DNA of 64,000 nucleotides from assembly GCF_001747895.1 (NCBI RefSeq), contig NZ_LNNB01000004.1, forward strand, positions 1 to 64,000. Reading direction: 5' to 3'. Below, in pieces: positions 1-64,000 of the stretch (position 1 is the stretch's first letter; each line of letters begins with the position of its first letter). The position numbers and the translations under genes are program-made. The notes below the pieces were generated by a model. The model worked only from the letters and a program-made list of their open reading frames with translations, was not told the DNA's origin and did no database searches. This stretch comes from Staphylococcus equorum. Its GTDB lineage: Bacteria; Bacillota; Bacilli; Staphylococcales; Staphylococcaceae.

Positions 1-46
1 TTCAGTTTTCAATGTTCATTACTGCGTTAATGCGTTACAAGAAATA

Positions 47-75
47 ATTATAACATTAAGTTTTTGTTAAGTCAA
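47..75 (-). promoter_or_regulatory. rRNA operon promoter P2
   Basis: On the minus strand, -35 TTGACT (70-75) and -10 TATAAT (47-52) are separated by exactly 17 bases. The transcribed sequence runs toward the left edge and contains AACATTGAAAACTGAA, which I recognise from staphylococcal 16S leaders. The 16S gene itself is not in the window. Near-perfect hexamers fit a strong rRNA promoter. Confidence 0.8.
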
Positions 76-237
76 TAATAAATTTCTTTTTTTATTTATT
101 AAGTTTGTTGCGTTTTTTAACTCAACATTTAATATTGTATATCCTTTCAACTAATTTAACAAGTGTCAAATTTACACTTTGTAAAAACTTCGTTGAATCG
201 GTTGTTTTGCTACGTGTCTTGTTTCGACGACTTTTTT

Positions 238-266
238 ATAATATCAAGTTTATTCACAACCGTCAA
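238..266 (-). promoter_or_regulatory. rRNA operon promoter P1
   Basis: A second minus-strand promoter has -35 TTGACG (261-266), a 17-base spacer and -10 TATTAT (238-243). It lies about 190 bases upstream of P2, the tandem arrangement usual for rRNA operons in Firmicutes. The region between the two is AT-rich and has no open frame. Confidence 0.7.
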
Positions 267-517
267 TAATTTTCAGCAATCTTTTTAGTTAAATTTTACC
301 TTTGTGATGTCTATTTATTGTTTTTATGTATTAAACGTTTGTTTAGTGTAAATATATCGGCATATTTCTTAACTTAATGAGGTTGTCTTACTTTCTATTA
401 TATATAGTAGGAACTAGGATGCTTATCAATCAGAAATGCCGCCACTATCGCATACACTCAACTTTTCTACTCTAGTATCATTCAACTTATTCAATATAAA
501 GAAGTAAGAACAAAAAA
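267..517. other. non-coding spacer, nothing recognised
   Basis: AT-rich sequence between rRNA promoter P1 and the perR terminator. I see no credible reading frame with a ribosome binding site, no tRNA-like cloverleaf and no convincing hairpin. Confidence 0.6.
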
Positions 518-519
518 AA

Positions 520-552
520 GGAAAACTCATTTGTTTTAAAAATGAGTTTTCC
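520..552 (-). terminator. perR terminator
   Basis: Inverted repeat GGAAAACTCATT / AATGAGTTTTCC with an 8-9 base loop. On the minus strand it is followed by a run of T, so it would end perR transcription. Confidence 0.85.
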
Positions 553-603
553 CTTTTCTTATATCATTAGTATTACAAGATATTAGATAATGATTTCTTT
601 CTT

Positions 604-1062
604 CTATTGACTGTTTCTTTTATCTTGGCAGTCTTTGCATAACCCATATATTTCCATACGGTGATGCGTTACATTAAAGTCTGTTACGTGCTGCGCTAAT
701 TGTTCTACTTCATCAAGTTGTGGATAATGGAAATCCACTATTTTTCCACAATTATCACAGATAACGTGATAATGATTATGTGTACTGAAGTCAAAACGGC
801 TCGAAGAATCTCCGTATGGTAATTCTTTTACTATACCAATATCTTTAAAGACACGTAAATTATTATATATTGTAGCAACACTTATATTTGGAAAATCAGG
901 TGAAAGTGCTTGATAAATCTCATCGGCTGTAGGATGTGTCTCTGAAGCAATTAAAAATTTCAATATTGCTTGTCGTTGAGGCGTTATTCTAATACCGTTA
1001 TTTCTTAAAGACGCAATTGAATGTTCTAGTTGATGTTCAACTGTTTCCATCTCTGCACTCAT
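604..1062 (-). CDS. perR: peroxide-responsive repressor PerR
   Basis: Fur-family metalloregulator that represses peroxide-defence and iron-storage genes when loaded with Fe or Mn and releases DNA when H2O2 oxidises its iron-binding histidines. An N-terminal winged helix contains the recognition segment [12 protein letters not shown]. The C-terminal part has the HNHYH metal cluster and two CxxC pairs (CDNC and CKDC) for structural zinc. I place the start at the second ATG (protein begins [10 protein letters not shown], 152 aa), which has GGTGAG upstream and matches the S. aureus N-terminus. An upstream ATG at 1074 has a poorer ribosome site. A PerR-box-like sequence lies just upstream, suggesting autoregulation. 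Confidence 0.95.
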
Positions 1063-1086
1063 TTCACTCACCATCTTTCTATTTAA

Positions 1087-1101
1087 GAATAATTATTACT
1101 T
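1087..1101 (-). promoter_or_regulatory. PerR box upstream of perR
   Basis: GAATAATTATTACTT matches the 7-1-7 consensus TTATAATNATTATAA at 9 of 14 defined positions, with the central core intact. It lies 25 bases upstream of the chosen perR start, in the position expected for autoregulation. Confidence 0.55.
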
Positions 1102-1157
1102 AATATAAATATAACTGTTTGATGTGTGAAATGTCAATCTTCATTACTTAAAAGTCT

Positions 1158-2108
1158 TTAATAGCCTTGTTTAGGATCTACTTCATTCTCAATTAAATCT
1201 TCCTTATTGAGAAAATGGTTAAGATTTTTAATAAATATATCCGTAACCTCGCTCATATTTTCTTTGCCATTACCTGTGATATGAGCAGTAATAGTAATAT
1301 TTTCTAATGAATATAGTTCATTACTTGGATTTAAAGGCTCTTTTTCGAACACGTCTATATATGCGTGTCTAATTTGCTTTTCTTTTAAAGCTTCAATTAA
1401 CACACTCTCCTCAACAATTGTCCCTCTACCTACATTTATAAACAATGCTGTTTCATTCATTAACTCAAAATGCGCTTTCGTTATGAGATGTATAGTCTGC
1501 TCAGTTTCAGGTAGTGTGTTAACAATTATGTCCGCTTCGGTTAAAGCATTAGAAAGTTCATTTAATGCGAAGGTCTTACTAAATCCCTCTACTGAATGAC
1601 CATTTGTATTGATACCAATAATTTTCATGTTCATTGCATTTGCAATATTAGCCGTATATTGAGCGATACTTCCTGTACCTAGAAATAGAATCGTTTCCCC
1701 ACTCACTCTTGAGCCCGTAAGTTTTGAATCATAATATCTATTTTGTTGATTAATATAGGAAGTTCTCATTTTTTTATAGTCATCTAGTATATAAGCTATA
1801 ATAAATTCTGACATTTGCTTTGCATGTATACCTTTACCATTTGTAAGTAATATATTTTGTTTATCAATATAATCTAAAGGTAAACTATTCACACCTGTTG
1901 AATACCATGCCATCCATTTAAGTTTAGGACAATTTTCTAAAAACGATTGATTAAGTTTACCATCATAACCGAATATTATATCTAAATCTTTTTTATCTTG
2001 TTCTTCTATTTCAGAGACACCCTTTGTAAATACAAAATCGATAGTAGGATAAGCTTCTATTAATTTAGATTCTAAATCTCCCATTCTTTTTAAACTGACA
2101 GCTTTCAT
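1158..2108 (-). CDS. D-2-hydroxyacid dehydrogenase family protein
   Basis: NAD(P)-dependent oxidoreductase of the D-isomer-specific 2-hydroxyacid dehydrogenase family, 316 aa. The cofactor-binding motif GTGSIA lies near residues 144-149. The catalytic triad is visible as Arg228 in NVGRGT, a Glu in DVFEKEPL (about 257) and His276 in ITAHITGN. The S. aureus counterpart is often labelled phosphoglycerate dehydrogenase-like, but the exact 2-oxoacid substrate cannot be read from the sequence. It starts six bases after bcp ends on the same strand, so the two are probably co-transcribed downstream of the bcp promoter. Confidence 0.85.
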   Translation of the reverse strand: MKAVSLKRMGDLESKLIEAYPTIDFVFTKGVSEIEEQDKKDLDIIFGYDGKLNQSFLENCPKLKWMAWYSTGVNSLPLDYIDKQNILLTNGKGIHAKQMSEFIIAYILDDYKKMRTSYINQQNRYYDSKLTGSRVSGETILFLGTGSIAQYTANIANAMNMKIIGINTNGHSVEGFSKTFALNELSNALTEADIIVNTLPETEQTIHLITKAHFELMNETALFINVGRGTIVEESVLIEALKEKQIRHAYIDVFEKEPLNPSNELYSLENITITAHITGNGKENMSEVTDIFIKNLNHFLNKEDLIENEVDPKQGY

Positions 2109-2114
2109 CTATGT

Positions 2115-2570
2115 TCACCCCAAGATTCCTTTTAGTTCATCCATTTGTGTTTTAACTTTAACTTTTTCAATTACATCTATTATAATACCATCTTCATCAA
2201 TAACAAATGTAGTTCTTACGATACCCATCGATTCTTTACCAAATGATTTCTTCAATTGATAGACACCCACTTTTTCTGACAGCTCATAATTCTCGTCCAC
2301 TAATAAGTCAAAATTTAGATCTAGTTTTTGGCTGAAATTTTCGTGTTTCTTTTTAGTATCTCCACTAATACCATACACTTTGGTATTTAAATCATTAAAA
2401 ATTGCTAAATTATCTCTAAAATCACATGCTTCAGTAGTACATGTAGGTGTATTATCTCTTGGATAAAAGTAAAGTACAGCTTTACTTCCTTTTATAGATT
2501 CATTAGAAATAACCTTCCCTTTTTGATTTTCTAGTTTAAATGATGGAAATTGATCGCCTTTTCTTAACAT
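2115..2570 (-). CDS. bcp: thioredoxin-dependent peroxiredoxin (BCP/PrxQ)
   Basis: Cytoplasmic peroxiredoxin of the bacterioferritin-comigratory protein class, 151 aa, reducing H2O2 and organic peroxides with thioredoxin. The peroxidatic cysteine is Cys44 in TPTCTTEAC, and the resolving cysteine Cys49 is five residues on, the usual atypical two-Cys arrangement. It is divergent from the hemL paralogue and next to perR. bcp belongs to the PerR regulon in S. aureus, but I could not find a good PerR box in the 80-base intergenic region here. Confidence 0.93.
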   Translation of the reverse strand: MLRKGDQFPSFKLENQKGKVISNESIKGSKAVLYFYPRDNTPTCTTEACDFRDNLAIFNDLNTKVYGISGDTKKKHENFSQKLDLNFDLLVDENYELSEKVGVYQLKKSFGKESMGIVRTTFVIDEDGIIIDVIEKVKVKTQMDELKGILG

Positions 2571-2652
2571 TTAACTCCCCCTATTCCTTTTTATTCTTAA
2601 TTTTATGATACGATAATAGACGAAATTATTAAATTAAAAGAGGTTGATATGT

Positions 2653-3942
2653 ATGAAATTTACTGAAAGTGAAAAACTTCAAAAATTATCTAATGAGTAT
2701 ATTCTAGGGGGAGTCAATTCACCTTCTCGCTCATATAAGGCAGTTGGCGGTGGCGCACCAGTTATGATGCGCTCTGGTCAGGGCGCATATTTGTTTGATG
2801 TAGATGGAAACAAGTACATTGATTATTTACAAGCTTATGGTCCTATTATTACTGGTCATGCACATCCACATATTACTAAAGCAATTCAAGAACAGGCTGC
2901 CCAAGGTGTATTATATGGTACGCCTACAGAACTAGAAATTGAATTTGCTAAAAAATTACGTGAAGCTATGCCTTCATTAGAAAAGATTAGGTTTGTTAAT
3001 TCGGGTACAGAATCAGTTATGACTACAATCCGTGTCGCCCGTGCTTATACTAAAAGAACTAAAATCATCAAATTTGCTGGTCAGTATCACGGTCACTCTG
3101 ATTTAGTTTTAGTTGCTGCTGGTAGTGGGCCTTCTCAATTAGGTTCACCTGATTCTGCTGGTGTTCCTGAAAGTGTCGCTCAAGAAGTCATCACAGTTCC
3201 TTTCAACGATATTGGTGCTTATAAGGAAGCTATTGACTATTGGGGAGAAGATATTGCTGCCGTATTAGTAGAACCTATTGTCGGTAATTTTGGCATGGTT
3301 AAACCTAAACCTGGTTTCTTAGAACAAGTAAACGAACTTACCCATAATAATGGAAGCTTAGTTATATATGATGAAGTCATTACAGCATTCCGTTTCCATT
3401 ACGGTGGTGCACAAGATCTTTATAATGTATATCCTGATTTAACAGCCTTCGGTAAAATTGTTGGTGGTGGTTTACCTATAGGGGGATATGGAGGAAAGCA
3501 AGATATTATGGAACAAGTAGCACCTTTAGGTCCTGCATACCAAGCTGGTACTATGGCAGGCAACCCACTATCCATGAAAGCTGGCATTGCACTTCTAGAA
3601 GTATTAGAGCAAGATGGCGTTTATGAAAAATTAGATGCATTAGGTAAACGTTTAGAGGATGGTTTGCTTTCATTAATTAAAAAACATAATATTACTGCTA
3701 CGGTAAATAGAGTATATGGTGCCCTAACATTATATTTTACAGATGAAACAGTAGAAAATTATGCTCAGGCTGAAAATACTGATGGAGACGCATTTGCTAA
3801 ATTCTTTAAATTAATGCTAAACCAAGGTATTAATCTTGCGCCTTCTAAATTTGAAGCTTGGTTTTTAACTACTGAACATACAGACGAAGACATTGATGCA
3901 ACATTAAAAGCGGTAGATTATGCATTTAGTCAAATGGTATAA
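2653..3942 (+). CDS. hemL: glutamate-1-semialdehyde 2,1-aminomutase paralogue
   Basis: PLP-dependent aminomutase that converts glutamate-1-semialdehyde to 5-aminolevulinate in C5 haem synthesis. The probable PLP lysine is Lys268 in AFGKIVGGG, and the upstream NSGTE motif is typical of class III aminotransferases. I start at ATG 2653 because AGAGG lies nine bases upstream. An in-frame TTG at 2644 overlaps that site and is rejected. The resulting 429 aa equals the S. aureus second copy (HemL2/GsaB). Staphylococci carry another hemL in the main hem operon, so this is probably the accessory paralogue. Confidence 0.93.
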
Positions 3943-4017
3943 ACTTGAATTTTACACCCAATCGTTGTATAACAAGTATAAACATTATTTTATTAAATAT
4001 ATTAAGGAGCGGTACAT

Positions 4018-5112
4018 TTGAAATTAGGAGCCCGTATTCTCAAAACAGGTATCGCAATTATACTTGCTTTGTTTATCGCTTCTCTATTACCTGATGAAGC
4101 TGGTTTAAAAGCCATTGCTGCAGTCAGTGCTGTCATTGCAATGCAACCAAGTGTTTTTCGTTCAATAAAAACAATTGGGGAACGAGCAATAGGTAACCTT
4201 GTTGGTGCTGTTTTAGCAGTAGTGATGGTTACAATATTTGGAAATAATATTGTAATCATGGGTGTTACAGTAATTTTATTAATTGCAATCCTGTTTCGTT
4301 TCAAATTGGAACATGTTGCTACGCTAGCAAGTATAACTGCTTTAATTATTATGGGACAACATACTGGTAACTTTTATGTTTCTGCCTTTTATAGATTTAT
4401 ACTTGTTATGGTTGGTGTGCTTAGTTCTTCAGCAGTAAACCTTTTATTTCTACCACCTAAATTTGAATCTAAAATATACTATAATTCATTAAATATCTGT
4501 TCTGATATTTTTGTATGGTTTAAATTAGTTTTAAATGACACCTCTGAGTATCATCATATTAAAGAAGATAGAGGGTTAATTGTTACCCGTATTGATAAAC
4601 TCGAAGAAACTTTGGGTTATTATTCAGAAGAAAAACCATGGACTAAAAAGCAACTGTATGCACAAAATAGGAAAAAAATTCTTTTTAAAGAATTAGTCCG
4701 TAGTACTCGGCGAGCGTATGAAGTTTTGAGAAAAATGAATCGTTATCAAAATGACCTTCATAATTTAAATAACGAATTACTTTTGCAGATTAAATTAGAG
4801 ATTGACACATTGATTGCATATCACGAACAAATCTTCATCAGTCTTTCAAAAAAGGCACGGTATGATGTAGATCAACTTGATAGTCAGATTTCAAACCCAC
4901 AGAAAAAAGATTTGATGGATGCATTTCAAAAAGAAATCATTCAAAATCCTTATCAATCAATGTACTCATATACTAATATTATGCAAATTATTTCAGCAAT
5001 CGAAGAATATCGTTATATTTTAGAACATTTAGATAGACTGCGTATTAGTTTCTTCACGTACCATCGAAATGATAATGAAATTGATATACTAGAAGAAGAC
5101 TTCGATTTATAA
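4018..5112 (+). CDS. FUSC / aromatic acid exporter family membrane protein
   Basis: Membrane protein of 364 aa with about six N-terminal hydrophobic segments (roughly residues 8-28, 33-45, 60-78, 80-95, 101-115, 124-146), followed by a long helix-rich cytoplasmic tail. This is the architecture of the FUSC/DUF939 family, annotated as aromatic-acid or fusaric-acid exporters, but the substrate is unknown. Translation starts at TTG 4018, 11 bases after AAGGAG. A second member of the family lies at 24557-25543 and shares the N-terminal pattern GAR-x2-KTG. A strong hairpin terminator follows. Confidence 0.8.
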   Translation: MKLGARILKTGIAIILALFIASLLPDEAGLKAIAAVSAVIAMQPSVFRSIKTIGERAIGNLVGAVLAVVMVTIFGNNIVIMGVTVILLIAILFRFKLEHVATLASITALIIMGQHTGNFYVSAFYRFILVMVGVLSSSAVNLLFLPPKFESKIYYNSLNICSDIFVWFKLVLNDTSEYHHIKEDRGLIVTRIDKLEETLGYYSEEKPWTKKQLYAQNRKKILFKELVRSTRRAYEVLRKMNRYQNDLHNLNNELLLQIKLEIDTLIAYHEQIFISLSKKARYDVDQLDSQISNPQKKDLMDAFQKEIIQNPYQSMYSYTNIMQIISAIEEYRYILEHLDRLRISFFTYHRNDNEIDILEEDFDL

Positions 5113-5117
5113 ATAAA

Positions 5118-5156
5118 ATACCCTTTGAGCTTAATTTTCATCTGCTCAAAGGGTAT
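5118..5156 (+). terminator. terminator of the first FUSC gene
   Basis: ATACCCTTTGAGC pairs with GCTCAAAGGGTAT and is followed by TTTTT on the plus strand. Confidence 0.85.
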
Positions 5157-5214
5157 TTTTAAATTTCTTATAATAGTTGTAATCAAAATAGTAACTTAAT
5201 CGTTTAAGATCAAA

Positions 5215-5248
5215 GCGCACTCGGTATACGTTAAAATACCCAATGCGC
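5215..5248 (-). terminator. possible terminator of the ABC exporter gene
   Basis: An imperfect inverted repeat (GCGCAC... / ...ATGCGC with inner ATAC pairing) lies 18 bases beyond the exporter stop codon on the minus strand. The downstream T run is short, so confidence is moderate. Confidence 0.5.
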
Positions 5249-5265
5249 TTTTAAATATTTACTGA

Positions 5266-7002
5266 CTATAAATTTTGAATACTATATAGATGTTCGTATG
5301 CACCTTTTTTAGCTAATAATGCTGAATGTGAACCACTTTCAACAATTTCACCATTTTCTACAACAACAATTTTATCAGCATGTGTGATAGTAGATAATCT
5401 ATGTGCAACAATAAGTGTTGTACGATTTGCACTTAATACACTCAAGGCATCTTGAATAATAGATTCACTTTCTAAATCAAGCGCGCTCGTCGCCTCATCT
5501 AATATAATAATTGGTGGATTATTTAGGAAGATGCGGGCAATAGAAACACGTTGTTTTTGTCCACCAGAGAGTTTAACCCCTCTTTCGCCCACTTCTGTAT
5601 CGTAACCTTTAGATAGTTCCATTATAAAATCATGCGCATTGGCCATTTTAGCAGCGTTAATAACTTCTTCATCTGAAGCATCCGGTTTACCTAATAATAT
5701 ATTTTCTTTAATCGTATCCGAGAATAATATATTATCTTGTTGAACTAAGCCAATTTGTCTTCTCAAGCTACCTGTTAAATATGACTTGATATTTGTACCA
5801 TCAATTTTTATTTCGCCTTCGGTAACATCATAGAACCTAGGTATTAAATTGATTAAAGTAGATTTTCCTCCACCACTCATACCAACAAATGCCACAGTCT
5901 CACCTTGATTAATTTCTAAATTAATATCTTTAAGGATATTTGCTTCATTTTGATCATATCTAAAATTAACATTATTTAATTCGATGTGTCCTTGTTTTAT
6001 TTCTATTGGCAATGCACCTTTTTTATTTTTGATGTCGTAATCCTCATCTAAAAGTTGGAATACACGGTCCATTGACGCAAAACTTTGTGTCAATGTCGTA
6101 AATGAAGAAACTAATCTACGTAGAGGTCCAAATAGTTGTTCAAGATAGCCCACGAAAGCAGCTAAAGTACCTACTGTTATCGATCCATTGATTGCTAAGA
6201 ATGCACCTGTACCAATAACGATTAAAGGTCCAATATCTGTAACCGTATTAATTGCTGAGAATGAATAAGCATTCCAACGCGTATGATTAAACGCTCTTTG
6301 TAAGAAATTTTGGTTATGTTTATTAAAGTTTCCTGCTTCATTATCTTCAATTGCAAAACTTTTTATAACTGACATCCCTTGTACACGTTCATGTAAGAAC
6401 CCTTGTACTTCTGCCAATGCTTGTGATCTCTTTCTTGTTAAACTTCTCAAACGACCAAAGAAGAAATATACAGTTAAAATATATACAGGGAATATAATAA
6501 TTGCAGCTAAAGTTAACTTAACATCTAAGAAGAACATAATAGTCAATGCAATAATAATAGTTATACAGTCGAGCCATATATTCATTAAACCAGTTAATAT
6601 AAAGTCTTTAGTTTGCTCAACATCATTAATAACCCTTGAAATAACCTGTCCTGCTTGGTTATTCGCATAAAATCTTGAACTCAAAGCTTGCAAATGATGA
6701 TAAAGCTTTTTACGTATGTCATATAAAATTTTGTTACTTGTCCACTGTGCTAGATATTGTCTTAAAAACTCAATTGGTGGTCTTACTATCACAAAGATGA
6801 ACGCTGCTATACCCATTGCAACTAATAATTTTGTGATCTTTTCTTCTACTGTTATAGCACCATTATTGATAATATCATCGATGACATATTTAATTAATAA
6901 TGGAATCAGCATCGGAATACCAAATTTTAGAATACCTACAAGTATAGTGGCAATGATTCGCCATTTATATGGTCGAACAAATTGTAAATATCTGCGAATC
7001 AT
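5266..7002 (-). CDS. ABC exporter, Sav1866 orthologue
   Basis: Homodimeric type IV ABC exporter with a fused transmembrane domain (six helices, about residues 1-320) and C-terminal ATPase. Walker A is GMSGGGKST, the signature is LSGGQ, Walker B is IIILDEATS and the H-loop is IVAHR. At 578 aa from ATG 7002 it is the same length as the crystallised S. aureus Sav1866 and matches it along its length as I recall it. The start is preceded by GGGAGG at nine bases; an upstream in-frame ATG at 7020 is less well placed. The family exports lipophilic drugs or lipids, but the natural substrate is unknown. A structured leader lies upstream. Confidence 0.93.
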
Positions 7003-7029
7003 AAAACGATTCCTCCCCACACTATATTT

Positions 7030-7111
7030 GCAAATGAAACAGCCTATGTTGATGGTCCAACTAGGCTGCTAATTTATGCGCTATCTAAAGTTGTTTGACA
7101 ATTTCATTTGC
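7030..7111 (-). promoter_or_regulatory. structured leader upstream of the ABC exporter gene
   Basis: A perfect 10-base inverted repeat (GCAAATGAAA at 7030-7039, TTTCATTTGC at 7102-7111) encloses an inner hairpin, CAGCCTA..GTTG / CAAC.TAGGCTG at 7040-7068. The paired region ends just before the exporter ribosome binding site. It could be an RNA attenuator or an operator. I recognise no known riboswitch. Confidence 0.45.
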
Positions 7112-7209
7112 GAATACGAATATTTTATAGCAAACTTATTTTTTCTTGTTTGTATTGTTCACATTCATATCACTATAAATGATAATTAAATTAAAAACAT
7201 TAAATCTGC

Positions 7210-7770
<561 letters not shown>

Positions 7771-7819
7771 TTAATTTCACATATAGAATTATAACATAAC
7801 TCAAGATACAACACCGAAT

Positions 7820-8866
7820 CTAACAATGTTTAGTTATGAAATTATATATTTTTGTCATACTTACAGGAAAATTAAAGTCTTCTTTTTCTGTTAACTGCAT
7901 CCACACCATATTCTCTGGTAAGGTGATGTCATCTTTATGCACATTTTCTTGAGACATAAATACCTCAATATCCCACGTGATATGTGTAAATTGATGTTTT
8001 AATTTAAATGCAGGCGCTTGATCAAATGTCGCTTGTGTCCCCAATACTGAGTTAATATGCTTATCTTCCTCTGCTTCATACATTGGAAATTCCCACATAT
8101 TATTTAATAACTTTTGTGTACGTTTTTCAATTAAATAAGCATTATCTTCATTTTTAAGTAGATAAACATGCTGTTTTATATGTTTCTTTTTAATTTTTGT
8201 TGTTTTTACAGGTAATGATTGAACTGTACCTTTTTCAAATGCTTCACAATGTTCTTGAACCGGACAGAATAAACACAACGGGGACTTCGGTGTACAAATC
8301 AATGCACCTAGTTCCATCATTGCTTGGTTAAATGTACCTGCATCTTGCTCAACGTATGGTTGTAATTCATTCTCAAATGCTTTACGTGTTGATTGCAATT
8401 TCGTATCTCTCTCATCATTGTTTAGTCGAGACCATACTCTAAAGACGTTCCCATCCACAGTTGCTAAGGGTTTGTCGAAAGCAATGCTCATAACTGCTGC
8501 TTGTGTATAAGGACCTACGCCTTTTAGTTTTCCAAATGTCACCGGTTCGTCTGGCACGACACCGTGGTGACTTTCATGTACTTCTTTTATTGCAGTGTGA
8601 AAATTACGTGCCCTACTATAATAGCCTAAACCTTCCCAATATTTGAGCACTTCATCTTCATGTGCTTGACTTAACTCAGAAATAGTTGGAAAGCGATGGA
8701 TGAATCTATGATAATAATCTATAACTGTTTTAACTTGAGTTTGTTGTAACATCACTTCACTCAACCATATATAATATGGATTAGAGGTTTCTCTCCAAGG
8801 CATTTCACGTTGATGTTCATCAAACCATGTAACGAGATTATTCTTGAATTTTGACTCATTAAACAT
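7820..8866 (-). CDS. mutY: adenine DNA glycosylase MutY
   Basis: Base-excision enzyme that removes adenine mispaired with 8-oxoguanine. Visible features in order are catalytic Glu37 in LSEVMLQQTQV, a helix-hairpin-helix LKGVGPYTQAA, catalytic Asp138 in TVDGNVFRV, and a 4Fe-4S loop formed by Cys191, Cys198, Cys201 and Cys207. A C-terminal MutT-like domain recognises 8-oxoG. The length of 348 aa is normal. I start at ATG 8866 because the GAGATG ribosome-like site overlaps the alternative start at 8875. Confidence 0.95.
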   Translation of the reverse strand: MFNESKFKNNLVTWFDEHQREMPWRETSNPYYIWLSEVMLQQTQVKTVIDYYHRFIHRFPTISELSQAHEDEVLKYWEGLGYYSRARNFHTAIKEVHESHHGVVPDEPVTFGKLKGVGPYTQAAVMSIAFDKPLATVDGNVFRVWSRLNNDERDTKLQSTRKAFENELQPYVEQDAGTFNQAMMELGALICTPKSPLCLFCPVQEHCEAFEKGTVQSLPVKTTKIKKKHIKQHVYLLKNEDNAYLIEKRTQKLLNNMWEFPMYEAEEDKHINSVLGTQATFDQAPAFKLKHQFTHITWDIEVFMSQENVHKDDITLPENMVWMQLTEKEDFNFPVSMTKIYNFITKHC

Positions 8867-8993
8867 TTTACACATCTCTTTCTATTAGTAATTCTTAAAA
8901 ATTTCAAAATAAATTTCAGTATGTTATTTTTATTATTTATGATATTAGATTATAATGAATATATATTATTGACATGAAACGAGTTGAATACTT

Positions 8994-9971
8994 ATGGATA
9001 CAGGCACACATATTGTCATGGGTATCGGATTAACAGCATTAGCTACTCAAGACCCGGCAATGGCAGGATCATTTGTAGCCACAGCTACCACATTAGTAGT
9101 TGGCTCTTTAATACCTGATGGCGACACTGTTTTTAAATTAAAAGATAACGCTACCTATATATCAAATCATAGAGGTATCACACATTCAATACCCTTTACG
9201 ATATTATGGCCTTTATTAATTACTTTATTAATTTTTACATTTTTCAAAAACGTTGATATAACACACGTTTGGCTATGGGCACAGCTTGCAGTATTTCTAC
9301 ATGTATTTGTAGATATTTTCAATTCTTATGGCACACAAGCGCTAAGGCCTATTACTAACAAATGGATACAACTCAGCGTAATTAATACGTTTGATCCAAT
9401 TATATTTGCCTTGTGGTGTATTGGAATACTGCTTTGGTTAGTTGGGATTCATCCATATCTTGTGTTTTTCCCAATTATCGCTATTCTTGTAATATATTAT
9501 ATCATTCGCTTTAGAATGCAAGCTGTGATTAAAGAACAAGCTCTAAAACAAATTCAACAAGAACATAATCCAGTAAAAGTATTTGTTGCTCCAACAATTC
9601 GCTTCATGCAATGGCGTGTTGCAATACAAACTGAAGAACATGATTATGTGGGACGTAGTTTTGGTAGAAACATTGTATTTAGTGACAAATCAAAACGTCA
9701 TCCATTTCCAAGTGATGATTTAATGCAATATGTCGAGGGTGATAAAAATATTAAAACATTCCTTAACTTCTCAACTATTTATCGTTGGGAAGCTAGAAAG
9801 TTAGATGATGAAACAACCGAAATCAGATTAATTGATTTACGTTATTTAAAAAATGGACATTATTCTTTTGTAGCTATTGCCCATTTAGACGATGAAATGA
9901 ATATCGACCATTCATATATCGGCTGGGTCTTTAGCGAAGATAAATTACAGAAAAAATTATTTGCAAAATAA
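8994..9971 (+). CDS. YdjM-like membrane-bound metal-dependent hydrolase
   Basis: Integral membrane protein of 325 aa of the YdjM/PF04307 family. Conserved family histidines are present in MDTGTHIVMG, RGITHSIPF and HVFVDIFNSYGT, consistent with a membrane-embedded metal site. About four to five hydrophobic segments occupy residues 15-175, and the C-terminal 150 residues are soluble. The biological substrate of these proteins is not established. The gene stands alone on the plus strand and is bounded downstream by a very strong bidirectional terminator. Confidence 0.8.
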   Translation: MDTGTHIVMGIGLTALATQDPAMAGSFVATATTLVVGSLIPDGDTVFKLKDNATYISNHRGITHSIPFTILWPLLITLLIFTFFKNVDITHVWLWAQLAVFLHVFVDIFNSYGTQALRPITNKWIQLSVINTFDPIIFALWCIGILLWLVGIHPYLVFFPIIAILVIYYIIRFRMQAVIKEQALKQIQQEHNPVKVFVAPTIRFMQWRVAIQTEEHDYVGRSFGRNIVFSDKSKRHPFPSDDLMQYVEGDKNIKTFLNFSTIYRWEARKLDDETTEIRLIDLRYLKNGHYSFVAIAHLDDEMNIDHSYIGWVFSEDKLQKKLFAK

Positions 9972-10005
9972 CGCGTTTTTAAAATTTAATACCTCTAAAT
10001 ACAAT

Positions 10006-10052
10006 AAGAACTGGAAAGGTTCGTTATCAATCAACGAACCTTTCCAGTTCTT
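10006..10052. terminator. bidirectional terminator
   Basis: A perfect 20-base stem (AAGAACTGGAAAGGTTCGTT and its complement) with a 7-base loop sits between convergent genes, the YdjM-like gene (plus) and the ABC permease (minus). T-rich sequence flanks it on both strands. Confidence 0.9.
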
Positions 10053-10087
10053 TTATTACGTTTAGTTTAATTAATAGTGAGTAATCT

Positions 10088-10936
10088 TTATTTATTTTCG
10101 CTTAAGTCATCTGCTTCATTCGTATTTTCATCTTTATCTGTATCTGAATGCGCAACGATTGTTTCATCCGGCACTGCGTATAAATATTTTCTGTGTGCCA
10201 TTATTCGATATTTAGCAAAAATAACTACACAAAGTATTGCTAAAAACAATATATAATATAAATGATATGGTATATTATTTAAACTTAAAGCACCCAGCAC
10301 GACAGATTGTGAAATACCTTCAATAAGGTAATATAGTGGATTTAACATTAATATATGCGATACCAGTGACGTATTACTTGTTGGTATAAAGAGTATTGGA
10401 ACAATAAAAAACATTACTAATGAAATCACGTAAAACATGCCGTTAATTTTGCGACGAACAATAGCTGAAAGACCTAATATTGTTGATACGAGTATCATGA
10501 ATAGCATCGACATTACTACATAATAAAACGTAGAAGTTATAGAACTTTCAATATTAACAGGTGTTGCATATATCATAATAATTAAAGTTATAAACATTGT
10601 TATACTCGTAATGATTGCTATAACAACATTTTGAAATATTGGGTTCAAGTTAAATAACTTACTAGTAAAGTAATCAATTTTATAAGTTTTATAACTTCGA
10701 TAAACAGCAATCCAAATATAAGCAAAAGTTGTTAATCCTGCCAATCTAAAATAGGCACGAGCTTGAATTAGTTCTTCGGTGCCATTTATTTTAAATATTA
10801 GCATTAATAAGAATAGCAATGCCAAGCTTGATAAAAATGGTATAACAAGCCACACCCATTGTGATTTTAATCGATGATATGCTTGTTTGCTAAGATATGG
10901 CATGTTTTTAAAAAAACTAATTATACTATCAATCAT
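10088..10936 (-). CDS. ABC-2 type permease, TagG-like
   Basis: Polytopic protein of 282 aa with about six hydrophobic segments between residues 30 and 245 and a charged acidic tail. It follows the TagH-like gene with a nine-base gap and resembles the membrane subunit of the wall teichoic acid exporter family, as the S. aureus pair is usually described. The true TarGH pair lies elsewhere in staphylococcal genomes, so this is a paralogous system of unknown substrate. Last gene of the recX-yfhH-ATPase-permease operon. Confidence 0.7.
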   Translation of the reverse strand: MIDSIISFFKNMPYLSKQAYHRLKSQWVWLVIPFLSSLALLFLLMLIFKINGTEELIQARAYFRLAGLTTFAYIWIAVYRSYKTYKIDYFTSKLFNLNPIFQNVVIAIITSITMFITLIIMIYATPVNIESSITSTFYYVVMSMLFMILVSTILGLSAIVRRKINGMFYVISLVMFFIVPILFIPTSNTSLVSHILMLNPLYYLIEGISQSVVLGALSLNNIPYHLYYILFLAILCVVIFAKYRIMAHRKYLYAVPDETIVAHSDTDKDENTNEADDLSENK

Positions 10937-10945
10937 TCTTTACAC

Positions 10946-12478
10946 CTACAATTCAATATATATCCATTTATTATTTTTTAAATCTGCCATGAAATAGCCC
11001 TCTCCAGATTTAGTAATCCAGAAATTATTTTCAATATTAAACTTATCTTTTAATTCTTCCTTCTTCTTAATAGGGAATGTAAAGCCCTTGAGTTTATTTT
11101 CGTCATTAAAAATCATAGAGATAGGTTGTTGTACTATAGGTACTACAAAACGATTGTCCTTATTATTTTCTGGTACAAGTCCCTCTGTTACTGTACTATG
11201 TTTTTTATGCAAATGACTGTTGAAAAATTCATAAAAATTATTATAGTTATTATGCATGTATGGTGCTAATGCTTTAGAACTATGTGCTTCATATAAACCT
11301 GCAGGTTCAAAGAAACGCAATTTATTTTTAGCAACCTTATAATGCTTATTGTCTACGTCAATTCTATAATACTTATTATTTTCAGCGGTAATAGTTACAA
11401 AGCCATACTGATTTATTTTTTGTTTATTTCCATTGTCCATATCTTCCACAGTAATAGATTCATCTAATACGATACCGTATCCTAACATTTCTTCATAAGG
11501 ATCTTTATGTTGGTTTTGTATTGAGGCTTGATCAATATTTTGTCCAATCTGTAACTTCCCGACATTATTAAACATTAAAATTGCCATAAATAATAAGCCC
11601 ACTACAAATACTGAAAGCCATGTCCAAAATCTAACGAATGCAACAGGTGGTTTCACATGATTATATCTTTCTATACGTTTGAAATTATAAGTTAATTCCG
11701 GCGTTCTTGTTCTACTTTTTTTCCAATCAACATCAAAATTCGCCTTCTCTTGCTCATCTTCCAACGACAATCTATCTTTCTCATGGTCTTTAAATACTGG
11801 TAAGACTTGATTTAAAGAGCCTTCCATTCTAAGTTGGCCGTGAGAGACCCAGGCAATGTAATTACTCGTCTGAGCTATACGTTGAACATCATCATCGATT
11901 ATCACAATTGTTAAATTTTGGTTTATGTATTCTTCTGTAAGTCCAATTGCTTTTTCGATAAAAGATTCATCTAAGTATTGTAAAATATGATTAAAAATTA
12001 TAATGCTTGCTTTTGAAGTTCTTGCTAATGCGAATAATAATTGTGCATATTGTGAATCAGTTAATCGGCTAACTTTAACATCCGCTTTATCTTCAAGGTG
12101 CGCATATTTTATAATTTGCTCTACTTTATGATCCGAAGTCTTATATTGAAACAACATGATTGCATTAGCCACAAAATCATTTACAGAAGTATGCTGCAAT
12201 AATTTATCTTCAATATCAGCAAAAAACAAGTCTCTTTTCTTAACGACTTTTCCTTTGTCGGGTTTTATTTCACCACTTAATAAACGCCCTATTAATGATT
12301 TAGAAGAACCCGCTTCACCTATTATTCCTAAAGCTTCACCTTGATAGATATGGAGGTTAAAATTATTCAATTCTATATCTTCTTCATCATAACCAAATGG
12401 TAAATACCATTTAGATGATTTTTTATTTCTATAATAATGAGTTACATTTAGTAACTTTAATATAATTGAACTACCCAT
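10946..12478 (-). CDS. TagH-like ABC ATPase with degenerate motifs
   Basis: 510-aa protein with an N-terminal ABC nucleotide-binding fold (about residues 1-230), a linker, one transmembrane helix (284-302) and an extracytoplasmic C-terminal domain. This layout is that of TagH. The catalytic motifs are eroded. Walker A reads GEAGSSKS at 54-61 (Ser for the Gly before Lys), the signature is RLTDSQ instead of LSGGQ, Walker B reads SIIIFNH (Asn163/His164 replace Asp-Glu) and the H-loop His is replaced by an Asp run (195-197). It may bind but not hydrolyse ATP efficiently. The reading frame is intact. The partner permease is immediately downstream. Confidence 0.75.
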   Translation of the reverse strand: MGSSIILKLLNVTHYYRNKKSSKWYLPFGYDEEDIELNNFNLHIYQGEALGIIGEAGSSKSLIGRLLSGEIKPDKGKVVKKRDLFFADIEDKLLQHTSVNDFVANAIMLFQYKTSDHKVEQIIKYAHLEDKADVKVSRLTDSQYAQLLFALARTSKASIIIFNHILQYLDESFIEKAIGLTEEYINQNLTIVIIDDDVQRIAQTSNYIAWVSHGQLRMEGSLNQVLPVFKDHEKDRLSLEDEQEKANFDVDWKKSRTRTPELTYNFKRIERYNHVKPPVAFVRFWTWLSVFVVGLLFMAILMFNNVGKLQIGQNIDQASIQNQHKDPYEEMLGYGIVLDESITVEDMDNGNKQKINQYGFVTITAENNKYYRIDVDNKHYKVAKNKLRFFEPAGLYEAHSSKALAPYMHNNYNNFYEFFNSHLHKKHSTVTEGLVPENNKDNRFVVPIVQQPISMIFNDENKLKGFTFPIKKKEELKDKFNIENNFWITKSGEGYFMADLKNNKWIYIEL

Positions 12479-12493
12479 CCTATCTTCATCCTT

Positions 12494-12808
12494 CTACAAT
12501 TTTAATAATGCGAGCGGTAAACCCTCTTCAGGTTCTGAACTTTTAATTCTAAAGCCCCACGCAAAAACGCCTTTTAACCGTTCAACTTTGAAATAGCTTT
12601 CTGTGCCATCATTTAATTTATATATTTTACCCAATTCTACTTTATTTCTATCTACAAGATAGCTTTCTGCAATAATTACTTTACTTGCATATACGTCATA
12701 TTCATTAAAAATGCCATTCATTTCTGCTTTACGCATTTTCTCTTTATAACCTTGTATCTCATGACGTAATTCAATTTCACTCATTTCACTCAATTTCTTC
12801 TGTTCCAT
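12494..12808 (-). CDS. yfhH: YfhH family protein (DUF1811)
   Basis: Small soluble protein of 104 aa or 96 aa, depending on start. It contains an N-terminal charged helix and a C-terminal compact part with [20 protein letters not shown], which I recognise from the YfhH/DUF1811 family. Its function is unknown. The 5' end overlaps recX by 23 bases if the first ATG is used. A second ATG at 12784 lies one base after the recX stop codon and may be used by translational coupling. Gene order recX-yfhH is conserved in Bacillus and Staphylococcus. Confidence 0.8.
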
Positions 12809-13604
12809 CTACTATTCCACTCTCTTCTAATTTAGCTTTAATTTTATCATATTTATAACCTTTTCTCATAAGTGCTTCTATTGTTTTGTTAATTAATTTT
12901 CTACCTGAAAATTTTCTTGAATATTTATTATATGCTTTTTCTAATTCGTTTTGTAATAACTCATCTAATTCTTCTTCAGGTTGAGAAAAATCCATTTCGT
13001 CCATTACTTCTTTAATTTTCTCAAAAGAGTAACCTTTTTGCATTAATGATTGTGTCAATTTCTCTTTTCTTTTTACTAATGGCCCCTTTTTCTGTTTCAA
13101 AATTTTATTTGCAACTTTTAATATATCCTCCATAGATTGCTCCTGTTCATAAATCTGGCTATATTCATCAATAATTAATTGTTCAATGCCAGCTTCTCGT
13201 AATTTTTGTTTATATATTCCAGGACCTTTATCTGTCGTTAAAATCATGGTGTTTTTTAAGCTATTCGCATAATCATTATGATCTATAAGCTTTTGCTCAT
13301 GACAGTAATCTATGACTTTAGCAATGACTGACTCAGAAATTTCTTTTTTTGTAAGATGTTTAATTACTTCATGGTCAGTTCTTTTTCTATATGAAATATA
13401 TTGAATAGCTGCGTTAACTGCTTGCCTGTATTGTTCATAGCTTTGGATTTCTTCCATATCTTTAGCTTCAACAATTTGATCTTTTTTTAAATTAAAATAG
13501 ACAAAGGTATCAATATCGATACCCATTTCAAATTCATCATCTAAATATAGATTAAAACGTTCTTTATTCTTTTTTTGCACTTCTATCTTTGTTATTTTAG
13601 GCAT
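12786..13604 (-). CDS. recX: RecX, regulator of RecA
   Basis: Cytoplasmic RecX protein that binds RecA filaments and modulates recombination. It is built of repeated three-helix modules, recognisable from recurring [16 protein letters not shown] and [16 protein letters not shown] segments near the C-terminus. With ATG 13604 the protein is 272 aa, the S. aureus length. GGAG lies eight bases upstream, whereas an in-frame GTG at 13613 sits on that ribosome site. First gene of a four-gene operon; no LexA box is visible upstream. Confidence 0.93.
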
Positions 13605-13722
13605 ATTATTCACTCCACTTATAAGAATAACTTATATTGATTATGAATGGAATTATAGTGTATAGCATATTTAAAATTGCTATTAATCCATGTATGTATA
13701 TTTAAATTATAACATCAAAAAA

Positions 13723-13764
13723 GGAGCGAGATAGAAATCAAAATTTGATTTCGTATTCCGCTCC
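13723..13764 (-). repeat. dispersed hairpin repeat acting as terminator
   Basis: GGAGCGAGATAGAAATCAAA pairs with the inverted copy ending CGCTCC. On the minus strand it is followed by TTTTTT, so it should end the sgtB transcript. The same core (GAGCGGGATAGAAATCAAAT) occurs at 37431 and 37720, so this is a dispersed intergenic element. Similar elements are frequent in staphylococcal intergenic regions. Confidence 0.7.
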
Positions 13765-13927
13765 CACAAGGCTCCCTAGAAAAGGAATACAAGAGCTGAA
13801 ACTCTTGCATAAGAACTACTCATCTTCCTAAATGACGAAGTAGTTCTTTAAAAGCTTGAAACATGTGTTTTTAAACACCTTACAGCTCGTGTACAACATT
13901 TTATTTATGTTCCATTCTCTTAGCTTA
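13765..13927 (-). other. structured 3' region downstream of sgtB
   Basis: Between the sgtB stop and the terminal repeat lie three further hairpins: AAGAACTACT / AGTAGTTCTT (13811-13848), AAGAG / CTCTT (13791-13806) and GTGTTT / AAACAC (13865-13878). No reading frame is visible. The region would form a long structured 3' UTR or a small RNA. Confidence 0.45.
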
Positions 13928-14740
13928 TTACACACCGAGTTCTTGGATTGCATTTTCATACTGTTCATTAGAAATAAAATCCTGTTGTTTCATTTTCTCT
14001 AAATCTATTTTTACACGATTGATATAATTATCCGACATGTTATTCACATCGTATACGCTTGGTGCATTAATCTTACTGGCTAAAATTGCACTTTGTAATA
14101 CAGATATCTGAGGTAAATTAGGATTGTTTTTATCTGTTGTTACGCCAAAAAAGTGATTTGCTGCTGACTCAACAGTATATTGGTCACTTCCAAAATAAAT
14201 ATTGTTCACATAAAAACTTAAAATTTCATTTTTGTCATAAGTTTTTTCTGCGCGATGTGCTACAAATAATTCTTTGATTTTTCTTGTTAGTGATTGTTCA
14301 TTATCATAATAATAGTTTTTCACTACTTGTTGCGTAATCGTACTCCCACCTTGCACGCTATTATCACTTATTGTTGAAAATAGTGCACGCGATGTACCTT
14401 TGAAATCAAATCCATTATGTTTATAATATCTTTCGTCTTCCATTGCTATAAATGCACCCTTAGTATAGTCGGGCATATTTGAAACAGAGACGAAGGATTC
14501 TTTATCTTCAATACTTCTCAAGTCATCCACATCTGCTCTTAAAGAAAATGCGTACATTGTAGCTATAAACGCAGCGATTAAAATGATGATAGGTATTAAT
14601 ATCTTTATCAACAAACCTTTTCCTTTTTTCTTTTTTGGTGGTTTGTTTACCGGTTGGAAATAGGTATTATGCTGCGGTATATTTGAGTTTTTTTGACTAG
14701 TTTGTTTTTTAGTTTGCTTATAACGATCGCTTCTTTTCAT
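13928..14740 (-). CDS. sgtB: monofunctional peptidoglycan glycosyltransferase
   Basis: Membrane-anchored GT51 enzyme polymerising lipid II into glycan strands. A basic cytoplasmic tail of about 42 residues precedes one transmembrane helix (43-65) and the extracellular catalytic domain. The donor-site motif is [12 protein letters not shown] starting with Glu101, and the second motif is GGSTITQQ at 131-138. There is no transpeptidase domain, so it is the monofunctional class. Length is 270 aa against 269 in S. aureus SgtB/MGT. Transcribed alone, with a structured 3' region. Confidence 0.94.
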
Positions 14741-14955
14741 GCGCTAGCTCCTTTATGTTGCTCTCATATCATTATAAGTGAGTTTATCAATAGTTTAAAT
14801 GTTTATCTACACCAAATTGAAAATATCAGTCCAAGGGTGTATGTCACGCTACGCATAGAGTTTCATTGTAAGCATATTTCATATATGTTTAAGTTATTAA
14901 ACATTATACGACCATAAGATATATACTAACGCGAAAATTATCATTATAAAATACA
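14741..14955. other. sgtB upstream region, nothing further recognised
   Basis: AT-rich sequence upstream of sgtB that must hold its promoter. No convincing small gene is seen. A plus-strand open frame here (14693-14917) overlaps sgtB antisense and has no ribosome site. Confidence 0.5.
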
Positions 14956-14960
14956 AAAAA

Positions 14961-15050
14961 CTGGAAAAACCCATAGCATCAGACTATATCTCCCAGGTTG
15001 AACCTTTAATTCAACTTATAAGATATAATCATTACCATACGTTTTTCCAG
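14961..15050 (-). ncRNA. nested hairpin structure 3' of the DJ-1 gene
   Basis: Three nested inverted repeats are CTGGAAAAAC / GTTTTTCCAG (14961-14970, 15041-15050), TATATCT / AGATATA (14985-14991, 15021-15027) and GTTGAA / TTCAAC (14997-15002, 15010-15015). On the minus strand the outer stem is followed by TTTTTT. It could be an elaborate terminator or the 3' part of a small RNA. I do not recognise a named family. Confidence 0.5.
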
Positions 15051-15103
15051 TCATATATTAAGGACACTTATGTCCAAAGCGTGCGTTCATTAATGATTTG
15101 CAA

Positions 15104-15622
15104 TTAGTCTTTTAACTGATTTGCAATTTCTCTATTAAAATCATCTAAGTCATCAGGTGTACGACTCGTAACTATATTTTTATCTACAACTACTGATTCG
15201 TCTACAACTTGTGCGCCTGCGTTAGATAAATCTTTGCGGACATTTAACACTGCAGTTAAAGTACGTCTATTTAAATCATCAGTATCTATTAAAATTTGAG
15301 GTCCGTGGCAAATTGCAAATGTTGGAACATCATTTTTTGTGAAATACTTAGCAAATGTACCATATCTGCCTTCTGGGTCACCACGTAGATGATCTGGAGA
15401 AAATCCGCCTGGAATTAATAATCCATCGTAACCCTCTGGCTTAGCATCTGCAATACTAACTTCTACTGTAGCTTTTGCACCATGTTTACCAACAACTTCA
15501 CTATTCGCTGTATCGCCAATAATTACTGTTTCATGCCCTGCTTCTTCTATTGCTTCTTGTGGGCTTGTTAATTCAACATCTTCAAATTCATTTGTTACTA
15601 TGATTGCTACTTTTTTAGCCAT
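15104..15622 (-). CDS. DJ-1/PfpI family protein
   Basis: 172-aa member of the PfpI/general stress protein 18 group. The nucleophile elbow is AICHGPQ with Cys105 and adjacent His106, and the acidic partner lies in the N-terminal [11 protein letters not shown] segment. Family members include deglycase-like stress enzymes and proteases; activity is not predictable from sequence alone. S. aureus has a close homologue at the same locus. Downstream is an unusual nested hairpin structure. Confidence 0.85.
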
Positions 15623-15722
15623 GTATAATCACCTTTCCTATTTGCGTTCTACATTATATATAGACGAAATCAAGAAAAGTTAAACATACAATAGCTCAAT
15701 CTAATTTATGGACAATCTGTGC

Positions 15723-15893
15723 TTATTCAGATGTGTTTGATACAGTTTTGACTTTTTCTTCTAATTGATCTAATAAACCAATCCACTCATCAATATCTTC
15801 CACTTTTACTTCGTTTGGATTAACTTGGTCTATATCGTCAATAAACTTTTCTAATCTTTCTTTTATTTGATCAATTGTTTGATTTTCATTCAT
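15723..15893 (-). CDS. small SE1561 family protein
   Basis: 56-aa acidic, helix-rich protein starting MNENQTIDQIKERLEKF, with the central segment EVKVEDIDEWIGLL. I recognise it as the staphylococcal SE1561 family, of unknown function. A GGGAG ribosome site precedes the ATG at 11 bases. No membrane segment or signal is present. Confidence 0.7.
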   Translation of the reverse strand: MNENQTIDQIKERLEKFIDDIDQVNPNEVKVEDIDEWIGLLDQLEEKVKTVSNTSE

Positions 15894-16157
15894 TTTCAAT
15901 GAGACTCCCTTTTTATAAGATATTATTATCCTAACATGGAATTAACAACTTTTGGTAGTATCAGAATAATATTATAATAAAATGTTAAGTGTAGTGTCTC
16001 AGAGTGTCAATAAAGTTTATAACTTTGTCAGCATATTTTTTGTGCACCTTTTCCGCGGTCACAACCTTGTCTTGTAGTCTTTCGCTAATGCTTTATTAAC
16101 TAGTTAGAAGTAAGAGCAAATCACTGACATTTTTAAAATCATCTATATAAAAAAAGA
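15894..16157. other. spacer, nothing recognised
   Basis: Non-coding stretch upstream of the SE1561-family gene. A short locally GC-rich run (CCTTTTCCGCGGTCACAACC, near 16049) stands out from the AT-rich surroundings, but I can assign neither a gene nor a stable structure. Confidence 0.45.
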
Positions 16158-16196
16158 AAGGTACATATCGATTGTAATTAATCCGATATGTACCTT
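16158..16196 (-). terminator. thioesterase gene terminator
   Basis: AAGGTACATATCG pairs perfectly with CGATATGTACCTT and is followed on the minus strand by TCTTTTTTT. Confidence 0.88.
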
Positions 16197-16203
16197 CCAT
16201 TTT

Positions 16204-16725
16204 TTATCCTAATTGTTGCACGTTTGATAAGAACTCAATCGTACTTTTACTTTCTTCTCTACGCTCTTTCCTTCTTTTAACTCGAGCAGGTGCTGTATCA
16301 TAGAACCATTTTTCTGTCTGTGATTCTGGGTAAACTTGAGGTACTTCTATTGGCTTACCATCTTCACCGAGTGCTACAAATGTTAAAAAACTTAGCGCTG
16401 CTAAATGTCTTTCATTTTTAAGTACATCTTCTATAATAATTTGAACGCAGACTTCCATTGAAGATTTTCCAGCATATGAGACCATAGCTTCATAAGAAAC
16501 GACAGCTCCTGTTTTAATTGGTTTTAAAAAGTCTACCGAATCAGTTGAAGCTGTTACTACTTGTGAATTACTATGTTTCGTTGCTGTTATAGCAGAAATT
16601 TCATCAATGTTCGCCATCAACATACCGCCAAACATTGTCTGCAGATGATTCGTTTCTTGTGGAAAAACTTGTCTCTCTTTAATACTTCGTGCTTCAGACA
16701 TCGATTTACGTTTAGGTCTGTCCAT
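16204..16725 (-). CDS. acyl-CoA thioesterase, hotdog fold
   Basis: 173-aa single hotdog-domain acyl-CoA hydrolase. The characteristic active-site strand-helix reads TMFGGMLMANIDEISAI, with an Asp on the central helix, and the second strand VVTASTDSVDFLKPIKTG is typical of the cytosolic thioesterase group. A basic, charged tail (KRRKERREESK) follows the domain. It probably releases free fatty acids from acyl-CoA; chain-length preference is unknown. Transcribed alone, with its own terminator. Confidence 0.88.
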   Translation of the reverse strand: MDRPKRKSMSEARSIKERQVFPQETNHLQTMFGGMLMANIDEISAITATKHSNSQVVTASTDSVDFLKPIKTGAVVSYEAMVSYAGKSSMEVCVQIIIEDVLKNERHLAALSFLTFVALGEDGKPIEVPQVYPESQTEKWFYDTAPARVKRRKERREESKSTIEFLSNVQQLG

Positions 16726-16764
16726 AATTTAATCATTTCCTTTTCTTTTATTAGACAAAAAGTG

Positions 16765-16800
16765 AGTGCTCTGAAAAATAGAATACTACTTCAGAACACT
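16765..16800 (-). terminator. ampS terminator
   Basis: AGTGTTCTGAA pairs with TTCAGAGCACT as read on the minus strand, followed by a short T-rich tract. Confidence 0.75.
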
Positions 16801-16815
16801 TTCACAGATTTCTCT

Positions 16816-18054
16816 CTATTTTGACCAGTTACCATTTTCGAAGACGAGTTCTTTTTCATCCTCTTGTGTGATGCCATAAATTGTTAAATCTTTACTACCA
16901 ATCATAAAGTCAACATGAATAAGTGAATCATTTAACCCTTGAGCTAACTTTTCATCTGTAGTCATTTCTGTACCACCCTCTACATTAAAACCGTAAGCTG
17001 AGCCCAATGCAATGTGACAAGATGCATTTTCATCGAACAATGTATTATAAAAGATAGTATTGCGGTTAGAAATAGGTGAATCATCAGGTACTAATGCTAC
17101 TTCACCTAATCGCTTAGCACCTTCGTCTGTATTTAATAAATCACGTAAGACCTCTTCACCTTTCTCAGCTTTATAATCAATGACTTCTCCATCTTTAAAA
17201 GTTAATGTAAAACCATCTATAATATTACCGTTATGGCTTAATGGTAATTTATTCGTTACATAGCCATTTACTTTCAACCTATGAGGTGCAGTGAACACTT
17301 CTTCAGTTGGAATATTAGCTACAAAGGCTTGACCTCCACTTGCATAACTTGTTGCATCTTCCCATATATGACCTTCTGGCAAACCAATTTCTAAATCTGT
17401 ACCTTCAGAAATATAGTGAAGTGCTTTATAATTTTTACTTTGTAACTTATCTGCATGTTTACTTAGATTAGCAACATGAGCCTTCCAATTAGCGACTGGA
17501 TCATTACCATCTACGCGAACGATATCTAATACTTCATCAATGAATGTGTTGTAGGCATCTTCTTCAGATAGTTCTGGATAGACACGGCTTGCCCAAGCTT
17601 TTGATGGATAGGCTGCCACACACCAAGGAAATTGGTTTTTCTGACTTGCTTCCATATATCCTTTATATGCAGTAGCATACTGTCTTTGGAAAGCAGCTAA
17701 TTTATCACGGTCAATGCCATTTAATAAATCAGGATCTTGTGTTATAAGTGCTAAATTTGCAGCACCTCTATTTACATAATCCATGCGCTTAGCAACTTCA
17801 TAATCTTTCACTTCATTACTTTCGAAATGTTCTACTGTTTCATATTCGAATTTTAAGCGAGAAAGTCGATCGTCACTGTAGTCAACTTTAACATCAGAAG
17901 CGCCTCGTTTATATGCGGCTTCTACTATGTAATGCGTTAATTCAATAGCATCAACACTTGAGCGAATAAATACTGGCTGACCTTCTTGAACATTCATTCC
18001 TACACCAACTAAAAGTTCGGCGTATTGTTTTAATTTTTCTTGTAATTGAGTCAT
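16816..18054 (-). CDS. ampS: M29 family aminopeptidase (AmpS-like)
   Basis: 412-aa cytosolic metallo-aminopeptidase of the thermophilic M29 family (aminopeptidase T/AmpS). Metal-ligand-rich segments are visible in the C-terminal half, including [24 protein letters not shown] and the acidic segment around [16 protein letters not shown]. Family enzymes use two Zn or Co ions to remove N-terminal residues from peptides. It is preceded by the DUF1128 gene with a 15-base gap, so the two are probably one transcript. Confidence 0.9.
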
Positions 18055-18069
18055 ATTTATACACTCCTT

Positions 18070-18273
18070 TTATTTGCGTATTTGCCCAAGTGCGTCTGCA
18101 ATTGCAGCTGCTTCACTTGGTGTAAATGACGCTTTTGATGTTACATATTCGTGAATTTCGCTTATTTCTTGCTTATCTGCTTCTTCATATTTATCTGGAT
18201 CAATCAAGCTTTGATTTACAAGATTTAAACGTTCTCTTATTTCTAAAATCATTTGTTCGTTAGTATTTGTCAC
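18070..18273 (-). CDS. DUF1128 / UPF0435 family protein
   Basis: Small 67-aa cytoplasmic protein ending ADALGQIRK, recognised as the UPF0435/DUF1128 family, of unknown function. I start at GTG 18273 because AAGGGGTG lies six to seven bases upstream. The in-frame TTG at 18294 would place that ribosome site inside the gene. Two predicted amphipathic helices are separated by the conserved segment ASFTPSEAAAIADAL. Upstream partner of ampS. Confidence 0.85.
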   Translation of the reverse strand: MTNTNEQMILEIRERLNLVNQSLIDPDKYEEADKQEISEIHEYVTSKASFTPSEAAAIADALGQIRK

Positions 18274-18407
18274 TTCGTTCACCCCTTTTACCAACTTATT
18301 TTATCAAATTTACGTTTCTTGTAAAACTTTTATCATAATAATGCTTTAGAAATGATTAAAAAAGCTTTAAAATGGGAAATAGCATTATATAATTTGGAGG
18401 TAGTCAC

Positions 18408-18872
18408 ATGATTTCAGTAGCATTCGTTTGTTTAGGCAATATTTGTCGCTCGCCAATGGCAGAAGCTATAATGCGACAAAGATTACTAGATCGAAAGATA
18501 ACAGGTTTAAACGTAACCTCTAGAGGCACAGGTGAATGGAACTTAGGTCAACCACCTCATGAGGGCACGCAAGATATTCTCACTAAAAATGATATACCGT
18601 TTGATAACATGATCAGTGAACTATTTAAAGCTGATGATGACTTTGATTATATCATTGCAATGGATCAAAGTAATGTAGAGAATATTAAACAGATCAATTC
18701 TAGCATTAAAGGACAATTGTATAAGCTATTAGACTTTAGTGATATGAATGAGACTGACGTACCTGATCCTTATTATACAAATAATTTCGAAGGTGTTTAT
18801 AAAATGGTACAATCATCTTGTGATAACTTAATTGATTTTATAGTTAAAGATGCAAATCTAAGAGAGGGGTAA
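18408..18872 (+). CDS. ptpA: low-molecular-weight protein tyrosine phosphatase PtpA
   Basis: 154-aa phosphatase with the P-loop CLGNICRS (nucleophile Cys8, Arg14) and general acid Asp120 in VPDPYY. In S. aureus PtpA is secreted during infection and promotes intracellular survival, although no export signal is visible here. The next gene starts six bases after its stop, giving a two-gene operon with the YtxH protein. Confidence 0.95.
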   Translation: MISVAFVCLGNICRSPMAEAIMRQRLLDRKITGLNVTSRGTGEWNLGQPPHEGTQDILTKNDIPFDNMISELFKADDDFDYIIAMDQSNVENIKQINSSIKGQLYKLLDFSDMNETDVPDPYYTNNFEGVYKMVQSSCDNLIDFIVKDANLREG

Positions 18873-18878
18873 AACATC

Positions 18879-19163
18879 ATGCAAAATAAATTAATTCCAG
18901 GAATTCTATTAGGTGCCGTAATTGGAGGCGCAGCAACATTGGCAGACAAATCAACTCGCCAATCATTAAAACAATCAATTAAAGATAGAAAAGAAGGCAA
19001 TCGTTCTCAAAAACCTTCAGCTATCAACAACGTAAAAGACGAAGTATTATATTGGAAAGATGTGGTAGAAGAAATTCGCCGTAATAATCCAGAATTAGAA
19101 CGTTCTTTAAAAGACGCGAAAAATACATTCGTTGAACGTAAAAATAAACGTTTAAACAATTAA
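18879..19163 (+). CDS. YtxH domain-containing protein
   Basis: 94-aa protein with an N-terminal glycine-rich hydrophobic segment (LIPGILLGAVIGGAATLA) typical of YtxH/general stress proteins, followed by a charged helical region. It is probably a small membrane-associated stress protein; its precise role is unknown. AGAGGGGT precedes the ATG. Co-transcribed with ptpA and ended by a clear terminator. Confidence 0.8.
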   Translation: MQNKLIPGILLGAVIGGAATLADKSTRQSLKQSIKDRKEGNRSQKPSAINNVKDEVLYWKDVVEEIRRNNPELERSLKDAKNTFVERKNKRLNN

Positions 19164-19214
19164 TTGGTTTATAGTATTGTATTTTTGATACCGCATGTTT
19201 AAATAATTAAATTA

Positions 19215-19250
19215 AGGCAATACCTAATATTACATGTTTAGGTATTGTCT
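19215..19250 (+). terminator. ptpA-ytxH operon terminator
   Basis: AGGCAATACCTAA pairs with TTAGGTATTGTCT (one G-U pair), followed by TTTTG. Confidence 0.8.
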
Positions 19251-19393
19251 TTTGTATATAACTTGTAATGTGCGATATTTTAAAAACTTAAAAACAATTT
19301 AAAAAAAAGAATATCAACAGTTATTTACCTTCTTTAACTTTTAAAGTATATTAAACAATATACTGAAAACATCAATACATAAGGAGATTTGAT

Positions 19394-20566
19394 ATGTCTA
19401 AAAAAGAGAAAACAACTTCAAAGTTTCTAAACTCAGCTAAAAAGAATGAAGAGAAGAAGTCTAAGAAAACAAAAGATGAACAAATCGGGCGTGATCGTAC
19501 TTATATCACACCTAATGAATTCAAATCAAAATCACCTAAGAAAGACAATCAAGAATTCTTTGTATCACGTATTAATAAGCCAGCAAAATATACGAAAAAC
19601 CCTAATTTTTTCTCTTATCTCATTTATAGAATAGGTAAAGATGATGCATCCGGTTTATCTGCACAATTATCTTATTACTTCATGTTGTCACTCTTCCCTA
19701 TGCTCCTATTCTTACTATCAATAGTACCTGTCGTAGGTGTTGAACAGTCAACGATAAGAGATATGATTAAAGAGCACGTCCCTTCAGATTATGCAGGACA
19801 AGTATCATCAATCATTGGTGATATTATGGGGAACGCTAGTGGTAGTATATTATCTGTAGGTTTGATTTTAGCACTGTGGTCTGCATCAAACGGTATGACT
19901 GCAATTATGAACTCTTTCAATGTCGCATATGACGTTGAAGATAGCAGAAACTTTGTTATTTCTAAATTATTCAGTGTGTTATTTACACTTGCTATGATTA
20001 TCGTCTTACCTATCGCGCTGATATTACCTACATTTGGAGAACAAATCGGTTCGCTTTTATTTGGCCCACTTGGTTTAGGTGATCAAATCAAATGGATTTT
20101 TAATTTAGTACGTGTTGTATTACCATTAATCATTATTTTCATAGCGTTTATGGTTTTATATACGTTAGCGCCGAATGTTAAAATTAAAATGAAATCAGTA
20201 ATACCAGGTGCAATATTCGCTACGATTGTATTTTTAGGTGGCTCATTCTTATTTGGTATATACATTTCAAACTTTGCTAACTATTCTAAAACATATGGTA
20301 GTATCGCTGGTATCATTATTTTAATGCTATGGTTATACATTACAGGCTTTATTATTATTATCGGAGCTGAAATCAATGCGATTATCCATCAACGCAAAGT
20401 AGTCGCTGGTAAAACACCAGAGGAACGTACAATGTCTGAGATTGAAGAAAATGAATCAACTCATGCTAGAAGCGAAGCTGATACTAATGCTGAAAATGAA
20501 TCAACACATGCTACTGACTCTGATTCCAATCATAATATTTCAGACTCAGACAACAAAAAAGTATAA
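19394..20566 (+). CDS. YihY/BrkB family membrane protein
   Basis: 390-aa inner-membrane protein of the YihY/virulence factor BrkB family. A lysine-rich N-terminal tail of about 70 residues precedes about six transmembrane helices between residues 90 and 330. The family signature is recognisable around SAQLSYYFMLSLFPMLLFL and TYGSIAGIIILMLWLYITG. The last 45 residues are acidic and contain two copies of ENESTHA followed by a Ser/Asp-rich stretch. Transport function is unproven; these proteins are no longer regarded as RNase BN. AAGGAG precedes the ATG. Confidence 0.85.
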   Translation: MSKKEKTTSKFLNSAKKNEEKKSKKTKDEQIGRDRTYITPNEFKSKSPKKDNQEFFVSRINKPAKYTKNPNFFSYLIYRIGKDDASGLSAQLSYYFMLSLFPMLLFLLSIVPVVGVEQSTIRDMIKEHVPSDYAGQVSSIIGDIMGNASGSILSVGLILALWSASNGMTAIMNSFNVAYDVEDSRNFVISKLFSVLFTLAMIIVLPIALILPTFGEQIGSLLFGPLGLGDQIKWIFNLVRVVLPLIIIFIAFMVLYTLAPNVKIKMKSVIPGAIFATIVFLGGSFLFGIYISNFANYSKTYGSIAGIIILMLWLYITGFIIIIGAEINAIIHQRKVVAGKTPEERTMSEIEENESTHARSEADTNAENESTHATDSDSNHNISDSDNKKV

Positions 20567-20586
20567 TTTAATATAAACTTAGCTAA

Positions 20587-20627
20587 ATAGCTGATAGGTA
20601 TCTAAATCATGATATCTATCAGCTATT
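20587..20627 (+). terminator. YihY gene terminator
   Basis: AATAGCTGATAG pairs with CTATCAGCTATT and is followed by TTTT. Confidence 0.85.
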
Positions 20628-20675
20628 TTTACTTCCCAATTTAAAGGTATCCTATTGAATGGCTTTATAACACGT

Positions 20676-20733
20676 AAAAAGGCTAAAACCGAAACGTAAA
20701 TGTCTATCATCTACGTTTCGGTTTTAGCCTTTT
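20676..20733. terminator. vra operon terminator (bidirectional)
   Basis: A perfect long stem with arms AAAAGGCTAAAACCGAAACG and its complement, 13-base loop and flanking A/T runs, lies just beyond the vraR stop codon. Confidence 0.9.
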
Positions 20734-20756
20734 GGAAATACTTAAAATAGAATTTA

Positions 20757-21386
20757 TCATTGTATTAAATTATGCTGGAAAGCATAAATAACTGCTTGTG
20801 TTCTATCTTGTACTTCTAATTTACTTAATATATTACTTACATGTGTTTTTACTGTTTTAATCGTTATGTGTGATGCACTCGCAATTTCTTGGTTTGAGTA
20901 ACCTTTTGCGATAAGTAATAGAATTTCCATTTCTCGTTCCGTTAACATTTCATATAATTCGGCACGTTGTTTCATTCTATTTCTCATCTTCACAAGCACT
21001 TCAGCTTCAAATACAGATTCATTTTTATATGTTTTACGAATCGCCTCGGCTATATCGCTAGCACTAGTTGTTTTCAAAATATAGCTGTCTACACCAGAAT
21101 CTAAAGCACGATATACTTCATTATCTTCAATGTAACTTGTTAACATCACAACTTTAATATGAGGTAAGTCTTTTTTAATTTGCTCAGTAGCATCGACACC
21201 ATCCATATCGTCCATAAGCAGGTCCATTAAGATTAAATCAGGATTTAATTGATGAGCCTTTTCAATCGCATCTTTTCCTGACTGACCTTCCCCTACAATA
21301 TCAATATCTGGCTGTGTAGATAAGTAACTAGAAATTCCAATTCGAACCATTTCATGATCATCAACAAATAATACTTTAATCGTCAT
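20757..21386 (-). CDS. vraR: cell-wall stress response regulator VraR
   Basis: 209-aa NarL/LuxR-type response regulator. The receiver domain has phosphoacceptor Asp55 in ILMDLLMDD, and the C-terminal HTH reads [22 protein letters not shown]. In S. aureus VraR is phosphorylated by VraS when cell-wall synthesis is inhibited and activates the wall-stress stimulon including its own operon. The start overlaps the vraS end by 11 bases, indicating translational coupling. Last gene of vraUTSR. Confidence 0.96.
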
Positions 21387-22419
21387 GTGAATCCTCCTTA
21401 TTTAATGGTGCCTTTACTTCAATTCTTGTACCCGAATCTGGCAAAGAAACAATATGGAACGTCGCACCAATTTCAAGCGCACGTTCTCGCATGTTTTTTA
21501 AACCATAACTTTGTTCTACCTTATCATCAACAGTGAATCCTTTACCATTGTCTTGAATGCGTAATAATAAGTAATCTGCCATATTAAACAATTCTATTGT
21601 TACTTTGGTACCTTTTGAATGTCTCAAAGTATTAGATAAGGCTTCTTGTGTAATTCTGAACAAATGATCTTCAATACCTTTAGGTACTTCAAATTCTTCA
21701 ATATCATGTACAACTTTCATAGGTACTTTTTTCTTTAAATCAACGACTAAATCCTTAATACCTTCACCTAACGATTTGTCTTTTAATCCAATAGGTCTTA
21801 AATGTAATAGTAAGGCTCTCATTTCTAACTGAGAATCTTGTACCATTTTTTCTAATAATGGTATTTGTTGATCTAAAGGTGCTTCCAATTGTGTTTCTTT
21901 AATAGCTGAAAGCATCATGCTCGCTGCAAATAATTGCTGACTTACTGAATCGTGTAACTCACGTGCAAGTCTTTGTCGTTCATCTTCTATAATCTTTTTA
22001 ACTTTCACATCATTTATATTATATGATTCATTTGTTAGATTTTGCGTTTTCATACGTAATTTGTGTACTTCTTGATTTAATGGAACTAACGTTTGATATA
22101 ATTCAATTGTTTCATTATATAATTCAATATTTTGGTCATTAATACCTACTGTTTGACCTTCAATAGAACGTTCTATTTGGTCTTGTAACCAGTGGTTTTG
22201 CTGATTTATTTTATATGCTAATACCGATCCTACAATAATACAGAGAAAAATAACTAATAAATTTAAAAATAATAAAACTGGTATTCCAAAAATTTGTGTA
22301 TAAAACATACCTTGAAAATACACTATGTTTACAAATACTTTATCGATAAAAAATAGAGCGAAAAATGTACTATAAACTAATATCAACATGGAACCTATTG
22401 CTCTTATGTAGTGATTCAT
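21376..22419 (-). CDS. vraS: sensor histidine kinase VraS
   Basis: 347-aa membrane kinase of the LiaS type. Two N-terminal transmembrane helices (about 10-30 and 44-66) flank a very short external loop, the hallmark of intramembrane-sensing kinases. The dimerisation helix carries His156 in [11 protein letters not shown]. The ATPase has an N box near [10 protein letters not shown] and a G box DNGKGF. It overlaps vraT by four bases. It responds to cell-wall antibiotics in S. aureus. Confidence 0.96.
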
Positions 22420-23117
22420 TTATAAATCACCTCAATATCGCCAATTAGCGTCGAAACATAAATGTTTACAGCATAGTTTTCTTCTTTCGTCTCTTCCACG
22501 ATTTTAATGTTATTATTTTCAACTTTATAAGAAGTTTCATTAACATAAGCATTCCCATACAAGGCAGTAAAGTTTAAAATAATATTATAATTTAAAGGTA
22601 CGATAATTTGAACTTTTCCTATAATATGTCGTATCACTACAGTATTGTTTTCTTTAATATTAGCAGCTTTAGACATATCGATATGAATATCACCTATGCC
22701 ATGTTGCACTTGTAAGTCTTCCCATTTGTATACATATACTGGTGTACGTTGCTCACCAAACCATTTTTGTTTAATGAAGTTTGGAGACTCAATTGCTTCA
22801 TCAGTAGCGACTACTTTTAATGGTTTAAATCTATAAATAATATATCTTATGATTAGCATTATTAAAAAGATAAATAAAATGATAATTGTATATTTGTTAG
22901 ATAATAAAGTGAATGCAATCAGCAAAGCACCAATCCAAAATGATAAGAGTCCCCGTATTTTATGGAAATACAAATAACCTACATAGGCTAGGATACAGCC
23001 AAGTAATAACACGAGTAAGAAACCAATTTTTTCAAAGAATATATAATAGAAATTGGCAATAATCAATAATGTTGTAAAAACAATTAACATCTCAGTCGAT
23101 ATATATTTATGAGTCAT
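22416..23117 (-). CDS. vraT: VraT (LiaF/YvqF-like) membrane regulator
   Basis: 233-aa protein with about four N-terminal membrane helices within residues 1-90 and a C-terminal LiaF-like cell-wall-active-antibiotics-response domain. In staphylococci VraT is the third component needed for full VraSR signalling and methicillin resistance. In Bacillus, LiaF inhibits LiaS, so the sign of control differs. Translationally coupled to vraS through an ATGA overlap. Confidence 0.92.
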
Positions 23118-23133
23118 GTTTCGCCACCTTTCT

Positions 23134-23520
23134 TCAAGCGACTAAACTAATGCGTTCGATTAGATCACACTCAGTTTCAATATTAGCTCTCTCTGTTGCT
23201 TGTTGTGATAAATCGGATTCAATACGAGCGTAGTCTGCTTCCATTTCATTTAATTCACATTTTATTTGCTCTATATCTTTATGTTCTATTTCTTCGGCAC
23301 AATCAATGTACTCGTTATCCAACATATCAATATATTTATTTTCTAATGATAATGTCAGTCTATCAATTAAACTGCCTACATTACCCTTTCTTTCAATTAA
23401 GTATTTAATATACATTTCAACACTTCTCAATTTTTTATCAAGAAAACGTTGGTACTCCACTATGCTTGTGCGAAATGTGTGTTTTGTCATCTTTTCTAAA
23501 TAAGACGTAATATAATTCAT
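23134..23520 (-). CDS. vraU: VraU, first gene of the vra operon
   Basis: 128-aa soluble, strongly helical, acidic protein with coiled-coil-like C-terminal segments (IEQIKCELNEMEADYARI). It matches the position and character of S. aureus VraU, whose role is unresolved and which appears dispensable for signalling. It lies 16 bases upstream of vraT. The ATG is preceded by GAGGTGATT, an excellent ribosome site. Confidence 0.85.
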   Translation of the reverse strand: MNYITSYLEKMTKHTFRTSIVEYQRFLDKKLRSVEMYIKYLIERKGNVGSLIDRLTLSLENKYIDMLDNEYIDCAEEIEHKDIEQIKCELNEMEADYARIESDLSQQATERANIETECDLIERISLVA

Positions 23521-23548
23521 AGAATCACCTCATGATCGATTAAACTCT

Positions 23549-23554
23549 ATTATA
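23549..23554 (-). promoter_or_regulatory. -10 element of the vra operon promoter
   Basis: TATAAT on the minus strand, 29 bases upstream of vraU. No consensus -35 is seen at 17 bases, as expected for an activator-dependent promoter. The presumed VraR site would overlap the map terminator stem. Confidence 0.5.
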
Positions 23555-23561
23555 AAAAATA

Positions 23562-23588
23562 TCCGGAACCATTGGTATAGGCTCCGGA
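23562..23588 (-). terminator. map terminator
   Basis: On the minus strand TCCGGAGCC pairs with GGTTCCGGA, followed by TATTTTTT. Confidence 0.82.
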
Positions 23589-23624
23589 ACCATCTTATAT
23601 TAGGACTTTAGACCGAAACACTAT

Positions 23625-24497
<873 letters not shown>

Positions 24498-24556
24498 CTA
24501 CTTTTGTAATTCGTGTTAATTCTCTTCTGATACATAACATGACTAGGAGTTTTTTT

Positions 24557-25543
24557 ATGAGCAACAATTGGTATAAAGGACTAATAGGTGCACGAACGAT
24601 TAAAACTGGGTTAGCTACTTTTTTAACTGCATTTTTTTGTTTGGCATTAGATTTAAATCCTATTTTCGCAATTTTAACTGCTATTGTCACAATTGAACCC
24701 ACTGCAAAGGCATCATTAAAAAAAGGATATCGTAGACTTCCAGCTACGGTAATTGGCGCACTCTTTGCAGTTATTTTTACATTTATTTTTGGCGACGAAT
24801 CTGCTTTTGCCTATGCTTTTAGTGCTACATTTACAATAATATTTTGTACTAAGTTAAAACTTCAAGCCGGAACCACAGTTGCTACATTAACAGCAATGGC
24901 TATGATACCCGGTATACATGATGCTTATTTCTTCAACTTTTTCTCAAGACTATTAACTGCAATTATTGGTCTGGTCACGGCTGGTTTAGTCAACTTTGTT
25001 ATACTCCCACCAAAATATTATGACCAACTTGAATCTTCAATAAATAAAGTAGAGTCTAAAATGTACGGTCTCTTTCATCATCGTATGCGTCAGTTACTGT
25101 TAGGCAAATTTACTAAAGGTGCGCCTTACCAACAATTAAATATATTGTTAGATTTAAATCAAAAGGTTGAGATATTGCTTTCTTATCAAAAGGATGAGCT
25201 GAGCTATCACAAACATCACGATTCAGAATGGATACGTTTAAAATCATTAACAACACGTACACATACAAATAGATTATTTATTACGCATTTATCAAACTTA
25301 GTCTATTTACCTAAAGGCACGCATATCCAATTTACGAATGAAGAAAAAATCGCCATCTTAAGTATTGCTCAAAGTATTAATGACATATACACTACTGGAT
25401 CTTTTGAGCGTCAACAACAATCTGCTTCATTATTGAAAACTTCTGTTAAAGGATTAGACGAATTTGATGATAATCAATTAAAAAGTCACCTAATTTATGA
25501 AATTCTATTAATCTATCGTATATTGGACCATCGTTTTGCGTAA
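24557..25543 (+). CDS. FUSC / aromatic acid exporter family membrane protein
   Basis: 328-aa protein with about six N-terminal membrane segments (residues 10-145) ending at [11 protein letters not shown], followed by a cytoplasmic helical domain. It is paralogous to the protein at 4018-5112; both share GAR-x2-KTG at the N-terminus and an LPPK motif after the last helix. I use ATG 24557, preceded by AGGAG at seven bases, rather than the open-frame ATG at 24485. Substrate unknown. A bidirectional terminator follows. Confidence 0.8.
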
Positions 25544-25600
25544 CACTTTGTGTAGATAAGTCATACGCATTGAAATTCAAAAGATTTTCAAAAATAAAAG

Positions 25601-25642
25601 AAGTGGCTGTCAGATTTCCAATAGGATTTCTAACAGCCACTT
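25601..25642. terminator. bidirectional terminator between FUSC gene and gatD
   Basis: AAGTGGCTGT ... ACAGCCACTT inverted repeat with an inner imperfect stem, between convergent genes. Confidence 0.85.
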
Positions 25643-25655
25643 TATTTTATTAAGC

Positions 25656-26381
25656 TTATTTCTGTTTCTGTGTTGCACGATTAACGATTACTTGTTTGGC
25701 AGCTTCTTCTTCAGTATTATTTACCTGCTTAGGCGTAAATGGTATACCTTTACGTTCACATGCTTTTTCTAGTAAGTAATCAGTCACTTCATGATTCTTA
25801 GGTAAAATAGGCCCATGTAAATAAGTCCCCAATAGGTTTTTATAATGGATACCTTCTTTAGCATCTTCATCATTATTACCATAACCATGTGTCACATTAC
25901 CTAAAGTGCCATATGGATGATACGTACGACCACCATGATTTTCAAAACCAACGATTGTACCGAACGTGTCACTCTCGATAACAATATCTCCAGTTAGACG
26001 CTCTTTCTGTGACTCAGTATAGAAGTCTAAAATATTAAGTCCTTCAAGTTCAGTACCATCTGGCGTAATATATTTACTTCCTAAAAATTGATAACCACCA
26101 CAAATTGTCAAACCAGGCATGCCGTCTTCAATTACTTCTTTTAATGTCGTTTTGATTTTGCTTAATTCTTTAGTAGCTAGTGCTTGTTCCCTATCACTAC
26201 CGCCACCGATAAAGAAAATATCACATTGATCAAAAGTAACGCCTTCTGTTTCATTTATATCTACAACATTCAATTTAATATCACGCAATTTTGCACGTTG
26301 TTTCAACGCGATAATATTCCCAATATCACTGTATAAATTTAATTTATCAGGCATAAAATGATAAACAGTCAATTCATTCAT
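25656..26381 (-). CDS. gatD: lipid II isoglutaminyl synthase glutaminase subunit GatD
   Basis: 241-aa class I glutamine amidotransferase of the CobB/CobQ type. The nucleophile is Cys94 in LTICGGYQ and the catalytic His is His189 in TYLHGP, positions identical to S. aureus GatD. It supplies ammonia to MurT for amidation of the D-Glu residue of the peptidoglycan stem, which affects beta-lactam and lysozyme resistance. The start overlaps the murT stop by four bases (ATGA), so the subunits are co-translated. Confidence 0.96.
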
Positions 26382-27697
26382 CTAGCTTTGTCCTCCTCAA
26401 AAGAGTGATTTAATTGTTCTAACATAGGTGCTAGAGAAGTATAGTTAGGAATAGCTACTGTAAAGCTTTCCTTATAGTCCATCGTTTTTGCTGTCGCTTT
26501 ATATATGTCTCTTTCTAAAATGATTGGTGCTTCTACACCTGCTAACTTTAACCTTAACTGCAATTCTTCTGCACGTAGCCCTGTAACAATAATTGCTTCG
26601 ATTTGTTGTTTTACTAATTTTTCAAAATCAGCATCATAAATCCAAGAAGTATCTCTTCCATCAGCTGCATTATCATTCAATCCTAAGACATAAACTTTGC
26701 TACCTTCTAGTTGTTCTCCTATAGAAAGGCTAGCATTCATTCCGGCAGGGTTTTTGGCAAGGTTAATCATTGCTTCTTTACTGTCTTTTTTAAAGTACTG
26801 CATACGTCCATTATTCGACGTATATGTTTCAAATCCACGTTTTATACCTTCATCATTGAGTCCTAATTCTTTTAGCACTGTATAAGCTGCAATCGCATTA
26901 TAAGCGTTAAAGTCTCCCGCGATTTTCATATTGAAAGTAGCAGTTCCTACATTTAAATTAATGAATGGATTTAAATTAAATTCAGACACTTCGTATTTAG
27001 TATCCTCTCGTTTAAACCCACATTCACAATGATAATGCCCAATTTGATTATATTGAATATAATCATAATGTAATAAACGACCGCAATTTGGACAATAGCG
27101 ACTCTCGTTCATTGTACTTTGTTCAAATTCATGTGCATGTGCTTTCATCCCATAATATACAACTGTATCACTAGCTATCTTCAATCTACTGACAAATGGA
27201 TCATCTGCATTTAACAATAACTTAATCCCTTTATTATTAATCGCATTTGCAATATTATTTACCATAATATCTATTTCCCCAAAACGGTCCATCTGATCAC
27301 GGAAGAAATTAGTAACCACCATCATTGTTGGTGTTACTTCATTGAGTACTCTTGGAATCGAGCCTTCATCAATTTCAATGACTGCAATTTTTGTACTTTG
27401 TTTAATTTGCAAAATAAATGCTGAAGTAATACCTGCAGCCATATTTGCACCTTCATTATTATGTATGATGTCGACATCATTTACTTTTAATGTATGGCCA
27501 ATTAAATTTGAAGTGGTTGTTTTCCCATTTGTGCCACTTATAAAGACAATTTCATCAACTTGTGATGCTAATTTTCTTAAAATATTTTTATCCACTTTTC
27601 TAGCAACTTGACCTGGCAAGTCTGTGCCCTTTTTCCCAGCAGCTTTACTTGCTTGCTTAGCCAATTTTGCTAAGTGGGTTGCAGTCCAATGTCTCAT
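26378..27697 (-). CDS. murT: lipid II isoglutaminyl synthase subunit MurT
   Basis: 439-aa Mur-ligase homologue that activates D-Glu of lipid II with ATP. The P-loop is GTNGKTTTS (55-63). A family-specific Cys4 zinc ribbon is visible with Cys202, Cys205, Cys224 and Cys226, inserted in the central domain, and a C-terminal Mur-like domain follows. It forms the MurT/GatD complex with the next gene. Divergent from ftnA. Confidence 0.96.
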
Positions 27698-27792
27698 GTA
27701 CTTCCTCCTTCACTCTTCACTCAAATATTATAACATGATTAAGTTGTATTCCAAACAATTCTCAATTGAAATAACCATGTCTTTTTTCTAGA

Positions 27793-27807
27793 TTATAATT
27801 ATTATTA
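27793..27807 (+). promoter_or_regulatory. PerR box upstream of ftnA
   Basis: TTATAATTATTATTA matches TTATAATNATTATAA at all but one defined position. It lies directly upstream of the ftnA -35 hexamer, where repressor binding would block RNA polymerase. ftnA is a known PerR target in S. aureus. Confidence 0.85.
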
Positions 27808-27836
27808 TTTACTAATGAGAATAGATTTGCTATACT
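27808..27836 (+). promoter_or_regulatory. ftnA promoter
   Basis: -35 TTTACT (27808-27813), 17-base spacer, -10 TATACT (27831-27836). It ends 30 bases before the ftnA start codon. Confidence 0.7.
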
Positions 27837-27866
27837 GAAAAAAAACATACATGGAGGCTATTACTT

Positions 27867-28367
27867 ATGTTAAACAAAGAATTGTTAAATGCATTAAATG
27901 AACAAATGAATCATGAATATTTTGCAGCACATGCGTATATGGCAATGGCCGCTTTTTGCGACAAAGAATCATACGAAGGTTTTGCGAATTTCTATGTTCA
28001 ACAAGCGAAAGAAGAAAGATTCCATGGTAAAAAAATATATGATTATATCAATGACCGTGGAGAACACGCTTTATTTGCAACGATTCCTGCCCCAAAATCA
28101 GATTTCTCAAGTATCTTGGAAACATTTCAAGATGGCTTAGCGCAAGAACAAGATGTTACACGTAGATTTTATAATTTATCAGATTTAGCTAATCAAGCGA
28201 AAGATTATGCTACTATTTCATTCTTGAATTGGTTCTTAGACGAACAAGTAGAAGAAGAAGCGATGTTTGAAACACACCTTGATTACCTAAAACGTATCGG
28301 TGATGACAGCAATACACTTTACCTATACGAGAAAGAATTAGCTGCACGTTCATTTGACGAAGAGTAA
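27867..28367 (+). CDS. ftnA: ferritin FtnA
   Basis: 166-aa non-haem ferritin that oxidises and stores iron in a 24-subunit shell. The ferroxidase residues of the four-helix bundle are recognisable in [26 protein letters not shown] and [13 protein letters not shown]. The ribosome site GGAGG precedes the ATG. A PerR box overlaps the promoter, so peroxide should induce the gene. Followed by a strong terminator. Confidence 0.96.
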
Positions 28368-28401
28368 TCTTCATATTATAACTTAAGTTTATTGTCTCAA
28401 T

Positions 28402-28438
28402 AAAAACTCATCCCAATTTAAATCTGGGATGAGTTTTT
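28402..28438 (+). terminator. ftnA terminator
   Basis: AAAAACTCATCCCA pairs with TGGGATGAGTTTTT. Confidence 0.88.
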
Positions 28439-28550
28439 ATGTTTATTATGCGCTTGTAATTTGCCTTGTTAAAGTCTGGTTAACTTGACTCTAAGCACAT
28501 ATTTATATAAAGTCATATCATATTCACACATGAGAAAGGAATCTTGCTTA

Positions 28551-29105
28551 ATGAATTCTGACGCATTTATTGCCCTTGATTTTGAAACTGCTAATGGTAA
28601 ACGTACAAGTATCTGTTCAGTTGGTATGGTTAAAGTTGTTAATCACCAAATCACTGAATCATTTTACACATTAGTTAATCCAAACGATTACTTTTCACAA
28701 CAAAATATTGCTGTACATGGTATACAACCAGATGAGGTCTATGATGCTCCCACGTTTAAAAAAGTATACCCTTTTATGATGCAATTCATTGACGACCTAC
28801 CAGTTGTCGCACATAATGCTGCTTTTGATATGAGTGTCCTGCATGAAAGTATTAAAGCTATAGGTAGTGATACGCCAAATATGAAATACTTCTGTTCATT
28901 ACAACTATCAAGAAGAACAATACAGAACCATCGCTACGGCTTAAATTATATGATGCAATATTACAATTTAGATTTTCATGGTCATCATGATGCATTAAAT
29001 GATGCGAAAGCTTGTGCAATGATCACATTTCGCCTTTTAAAACACTATGATGATTTAAATAGTATGCTTAATATTTATGGCAAAGATTTAAAGGATAAAG
29101 ATTAA
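28551..29105 (+). CDS. DEDDh 3'-5' exonuclease
   Basis: 184-aa exonuclease of the DnaQ/PolC epsilon type. Motif I is IALDFETA, motif II AHNAAFDMSVL and motif III HHDALNDAKA, which includes the catalytic His and Asp of the DEDDh class. I use ATG 28551, preceded by AAAGGAA at nine bases; an upstream open extension to 28485 lacks a ribosome site. It is not a full polymerase subunit. It may act in DNA repair or RNA turnover. It is convergent with dinB, and no strong terminator is visible between them. Confidence 0.88.
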   Translation: MNSDAFIALDFETANGKRTSICSVGMVKVVNHQITESFYTLVNPNDYFSQQNIAVHGIQPDEVYDAPTFKKVYPFMMQFIDDLPVVAHNAAFDMSVLHESIKAIGSDTPNMKYFCSLQLSRRTIQNHRYGLNYMMQYYNLDFHGHHDALNDAKACAMITFRLLKHYDDLNSMLNIYGKDLKDKD

Positions 29106-29136
29106 TGAAGTTAGCTTCAAATTTGAACTCACTTTT

Positions 29137-30207
29137 TTAAATATAATCATAAATTGTCATGTTTTCATAAGATGCTTTTTCTAAATTACCTACCGTTACA
29201 CCTACTAGTCTAATGGGCACATCTGGATCTTTTAATTCTGTATATAAAGTATAAGCTATATTATAAATATCCGTTTCATCTCTGACAGGATCTCTTAAGC
29301 TTCGCTGTTTCGATAATGATTCAAATTTGTGCGTCTTTATTTTTACTGTAACTGTCTTACCGGATTTTTGTAACTTAGCTAAACGTTCAGCTGTTTTATG
29401 GCTTAATTCCCATATTTTTTGTAATATTTGATCGTCATCATTCATATCCGTCGCAAAAGTACGCTCTGTACCAACTGATTTCCTTATTCTTGTTGATTTA
29501 ACAGGATTATAGTCTATACCCCTCGCTTTGTTATACAGCCCATGTCCTCGTTTACCAAAAAGTCTTATTAATTCTCTTTCACTTTGTTCGTATAAATCTT
29601 TACCATTGTATATTGCGTTATCATGCATTTTCTGTTTGGAAGCTTTACCTACACCAGGGAAATCGCCTATATCTAATCCCATTAATATCTCGTGTACATT
29701 ATGATAATCAATTACTGTTAACCCATTCGGCTTATTCATTCCACTCGCTAATTTAGCTAAAAATTTATTATAAGATACACCAGCAGAAGAAGTCAGTTGT
29801 GTTGCTTCAAAAATATCTTTACGTATATATTGAGCAATGCTTGATGCAGGTAAATCTGCTCTAACTAAATGTGTAATGTCTAAATAAGCTTCATCTAATG
29901 ACAATGGTTCTACAACATCAGTATAACTCTTAAATATCTTCATAATCTTTTCTGAAGCTGCTTTATACGCTTCGAATCTTGGCGTAACATAAAAACCATT
30001 TGGACATAACTTATGTGCTTGTGCAGTGGGCATTGCAGAATGTACACCATATTTTCTAGCTTCGTATGAGGCTGTTGAAACTACGCCCCTACCGCTTGCT
30101 TTACCACCTACAATCACAGGCTTCCCTTTTAACTTTGGATTATCTCTCATTTCTACTTGCGCAAAAAAATAGTCCATATCGATATGGATAATACGTCTTT
30201 CTGACAA
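29137..30207 (-). CDS. dinB: DNA polymerase IV (DinB)
   Basis: Y-family translesion polymerase, 356 aa from TTG 30207, the same length as S. aureus DinB. The TTG is preceded by a perfect AAGGAGGTG; the open-frame ATG at 30225 overlaps that site. Catalytic carboxylates are in [11 protein letters not shown] and [10 protein letters not shown]. The helix-hairpin-helix in [13 protein letters not shown] and the little-finger domain follow. No LexA box is visible upstream. Confidence 0.95.
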
Positions 30208-30415
30208 TGCACTCACCTCCTTCATCGTCTAGATACAATGATTAATATTAGTTTAATCTTAACTTTTAAAATATGTATTTTCTTATAATTTGCTCAAGTA
30301 ACAAAAAAAGAGCCAGTTATCTCTTATCAGAACAAACGACTGCTGAACACAATCATCAACATCTCTCTGTAAGTAAATAACTAACTCAGATTAAAATTTA
30401 TAAATTCAATTATGT

Positions 30416-30973
30416 TTATTTCACTTCTGTCTGAGCCTGTATTTGTGTCACTGGACTCTCTGAATAAAATATTATACCTTCTTCTGTATCTTCAATATAT
30501 TGCACTTTATTATTAAATGCGCCTGTTAAGAAATACATGTCCATTACACAATATCCAATATGAAGACTCGCTATAAATATCATAGATGAATATGCAAAAA
30601 ATGAGAATAATATAATCAACACTGTTGTAATAACGACTAAGGGAGCTAACATGATAGTGATGTATTGCCATTTTTTAAAATATACATTTGGCATATGGGT
30701 AGTAATTAAACCTTGGCGGATCTGGAAAGTAGGTTTATTGCCTTTTGACAACAAACGGAACATTATATTATGAATAAATTCATGTAAGAAATAAACAACT
30801 GCAAATCCTAATATACCGTATACTAAATTTAATATAATATTTTGTTCTATAATGTGTGTAAATGAATAAGCAAATTTATAAGATAATAATATACTAACCA
30901 TCACTATTGTAAATTGAAAAAGTATAAAACCTTCTAGCATTTTCTTGCTAGAGAACAAATCAATCTTGAACAT
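30416..30973 (-). CDS. DUF3267 putative zincin membrane peptidase
   Basis: 185-aa membrane protein with four hydrophobic segments. The motif FLHEFIHNIMF contains HExxH within the second membrane region, matching the DUF3267 family of putative membrane zincins. Proteolytic activity of the family is unproven as far as I know. It stands alone, with about 200 unannotated bases on each side. Confidence 0.75.
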   Translation of the reverse strand: MFKIDLFSSKKMLEGFILFQFTIVMVSILLSYKFAYSFTHIIEQNIILNLVYGILGFAVVYFLHEFIHNIMFRLLSKGNKPTFQIRQGLITTHMPNVYFKKWQYITIMLAPLVVITTVLIILFSFFAYSSMIFIASLHIGYCVMDMYFLTGAFNNKVQYIEDTEEGIIFYSESPVTQIQAQTEVK

Positions 30974-31192
30974 GTGTCAACCCTCCGTGTCATCGTCATC
31001 GCTATTACCTAGACTATACAACGATTGTAACCACTAATGATGGGCTTTTCAAGTATGTTAGTTGCTTGTAATTGAATTTTAACAAACTTACTTGTTCTGC
31101 AATATTTTGCAATAATTAGTAAACAACTTATTAATTAAATTCACACAAATCCAATATTCACGTTAAGCTACCTAAATATAAAATATTATAAT

Positions 31193-32554
31193 TTAGCGTC
31201 TTTCAAATTGTGCTACTGTTTCAACATGCGTGGTATGTGGAAACATATCTACTGGTGTAATTTGTGTTAATTTATATTGTTGTGCTAATTGTTGCGCATC
31301 ACGTTGTTGCGTTGATGGATTGCAAGAAATATAGACAATCTTTCTTGGGTTCAATTCTAAAAGTGTTTCCAAGAAAGTTTCGTCACAGCCTTTTCTAGGT
31401 GGATCAACCATTACTACATCTGGTTTAATGCCTTGTGCTTTCCATTTTAGAATAACCTCTTCAGCTTTACCACAGACAAAAGTAGTATTTTCGAACTGGT
31501 TTAAGGTCGCATTTTGCTTTGCGTCTGCAATCGCTTCTGGGACAATTTCAACACCATAGACATGTTGCGCTTTCGGTGCCATGTATAATCCAATTGTACC
31601 TATACCACAATAAGTATCTAGTATTGTTTCTTCACCTTTAAGTTCAGCATATTCAATTGCACGTTGATATAATTTTTCAGTTTGAATAGAATTGATTTGA
31701 TAAAAAGATTGATCACTGATTTTGAATGTTACATCTGAAAGTGTATCTTGAATTTCATCTTTACCATATAGCGTATATGACGTTTCACCCATAATGACAT
31801 TCGAATGTGTATCATTCACGTTATGTTTGACGCTCACGATTTCTGGAAATGCTGCTACTAATTTTTCTGTAAGCACATCACTTTGTTTAAATTTCTTGCC
31901 GTTTGTAACAAATACAACCATCAGTTCTCTAGAATGGTGTCCTGTTCTAATTACGACATGACGCATAAGTCCTTGTTTTTTACGTTCATTATATATACTG
32001 ATATTTAATTCATTGAACCATAATTTGAGTTGATTCAGCACATCTTGATGCATATTGTCTTGTATTAAACATTCATCCATATCTATAATGTCATGACTTC
32101 TTTGACGATAGAATCCTGTAATCACTTTATTTTCATTGTTCTTACCAACTGGGACTTGAGATTTATTACGATAAAACCAAGGATTATCCATACCAATCGT
32201 ATCGTGAATAATTGTGTCCTTAAAATCTGCTTTACGGTGGAACAAATTGACAACTTGCTCTTTTTTCATATTCAATTGCGCTTGATAAGTCATATGTTGT
32301 AGCTGACAGCCACCACATTTATGGTAATAAACACATGGTGGTTCTACACGTTCTTCACTCTCTTTTTTAATTTCAATTAGCTTACCTATTGCAAAATTTT
32401 TCTTAACTTTGATCACTTTGAATTCTATTGTTTCATTAATCAATGCATTTGGTACAAATATAGGATAGCGATCTAATTTAACAACACCATGTCCTTCATG
32501 TGTTAAATCTATAACTTTTCCTTCTACAACCTCATTTTTTTGAATTGTATCCAT
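31193..32554 (-). CDS. rlmD: 23S rRNA (uracil-C5)-methyltransferase, RumA/RlmCD type
   Basis: 453-aa SAM-dependent rRNA methyltransferase. It has an N-terminal TRAM domain (NEVVEGKVIDLTHEGHGVVK), a 4Fe-4S cysteine cluster around CVYYHKCGGCQ, SAM motif DTYCGIGTIGLYMA and catalytic Cys in YISCNPSTQQ. Gram-positive enzymes of this group often modify both U747 and U1939, so the specificity is uncertain. Start ATG 32554 follows GGGGTGA; an in-frame ATG at 32569 is less favourable. Downstream of dgkB with a terminator hairpin between. Confidence 0.9.
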   Translation of the reverse strand: MDTIQKNEVVEGKVIDLTHEGHGVVKLDRYPIFVPNALINETIEFKVIKVKKNFAIGKLIEIKKESEERVEPPCVYYHKCGGCQLQHMTYQAQLNMKKEQVVNLFHRKADFKDTIIHDTIGMDNPWFYRNKSQVPVGKNNENKVITGFYRQRSHDIIDMDECLIQDNMHQDVLNQLKLWFNELNISIYNERKKQGLMRHVVIRTGHHSRELMVVFVTNGKKFKQSDVLTEKLVAAFPEIVSVKHNVNDTHSNVIMGETSYTLYGKDEIQDTLSDVTFKISDQSFYQINSIQTEKLYQRAIEYAELKGEETILDTYCGIGTIGLYMAPKAQHVYGVEIVPEAIADAKQNATLNQFENTTFVCGKAEEVILKWKAQGIKPDVVMVDPPRKGCDETFLETLLELNPRKIVYISCNPSTQQRDAQQLAQQYKLTQITPVDMFPHTTHVETVAQFERR

Positions 32555-32573
32555 GACTTCACCCCACACTAAA

Positions 32574-32609
32574 AGAGGTTAGGATATTTGATGTCTTTAC
32601 CTAACCTCT
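32574..32609 (-). terminator. terminator between dgkB and rlmD
   Basis: AGAGGTTAGG pairs with CCTAACCTCT, with TTTT after the stem on the minus strand. It ends 20 bases before the rlmD start, so read-through would be needed to link the genes. Confidence 0.75.
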
Positions 32610-32707
32610 CAGTTTATTCTGTATCTTTAATTTTTTCGACTATTCATTTTAACTTGAAACACTTAAGTTCTTCAAATTGATTTTGTAATATTATACGAAA
32701 CCTACTT

Positions 32708-33625
32708 TTATTGTTCAACTATTTCATCATTATTAATATCACTTGGCGTAAATACTTCGATATGTTGTTTTAAATTCAAGAAATTGCCTGGTAATTTACC
32801 ACCATATTCACCATCTACGTTTAACTGCATATCTACAAATGATGATACGCTAATGGATTTGGCTTTCTTATAATGTATCTTAGGATGCTTAGTATGTTCT
32901 CCTCTAGAAGCTAGGGTCATTATATGTCCTAATTCAGCAAGGTTTGCTTTTTCAACGATAATCAATGTAAAATAACCATCATCTAACTTAGCATCTGGCA
33001 CTAATTTTTCAAAACCAGCCATAGAATTCGTTAAACCTAATAAGAACAATAATGCTTCCCCTTGAAAAACTTCATTGTCATATTCCACACGAATATCGAC
33101 AGCTTTCATTTGGGGTAACATTTCAAAACCTTTTATATAATAGGCAAACGGTCCAACGATGGATTTCAATTTACTTGGCGTCTCATAAGAAACTTGTGTT
33201 AATTGACCACCGGCAGCTAAATTTATGAAATAACGACTATTCATCTTGCCTATATCAACCCGTGTTGTATGGCCTTCTATAATCACATCAATTGCACTCA
33301 TAATGTCATTTGGCAAATGTAGTGCACGTCCAAAATCATTTACTGTCCCCATAGGTATAATGCCTATATTAGGTCTGTTCGGCTGCTCTGCAATACCATT
33401 TATGACTTCATTAAGCGTACCGTCACCACCGGCAGCAATTAATACATCATAGTTTTGTTCTAAACTGCGTTCTGCTTCTGAAGTTGCGTCTCCAACCTTT
33501 TCAGTTGCATATGCACTTGTCTCAAACCCTGCTTTTTCTAATTTAATTAAAACATCTGGCAAGGTACGTTTAAACAATTCTTTTCCAGATGTTGGATTAT
33601 AAATGATTCTAGCTCGTTTTCTCAT
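32708..33625 (-). CDS. dgkB: diacylglycerol kinase DgkB
   Basis: 305-aa soluble lipid kinase that recycles diacylglycerol released during lipoteichoic acid synthesis into phosphatidic acid. The nucleotide-binding motifs IIYNPTSGKE and AAGGDGTLNEVINGI are diagnostic of the DAGK catalytic family. DgkB is essential in LTA-making Firmicutes. Downstream of gatCAB on the same strand but separated by a terminator. Confidence 0.93.
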   Translation of the reverse strand: MRKRARIIYNPTSGKELFKRTLPDVLIKLEKAGFETSAYATEKVGDATSEAERSLEQNYDVLIAAGGDGTLNEVINGIAEQPNRPNIGIIPMGTVNDFGRALHLPNDIMSAIDVIIEGHTTRVDIGKMNSRYFINLAAGGQLTQVSYETPSKLKSIVGPFAYYIKGFEMLPQMKAVDIRVEYDNEVFQGEALLFLLGLTNSMAGFEKLVPDAKLDDGYFTLIIVEKANLAELGHIMTLASRGEHTKHPKIHYKKAKSISVSSFVDMQLNVDGEYGGKLPGNFLNLKQHIEVFTPSDINNDEIVEQ

Positions 33626-33738
33626 ATTTTATCCCTCGACTTCTTATACTCAATGTCTATATTATATGATTTAGATAAATGATAAAAGTATTTAGGCCAA
33701 ATTTTACAGAATATATATAATATCGTATAAATAGTAAA

Positions 33739-33771
33739 AGAACCTGTAGACAAAAACGTTCTACAGGTTCT
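33739..33771 (-). terminator. gatCAB operon terminator
   Basis: AGAACCTGTAGA pairs perfectly with TCTACAGGTTCT and is followed by TTTT on the minus strand. Confidence 0.88.
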
Positions 33772-33837
33772 GCTATATCTATTATTGTAATGCGTTATCT
33801 AATCATCACATTACACTAAAATCCAACGCATTTTTAA

Positions 33838-35265
33838 TTATCTTTTATCTAATTCTTGTTTTAACAATTGATTTACTAATTGAGGATTGGCTTGGCCTTT
33901 TGAAGCTTTCATAATTTGACCAACTAAGAAGCCCATAGCTTTACCTTTACCATTTTTGTAATCTTCAACTGATTGTTCATTATTGTCTAACGCTTCGTTT
34001 ACAAATTTTAAAAGTGTAGCTTCATCAGAAATTTGAACTAGGCCTTTATCTTCCATAATTTGTTTCGCATCCCCACCATTTTCAGCGAGTTCTGGGAACA
34101 CTTTTTTAGCGATTTTACTGCTCATTGTGCCATCTTCAATTAATTTAATCATTCCAGCTAAGTTTTCAGGTGTTAATTTTGTATCTAATAAATCAATTTG
34201 GTTTTTATTAAGATACTCATTCACGCCGCCCATTAACCAGTTAGAAGTTAATTTAGCATCTGCACCTTCAGCAATAGCACTTTCAAAGAAATCAGACATT
34301 TCTTTTGTAAGTGTTAATACATGCGCATCATAAGCAGGTAAGCCGAAGTTGTTCACATATTTTTCTTTTCTTTCATCTGGTAATTCTGGGATTGTTTGAC
34401 GTACACGCTCTTTCCAAGCTTCATCCACATATAAAGGTACGATGTCTGGTTCTGGGAAGTAACGGTAGTCATCAGAGCCTTCTTTAACACGCATTAAAAT
34501 TGTTTTACCAGTTGACTCATCATATCTACGTGTTTCCTGTAGGATTTCTCCACCATTTAATAGTTCTTCTTCTTGACGTTTTTCTTCATATTCAAGACCT
34601 TTACGTACAAAACTAAATGAGTTTAAGTTTTTCAACTCTGCTTTTGTACCAAACTCTTCTTGGCCATATGGACGTAATGAGATGTTAGCGTCACAACGTA
34701 GTGAGCCTTCTTCCATCTTACAGTCAGAAACACCAGTATATTGAATAATAGAACGTAGTTTTTCTAAGTATGCATATGCTTCTTCTGGTGAACGAATGTC
34801 TGGTTCAGAAACAATTTCAATCAATGGTGTACCTTGTCTGTTTAAATCTACTAAAGAGTATCCATCTTTATGCGTTGATTTACCAGCATCTTCTTCCATG
34901 TGAAGACGTGTAATGCCGATACGTTTTGTCTTACCATCAACTTCAATATCAATATAACCATTTTCACCAATAGGCTGATCAAATTGTGAAATTTGATATG
35001 CTTTTGGATTATCTGGATAGAAATAGTTTTTACGGTCAAATTTAGATTCTGTTGCAATATCCATATTGATTGCCATTGAAGCTCTCATAGCCCAATCAAC
35101 AGCGCGTCTATTTACAACTGGTAACACACCAGGATATGCAAGATCAATTACGCTTGTGTTTGAGTTAGGTTTTGCTCCAAAATGTGCTGGTGATGCAGAG
35201 AACATTTTAGATTCTGTTTTTAACTCAACATGGACTTCTAGTCCAATAACTGTTTCAAAATGCAT
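33838..35265 (-). CDS. gatB: Asp/Glu-tRNA amidotransferase subunit B
   Basis: 475-aa subunit that activates misacylated Glu-tRNAGln (and Asp-tRNAAsn) and accepts ammonia from GatA. The N-terminal cradle signature [13 protein letters not shown] and the [16 protein letters not shown] segment are typical. A C-terminal YqeY-like tail binds tRNA. The start ATG 35265 is preceded by AAGGAGTGG and gives the S. aureus length. Third gene of gatCAB. Confidence 0.97.
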
Positions 35266-35277
35266 GATTTCCACTCC

Positions 35278-36735
35278 TTATAATTTTTCGTATTCATTAT
35301 GAAAATTGAATTTTGTTTCATATTGGTAAGCGACACGATATAACGTCTTCTCATCAAATGGTTTTCCAATAAATTGTAAACCAATTGGACGTCCGTTTGA
35401 TTTACCACAAGGAACAGAAATACCTGGTAATCCAGCTAAGTTTACTGGTGTTGTTAATAAATCATTCGCATACATTGTAAGCGGATCATCAATTTCTTCA
35501 CCTATGTTAAACGCTGGTGTTGGTGTCGTTGGTCCTACAATAACATCGTAGTTTTCAAATATGCGGTCAAAATCATTTTTAATCAATGTTCTTACTTTTT
35601 GTGATTTTTTATAAAATGCATCATAATAACCAGAACTCAATGCAAAAGTACCTAAGAAGATACGACGTTTAACTTCGTCACCAAAACCTTCACTTCTAGA
35701 CATTTTGTATAATTCTTCTAATGAGTTCGCTTCAGGTGAATGGTAACCATATCTAATACCATCAAAACGAGATAAGTTTGATGAAGCTTCTGATGAAGCA
35801 ATAACGTAATAAGAAGGGATACCATATTTAGTGTTTGGTAATGATACTTCTTCAACTGTTGCACCTAATTCTTTTAGTGTTTCAACAGCTTGTTTAACAG
35901 AAGCTTTAACATCTTCTGATACACCTTCACCAAGGTATTCTGTTGGTAACGCAACTTTAAGACCTTGAATATCTTTACCGATATCAGTAGTGAAATCTGA
36001 ATCTTCAACTGGCGCACTTGTAGAGTCATTTTCATCTAAACCAGTAATTGTTTCTAATACTAAGGCATTATCTTTAACATTACGTGTAAGTGGTCCGATT
36101 TGGTCTAATGATGATGCAAACGCAACTAATCCAAAACGTGATACGCGACCATATGTAGGTTTCATGCCTACGATGCCACAGTAAGCCGCTGGTTGACGAA
36201 TTGAACCACCAGTATCAGTACCTAAACTGAAAGGAACTAAACCTGCTGCTACAGCTGCTGCTGAACCACCTGATGACCCTCCAGGTACTGCAGTATGATC
36301 AAATGGGTTAACCGTCTTTTTAAAGTATGAAGTTTCAGTTGAACCACCCATAGCGAATTCATCTAAGTTGAGTTTACCAATAAGTACTGCTTGTTCATTT
36401 CGTAATTTATTCATTACTGTTGATTCATAAATAGGTACAAATCCTTCTAACATTTTACTTGCGCAAGTTGTTTCAACGCCTTCAGTAATAATGTTGTCTT
36501 TAATACCCATAGGAATACCAAAAAGTTTACCTTCCATTTGGTCTTTAGCTTGTAATTCATCTAATTCCTGAGCTTGTTTAACTGCATTTTCTTTATCTAA
36601 TGCAAGAAACGATTTGATTGTTGGATCAGTTTCTTCGATTGCATCATAAATATCATTCACAATTTGTGAAGGCTTAATTTCTTTGTTTTTTATTAAGTTG
36701 ATCAAATTTTCCACAGATTCATAACGGATGGTCAT
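35278..36735 (-). CDS. gatA: Asp/Glu-tRNA amidotransferase subunit A
   Basis: 485-aa amidase-signature glutaminase. The Ser-cisSer-Lys triad lies in GIPMGIKDN (Lys) and the [14 protein letters not shown] / [10 protein letters not shown] segments. Start ATG 36735 lies one base after the gatC stop, with GAGGAGG inside the gatC end, so translation is coupled. Matches S. aureus GatA closely. Confidence 0.97.
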
Positions 36736-36736
36736 C

Positions 36737-37039
36737 TTAAGCGTCCTCCTCATTCATGATAGATGGGACTTTAAATTGTCCATCTTCCGTCTCTTTAGCA
36801 TTTTTTAATGCAAGCTCTTGAGGAATACCCTCGTCTGCTTTGTCTTCACGTAATACATTTTGTAAATCTAATACGTGATATGTTGGTTCTACTTCACTTG
36901 TATCTGCTGTATCTATATGATTAGCAAAGTTTAAAATACTTTCTAATGTTTCTTGCATCTCTGCAGTTGCATCTTCAGTAATTTCAAGTCTAGCTAAATT
37001 TGCTATATGCTCTACTTCTTCACGTGTAACTTTAGCCAT
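36737..37039 (-). CDS. gatC: Asp/Glu-tRNA amidotransferase subunit C
   Basis: 100-aa small subunit that stabilises the GatA-GatB interface. It is recognised by [12 protein letters not shown] and the [18 protein letters not shown] linker. First gene of the operon, with AAGGAGGC upstream. Confidence 0.97.
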
Positions 37040-37075
37040 TAAATAAAAGCCTCCTTTTTACTCATTCATTACAAA

Positions 37076-37081
37076 ATTGTA
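37076..37081 (-). promoter_or_regulatory. gatC promoter -10
   Basis: TACAAT preceded by TGG gives an extended -10 (TGGTACAAT) on the minus strand, 37 bases upstream of gatC. The -35 is poorly conserved. Confidence 0.5.
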
Positions 37082-37388
37082 CCAAAATTCCGCCCAAAAA
37101 TCTAAGCTTTTCGATAATAACAGTAAATTATAGTGATTTATTTTTATACTTTTCCAAAAAATATATGTTTTCACAACCCTTTTATAGCTAGGTTTTCAAG
37201 ATGTGGATAAGTATTCATCACTTTTATATGTATAATAATTCTATTATTTCTATGAATATAGAATATACTCCAAAAAAATGTAAGCGTTTAACACTTAGTA
37301 TCTATAGAGTAAAGTCATAAAATTACTTAACATTTACCTCGACGCTATTATGAATCCTCTTGTATAACCATTCATGTTCGAAAAGACA
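37082..37388. other. spacer upstream of gatC, no gene seen
   Basis: AT-rich spacer. S. aureus carries putP between gatC and camS, but no remnant of a transporter reading frame is visible here. A single perfect DnaA-box 9-mer (TGTGGATAA, 37202) is present and probably fortuitous. Confidence 0.55.
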
Positions 37389-37453
37389 CAAGCATGCACG
37401 TTCAAAATTGAAAAATTTTAAAACAAAAAAGAGCGGGATAGAAATCAAATTTT
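37389..37453. repeat. dispersed repeat, truncated copy A
   Basis: About 65 bases beginning CAAGCATGCAC and ending in GAGCGGGATAGAAATCAAAT. It repeats nearly unchanged at 37678-37742. The downstream pairing arm that completes the hairpin in copy B is missing here, so this copy is truncated. Confidence 0.75.
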
Positions 37454-37625
37454 AAGCATTCATTGTTAGTGACTAGTATCACAGTTCCAATGATATTATC
37501 TATTGAGTCAGATTATAATTCTAATACCTAAGCTATCGCGTTTTAAAAATATGTTAAAGTAAGTTCGCTATACTAAAGTTTTTTGTATAAATTTATGTAA
37601 TAAACCGATTTTGTAAAGGGCTGAC

Positions 37626-37678
37626 GCCTAGGGGAATAGTGTGAGCGAGAGACTACAGGCTCGAGCCATACCCCAGGC
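37626..37678. repeat. palindromic element upstream of copy B
   Basis: GCCTAGGGG pairs with CCCCAGGC (one bulge) around an inner GAGC / GCTC hairpin. It is noticeably more GC-rich than the surroundings. I recall similar elements in other coagulase-negative staphylococcal intergenic regions. It has no reading frame. Confidence 0.6.
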
Positions 37679-37762
37679 AAGCATGCACTTTCAAAATCGG
37701 AAAATTTTAAAACAAAAAAGAGCGGGATAGAAATCAAATTTCAAATTTGATTTCGTATTCCC
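37678..37762 (-). repeat. dispersed repeat, complete copy B, camS terminator
   Basis: Copy B continues into a full hairpin (37724-37762; GGGATAGAAATCAAAT pairing with ATTTGATTTCGTATTCCC). On the minus strand it is followed by CGCTCTTTTTT, placing a strong terminator 24 bases after camS. The hairpin core is shared with 13723-13764. Confidence 0.75.
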
Positions 37763-37785
37763 ACCCTTACAAGGCTGGCTAAAAA

Positions 37786-39003
37786 TTAGTTGTTGTTTTT
37801 ATAAATATGAACTTGCGGTTCTTTATCTTCTTTTGTTTTACTAATTAGTGCTTTAGGGTTATTACCATCTTTAATGTGAATTTCATACTCATCTATATCA
37901 TCGAAATATTTTCTTGCTTGTTCAGTGACATATTGTGTAATACCTATGGTTTCAGCTTTACCATAATAATCAATTGGTACATCTACAGATAATTGCTTAG
38001 CTTCTTTATTATCAAATTTAACAGTACCTACTGCTTGAGTGAAATTATTAAAATATGTTTGGAGATTATCATTAAACTGTTTGAAATCAGAGTTTAAACT
38101 TTCATCTAATTCTGCAGCTTCTCCAGATGGTAATAAAGCAGTTTTCTGTTGAATATCTTTCCATTCATTAATACGTGTTTTATCACCTTCAACTGTTGTA
38201 CCAGCGATAAACTCACCAGGTATAATAGAGTTTTCTCCGGACTGTTTATAAACAGCAAAATGAATTGGAATATCTTTCAGTTCTTTATTTTCACGTAGTC
38301 TAGTAAGTATTTCTTCAGACATTTTTTTACCTTGTTTTTTAATTTCTTTGTCATCTAATTTCTTACTATAGGTCTCTCCATCTTTTTCCTTTTGGTAATA
38401 ATATGTACTGTTCATCGCTAAACCAATCGTCATACCTTTAATTTTTTTACCTTTTGTATCTCCACTATTATAAAAATCTTGTTCTAAAATATTAGAAAGA
38501 TATGCTGGTGAATTTTCTGCAATTTTCTCAGGATCAGTTTCACCATTATGAGATGGATTTAATCCTAAATTCTCATTTGCTTTTTTCTCTTTACGTTCGT
38601 CTTCATCCATATCATCGATTTCATCTTTAGTATATTTAGGTCCTAAATATGCGTTAATCGTATCTTTATCTAGATATTGGCCATCTTGATATAAATAATC
38701 TTCAGTTGGAAAGACTTCTTTACTTAAATCTAATAGACCACTCTCGAAATCTTCACCGTTATAACTATTTGCCATGTTTTCTTGTAATACACCGCGTGCT
38801 TTACTTTCTTTAAATGGTAATATTGTTCTGTAATTGTTTCCTGATACATTTTTATCTGTTGCTATATCTTTTACAGAACCAGAATCTTGTTGCTGCTGTT
38901 GTTGTTCATTTTCATTAGATTGTTCTTTGCTTTTCTCATCATCATTGCCACATGCTGATAATAAAAAAACTGCTGAGATGAATAGTATAACCTTCCGTTT
39001 CAT
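37786..39003 (-). CDS. camS: CamS family sex pheromone lipoprotein
   Basis: 405-aa lipoprotein. The signal peptide ends LLSAC with lipidated Cys18. In S. aureus the signal peptide of CamS releases the heptapeptide AIFILAA (staph-cAM373); the equivalent residues 11-17 here read AVFLLSA. The mature protein starts with a low-complexity Glu/Gln-rich stretch and has a large C-terminal CamS domain of unclear role. Twelve bases after ligA ends, so it is last in the pcrB-pcrA-ligA-camS operon. Confidence 0.93.
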   Translation of the reverse strand: MKRKVILFISAVFLLSACGNDDEKSKEQSNENEQQQQQQDSGSVKDIATDKNVSGNNYRTILPFKESKARGVLQENMANSYNGEDFESGLLDLSKEVFPTEDYLYQDGQYLDKDTINAYLGPKYTKDEIDDMDEDERKEKKANENLGLNPSHNGETDPEKIAENSPAYLSNILEQDFYNSGDTKGKKIKGMTIGLAMNSTYYYQKEKDGETYSKKLDDKEIKKQGKKMSEEILTRLRENKELKDIPIHFAVYKQSGENSIIPGEFIAGTTVEGDKTRINEWKDIQQKTALLPSGEAAELDESLNSDFKQFNDNLQTYFNNFTQAVGTVKFDNKEAKQLSVDVPIDYYGKAETIGITQYVTEQARKYFDDIDEYEIHIKDGNNPKALISKTKEDKEPQVHIYKNNN

Positions 39004-39015
39004 GCATTATCTCCT

Positions 39016-41022
<2,007 letters not shown>

Positions 41023-43233
41023 TTATTCCCCCTTTTTCTCAATTGGCGCAAATTGTGCAAGTAAGCGTTTCGGTCCTTCTGATTTAAAAATGATATCTAG
41101 TTCTACAGAACCATTTTTTTCTTTTACATTACTAACCATGCCTTCGCCCCATGATTTATGAACAACTTTGTCTCCAACTTTCCAATCGGAAGACACTTGT
41201 GCTTTTTTAGTAGCTGTAGCACGTTGGCTATAACCTCTTTTAGCTGGTTCTTTTGTTGCTGAACGGAAGCTATTGCCTTGTGTTTTAGCTTTAGATTTAG
41301 ATTTAGTTTCATTTTCCAATAGATCTTCAGGTATTTCTCTTAAAAATCTAGAAGCCATATTGGATTGTGGTCGTCCAAATAACATTCTTGATGTCGCATG
41401 TGTTAAATATAATGTTTCTTCAGCACGTGTGATAGCTACATAACAAATACGTCGCTCTTCTTGCATTTCATGTTCATCATCGCTCTTAATTGCTCTAATG
41501 TGTGGGAATAAAGACTCTTCCATGCCCATGATAAATACAATCGGAAATTCTAGACCTTTAGCAGAGTGCATTGTCATCAATGTGATACCATCTTCAATTT
41601 GTGCTTCATCTATGTCTGCAACTAACGATAGATCCGTTAAGAAGTTAATTAATGACTGTTCTTCTAATGGTGTATTCTCTTCATAATCTTTTGGAACAGA
41701 CATAAACTCATCGATATTTTCAAGTCTACTTCTAGATTCTAACGTTTGTTCACGTTCTAACATCTCGCGATAACCTGATTTAACTAGCACTTCTTCAACA
41801 ATTTCAGTGATTTCAAGAAATTCTTGTTGTTTGATAAGGTTTTGCATCACATCATAAAAGTTAATACATTCTTGCGTTACTTTTTTAGATAATCCAATAA
41901 AGTCTACTTCAGCTAATGCATCAAACATACTCAAATCATTTTGTATTGCATAAGCTTGAATTTTATCTACAGAAGTTGGTCCAATACCACGTTTTGGAAT
42001 ATTTATTACACGACGCAAGCTAATATCATCATTACTGTTAGCAATGATACGTACATAACTTAATAAATCTTTAATTTCTTTTCTATCATAGAATTTTTGA
42101 CCGCCAACCATTGTATAAGGGAGGTTTGATTTCATAAACGTTTCTTCAAGTACACGTGACTGTGCGTTCGTACGATATAAAATAGCCATATCTTTATATT
42201 TCTTTCCATTACGCTGATGTTTCATAATTTCGCGTACAACATATTCCGCTTCATCTCGTTCAGTTGTTGCTTCATAATAATGGATTTTATCGCCGTCTGT
42301 ATTGCCCGTCCATAACCCTTTTGGTTTACGCTCTGAATTATTTTTAATCACTTCATTAGCCGCATTCAAAATATTTTTTGTAGAACGATAGTTTTGCTCT
42401 AGGAAAACCGTTTTTGCTTCTGGATAATCTTCTTCAAAAGAAAGGATATTTTGTATATCTGCGCCACGCCATCCGTAAATAGATTGATCTGAGTCACCTA
42501 CAACGCAAAGGTTTTTAAATTTATTTGCAAGGAGTTTAACTAATGTATATTGCGCTTTATTCGTATCTTGGTACTCATCCACATGAATATACTGAAATTT
42601 ATTTTGATAATAATCTAATACTTCTGGCACACGTTCAAATAGACGTATTGTAACCATAATCAAATCATCAAAATCTAGTGCTTCGTTTCTTGATAGTTGA
42701 CGTTGATAACCTTTATAAACAGTAGCAACCATTTGTGCATGATAATCATTTGCTTCTTTTTGTGCATCTTCCGGCGTTTTTAATTCGTTTTTTAAATTAC
42801 TAATAGCGCCTATAAACATTCTAGGTTCAAACTTTTTGCTATCAATATTTTCATTTTTTAATACATCTTTAATCACAGATTTTTGGTCAGTTGGATCAAT
42901 AATTGTAAAATTGCGTTCTATGCCAATTCTATCTGCATCTCTTCGAAGGATTCTCACACACATAGAGTGGAATGTAGACATCCATAGCACTTGAGCTTGT
43001 TCCCCAACTAGGGTCTCAACACGTGCTTTCATCTCTTTAGCAGCTTTATTTGTAAATGTGATGGCTAATACGTTATATGGAGACACGTCTTTCTCATCAA
43101 GCAAGTAAGCTATACGATGTGTTAAGACACGTGTTTTGCCTGAACCTGCACCTGCCATTATAAGTAATGGCCCCTCTGTTGTACGTACTGCTTGGCTTTG
43201 TTCCTCATTCATCTTATTAACTAATGCGTTCAT
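41023..43233 (-). CDS. pcrA: ATP-dependent DNA helicase PcrA
   Basis: 736-aa superfamily 1A 3'-5' helicase. Walker A is AGAGSGKT, motif [10 protein letters not shown], motif [17 protein letters not shown], motif IV EQNYRST, motif [12 protein letters not shown] and motif [10 protein letters not shown]. The C-terminal tail is basic and variable, then ends in the conserved Tudor-like domain ([17 protein letters not shown]). It acts in repair, rolling-circle replication and removal of RecA. It overlaps pcrB by four bases. Confidence 0.97.
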
Positions 43234-43922
43234 TTATGTGACTCCTTTATCTCAACTGTTTTTAATGCTTTTTCTATATCTTTATATATAATGTCTCCAA
43301 CTATAATAGTGTCTGCGATTGAAGCCATTTGTTTTGCCTCGTTATAATCACTAATACCACCACCATAAAATAGTTGTGTATCTGTTAATTGATCTGCTGC
43401 TGTTTTTACTATTTCTACTTCTCCATATGTACCACTATATTCTATATACATAACTGGTAATTTGTACATATCATTAATCATTAATGCATAAGCTTCAATA
43501 TCTTCCTCCGTTAAGTTTGTATTTGCTTGCGTCACTTTCGCAACTTTACTATCAGGATTAAGTACGACATAACCTTCAAATATGACTTCATCAAAATCAA
43601 TTATTTGTCCGAATGACTTGAGTGCATCTAACAACATGCCATTATGATATTTAACATCTGAACTGTTTAACACTGTAGGCACGAAATAAAAGTCAAAACC
43701 AAGCATTACGCTATCTACATTTGAAATTTCCAATGCTATCGGTAATGAATATTGCATTAAGCGTTGCTTTAAATGAAAAACATTATCTTCAGTAACATCA
43801 TCTGTTCCGCCTATGATAATTGCGTCTGTGTTAGATAAACAAATTGCCTCTAATTCTTCGTCAGATATTAACTTTGCAGGGTCTAATTTAAAAATATGTT
43901 TCCACTTTTTAATGTCATGCAT
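43230..43922 (-). CDS. pcrB: heptaprenylglyceryl phosphate synthase PcrB
   Basis: 230-aa TIM-barrel prenyltransferase that attaches a heptaprenyl chain to glycerol-1-phosphate, forming archaea-type ether lipids in Firmicutes. The phosphate-binding segments IIGGTDDV and [13 protein letters not shown] match the family. First gene of the pcrB-pcrA-ligA-camS operon. Confidence 0.95.
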
Positions 43923-44000
43923 GATATGTTACTCCTTTTTTAAACATACATATGATTATATCATTTTTAGTCTGTGAGTTCTAAAATGATGTCGAAAAAA

Positions 44001-44025
44001 ACCACCCCAATATTTCTGAGATGAT
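44001..44025 (-). terminator. carboxypeptidase gene terminator
   Basis: On the minus strand ATCATCTC pairs with GGGGTGGT using several G-U pairs, followed by TTTTTT. Confidence 0.65.
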
Positions 44026-44059
44026 TTTTACAATTTAGTTTCCTTTTTACGGTAATGAT

Positions 44060-44731
44060 TTAATTCAACTGGTAATAACTTTCTAAGTTTGTATCTTGGT
44101 TGTCTATAATTTTAGCTAATTCAGATCCTACATATCGCAAATGCCATGCCTCATATGCATAGCCTGTTTGATTTGATTGCCCTTTAGGATACCTAATAAT
44201 AAAACCATATTTAGAAGCGTTTTGAGCTAACCAGTGCGCTTCTTTTGTATGTTCAAAATCGTCGTGGAAATCTTCAAGTGGTCTTTGTGTACCTACATCA
44301 AATGCTAACCCTGTTTGATGTTCTGAATGACCCGGTTTAGCAGTGTATTGTTTCGCAACTTTTTCCCCATCATTTTCAATATATGATTTCACTACTTTTT
44401 GTTGATCTTCATAACTTCTATAGCCACTAATATAGTTTAAATCTAGTTCTTTTTGTTCAGCTTTATCTAGCATTTCATTTAATTTACGTCTGGCTTTTTT
44501 ATTTTCGCCAGGTTTATAATGTTTCGGTAATTGGTATGTTTTGTTGACAATGACATGCCCATTCACTTTCGTCACGCCTTGACTTTCAACAATAATAGGT
44601 AATGCATTTTTAGGTTCGACGATATCTGAATGCACAGGTTGTTGATGATTAGAAATTATTATAAAAGACATTCGTATGACAATACTGATAAACAATAAAG
44701 TCGCAATTACAATTATCCACTTCTTAAACAC
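44060..44731 (-). CDS. D-alanyl-D-alanine carboxypeptidase, VanY/M15B family
   Basis: 223-aa membrane-anchored zinc peptidase. One N-terminal transmembrane helix precedes a disordered linker and an M15B domain. The zinc motif SEHQTGLAFD (SxHxxGxAxD) and second motif EAWHLRYVG are intact, so it should be active in trimming peptidoglycan stem peptides. I start at GTG 44731 because GGAGGGG lies eight bases upstream; the open frame extends 20 codons further without a ribosome site. I do not recall an exact S. aureus equivalent at this position. Confidence 0.87.
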   Translation of the reverse strand: MFKKWIIVIATLLFISIVIRMSFIIISNHQQPVHSDIVEPKNALPIIVESQGVTKVNGHVIVNKTYQLPKHYKPGENKKARRKLNEMLDKAEQKELDLNYISGYRSYEDQQKVVKSYIENDGEKVAKQYTAKPGHSEHQTGLAFDVGTQRPLEDFHDDFEHTKEAHWLAQNASKYGFIIRYPKGQSNQTGYAYEAWHLRYVGSELAKIIDNQDTNLESYYQLN

Positions 44732-44845
44732 AATTATCTCCCCTCCAACATGTGTACATATAATAATATTTTCACAAAATACATATAACAATGATGCAGT
44801 TGATATGTCTCAATTACCATTCTATCACTTTACAAAACATAAAGA

Positions 44846-44880
44846 AGCTGCCGACAAAGTATCATACTCTATCGACAGCT
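44846..44880 (-). terminator. yerC terminator
   Basis: AGCTGxCGA pairs with TCGxCAGCT around a long loop; T-rich sequence follows on the minus strand. Confidence 0.6.
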
Positions 44881-44924
44881 AGGATTAAATTAATGTGTTA
44901 ACCTTACTTCTTATATAAAATCAT

Positions 44925-45227
44925 CTAATCAGCCGTTTCAATATTCATGCGGTCTAGAATCATAGTATAAGCATCATTACCCCATTGCAACGATCTTTTC
45001 ACACGAGAAATTGTTGCAGTCGATGCACCAGATTCTTGTTCAATTGTCGCATAAGTGAAACCTTGTTTAATCATTTTTGCGACTTGTAATCGTTGTGACA
45101 ATGACTGTATTTCATTAACAGTACATAAATCATCAAAGAATTCATAACATTCTTCTCTATTTTCAAGTGTCAAAACTGCATCGAACAATTCATCTAATGC
45201 TTTTCCTCTTAATTTTTCTATTTGCAT
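44925..45227 (-). CDS. yerC: YerC/YecD family TrpR-related regulator
   Basis: 100-aa all-helical protein with a TrpR-like helix-turn-helix (YATIEQESGASTATISRVKR). The YerC/YecD family is conserved in Firmicutes; its target genes are not settled. About 100 bases downstream of purB on the same strand, possibly co-transcribed. Confidence 0.88.
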   Translation of the reverse strand: MQIEKLRGKALDELFDAVLTLENREECYEFFDDLCTVNEIQSLSQRLQVAKMIKQGFTYATIEQESGASTATISRVKRSLQWGNDAYTMILDRMNIETAD

Positions 45228-45323
45228 TCAAAACAACCCCTGTATCTTTCAATTTAATCTCAGTTTAACGTACTAATACATTAAAGTGTAACGATTTCCC
45301 TTGAAAAATTCAATTATTCCTGG

Positions 45324-46631
<1,308 letters not shown>

Positions 46632-46802
46632 CTATCTTACATAAGTTTTAGTTCACAAACCTCAAAACATGTACATTTAAGTTCATTTCCACTTTAAAGT
46701 TCGTGTTTGTTCTTTTCAATACTAGTTTACCAGAATTACTTTGAAATGTATAAGCCTTTTAAGCCTACTATAGAAATTATTTAGAATCAAAGTATTAAAA
46801 AA

Positions 46803-46834
46803 GAGCCTGAAACATAAATACATGTATCAGACTC
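46803..46834 (-). terminator. DUF2179-NETI operon terminator
   Basis: GAGxCTGAxAC / GTxTCAGxCTC imperfect stem followed by TTTTTT on the minus strand, nine bases after the stop codon. Confidence 0.75.
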
Positions 46835-46843
46835 CCATACTTA

Positions 46844-47029
46844 TCATTCTTGTAATTTGCCTACGAACTCAATTTCTTGTTTTAGCACCTCTACGCTGCC
46901 GTCTTTATTTTCTTTGTAAACGGGCTTTTCAAAACGTTTAACTGGTGTATAACCAGCTTCACGCATGCGACCCAAACAATCTTGAATTGACTCGTGTTCT
47001 TCGACTTTGAATTTTTGTTGTTTTTTCAT
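46844..47029 (-). CDS. NETI motif-containing protein
   Basis: 61-aa small soluble protein. It matches the Firmicute NETI-motif family by size, by context and by the segment [21 protein letters not shown]. Function unknown. The ATG overlaps the DUF2179 stop by four bases (ATGA), so it is translationally coupled to that gene. Confidence 0.8.
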
Positions 47030-47610
47030 ATGCTTTCAACTTCATCCGTATCATATTGTTTAAGTTTTTTACTTTTAACACCTTTCGCCCAGAACCCACC
47101 ATGAATCGTACGCGGTTCGTATGCGACCATAAATGCTTTTTCATCAATTTGTTTAATCGTCTCGATTAATTTAGCTTCAAAACGTCTCGGTGTAAGAATT
47201 TGTAAAATCAAGCGTTTGCCATCTCGGCCGTATGCAGTATTATGTGTCACGCCATACCCTAAATCTCTTAATTGTCTTGGTAAGTCTAACTCATACGCAG
47301 ATGAAGTTACATTGACTACTGTATATCCAAGTGCTAGTTTTTCTTCAATCTTCATACCTACAATAATACCTATTGAAAAACCAAAGGCGTATGCAAGCAC
47401 ATTTTGGATTTGATCCAAACTAGACATTACCATACCTAAACCAATAACATATACAAGGACTTCCAAGAAGCTCACGATTGCAGCTACATAGCGATAACCT
47501 TTAAGGGTTAATATCGTTCTCATCGTTAGACACGTTACATAAGCAACGTTGATTATAAAAATGGCTAAAACCATTAACCATGGCGTAGATGTTATCACTG
47601 ACATGTCCAT
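47026..47610 (-). CDS. DUF2179 / UPF0316 membrane protein
   Basis: 194-aa protein with three N-terminal transmembrane helices (about 8-28, 38-58, 65-85) and a C-terminal DUF2179 domain (ferredoxin-like, often a ligand sensor). UPF0316 members occur across Firmicutes; function is not established. Operon with the NETI protein. Confidence 0.85.
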
Positions 47611-47690
47611 TTTCCTTTCTGTTACATTAAATTCAAGTAATTCTATCAGTAAGTTTATATTTTGTCACTAAAAATTTTCTGTTGTAACAG

Positions 47691-48512
47691 TTAATTTTTG
47701 GGCCATGTGTGTCTTGTATAAGCTAGTTCTCTTTTATGCACACTCCTAACATAATGATGTTCAATAACTTCTTGTGCATCATCTGGTACCGATTTTCCCT
47801 CTAAATAATCATCTATGTGATCATAACTCACACCTAATGCCTCTTCATCTGGTAACTGTGGTTTGTCTTCTTCTAAATCTGCAGTAGGTACTTTTTCATA
47901 TAAATGCTTAGGCGCTTGTAGATACTTTAATAATTGTCTACCTTGGCGTTTATTCAAACCAAATAGCGGTGCAATATCAGCAGCACCATCACCATATTTC
48001 GTATAAAAACCAGTTACACTTTCAGCCGAATGATCTGTACCAATCACTATACCTTGTTTGTTTGCAGCAATTGAAAATTGTGCTTTCATACGTTCACGTG
48101 CTTTTTCATTTCCCTTTTGAAAATCAGTAAGTAGAATGCCCGCATCTTTTAGTGACTGCACACTTTGATCTACAGCTGATTTAATATTGACCGTTACTAC
48201 TTCATCTGGTTGTATGAACTTCAAAGCATCTTCAACTTCGACTGCATCCTTTTGTTCACCATATGGTAATTTAACAGCAATAAATTGGCAATGAATTTTT
48301 TCTTCTTTTAATTCATTAACAGCAATTTGACATAGTTTACCAGCTAAAGTGGAATCTTGGCCACCTGAAATACCTAGCACTAAAGATTGGATAAAAGAGT
48401 GAGATTGTACATAACCTTTAATAAATTGAATAATGCTACGCGCTTCTTGTTCACTGTCAATCATTGGTTGGACATTCATTTCTTTAACAATGATTTCTTG
48501 TAAATTACTCAT
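47691..48512 (-). CDS. nadE: NH3-dependent NAD synthetase
   Basis: 273-aa enzyme making NAD from deamido-NAD, ATP and ammonia. The PP-loop SGGQDSTL and the second ATP site [19 protein letters not shown] are present. There is no glutaminase domain, so free ammonia is the donor. The start overlaps the pncB end by eight bases, so the two enzymes of the pathway are co-translated. Confidence 0.97.
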
Positions 48513-49971
48513 TTTCTTCCATCTCCTTCACATGTTCTGCGACTTCAAATATACGTTTATGTTTATTTTCCCAACATGCTGTGCTTAAATCTACAGGATA
48601 TTCTTGTGGGTTAAGATGACGCTTGTTTTCATCCCATAAATAGGTAAGATTTTCTTTCAAATAAGTTTGTGCTTCTTGTTCACTTGGTAAATCATAAACT
48701 AATTTACCATCTTTATAAATATCATGATGTAAATCTTTCGCTATAAATGATTTTATAAATTTCATCTTGTAGGTATGGACAGGATGGAAAAGTTTAAGCG
48801 GCGTCGTTTCATATGGATCTTCATGATCCAATGTAATGTAGTCCCCTTCAGCTTTGTTCGTTTTTTTATTAATGATACGGTATACCTTTTTCTTGCCTGG
48901 CGTCGTTACTTTTTCCGCATTATTTGAGAGTTTAATACGATCAACATATGCGCCTGTACTATCTTCTACAGCAACGAGTTTGTAAACTGCACCAAGTGCT
49001 GGTTGATCATAGCCTGTAATCAATTTAGTACCTACACCCCATGAATCAACTCTTGCACCTTGGGATTTCAAACTAGTGATTGTCTGTTCATCTAAATCAT
49101 TTGAAGCAATAATTTTTGCATCTGTAAATCCAGCTTCATCTAACATGCGTCGCGCTTCTTTAGAAAGGTAAGCAATATCTCCTGAATCTAATCGAATACC
49201 TACAAAATTAATTTTGTCTCCTAATTCTTTTGCAACTTTAATTGCTGTTGGAACACCAGATTTTAGCGTATGGAATGTATCTACTAAAAACACACAGTCC
49301 TTATGTCGCTCGGCGTATTTTTTAAAAGCAATATATTCATCACCATAAGTTTGTACCATTGCATGTGCGTGTGTACCAGATACTGGAATGCCAAATAACT
49401 TGCCTGCTCGTACATTACTTGTAGAATTGAAGCCACCAATGTACGAGGCTCTAGCTCCCCATAAGGCTGCGTCCGCTTCTTGCGCACGGCGTGTACCAAA
49501 TTCCATTAACATATCATCCAGAGCAACTTGTCTAATTCGACTCGCCTTTGTTGTAATCAATGTATGGAAATTCACTATATTTAATAGCATCGTTTCTATT
49601 AATTGAGCTTGTATCAACGGTGCTTCTACTCGCATTAATGGTTCATTGCCAAAACAAAGCTCACCTTCATGCATTGAGCGAATATTACCTGTAAATTTCA
49701 AGTCTTTTAAATAACTCAAGAAATCCTCTTGATAGCCAATAGATTTTAAATATTCTATATCTGATTCTGAAAAATGAAATTGATTTACATATTCAATCAC
49801 ACGCTTTAATCCATTAAAAACCGCATAGCCACTGTCGAATGGCATATTTCTAAAATACAAATCAAAGACTGCTAATCGTTCATGAATACCATCATTCCAA
49901 TAACTTTCAGCCATATTTATTTGATATAAATCATTATGCAATACTAATGTATCGTCTTCGTATTGGTACAC
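48505..49971 (-). CDS. pncB: nicotinate phosphoribosyltransferase
   Basis: 488-aa enzyme converting nicotinate and PRPP to nicotinate mononucleotide, the entry of NAD salvage. Family motifs include [12 protein letters not shown] near the N-terminus, [35 protein letters not shown] (catalytic His) and [20 protein letters not shown]. First gene of pncB-nadE, divergent from nos. Confidence 0.96.
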
Positions 49972-50107
49972 AAAAATCTCTCCAATCAGCTTTTCTATTA
50001 GTTTAGCATAAAAGAAACGTTGTTAGCACCTGAAATACCATCCTATTTAATAGCATTCGTGCAACATTTTCAGATTGCTAATGTTCATTATTTTAAATTT
50101 TGATAAA

Positions 50108-50152
50108 AGTGTGACATTACTAACGACAAAGTAGTGACATTTGTAGTTTTAT
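50108..50152. promoter_or_regulatory. direct repeat in the pncB-nos intergenic region
   Basis: GTGACATT occurs twice in direct orientation, 23 bases apart, between two divergent genes. This spacing (about two helical turns) would suit a dimeric regulator. I cannot name the protein. Confidence 0.35.
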
Positions 50153-50200
50153 AATTATAAATTAACTGTAATCACTTATAATACTAAGTGAGGTGTTTAT

Positions 50201-51265
50201 ATGTTAAATGAAGCTAAATCATTTATTAAAACAATGCATAAAGAATTAAGTTACGATGAACATGCTACATTAGATAGAATTAAAGAAATTGAAATTGCTA
50301 TTCAAACAAATGGCACGTATGAACATACAGTTGAAGAACTTACTTATGGTGCTAAATTGGCTTGGAGGAATTCGAATCGTTGTATTGGTCGATTTTTCTG
50401 GAATTCATTAACTGTAGCAGACGCAAGAGATATTCAAACTGAAGATGAATTTATAGCTACAATTGAAAATCACATAACAACTGCAACAAATAATGGGAAA
50501 ATCAAGCCTTATATCACTATCTTTTCACAGCATCAACCACCCCAAATTTATAATAATCAACTCATCAGATATGCCGGTTATTCAGATCACGGTGACCCTG
50601 CCGAACGAAGTATAACGCAACTTGCTGAACATCTTGGATGGAAAGGAGATCATACTCACTTTGATGTCTTACCTTTAATTTATAAAATGCCTGAAGGTAA
50701 TTTAAAGTATCATGTTTATAATCCGGAATTAATTAAAGAAGTTCCTATAGCCCATGACCGCTATCCAAAGTTAAAACAACTCGGTTTAAAATGGTATGCC
50801 GTTCCTATCATATCAAGTATGGATTTGAAAATTGGCGGCGTTACATATCCCACAGCACCATTCAACGGTTGGTATATGGTAAATGAGATTGCTGTTCGTA
50901 ATTTTACAGATAGCTATCGTTATAATTTGCTAGAAAGTGTTGCAGATGCATTTGAATTTGATACACTTAAGAATAATTCTTTCAATAAAGATCGTGCACT
51001 TGTCGAATTGAATGATGCAGTATATCATTCCTTTAAAAATGAAGGCGTCTCTATTGTTGATCATTTGACTGCTTCTAAGCAGTTCGAACGATTTGAAAAG
51101 AAGGAAACAAAAGAAGGAAGAGATGTTACTGGTAAATGGTCATGGTTAGCACCTTCGTTATCTCCAACATTGGTGTCAAATTATCATCATGGTTATAAGA
51201 ATGAAATTCGAGAGCCTAATTTCTTTTATAAGCAATCAACATCTAAGGGTTGTCCATTCCATTAA
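50201..51265 (+). CDS. nos: nitric oxide synthase oxygenase
   Basis: 354-aa bacterial NOS that makes NO from arginine using a host flavodoxin as reductant. It contains only the oxygenase domain. The proximal haem ligand is Cys61 in [11 protein letters not shown], and the substrate-binding helix includes [13 protein letters not shown] with the arginine-binding Glu. NO production protects staphylococci from oxidative stress and helps aerobic respiration. pheA follows 39 bases downstream on the same strand, as in S. aureus. Confidence 0.96.
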
Positions 51266-51304
51266 AACTCTATCCTTACACATATGAACAAGGGGTAACG
51301 TCAC

Positions 51305-52117
51305 ATGAAACTTTATTATTTAGGCCCAAAAGGGACATTTTCATACTTAGCAGCAAAACAATATAAATCAGAATCTGAAATGGATTTTGAAGCCAAATCT
51401 AACCTGTACGAAGTTGTACAATCTGTTTCTAACGATGATAACAGTATCGCCGTAGTACCAATTGAGAATTCAATTGAAGGGACGATTAATATTGTCGCAG
51501 ATGCATTAACGCAACAAAATATTTTTGCGCAAGGTGAACTTCATTTAGACATTCAATTCGCGTTGTATGGTTCTCAAGATGCTACAGTAAATGATATCTC
51601 AAAAGTTTATTCTATTGCGCCTGCGATTAGTCAAACGAGCCAGTACATACAAAAGCAAGGCTTCACGTATGACTATGTAGACAGTACGATTAAAAGTTTG
51701 GAAAAAATAACTGATCACGTTGGTGCCATTGCACCTTTAGGTAGTGGCGAAGCATACGGCTATTCACCTATTGCGGAAAACATACAAGACTTTCCACATA
51801 ATGTAACGCGTTTTTTAGTCGTGAGTAACCAACCGAGTAGTATCGAGGATGTAGAAGATGCGAGCGATACATTATTACTCATCACGCCTCAATTTGATAA
51901 GCCTGGTTTATTAGCAAGCATATTAAATACTTTTGTTTTATTTAATATTAACTTGTCTTGGATTGAATCTAGACCTTTAAAAACACAACTTGGAATGTAT
52001 CACTTTTTTGTGCAAGCTGACACACCAATCAATGAAGACTTGGCCAAAGTTATTAAAATTTTAAACACATTAGACTTCCAAGTTTCAATTATTGGTTCAT
52101 TCAATAAATTAAGTTAA
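51305..52117 (+). CDS. pheA: prephenate dehydratase
   Basis: 270-aa enzyme converting prephenate to phenylpyruvate in phenylalanine synthesis. N-terminal GPKGTFSYLAA and catalytic-site motif NVTRFLVVS are present. A C-terminal ACT domain (PGLLASILNTF, ESRPLKTQLGMYHFFV) binds Phe for feedback control. Monofunctional (no chorismate mutase). Shares the strand and probably the transcript with nos. Confidence 0.95.
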   Translation: MKLYYLGPKGTFSYLAAKQYKSESEMDFEAKSNLYEVVQSVSNDDNSIAVVPIENSIEGTINIVADALTQQNIFAQGELHLDIQFALYGSQDATVNDISKVYSIAPAISQTSQYIQKQGFTYDYVDSTIKSLEKITDHVGAIAPLGSGEAYGYSPIAENIQDFPHNVTRFLVVSNQPSSIEDVEDASDTLLLITPQFDKPGLLASILNTFVLFNINLSWIESRPLKTQLGMYHFFVQADTPINEDLAKVIKILNTLDFQVSIIGSFNKLS

Positions 52118-52150
52118 GTTTATTTTTACGTAAATCAATTAGACAAACCA

Positions 52151-52187
52151 AAAACCCTCCATTCATTATTTAGAAATGGAGGGTTTT
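52151..52187. terminator. bidirectional terminator between pheA and sdcS
   Basis: AAAACCCTCCATT pairs with AATGGAGGGTTTT between convergent genes. Confidence 0.9.
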
Positions 52188-52201
52188 ATTTATCTATATA
52201 A

Positions 52202-53752
52202 TTATTTAAGTGGCAATGGCTTAGTTACATCTATACCTAATACTGGTGGTACTAGGAAGTAAACAACGAGTACAATAACTATAATACTCAGTATGTTTAC
52301 CCAAAAGCCGACTGATGCCATTCTTTTAATACTAATACGTCCTGTACCAAATACAATCGCATTCGGTGGCGTCCCTACTGGAAGCATATATGCACAGTTT
52401 GCCGCCATAGCTGCAGGCACCATCAGTAATAATGGATGAACGTTTACAGCAACAGATAACGTTGCAAGAATTGGTAAAATCATCGTTGCAGTCGCAGTAT
52501 TAGATGTGATTTCAGTTAAGAATAGTACAAATACGGTAATGACTATAACGATAATTAAAGGACTTACACCTTCTATCAATTTCAATTGCTCGCCAAGCCA
52601 CTCTGCTAAACCACTTGATGATATCCCTTCCGCTAACGCTAGCCCCCCACCAAAGAGAACTAATACGCCCCACGGTAAATCTTTAGCCACGTCCCAATCT
52701 ATAATTCGTTTGTGTTGTGCTTTGTTTTTCGCAGGAATTAAAAATAGTAAGACTGCGATAATCATGGCTATGGTTCCATCTTCTATTTCTGAAGTGTATG
52801 TCCAATTTTTCAATAAAAACTCTCTACTTATCCACAAGAAACTGGCAAGCAAGAACACGATTAAAACTATTTTCTCTTCGTATTTCATCTTACCTAATTC
52901 ATGTAATTTCCTTTTAATTAACGCTTTACCACCTGGTAATGCTTTCATATCATGTCTAAATGCGATATATCGTATGTATGCCCAAACTAATAATAATAAA
53001 ACAATAACTGTTGGCACACCAATAATCATCCATTTAGCAAAACTAATTTCTTCACCAAATGCAGATTGATATTGTCCCTTTAATATAATTAAAGGTGGCG
53101 TCCCAATTAATGTTCCAAGCCCACCGATTGTACCGGCATAACCAATTGCTAAAACTATAGATTGTTCAAACTTAGTGATACTTGAATCTTTGATGTCCTT
53201 ACTTTTCAATTCACTTGCTTCTTTAATAATTGCTAAGCCAATCGGAATCATAATCATAACAGCAGCTGTGTTCGACACAAACATAGATAAAAAAGCAGTC
53301 GAAATCATGAATCCTAGTAAAATCTTTCCTGTACTTGTGCCTAATGTATTGATGATAACTAAAGCAACACGGGTATGTAAATTCCATCTTTCCATGGCAA
53401 TGGCTAAAATAAAGCCGCCTAAGAATAAAAAGATAATATCATTACCATATTGTGATGAAACTTCTTCTGGGCTTAATACATGCCCAATTGGCATCAATAT
53501 TAATGGTAATAAACTTGTTGCTGCAATCGGAATGGCTTCAGTAATCCACCACGTTGCAATCCAAAGTGTTGTTGCTAAAACAAATATACCTTTACTTGAT
53601 AAACCTTCAGGCTGTAAAAATAGTAAAGTTAAAATAAATAATAGCGGCCCCAATATTAAACCAATTAATTGACTAGTATTATAAGACTTATTTTCTTTCT
53701 TATTAGAAAAAAACATTAAATAATGTGACCTTCTCATATCCCCTTTGTTCAA
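52202..53752 (-). CDS. sdcS: sodium-dependent dicarboxylate transporter SdcS
   Basis: 516-aa DASS/SLC13-family symporter for succinate, fumarate and malate. It has about eleven hydrophobic segments and two SNT signature motifs (FVSNTAAVMI and EITSNTATATMI) that form the Na+ and substrate site. It matches S. aureus SdcS closely. Start is TTG 53752 with GAGGGGG nine bases upstream; a later ATG is too close to its own ribosome-like site. Confidence 0.93.
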   Translation of the reverse strand: MNKGDMRRSHYLMFFSNKKENKSYNTSQLIGLILGPLLFILTLLFLQPEGLSSKGIFVLATTLWIATWWITEAIPIAATSLLPLILMPIGHVLSPEEVSSQYGNDIIFLFLGGFILAIAMERWNLHTRVALVIINTLGTSTGKILLGFMISTAFLSMFVSNTAAVMIMIPIGLAIIKEASELKSKDIKDSSITKFEQSIVLAIGYAGTIGGLGTLIGTPPLIILKGQYQSAFGEEISFAKWMIIGVPTVIVLLLLVWAYIRYIAFRHDMKALPGGKALIKRKLHELGKMKYEEKIVLIVFLLASFLWISREFLLKNWTYTSEIEDGTIAMIIAVLLFLIPAKNKAQHKRIIDWDVAKDLPWGVLVLFGGGLALAEGISSSGLAEWLGEQLKLIEGVSPLIIVIVITVFVLFLTEITSNTATATMILPILATLSVAVNVHPLLLMVPAAMAANCAYMLPVGTPPNAIVFGTGRISIKRMASVGFWVNILSIIVIVLVVYFLVPPVLGIDVTKPLPLK

Positions 53753-53917
53753 ATCATTCGTCCCCCTCTAAAGCTACTTTTCTGAATATTCATAACATTT
53801 CTTAGTTTATAACATAATATAATCCTAATGAAATATCAATGCTAAACCGCTTACATATAAAGTCTTTACGGTGTCAACGTAGCATTGTAATCATGTTTAA
53901 TTAAACTTAACAATATT

Positions 53918-54976
53918 TTAAATTTTATCACCATAAGATAAAAATAAATTCTTAGTGTCCTTTAAATACATTTTGGGTGGCCATTCATCAAATTCATTTT
54001 GAGCAATAAGTATATTTTTATGTTTTATATTATTATAACTTTGAATCCGAACTGCATATTTCTCCATCGTTCCAATAAATTTATTTTGATAAATATTTAA
54101 ATTACTCCCAGCTTGAGTTGATCTTTGTTTCCCTTTTAAATCTTTTGCATTTTTACCATCTTTAACTGCTAAAAAACGAACACCACCAGCACAGTTTTTA
54201 AAAATATTATGATGAATATACGTATCTTTATATTTTAAAGGTGTTAGTGCATATTGCTTTATCTCTTCAAACGTATTAAAACGAATATGAATATTTTGAT
54301 AAAATTGATTATAGCGACTTGCATGAGAACCAATCGCCCTGTTCCATGACTGCATCGTAGGCGTATCTGAATTGCCAAAATAACAATTTTCTATTATTAC
54401 ATTTTTTGTAATCGTTCCGTCTGTCGTCCCAAATTTAGGGAAAGCACCTGGTACTTGAATATCTAACTGAATTGCTTCTGAAAACGTTCTTGTTCCATCA
54501 CTATCATTGAATCCTAAAAATTTACAATTATTTATATATAATCCATTAACTCCACATGCATCCAATCCATGGCCACCTATAATGTCTTTAAAGGTCACAT
54601 CGACGATTTGAATATCTTGGGCATGTCCCATACACATTGCTGTATTATTATATGGGAATGCATAGCCATTCATATCAAATGTTCCTCCTGCAATATAAAT
54701 ATGGCTATTGCCGTTATAACCATAATAAGGTTTAAACCTTCTACCATTTTTGAGTAATGCATCTTTCCCACATCTTTTAAGGACTGCGCCTTCATCTAGC
54801 AATAATGTTGTAGACTCATAAATAACCAATGACTTGCGTATATGAAATTCACCTTTAGGTACATATATCGTTGTCGAAGGATGTTTTTTTGCATAATTCA
54901 ATGCACGTTGCATTGCTCGTGTATCTGCGCTTTTACTTTCACCTTTTAATCCAAATTGCTTTGCATTAATCATCAT
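53918..54976 (-). CDS. right-handed beta-helix (pectate-lyase-like) protein
   Basis: 352-aa protein with repeated short strands rich in Asn and aromatic residues. Examples are [29 protein letters not shown] and [14 protein letters not shown]. This is the pattern of a parallel beta-helix such as pectate lyases, polygalacturonases or phage depolymerases. The N-terminal segment with [26 protein letters not shown] is typical of the pectate-lyase superfamily 3 cap. No signal peptide is visible. It is not part of the S. aureus order as I recall it, so probably acquired or lineage-specific. Ligand and activity unknown. Confidence 0.75.
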
Positions 54977-55113
54977 AGGATAATCCCTCTCTTTCTCAAT
55001 ACTTTATAATAAACTTAACTGAGGATTTTCAAACGCGCTTGTTGTAGCTTTATTGATTTATCTACTTAGTATATAATACTTATTATCTTTAATATTAGGA
55101 GTGTTCGCAAATT

Positions 55114-55665
55114 ATGAAAAAAAGTGCACTTATTGTAGTGGATTATTCAAATGATTTTGTTGCAGATAATGGAAAAATGACTTGTGGCATTCCAGGCCAA
55201 CAAATTGAACATTATATTGTGGAAAGAATTGAAGCATATAATAAAAAACAACAGAATATTTTCTTTATGATGGATTTACATTTTGAAGAAAATAGTTATC
55301 ATCCTGAGAACAAGCTCTTCCCTCCTCACAATATTCTAGGAACATCTGGGAGAGAACTTTACGGCAAAGTAAATGATATCTATCAAAATATATTATTTAA
55401 TGATCACATACATTTTTTAGATAAAACACGTTATGATGCTTTTTGTGGTACTTCGTTAGATATTTTGCTACGAGAAAGAAATGTAACACATTTAGAAATT
55501 GTTGGTGTATGTACCGATATTTGTGTATTACATACAGCGATTACTGCCTATAATTTAGGTTATTCCATTAGTATTTCACATAAAGGCGTTGCTTCATTTA
55601 ATCCAACGGGCCATGATTGGGCTTTAGATCATTTTAAAAATTCCTTAGGTGCTGAAGTAGAATAA
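55114..55665 (+). CDS. pncA: nicotinamidase / isochorismatase family protein
   Basis: 183-aa cysteine hydrolase. The catalytic triad is Asp10 (VVDYSNDF), Lys104 (FLDKTRYD) and Cys137 (CTDICVLH). Metal ligands are Asp54, His56 and His63 in MDLHFEENSYH. This set fits nicotinamidase rather than a generic isochorismatase. It would feed nicotinate to the pncB product encoded 5 kb away. Confidence 0.85.
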   Translation: MKKSALIVVDYSNDFVADNGKMTCGIPGQQIEHYIVERIEAYNKKQQNIFFMMDLHFEENSYHPENKLFPPHNILGTSGRELYGKVNDIYQNILFNDHIHFLDKTRYDAFCGTSLDILLRERNVTHLEIVGVCTDICVLHTAITAYNLGYSISISHKGVASFNPTGHDWALDHFKNSLGAEVE

Positions 55666-55720
55666 CTATGCAAACTCATGATAAAATAATATTAACTATA
55701 TAAATAAGGAGAATTTAGAT

Positions 55721-56656
55721 ATGGCAAAAACTTATATTTTCGGACATAAAAATCCAGATACAGATGCTATTGCATCTGCCATCATCATGGCAGATTTTGA
55801 ACAACAAACAGGTAATTCGGAGGCTGCGTCTTACCGTTTAGGCGAAATAGGTCCTGAGACGCAATTTGCTTTAGATCATTTCAAAGTAGAAGCGCCAGAA
55901 TTACTTAACGATAATCTAGCTGATCAAAATGTTATTTTAGTTGACCATAATGAATTCCAACAAAGCGCAGATTCAATTGCTGACGCTACAATTCAGCATG
56001 TCGTAGATCACCACAGAATTTCTAATTTTGAAACTGCAGCGCCTTTATATTACCGTGCTGAACCAGTCGGCTGTACAGCAACAATTTTATACAAAATGTA
56101 TAAAGAACGCGGCTTTGAAATTAAACCTGAAATTGCTGGCTTAATGATTTCTGCAATTATCTCAGATAGTTTATTATTCAAATCACCTACATGTACTGAA
56201 GAAGATGTACAAGCTGCAGAAGCATTGAAAGCGATCGCCAATGTTGACTTAGAATCTTACGGTTTAGATATGTTAAAAGCAGGTGCTTCTACAACAGACA
56301 AATCAATTTCAGATATCTTATCTATGGATGCAAAATCTTTCAACATGGGAGATTATTCAACTCATATCGGACAAGTTAATACTGTGGATATTGATGAAGT
56401 CTTTGCACGTCAAGAAGAATTAACAAAAGCTATGTTAGAAGCAAGTGCAAATGAAAAATATGATTTATTTGTATTAGTCGTGACTGACATCATTAATAGT
56501 GATTCTAAAATTTTAGTAGTGGGACCTGAAACAGACAAAGTAGGTAAAGCTTTCAATGTTGAACTTGAAAACAATACTGCATTCTTACCTGGTGTAGTTT
56601 CACGTAAAAAACAAGTTGTACCACAAATTACAGAAGCTTTAAACGAAGTCGTTTAA
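55721..56656 (+). CDS. ppaC: manganese-dependent inorganic pyrophosphatase
   Basis: 311-aa family II pyrophosphatase of the DHH superfamily. Metal-binding motifs GHKNPDTDAIASAI, DHNE and VDHHRISNF are all intact, and the C-terminal DHHA2 domain contains GVVSRKKQVVPQ. It hydrolyses PPi released by biosynthesis. GGAGAA precedes the ATG; a hairpin terminator follows. Confidence 0.96.
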   Translation: MAKTYIFGHKNPDTDAIASAIIMADFEQQTGNSEAASYRLGEIGPETQFALDHFKVEAPELLNDNLADQNVILVDHNEFQQSADSIADATIQHVVDHHRISNFETAAPLYYRAEPVGCTATILYKMYKERGFEIKPEIAGLMISAIISDSLLFKSPTCTEEDVQAAEALKAIANVDLESYGLDMLKAGASTTDKSISDILSMDAKSFNMGDYSTHIGQVNTVDIDEVFARQEELTKAMLEASANEKYDLFVLVVTDIINSDSKILVVGPETDKVGKAFNVELENNTAFLPGVVSRKKQVVPQITEALNEVV

Positions 56657-56712
56657 TATTATATGATAAACACTGAGTGGACAAGAAACTAAACACCTAA
56701 CCGCTCAGTATT

Positions 56713-56743
56713 CTGGAACATAGTAAATATGTTCCAGTTTTTT
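56713..56743 (+). terminator. ppaC terminator
   Basis: CTGGAACATA pairs with TATGTTCCAG, followed by TTTTTT. Confidence 0.9.
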
Positions 56744-56790
56744 ATCCATTTCCATAAGCATAGCGATATCTCATACTAGGAGGAATATCA

Positions 56791-58170
56791 TTGAATTCAA
56801 TAGAGCAAACTTTCCATAATAGTAAACAATATTTTAATACTCACGAAACCAAAGATCTTAAGTTTAGAAAAAAACAACTCAAACTGTTGGGTAAAAGTAT
56901 TAAAAATCATGAAAATGAATTACTCGACGCACTTCAAAAAGATTTAGGAAAAAACAAAGTGGAAGCTTATGCAACCGAGATTGGATTCACTTTAAAAAGC
57001 ATTAAGTCAGCACGCAAAGAACTTAAAAATTGGGCGAAAAGAAAACAAGTGAACACGCCCCTTTACTTATTCCCTACTAAAAGTTATATCATGAAAGAGC
57101 CTTATGGTACTGTCTTAATTATCGGACCTTTTAATTATCCTTTCCAATTACTTATTGAACCATTAATTGGCGCAATAGCAGCGGGAAATACAGCTATACT
57201 TAAACCGTCAGAATTTACACCACACGTTGCAGATATAGTACAACAAATTATTGAAGATGTATTCAACACTGAATATATTAGTGTATGCCAAGGCGACGCA
57301 GAGACTACACAATCACTTATACATTTACCTTTTGATTATGTCTTTTTCACTGGCAGCGAAAAAGTAGGACGTATTGTCTATCGTGCAGCTAGCGAAAACT
57401 TAACACCCGTTACTTTAGAATTAGGAGGTAAATCTCCTGCGATTGTAGATGAGTCAGCAAATATCAAAGTAGCGAGTGAACGCATTTGTTTCGGGAAATT
57501 TACGAACGCTGGTCAAACTTGTGTGTCGCCAGACTATATTTTAGTTAACCGAAAAGTCAAAAGCCAACTCATCGCGGCACTCAAAAATACAATCACTGAA
57601 TTTTACGGTAAATCTATACAAGATAGCCCAGATTTCGGTCGTATCATTAATCAAAAACATTTCGATCGTTTAGACCATTTATTAAATGTTCATAAAACAG
57701 AAATTGCATTTGGTGGTCAATCTGATGCAGACGATAAATACATCGCTCCAACCATTTTAGATGGTATTACTTTCGATGCTAAAATAATGGAAGATGAGAT
57801 TTTCGGCCCTATTTTACCAATCATTCCGTATGATGATTTTGATGAAGCGATTGATTTAATACGTACTAAACCTAAGCCACTCAGCTTATATTTATTTAGC
57901 GAAGATGAAAATGTAACAGAACGTGTACTTCATGAAATTTCATTTGGTGGCGGTGCGATTAATGATACGTTGATGCACCTCGCAAATCCAAACTTACCTT
58001 TTGGTGGTGTCGGTGCATCGGGTATTGGACAATATCATGGTAAATATAGTTTTGATACGTTTAGTCACGATAAATCTTATGTGTTTAAATCTACAAGGCT
58101 TGAATCAAGTCTCATATTCCCACCATACAAAGGGAAATTTAAATACATCAAAACATTTTTCAACAAATAG
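56791..58170 (+). CDS. aldehyde dehydrogenase, class 3-like
   Basis: 459-aa NAD(P)-dependent aldehyde dehydrogenase. Catalytic Cys244 lies in NAGQTCVSPD and general base Glu210 in TLELGGKSP; cofactor site is FTGSEKVG. The short length and the hydrophobic/basic C-terminus resemble fatty aldehyde dehydrogenases (ALDH3/YwdH type). Start is TTG 56791 preceded by AGGAGG. Physiological aldehyde unknown. Confidence 0.9.
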   Translation: MNSIEQTFHNSKQYFNTHETKDLKFRKKQLKLLGKSIKNHENELLDALQKDLGKNKVEAYATEIGFTLKSIKSARKELKNWAKRKQVNTPLYLFPTKSYIMKEPYGTVLIIGPFNYPFQLLIEPLIGAIAAGNTAILKPSEFTPHVADIVQQIIEDVFNTEYISVCQGDAETTQSLIHLPFDYVFFTGSEKVGRIVYRAASENLTPVTLELGGKSPAIVDESANIKVASERICFGKFTNAGQTCVSPDYILVNRKVKSQLIAALKNTITEFYGKSIQDSPDFGRIINQKHFDRLDHLLNVHKTEIAFGGQSDADDKYIAPTILDGITFDAKIMEDEIFGPILPIIPYDDFDEAIDLIRTKPKPLSLYLFSEDENVTERVLHEISFGGGAINDTLMHLANPNLPFGGVGASGIGQYHGKYSFDTFSHDKSYVFKSTRLESSLIFPPYKGKFKYIKTFFNK

Positions 58171-58171
58171 A

Positions 58172-58216
58172 AAATCACCTAGTATGGTAATGTATTATCC
58201 ATACTAGGTGATTTTT
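58172..58216. terminator. bidirectional terminator
   Basis: AAATCACCTAGTATGG pairs with CCATACTAGGTGATTT between convergent genes, with T runs on both strands. Confidence 0.9.
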
Positions 58217-58235
58217 TAATTTTTTTCAGTTGTCT

Positions 58236-59273
58236 TTATTTTAAAAATTGTACACAAACGCCCTCTGGTGCTGATTCGTGATGATCAACTTTTTCTAATT
58301 CTCCCGTAATTTTATCACGTTTGAAAACCGTCAATGTATAGTCACCTTCTTGGTGTGCACAAACTAAGAAATCATCTGAGTCAGTAATGTTGAAATCACG
58401 GGGGAATTCACCACCACTTGATACAATATCAACAAATGAAATCGTTGAACCATCATCACTTACTTTAAAAATAGCAATACTATCGTGCCCTCTATTCGTG
58501 ATGTATAAGAATTTTTGATCGTGTGACTGTCTTACTGCTGCTAATTTTGTATCACCTTCAAAATTTTCAGGAATTGTTGAATGTCGTTGGATTTCTGTGA
58601 ATTTTCCATCCTCATATTTTACTGTACTTACGACATTTGATAACTCATGGACAACATAAGCAAACTTCCCATTTTCATGAAAAGCAATATGTCTTGGTCC
58701 GTCCCCTGGTTCAAAATCACTCACCGCATGTTCACTAAAACCATGATTATTAAATTCGTATGTTACTATTTTATCTGTACCTAAATCGATTGCAACTACA
58801 TATTTTTCATCTGGTGTTGTACTGATAAAATGCACATGTGGCTGATCTTGTCTTTCGTGTGGTCCAGTTGGATAATTGTGCTCTAACTCTTGAATTAAAC
58901 GTATGATTTCACCTGTTTCAGGGTTCGCTTCATATAAGCGCGCTAACCCAGCACCGTAAACAGACTCAAAAACAAACTTTCCGTCTGGCGACACATCTAC
59001 ATAACAGCCGCTACCCTTTGTAGAAGCGAGGCATTTATTAATTAAACTGAGTTTACCATCTTCTTCTATTTTAAGACTAGCAACACCGCAATTATCTCCT
59101 TCACGTGTTACAGCATATAAAAATGAATTATGTTGATTTACATAAGTTGATGCTTCTAATTCATATCCTGTTTCAACTTCTGTTACGCTTCCAGTTTGTT
59201 CATCTAATTCAAAACGATAAACGCCTTTGCCCTCTTTTTTCGTATACGTACCAATATAACCTGTTGTCGTCAT
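58236..59273 (-). CDS. lactonase family protein (6-phosphogluconolactonase-like)
   Basis: 345-aa seven-bladed beta-propeller of the YbhE/YkgB lactonase family. Blade repeats of the type [33 protein letters not shown] and [15 protein letters not shown] recur about every 45-50 residues. Family members hydrolyse 6-phosphogluconolactone in the pentose phosphate pathway, but some are muconate-lactonising enzymes, so the substrate is inferred. Confidence 0.85.
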
Positions 59274-59409
59274 GTAAACCCCTCCATATTGTTATAGTTT
59301 CATTTTAATAAATATCTATACTAAATGACAATATAATGATTATTGCCACTTTCTATCAAAGTACAATTAAACTTTTCATGCTTTATTAATTTAAAAAAAG
59401 AAAAACTTC

Positions 59410-59439
59410 TTGCAATAATACGAACATATGTTCTATTAT
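59410..59439 (+). promoter_or_regulatory. yolD promoter with LexA (SOS) box
   Basis: -35 TTGCAA (59410-59415) and -10 TATTAT (59434-59439) with 18-base spacing. Between them is CGAACATATGTTCT (59421-59434), matching the Gram-positive LexA consensus CGAAC-N4-GTTC with conserved flanking bases. LexA bound here would occlude the promoter. Confidence 0.8.
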
Positions 59440-59456
59440 TGTATTGAGGTGATTTT

Positions 59457-59867
59457 ATGATTCCGGAAAAGTATCAAAATGAAAATGACTATAGAAATAT
59501 ACCAAGAGAATTTCTTAATGCCAATATCCCGCAAGGTCGTGGCATGGTTAAATGGGCGCCATTTGCTACTTTGCCAGAACAATTCGAAACAATTCAACAA
59601 TATTTAGTAGATCAAAATAAAATTGACCGTCCTATATTATCCGACGATCAATTAAATGAATTAAATTTACAGCTTCATCAAGCGTTACATACAGACTCCT
59701 ATATTTATATTGAATACTATCAAGCAGGTTGGTTGGAAACGACTCATATAAAAATTAAAAATATAGATATGACTCATATGTTTTTAGAAGGTTACCCAAT
59801 CCATACACAGGAAACAATTCAACTTTCATTATTTGATATAACTAGAATAACTCAAGACAATAGTTAA
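59457..59867 (+). CDS. YolD-like family protein
   Basis: 136-aa protein with the YolD-like domain (DQLNELNLQLHQALHTDSYI, WLETTHIKIKNID). YolD proteins often accompany Y-family polymerases or SOS genes in Firmicutes; biochemical role unknown. GAGGTG lies five bases upstream of the ATG. The promoter contains a LexA box, so it should be DNA-damage inducible. The repeat array starts 27 bases downstream. Confidence 0.8.
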   Translation: MIPEKYQNENDYRNIPREFLNANIPQGRGMVKWAPFATLPEQFETIQQYLVDQNKIDRPILSDDQLNELNLQLHQALHTDSYIYIEYYQAGWLETTHIKIKNIDMTHMFLEGYPIHTQETIQLSLFDITRITQDNS

Positions 59868-59893
59868 CTGCTTTTCTATACTTGCGGCGCAAG

Positions 59894-60299
59894 TTTACTG
59901 TTCGCAGTCTTCTTGACTGCATAAGCCACCGTAACAACTTCGGTGAACGGATTTACTGTTCGCAGTCTTCTCGACTGCATAAGCCACCGTAACAACTTCG
60001 TTGAACGGATTTACTGTTCGCAGTCTTCTCGACTGCATATGCCACCGTAACAACTTCGGTGAACGGATTTATTGTTCGCAGTCTTCTCGACTGCATATGC
60101 CACCGTAACAACTTCGGTGAACGGATTTATTGTTCGCAGTCTTCTTGACTGCATAAGCCACCGTAACAACTTCGGTGAACGGATTTACTGTTCGCAGTCT
60201 TCTCGACTGCATATGCCACCGTAACAACTTCGGTGAACGGATTTACTGTTCGCAGTCTTCTCGACTGCATAAGCCACCGTAACAACTTCGGTGAACGGT
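59894..60299. repeat. seven tandem copies of a 58-bp repeat
   Basis: Copies start at 59894, 59952, 60010, 60068, 60126, 60184 and 60242, exactly 58 bases apart and over 90 percent alike. Each unit contains two inverted repeats, GCAGTC / GACTGC (5-base loop) and CACCG / CGGTG. Variation is confined to a few positions (T or C in TTxTTG, TTGACTGC or TCGACTGC, ATAAGCC or ATATGCC, CGGTG or CGTTG). It is more GC-rich than the flanks. It resembles staphylococcal interspersed VNTR units (SIRU type). Open frames across it are repeat artefacts. Confidence 0.93.
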
Positions 60300-60311
60300 G
60301 GCTAAAAAAAA

Positions 60312-60350
60312 ATACTGCCAACGAAAGCCTAAAGGCTTTGTCGACAGTAT
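60312..60350 (-). terminator. terminator of the 56-aa gene
   Basis: ATACTGxCxACxAAAGCC pairs with GGCTTTGTCGACAGTAT around a three-base loop, followed by TTTTTTTT on the minus strand. A smaller AACACT / AGTGTT hairpin lies just upstream (60353-60370). Confidence 0.88.
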
Positions 60351-60380
60351 GGGAACACTCTAAAGTGTTCTATTAATAAC

Positions 60381-60551
60381 TTAATTATTCGTTTCAATAT
60401 CTGAAACAATTTCTTTTGTTTTACTTTCAATATCTTCGAAGTCTTTTTTAAAGATATAAGCGAAAACTACTGCACCAACACCTGCTGCTAATGACACAGT
60501 AAGAATTGTACCTAATACAAATTTAAATAAACCTTTAATAAAATTACACAT
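60381..60551 (-). CDS. small membrane protein, 56 aa
   Basis: Encodes MCNFIKGLFKFVLGTILTV... and ends in a charged helix (KKDFEDIESKTKEIVSDI). One transmembrane helix spans about residues 11-33 (glycine/alanine rich), with a basic-then-acidic C-terminal part likely cytoplasmic. GAGGTGAAT lies five bases before the ATG, and a strong terminator follows 30 bases after the stop. I do not recognise the family. Size and layout resemble YtxH-type or holin-like small membrane proteins, but that is only shape. Confidence 0.75.
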   Translation of the reverse strand: MCNFIKGLFKFVLGTILTVSLAAGVGAVVFAYIFKKDFEDIESKTKEIVSDIETNN

Positions 60552-60786
60552 TCTGATTCACCTCAATAAATTATTAACATATCTATCAATAATGATAGCA
60601 TACTTGAAAGCATCAATAAATATATACCCACTTTTCATTTCTTTAATCTAAATATTAAAAAGTGGATTTATGATATTATTGGAGTAATGCAAAATCAATA
60701 AATTTTAGTCAATATGTCTTATTTATTTTAACATTTTCTTCTCATCAGAATAAAGATAGATGTTATATTTATTATTAATATAAGTA
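60552..60786. other. spacer upstream of the 56-aa gene
   Basis: AT-rich 235-base region that must hold the promoter of the 56-aa gene. Candidate hexamers (for example TTGACT near 60700) are not convincingly spaced. No additional gene is seen. Confidence 0.45.
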
Positions 60787-60793
60787 AAAAAAG

Positions 60794-60817
60794 GGCTAAT
60801 ATCGTTAAATATTAGCC
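60794..60817 (-). terminator. terminator of the 18-aa peptide unit
   Basis: Perfect stem GGCTAATAT / ATATTAGCC with a six-base loop, followed by CTTTTTT on the minus strand, 25 bases beyond the peptide stop codon. Confidence 0.88.
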
Positions 60818-60841
60818 AATTCAATGTTAGTTATTCTCATC

Positions 60842-60898
60842 TTATTGACCCCACCAAGTGGAGACTGCATCTTTGAAAGCATCATAATAATTTGACAT
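60842..60898 (-). CDS. 18-aa amphipathic peptide, novel
   Basis: ATG-initiated frame encoding MSNYYDAFKDAVSTWWGQ. It is preceded by GAGGTGAT at the ideal spacing, a full promoter, and followed by an intrinsic terminator, so a transcript of about 150 bases would encode only this peptide. On a helical wheel Tyr5, Phe8, Ala11, Val12, Trp15 and Trp16 form one face and Asp6, Lys9, Asp10, Ser13 and Thr14 the other. Net charge is near -1. There is no signal peptide. The length and amphipathicity recall phenol-soluble modulins, but it has no sequence match to those I know. It could also be a signalling peptide, or the unit could be a regulatory RNA with an incidental frame. Confidence 0.65.
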   Translation of the reverse strand: MSNYYDAFKDAVSTWWGQ

Positions 60899-60950
60899 AA
60901 TAATCACCTCATTGAATTTGTCTATCTGATCGTCCCTTGATGTTAACTCA

Positions 60951-60979
60951 AGCATAACTATTGGTCATACGTAATGCAA
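60951..60979 (-). promoter_or_regulatory. promoter of the 18-aa peptide unit
   Basis: Minus-strand -35 TTGCAT (60974-60979), 17-base spacer, -10 TATGCT (60951-60956). Predicted transcription start is about 45 bases upstream of the ATG. The hydrolase gene is transcribed away from it. Confidence 0.65.
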
Positions 60980-61045
60980 TTAACAGAGCGTTACAATGAA
61001 GTTACATTTTTGTAAGATTACACACATAAATAGGAGTTTTAAACT

Positions 61046-62086
61046 ATGCAATCAGTAAAATCAGACATCTTAACACATCGAGGTTCACACTTTGATTTAG
61101 GTGTACAAACAGCACAGTGGATGCAACAAACCCCCTTACTCAAAAACAGAGAGAAAGAATGGAAAAAACGTATGCCCCGCTTTGATATCCATATCAAAGA
61201 AACATATGACATTTTCCAAACGTACGCTCCGCAAATTTGGGAAGAAATTAGAGGCATGCAAGAAGTACTTAATCTGCCTACCCGACAAATGATTCTTAAC
61301 TTTGCACACTATCGATTTACACCATTGAAGAACAGTGGCTGTACGGTCTTTTTAGGCCAGGACTATATGGTGCGAAATTATGATTATCACCCTGCAACTT
61401 ATGATGGTCGTTACTTATTGTTCCAACCTACTGATGGCGGATTAGCGCAAATAGGCCCTACATCACGTGTAACCGGGAGAATGGATGGTATGAATGAATC
61501 TGGTCTATCCATGGGCTACAACTTCATGCACAGAAAGCACCCAGGTGATGGTTTCGTCTGCTATATGGTCGGCAGGCTTATATTACAATATTGTAAAGAT
61601 GTACCTGAGGCCATACAATTACTAAAAGAACTTCCGCATAGAAGCTCATTTAGCTACATTGTCATGGACAAACATTTGAATCATGCGATTATCGAAGTTT
61701 CTCCTCGCTCCGTTGATGTGCGTTACGATCGTACTTGTACGAATCATTTCAAATTATTAACACATGAGAATAGAAATTTTACAAAAGAATCTAAAGAACG
61801 ATTAAATCGACTCCTTAAAAAAGCACCCGCATCACTAGATAAAATGAGCGCATTTAATTTATTCAATAATCCGGAATATGAAATTTATAGTAAATTATTT
61901 AAAAGCTGGTCTGGGACCATTCATACAAGTATGTATGAACCTCAATCATTAACAGCGCATATCACTTTAGGCGAAAATAAAGCACCTACCGTAATAGACT
62001 TTGGCAAATGGCTCGATGGCGAATCATTAGATATTACTTCAATTAACGGGCATCTTGACACTGATTTAACCTTTGCCACTTATTAA
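61046..62086 (+). CDS. C45-type acyltransferase/hydrolase (NTN fold)
   Basis: 346-aa protein resembling C45-family autoproteolytic acyltransferases/hydrolases and the choloylglycine hydrolase group. The expected N-terminal nucleophile is Cys99 in NSGCTVFLGQDY, exposed by cleavage before Cys; the following strand VRNYDYHP and GRMDGMNESGLSMGYN fit the fold. Substrates in this family include penicillins, bile salts, N-acyl amino acids and peptides, so the activity is unknown. AGGAG precedes the ATG. Divergent from the 18-aa peptide unit. Confidence 0.75.
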   Translation: MQSVKSDILTHRGSHFDLGVQTAQWMQQTPLLKNREKEWKKRMPRFDIHIKETYDIFQTYAPQIWEEIRGMQEVLNLPTRQMILNFAHYRFTPLKNSGCTVFLGQDYMVRNYDYHPATYDGRYLLFQPTDGGLAQIGPTSRVTGRMDGMNESGLSMGYNFMHRKHPGDGFVCYMVGRLILQYCKDVPEAIQLLKELPHRSSFSYIVMDKHLNHAIIEVSPRSVDVRYDRTCTNHFKLLTHENRNFTKESKERLNRLLKKAPASLDKMSAFNLFNNPEYEIYSKLFKSWSGTIHTSMYEPQSLTAHITLGENKAPTVIDFGKWLDGESLDITSINGHLDTDLTFATY

Positions 62087-62120
62087 TATTTGTCATTTTA
62101 AATCATTTATATTATAAAAA

Positions 62121-62160
62121 GAGCCAGAAAGTACTTAATTAAATGTACTTCCTGGCTTTC
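62121..62160. terminator. bidirectional terminator
   Basis: AGCCAGxAAGTAC pairs with GTACTTxCTGGCT between convergent genes. Confidence 0.85.
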
Positions 62161-62181
62161 TCTATTCATGTCAACATAGAG

Positions 62182-63033
62182 TTAATTTATATAAATGTCC
62201 CCATGATCCGTATAGAACTCTAAAATATGCTTTCCTGCCCCTACTTTATTATCTTTAAAATTGTTGTTGATAACTTTAGAAGTCCCATCAGATGGATTCA
62301 ATTTTAGCAATGTATCTTGAGGGTCATCATCATATGACATGAAAATATCACCATATTGTGTAGAGGCTCTAAAATGTGATGCAATATCCATTCGACTCAA
62401 ATCAATTTTGCCGTGGTCAGCTAACAACACCGACTTTTCAATTAATGATTTTTTACTCGTTATACTCGCCTGTTTCGTTTTAATATTCGCATTAGTAATT
62501 CGGCTGTGCTTTATATCAAGCGGTGAACTCACACCTCTATAATACAGTTTGTCTAACACTACATCACTTAAAAACACACGTGCTCCGCCAGTAGCCTTCA
62601 TTGAAATATGTGCATCTTTTGCATTGATACTATCAATATTTATAATATTCGTCTTACTAGATACATCTAAATGATTTAGTTTTTTATCTGGCACAGTCAC
62701 TACCATCTCATCATCAAACTGTCTAAACGGATTAAAATTCAATCCATAATGATCTTCTGTATTATCAGTCTCATGAACATGTAGTGTCTTGTTTTTATTC
62801 GTAATATCAATATTCTTTTTCCCTTTATAGGTCACTGAAAATTTGTCACCTTGCTTAACCTGAACCTTACTATTTTGGCTATCTAGGTTTAAATTTTCTA
62901 TATCTTTATCATTAACTTCTTTATTCACAGAATTGAGTTGGTTGTTTTGTTTTTCAAATCCAAACCAAGCGACACAAGCTAAAAGAAAGCACACGATAAA
63001 TAATGTTAAGCCGCTAAAAAATAACTTCTTCAT
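62182..63033 (-). CDS. DUF4097 family protein, membrane anchored
   Basis: 283-aa protein with an N-terminal hydrophobic segment (residues 3-24, ending FLLACVAWF, either a signal anchor or a weak lipobox) and an extracytoplasmic beta-solenoid-like domain with repeated short strands, typical of DUF4097 adhesin-like proteins. It overlaps the DUF1700 gene by four bases. Such pairs occur in Firmicutes stress or envelope regulation, but no function is assigned here. Confidence 0.78.
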   Translation of the reverse strand: MKKLFFSGLTLFIVCFLLACVAWFGFEKQNNQLNSVNKEVNDKDIENLNLDSQNSKVQVKQGDKFSVTYKGKKNIDITNKNKTLHVHETDNTEDHYGLNFNPFRQFDDEMVVTVPDKKLNHLDVSSKTNIINIDSINAKDAHISMKATGGARVFLSDVVLDKLYYRGVSSPLDIKHSRITNANIKTKQASITSKKSLIEKSVLLADHGKIDLSRMDIASHFRASTQYGDIFMSYDDDPQDTLLKLNPSDGTSKVINNNFKDNKVGAGKHILEFYTDHGDIYIN

Positions 63034-63605
63034 TCGACTGCACTTCCTTTAATTGTTTTAATATTCCAACGTAAATATTTTAAAATCACTCGATAAACAA
63101 ATTGAGCAAATTTTGCAATAATGACAAATAATAAAAGACCTAATCCTGTATACGAAATGGCAAATAAATAGTTACTTATGGCAAAACTAAAATTATCATT
63201 AATTATGCCGTTGATAATCAATAATAGTGGACTAAGTGCGAAAAATAATGCAACAAGTAATAGTACAAACATGAAAATGCCAACAAATATCATAGGGATT
63301 AAAATAATGATTAATGATAATATTCCCATACCCAGAGATGCCATAATTGCTCTCACAATTGTATTTATATTAGGACGAAACTCCGCAGACACAATCGCAT
63401 TTCTCGCCATAAGCTCTTTGCCTATCTTTTTAGGAGATTCAAGTGCTCCAATGATTTGATATTCATTTTTCCCTTCACTTTCTTGATCAAAAAAATATTC
63501 CTCATATTCATACATCACTTTATCGCGTTCACTTCTTGGTAATTTATCTAATTCTTGCTCTAATTCATTTAAAAAAGTGATTTTATCCAAAATATCTACC
63601 GCCAT
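63030..63605 (-). CDS. DUF1700 (HAAS domain) membrane protein
   Basis: 191-aa protein. The N-terminal soluble HAAS/DUF1700 domain (FLNELEQELDKLPRSERDKVMYEYEE) is followed by about four transmembrane helices (90-125, 130-145, 150-170). HAAS domains often pair with PadR regulators, but none is adjacent in this window. It precedes and overlaps the DUF4097 gene on the same strand. Confidence 0.82.
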   Translation of the reverse strand: MAVDILDKITFLNELEQELDKLPRSERDKVMYEYEEYFFDQESEGKNEYQIIGALESPKKIGKELMARNAIVSAEFRPNINTIVRAIMASLGMGILSLIIILIPMIFVGIFMFVLLLVALFFALSPLLLIINGIINDNFSFAISNYLFAISYTGLGLLLFVIIAKFAQFVYRVILKYLRWNIKTIKGSAVE

Positions 63606-63647
63606 TCAAACTTAAGTTTCGAAGCAAAACGTATATGTAAAATCAAA

Positions 63648-63674
63648 AATGACATGCCCTATAGGAATGTCATT
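63648..63674 (-). terminator. terminator of the right-edge gene
   Basis: AATGACAT pairs with ATGTCATT, with TTTTTGATTTT after the stem on the minus strand. Confidence 0.75.
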
Positions 63675-63682
63675 TTTAATTT

Positions 63683-64000
63683 TTATATCTTGTGTATTTC
63701 AATTTTCTTTATTTTATCATGTTTATAAATAATAAATAACTTTATTTGATTTTTCTTATCTTTATATATTATAGCATTAAAGCCTTTGCGCAACTTTTTT
63801 TGTTTATAATGTGTTCCTAGTGTCTGTGTAACTTCTCCAACATTATTATTGATCGTTCCATTAAAATTAGTTTGCACTCTAGTATCGCCAGTTAAGGTTA
63901 TACCTTTAAGTTGAGAATCCTTTTTATTCACTTTGAAAATTAAATTAGGATGCTCTCTTTTTGAATAAAGACGATGTCTTTTTAAAATGACTTCATCTTT
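63683..64000 (-). CDS. partial gene, product unknown, cut by right edge
   Basis: The frame is open from its stop at 63683 to the last base of the window, so at least 105 codons are present and the start is missing. The visible part is basic and rich in Lys, Thr and Asn with beta-strand-like segments (VQTNFNGTINNNVGEV). I see no recognisable family motif. An internal GTG at 63931 is not a likely start because the frame continues upstream. Confidence 0.6.
   Translation of the reverse strand, partial: KDEVILKRHRLYSKREHPNLIFKVNKKDSQLKGITLTGDTRVQTNFNGTINNNVGEVTQTLGTHYKQKKLRKGFNAIIYKDKKNQIKLFIIYKHDKIKKIEIHKI

Follow-up and report, generated by a model that had tools for sequence, protein, structure and literature searches.

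A core micro-peptide gene of staphylococci with a WalR-type box upstream of its promoter and a candidate role at the cell envelope

SpoVM of Bacillus is a short amphipathic helix that sits on the inner membrane face, and ComS of the streptococci carries a double-tryptophan (WW) motif. Among the staphylococci themselves, phenol-soluble modulins (PSMs), together with LspU and LspD, are leaderless peptides of about 20 residues that form an amphipathic helix (parts of PMC12607899), and unannotated small ORFs, the same kind of object as the one described here, have been obtained for S. aureus by Ribo-seq or Ribo-Ret, some of them conserved in Staphylococcaceae (parts of PMC13009471 and PMC8195425). 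On the regulatory side, TGTWAH-N5-TGTWAH has been used as the motif of the response regulator WalR (parts of PMC6624279) and a consensus published in 2023 reads TGTHH-N6-WGTNDD, with WalR boxes upstream of the -35 element being associated with activation in S. aureus (parts of PMC10746227). Here we describe a gene that can be compared with each of these systems.

The peptide gene and its family

The window, by which we mean the whole stretch of 64,000 nucleotides of Staphylococcus equorum DNA that was analysed, contains on its minus strand an ORF of 18 codons encoding MSNYYDAFKDAVSTWWGQ (60842..60898 including the stop; start ATG at 60898-60896, stop TAA at 60844-60842). It is positioned between the plus-strand gene of a C45-family amide hydrolase/acyltransferase (61046-62086; Pfam AAT, NCBIfam C45_proenzyme) and the minus-strand gene of a 56-aa protein, labelled sm56 here (60381-60551). 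The C45 protein shares 99% identity with its counterpart in strain NAM3COL9 and 97% with that in S. equorum TMW 2.2347, which places the window in a Staphylococcus near S. equorum. Read 5' to 3' on the minus strand, a WalR-type box (TGTAAC-TTCAT-TGTAAC, 60990..61006, an exact TGTWAH-N5-TGTWAH) comes first, followed by a -35 element (TTGCAT, 60974..60979, within a TTAATTG stretch conserved in the alignment), a 17-nt spacer, a -10 element (TATGCT, 60951..60956, consistent with the placing of TATAAT-like hexamers in relatives), a ribosome binding site (RBS; GAGGTGAT, 60903..60910, with RBS-like stretches also standing ahead of the ORF in relatives), the ORF, which has syntenic relatives and an excess of synonymous changes, and an intrinsic terminator (60786..60817), whose stem (60817-60794) consists of 10 pairs with a 4-nt loop and is followed by C and seven T.

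When the sequence was re-read, the ORF, peptide and coordinates given in the initial annotation proved correct, as did the RBS (60910-60903) and the terminator with its 10-pair stem and T run, which is the sole one found by a terminator scan of the stretch (0.4±0.6 in shuffles). The sigma-A promoter had been called good there, a description that the sequence does not bear out: the -35 element matches the consensus at 3/6 positions and the -10 element at 4/6, the promoter scan did not list the site, and sites resembling promoters are about as frequent in the stretch as chance predicts (8 found versus 6.2±2.0 in shuffles).

A syntenic ORF of 15-20 aa lies between C45 and sm56 in 83 of 84 Staphylococcus genomes, which are related, so that counts over genomes are not independent. 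This figure is made up of 82 of the 83 readable C45-sm56 intervals plus genome G016, in which the interval is broken at a contig end and the ORF stands beside the C45 gene on another contig; G032 (locus L123) is the only one of the 84 without the peptide ORF. A DNA search of the 84 genus genomes gave syntenic matches beside C45 in 22, the window's genome included (L001-L022), and the remaining genomes were reached by way of the neighbour genes C45 and sm56 rather than by DNA similarity. The short ORF follows an RBS-like stretch in 82/83 intervals, but because it was picked by its aromatic ending (WW, WF, WL, NF, NY or TF), that count leans towards the family; 60 of the 82 end in WW and the others in another aromatic motif. 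In a comparison free of this selection, an RBS-led ORF of 15-22 aa was present in 77 of 83 intervals versus 128 of 1660 shuffles, and one with a WW end in 57 of 83 versus 0 of 1660. At two loci (L108 and L113) the script chose an ATT start, although an ATG exists just upstream, and the 83 genomes include G026 (L099), where CTG or ATT would have to serve as start and Leu replaces the second Trp.

In the sister genus Mammaliicoccus an MWNQ-type ORF is found beside C45 in 8/8 genomes. For the family's three remaining genera, C45 was present and no such ORF was seen in 5/5 sampled genomes (of 16), nor was one seen at the named Macrococcus sp. and Macrococcoides caseolyticum loci. Four genomes in which the ORF starts with GTG (MYKTYQSVKTYFYRWWGY) are S. 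aureus or very near to it, since their sm56 holds 7-mers of SAUSA300_1904 that have been published as specific to S. aureus (parts of PMC12418492). The peptide gene is part of the staphylococcal core genome, and it can be regarded as single-copy because only one match was obtained in the window's own genome, with paralogs sought there and none found. As a separate observation, made by eye, a 68-aa helix-turn-helix-like gene divergent from C45 occupies the peptide's place at L189, L051 and L052.

Evidence for coding was obtained by counting substitutions along nearest-neighbour links, with links above 35% difference dropped and two 15-aa loci (one distinct sequence) skipped. In the 18-aa set (46 loci, 37 distinct) there were 84 synonymous changes versus 46.7±5.6 expected (0/1000 draws), and an excess was likewise found in the 19-aa set (19 loci; 52 versus 30.7±4.5; 0/1000), the 20-aa set (8 loci; 13 versus 6.2±2.1; 5/1000) and the Mammaliicoccus set (23 versus 7.9±2.3; 0/1000), the 17-aa set, with 7 loci, giving 8 versus 4.9 (80/1000), no clear excess. 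The other reading frames yielded no synonymous excess, the null draws reaching the observed value at least 278 times in 1000. The protein-coding status of the proposed frame is well supported. Among 2000 dinucleotide shuffles of the region, 106 contained an RBS-led ORF of 15-22 aa and none contained one with a WW end; the ORF is nevertheless above chance, because it is kept across the genus and bears its codon signature in the proposed frame only.

The terminator has a different history. In 41/82 loci a terminator-like site is found no more than 150 nt from the ORF, versus 12/246 shuffles, or under a stricter scan in 22/82 loci versus 17/410, these control shuffles preserving base content only; its sequence differs between clades, and the four S. 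aureus-type loci have no such site within 150 nt. With 41/82 loci bearing it, the terminator was rejected as a conserved element. The idea of a self-contained transcription unit accordingly holds for some clades and breaks down elsewhere, 41/82 loci being without a terminator-like site at that distance. The initial annotation had foreseen a comparison of the frame with the hairpin, and its outcome was the opposite of what would speak against the peptide, which is kept while the hairpin is not. As the frame is conserved while the terminator hairpin varies or is absent, the peptide is favoured over the RNA as the functional product. A function residing in the RNA, or divided between RNA and peptide as in a dual-function small RNA, would agree with the short transcript predicted in terminator-bearing clades, and is improbable in view of the codon-level constraint on the frame, a hairpin that is neither general nor constant in sequence, an unremarkable fold of the locus (z -0.81) and an Rfam scan of the window that, at gathering scores, gave no match. 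In the predicted fold the ORF is flanked by a 9-nt complementary pair (AATTCAATG / CATTGAATT; 60818-60826 and 60911-60919, minus strand), which was not seen by eye in the L079 sequence.

The WalR-type box and the promoter

Alignment of the upstream regions gives the pattern TGTWAY-N5-TGTAAT, TTAATTG-like, TATAAT-like. The motif TGTWAH-N5-TGTWAH is exact in 56/82 loci, the window among them, versus 1% of shuffles, and is present with at most one mismatch in 71/82 versus 10% of shuffles, while the opposite strand has it exactly in 0/82 and with at most one mismatch in 8/82. Two or more mismatches occur in 11/82 Staphylococcus loci, and the Mammaliicoccus box is exact in 1/8, with one mismatch in 3 and two mismatches in 4. 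By the 2023 consensus, exact matches are found in 50/82 loci versus 8.5% of shuffles, the window copy being off by one base.

Among the 68 distinct loci having the box with at most one mismatch, to which the placing of the -10 hexamer was confined, the commonest best placing of a TATAAT-like hexamer is 33 nt after the box (31/68). TATGCT in the window is likewise 33 nt from the box, although the script preferred another hexamer tied with it in score. As the -10 element is most often 33 nt past the box, the latter ends just upstream of the -35 element. Its position about 46-62 nt ahead of the predicted start site of the peptide gene may be compared with that at isaA, where the box precedes the start site by 49 nt (parts of PMC6624279).

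Losses in individual genomes make it possible to separate the peptide from its divergent neighbour. G032, the genome without the peptide, has retained C45 and lost the box (best match 3 mismatches); in G030 (L080/L013), G055 (L117) and G002 (L105) the C45 gene is broken or fragmentary, and the peptide is retained together with a box of at most one mismatch. Peptide and box therefore go together. A tie to C45 as the main role was rejected, since these three genomes keep the peptide without an intact C45 and the 5/5 sampled genomes of the other genera have C45 without the ORF.

Searching the window's genome for the box combined with TTAAT gave 7 matches versus 1 control match. The other six sites stand beside a LysM-CHAP hydrolase (divergent), an MGDG-synthase-family enzyme, a secreted-looking protein and, judged by eye, EF-Tu and a permease-like gene, with one having nothing obvious nearby; sle1 encodes a LysM-CHAP hydrolase. 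WalR targets of S. aureus supported by ChIP-seq include sle1 and a hypothetical secreted protein (parts of PMC10746227). At L143, the box + TTAAT pattern (1501-1529) is situated 62 nt upstream of the gene of a secreted-looking 168-aa protein with no Pfam match, which, as a guess, may be the WalR target SAUSA300_0602. A fixed spacing from box to -10 element was rejected as a genome-wide WalR signature, the combination of box, 32-34 nt and TATNNT being not above control (2 versus 2 control in the window's genome, 6 versus 3 in G004).

From the sequence and position of the box we infer that WalR would bind it and activate the peptide gene. Other PhoB-family regulators, for instance PhoP, use similar repeats, which is a point against the assignment to WalR.

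The peptide, its neighbours and a proposed role

Across loci the peptide is 15 to 20 residues long and has no leader. Tyr occupies one column near the start in at least 90% of aligned versions (an alignment of 30 chosen versions), the C-terminal ends are aromatic (WW, WFYRNF-like or WYRR-like), and net charge goes from -2 to +5 between species. The helical hydrophobic moment is above that of shuffles holding composition constant (p<0.1) in 53/69 distinct peptides, with a median p of 0.03, and at the beta-strand angle in 0/69; this scoring left out G016's version and one version from the sister genus. Given genus-wide conservation, the frame-specific codon signature and this helical moment, the short amphipathic peptide gene suggested at the outset is real. 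Three 20-aa versions had no match in Pfam or NCBIfam at E up to 10, the models being weak at such length, and a 20-aa version searched against PDB sequences returned one match at E 3, which was taken as chance.

The main rival to the role proposed below is a PSM-like peptide that would probably leave the cell without a leader and act on membranes from the outside, with an RNA function, a leader peptide and a pheromone read by Rgg being less likely. It would account for a short, leaderless, amphipathic helix, and LspU, 21 aa long, belongs to this kind: it is conserved in staphylococci and leaves the cell through the PSM transporters (parts of PMC12607899). The kinship with PSMs or leaderless bacteriocins that had been suggested earlier found no support: what is seen is a single-copy core gene, syntenic in nearly every species, with two to several aromatic residues towards the C-terminal end of its product, a charge that is not constant between species, a WalR-type box upstream and, for what such models are worth at this length, no family match of three 20-aa versions; and the genes next to it include none resembling the immunity or transporter genes that a leaderless bacteriocin would have beside it. 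We consider the PSM-like reading unlikely. A pheromone like ComS/XIP, which would probably be exported and trimmed before a receptor of the Rgg type senses it, would suit the length and the WW near the C-terminus in 60/82 loci, but WW is missing in 22/82 loci and in the sister genus, and the Rgg C-terminal domain (TIGR01716) occurs in 5/84 genus genomes and is absent from the window's, making this extremely improbable.

The neighbouring genes encode the C45 hydrolase, the 56-aa protein, YolD, DUF4097 and HAAS proteins. Between the YolD gene and sm56 a 58-bp unit occurs in seven copies that are 96% alike (59894-60298); by eye it resembles staphylococcal STAR-like repeats. The sm56 gene is present in 84/84 Staphylococcus genomes and has no Pfam or NCBIfam match; its S. 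aureus version, SAUSA300_1904, is reported to be surface-exposed (parts of PMC12418492). The C45 gene that bounds the S. aureus interval on its other side is probably SAOUHSC_02146. That every one of the 83 readable intervals has sm56 downstream in the same orientation, with many loci having no terminator-like site before it, would be expected of a leader peptide in which ribosome stalling on aromatic codons controls sm56. Such control is quite improbable, because the distance from ORF to sm56 is neither fixed nor short (127-1091 nt), terminators directly follow the ORF in about half of the loci, the aromatic codons shift among WW, WFYRNF and WYRR, and L191, outside the genus, has an sm56-like ORF without the peptide.

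We propose instead a core micro-gene, likely activated by WalKR, whose product is predicted to be an amphipathic helix at the membrane surface tuning envelope homeostasis, a reading to which we give about an even chance. WalR would bind the TGTWAH-N5-TGTWAH box and switch the gene on, the Tyr/Trp face would hold the peptide on the inner membrane surface, and its target there would be an envelope or signalling protein bound to the membrane, so that the peptide would serve the WalR regulon as a small effector. A bolder version, possible although we hold it to be doubtful, is that this undescribed core micro-peptide of staphylococci and mammaliicocci is an output of WalKR that resides on the membrane and reports the state of the cell wall to the envelope machinery or to WalK itself. 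If true, it would supply the small-protein arm that has been missing from the only two-component system essential to staphylococci. A gene kept in nearly every Staphylococcus species, S. aureus-type ones included, and in the sister genus should be one that these cells can hardly do without, and if WalR drives it, the peptide gene would offer a small, testable handle on what the essential WalKR system controls.

Comparison with known systems

The main-text parts seen of PMC12607899, PMC13009471 and PMC8195425 do not name the peptide locus, and those parts of PMC10746227 that treat the WalR regulon do not name the C45-sm56 interval; the S. aureus ortholog could already figure in the supplements of PMC12607899, PMC13009471 and PMC8195425. 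In the open-licence literature, covered mostly at the level of listings, no paper was seen to name the peptide. The genus-wide family, its coding test and its WalR-type promoter appear to be undescribed within the literature searched, and novelty is claimed for the family, not for the first sight of a single member.

SpoVM offers a comparison in manner of working only, as it belongs to another organism and another process. The double-tryptophan pheromones of streptococci, ComS/XIP, are similarly short with WW near the C-terminus, but 79/84 Staphylococcus genomes have no Rgg receptor. From the PSMs the peptide gene differs in being a single core copy with a WalR-type box and, for three 20-aa versions, no sequence family match, and LspU and LspD flank sal1, which is another locus (parts of PMC12607899). 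The peptide gene, for which WalR binding is a prediction, has in common with the WalR-regulon genes of S. aureus a TGT-N8-TGT direct repeat upstream of the -35 element (parts of PMC10746227).
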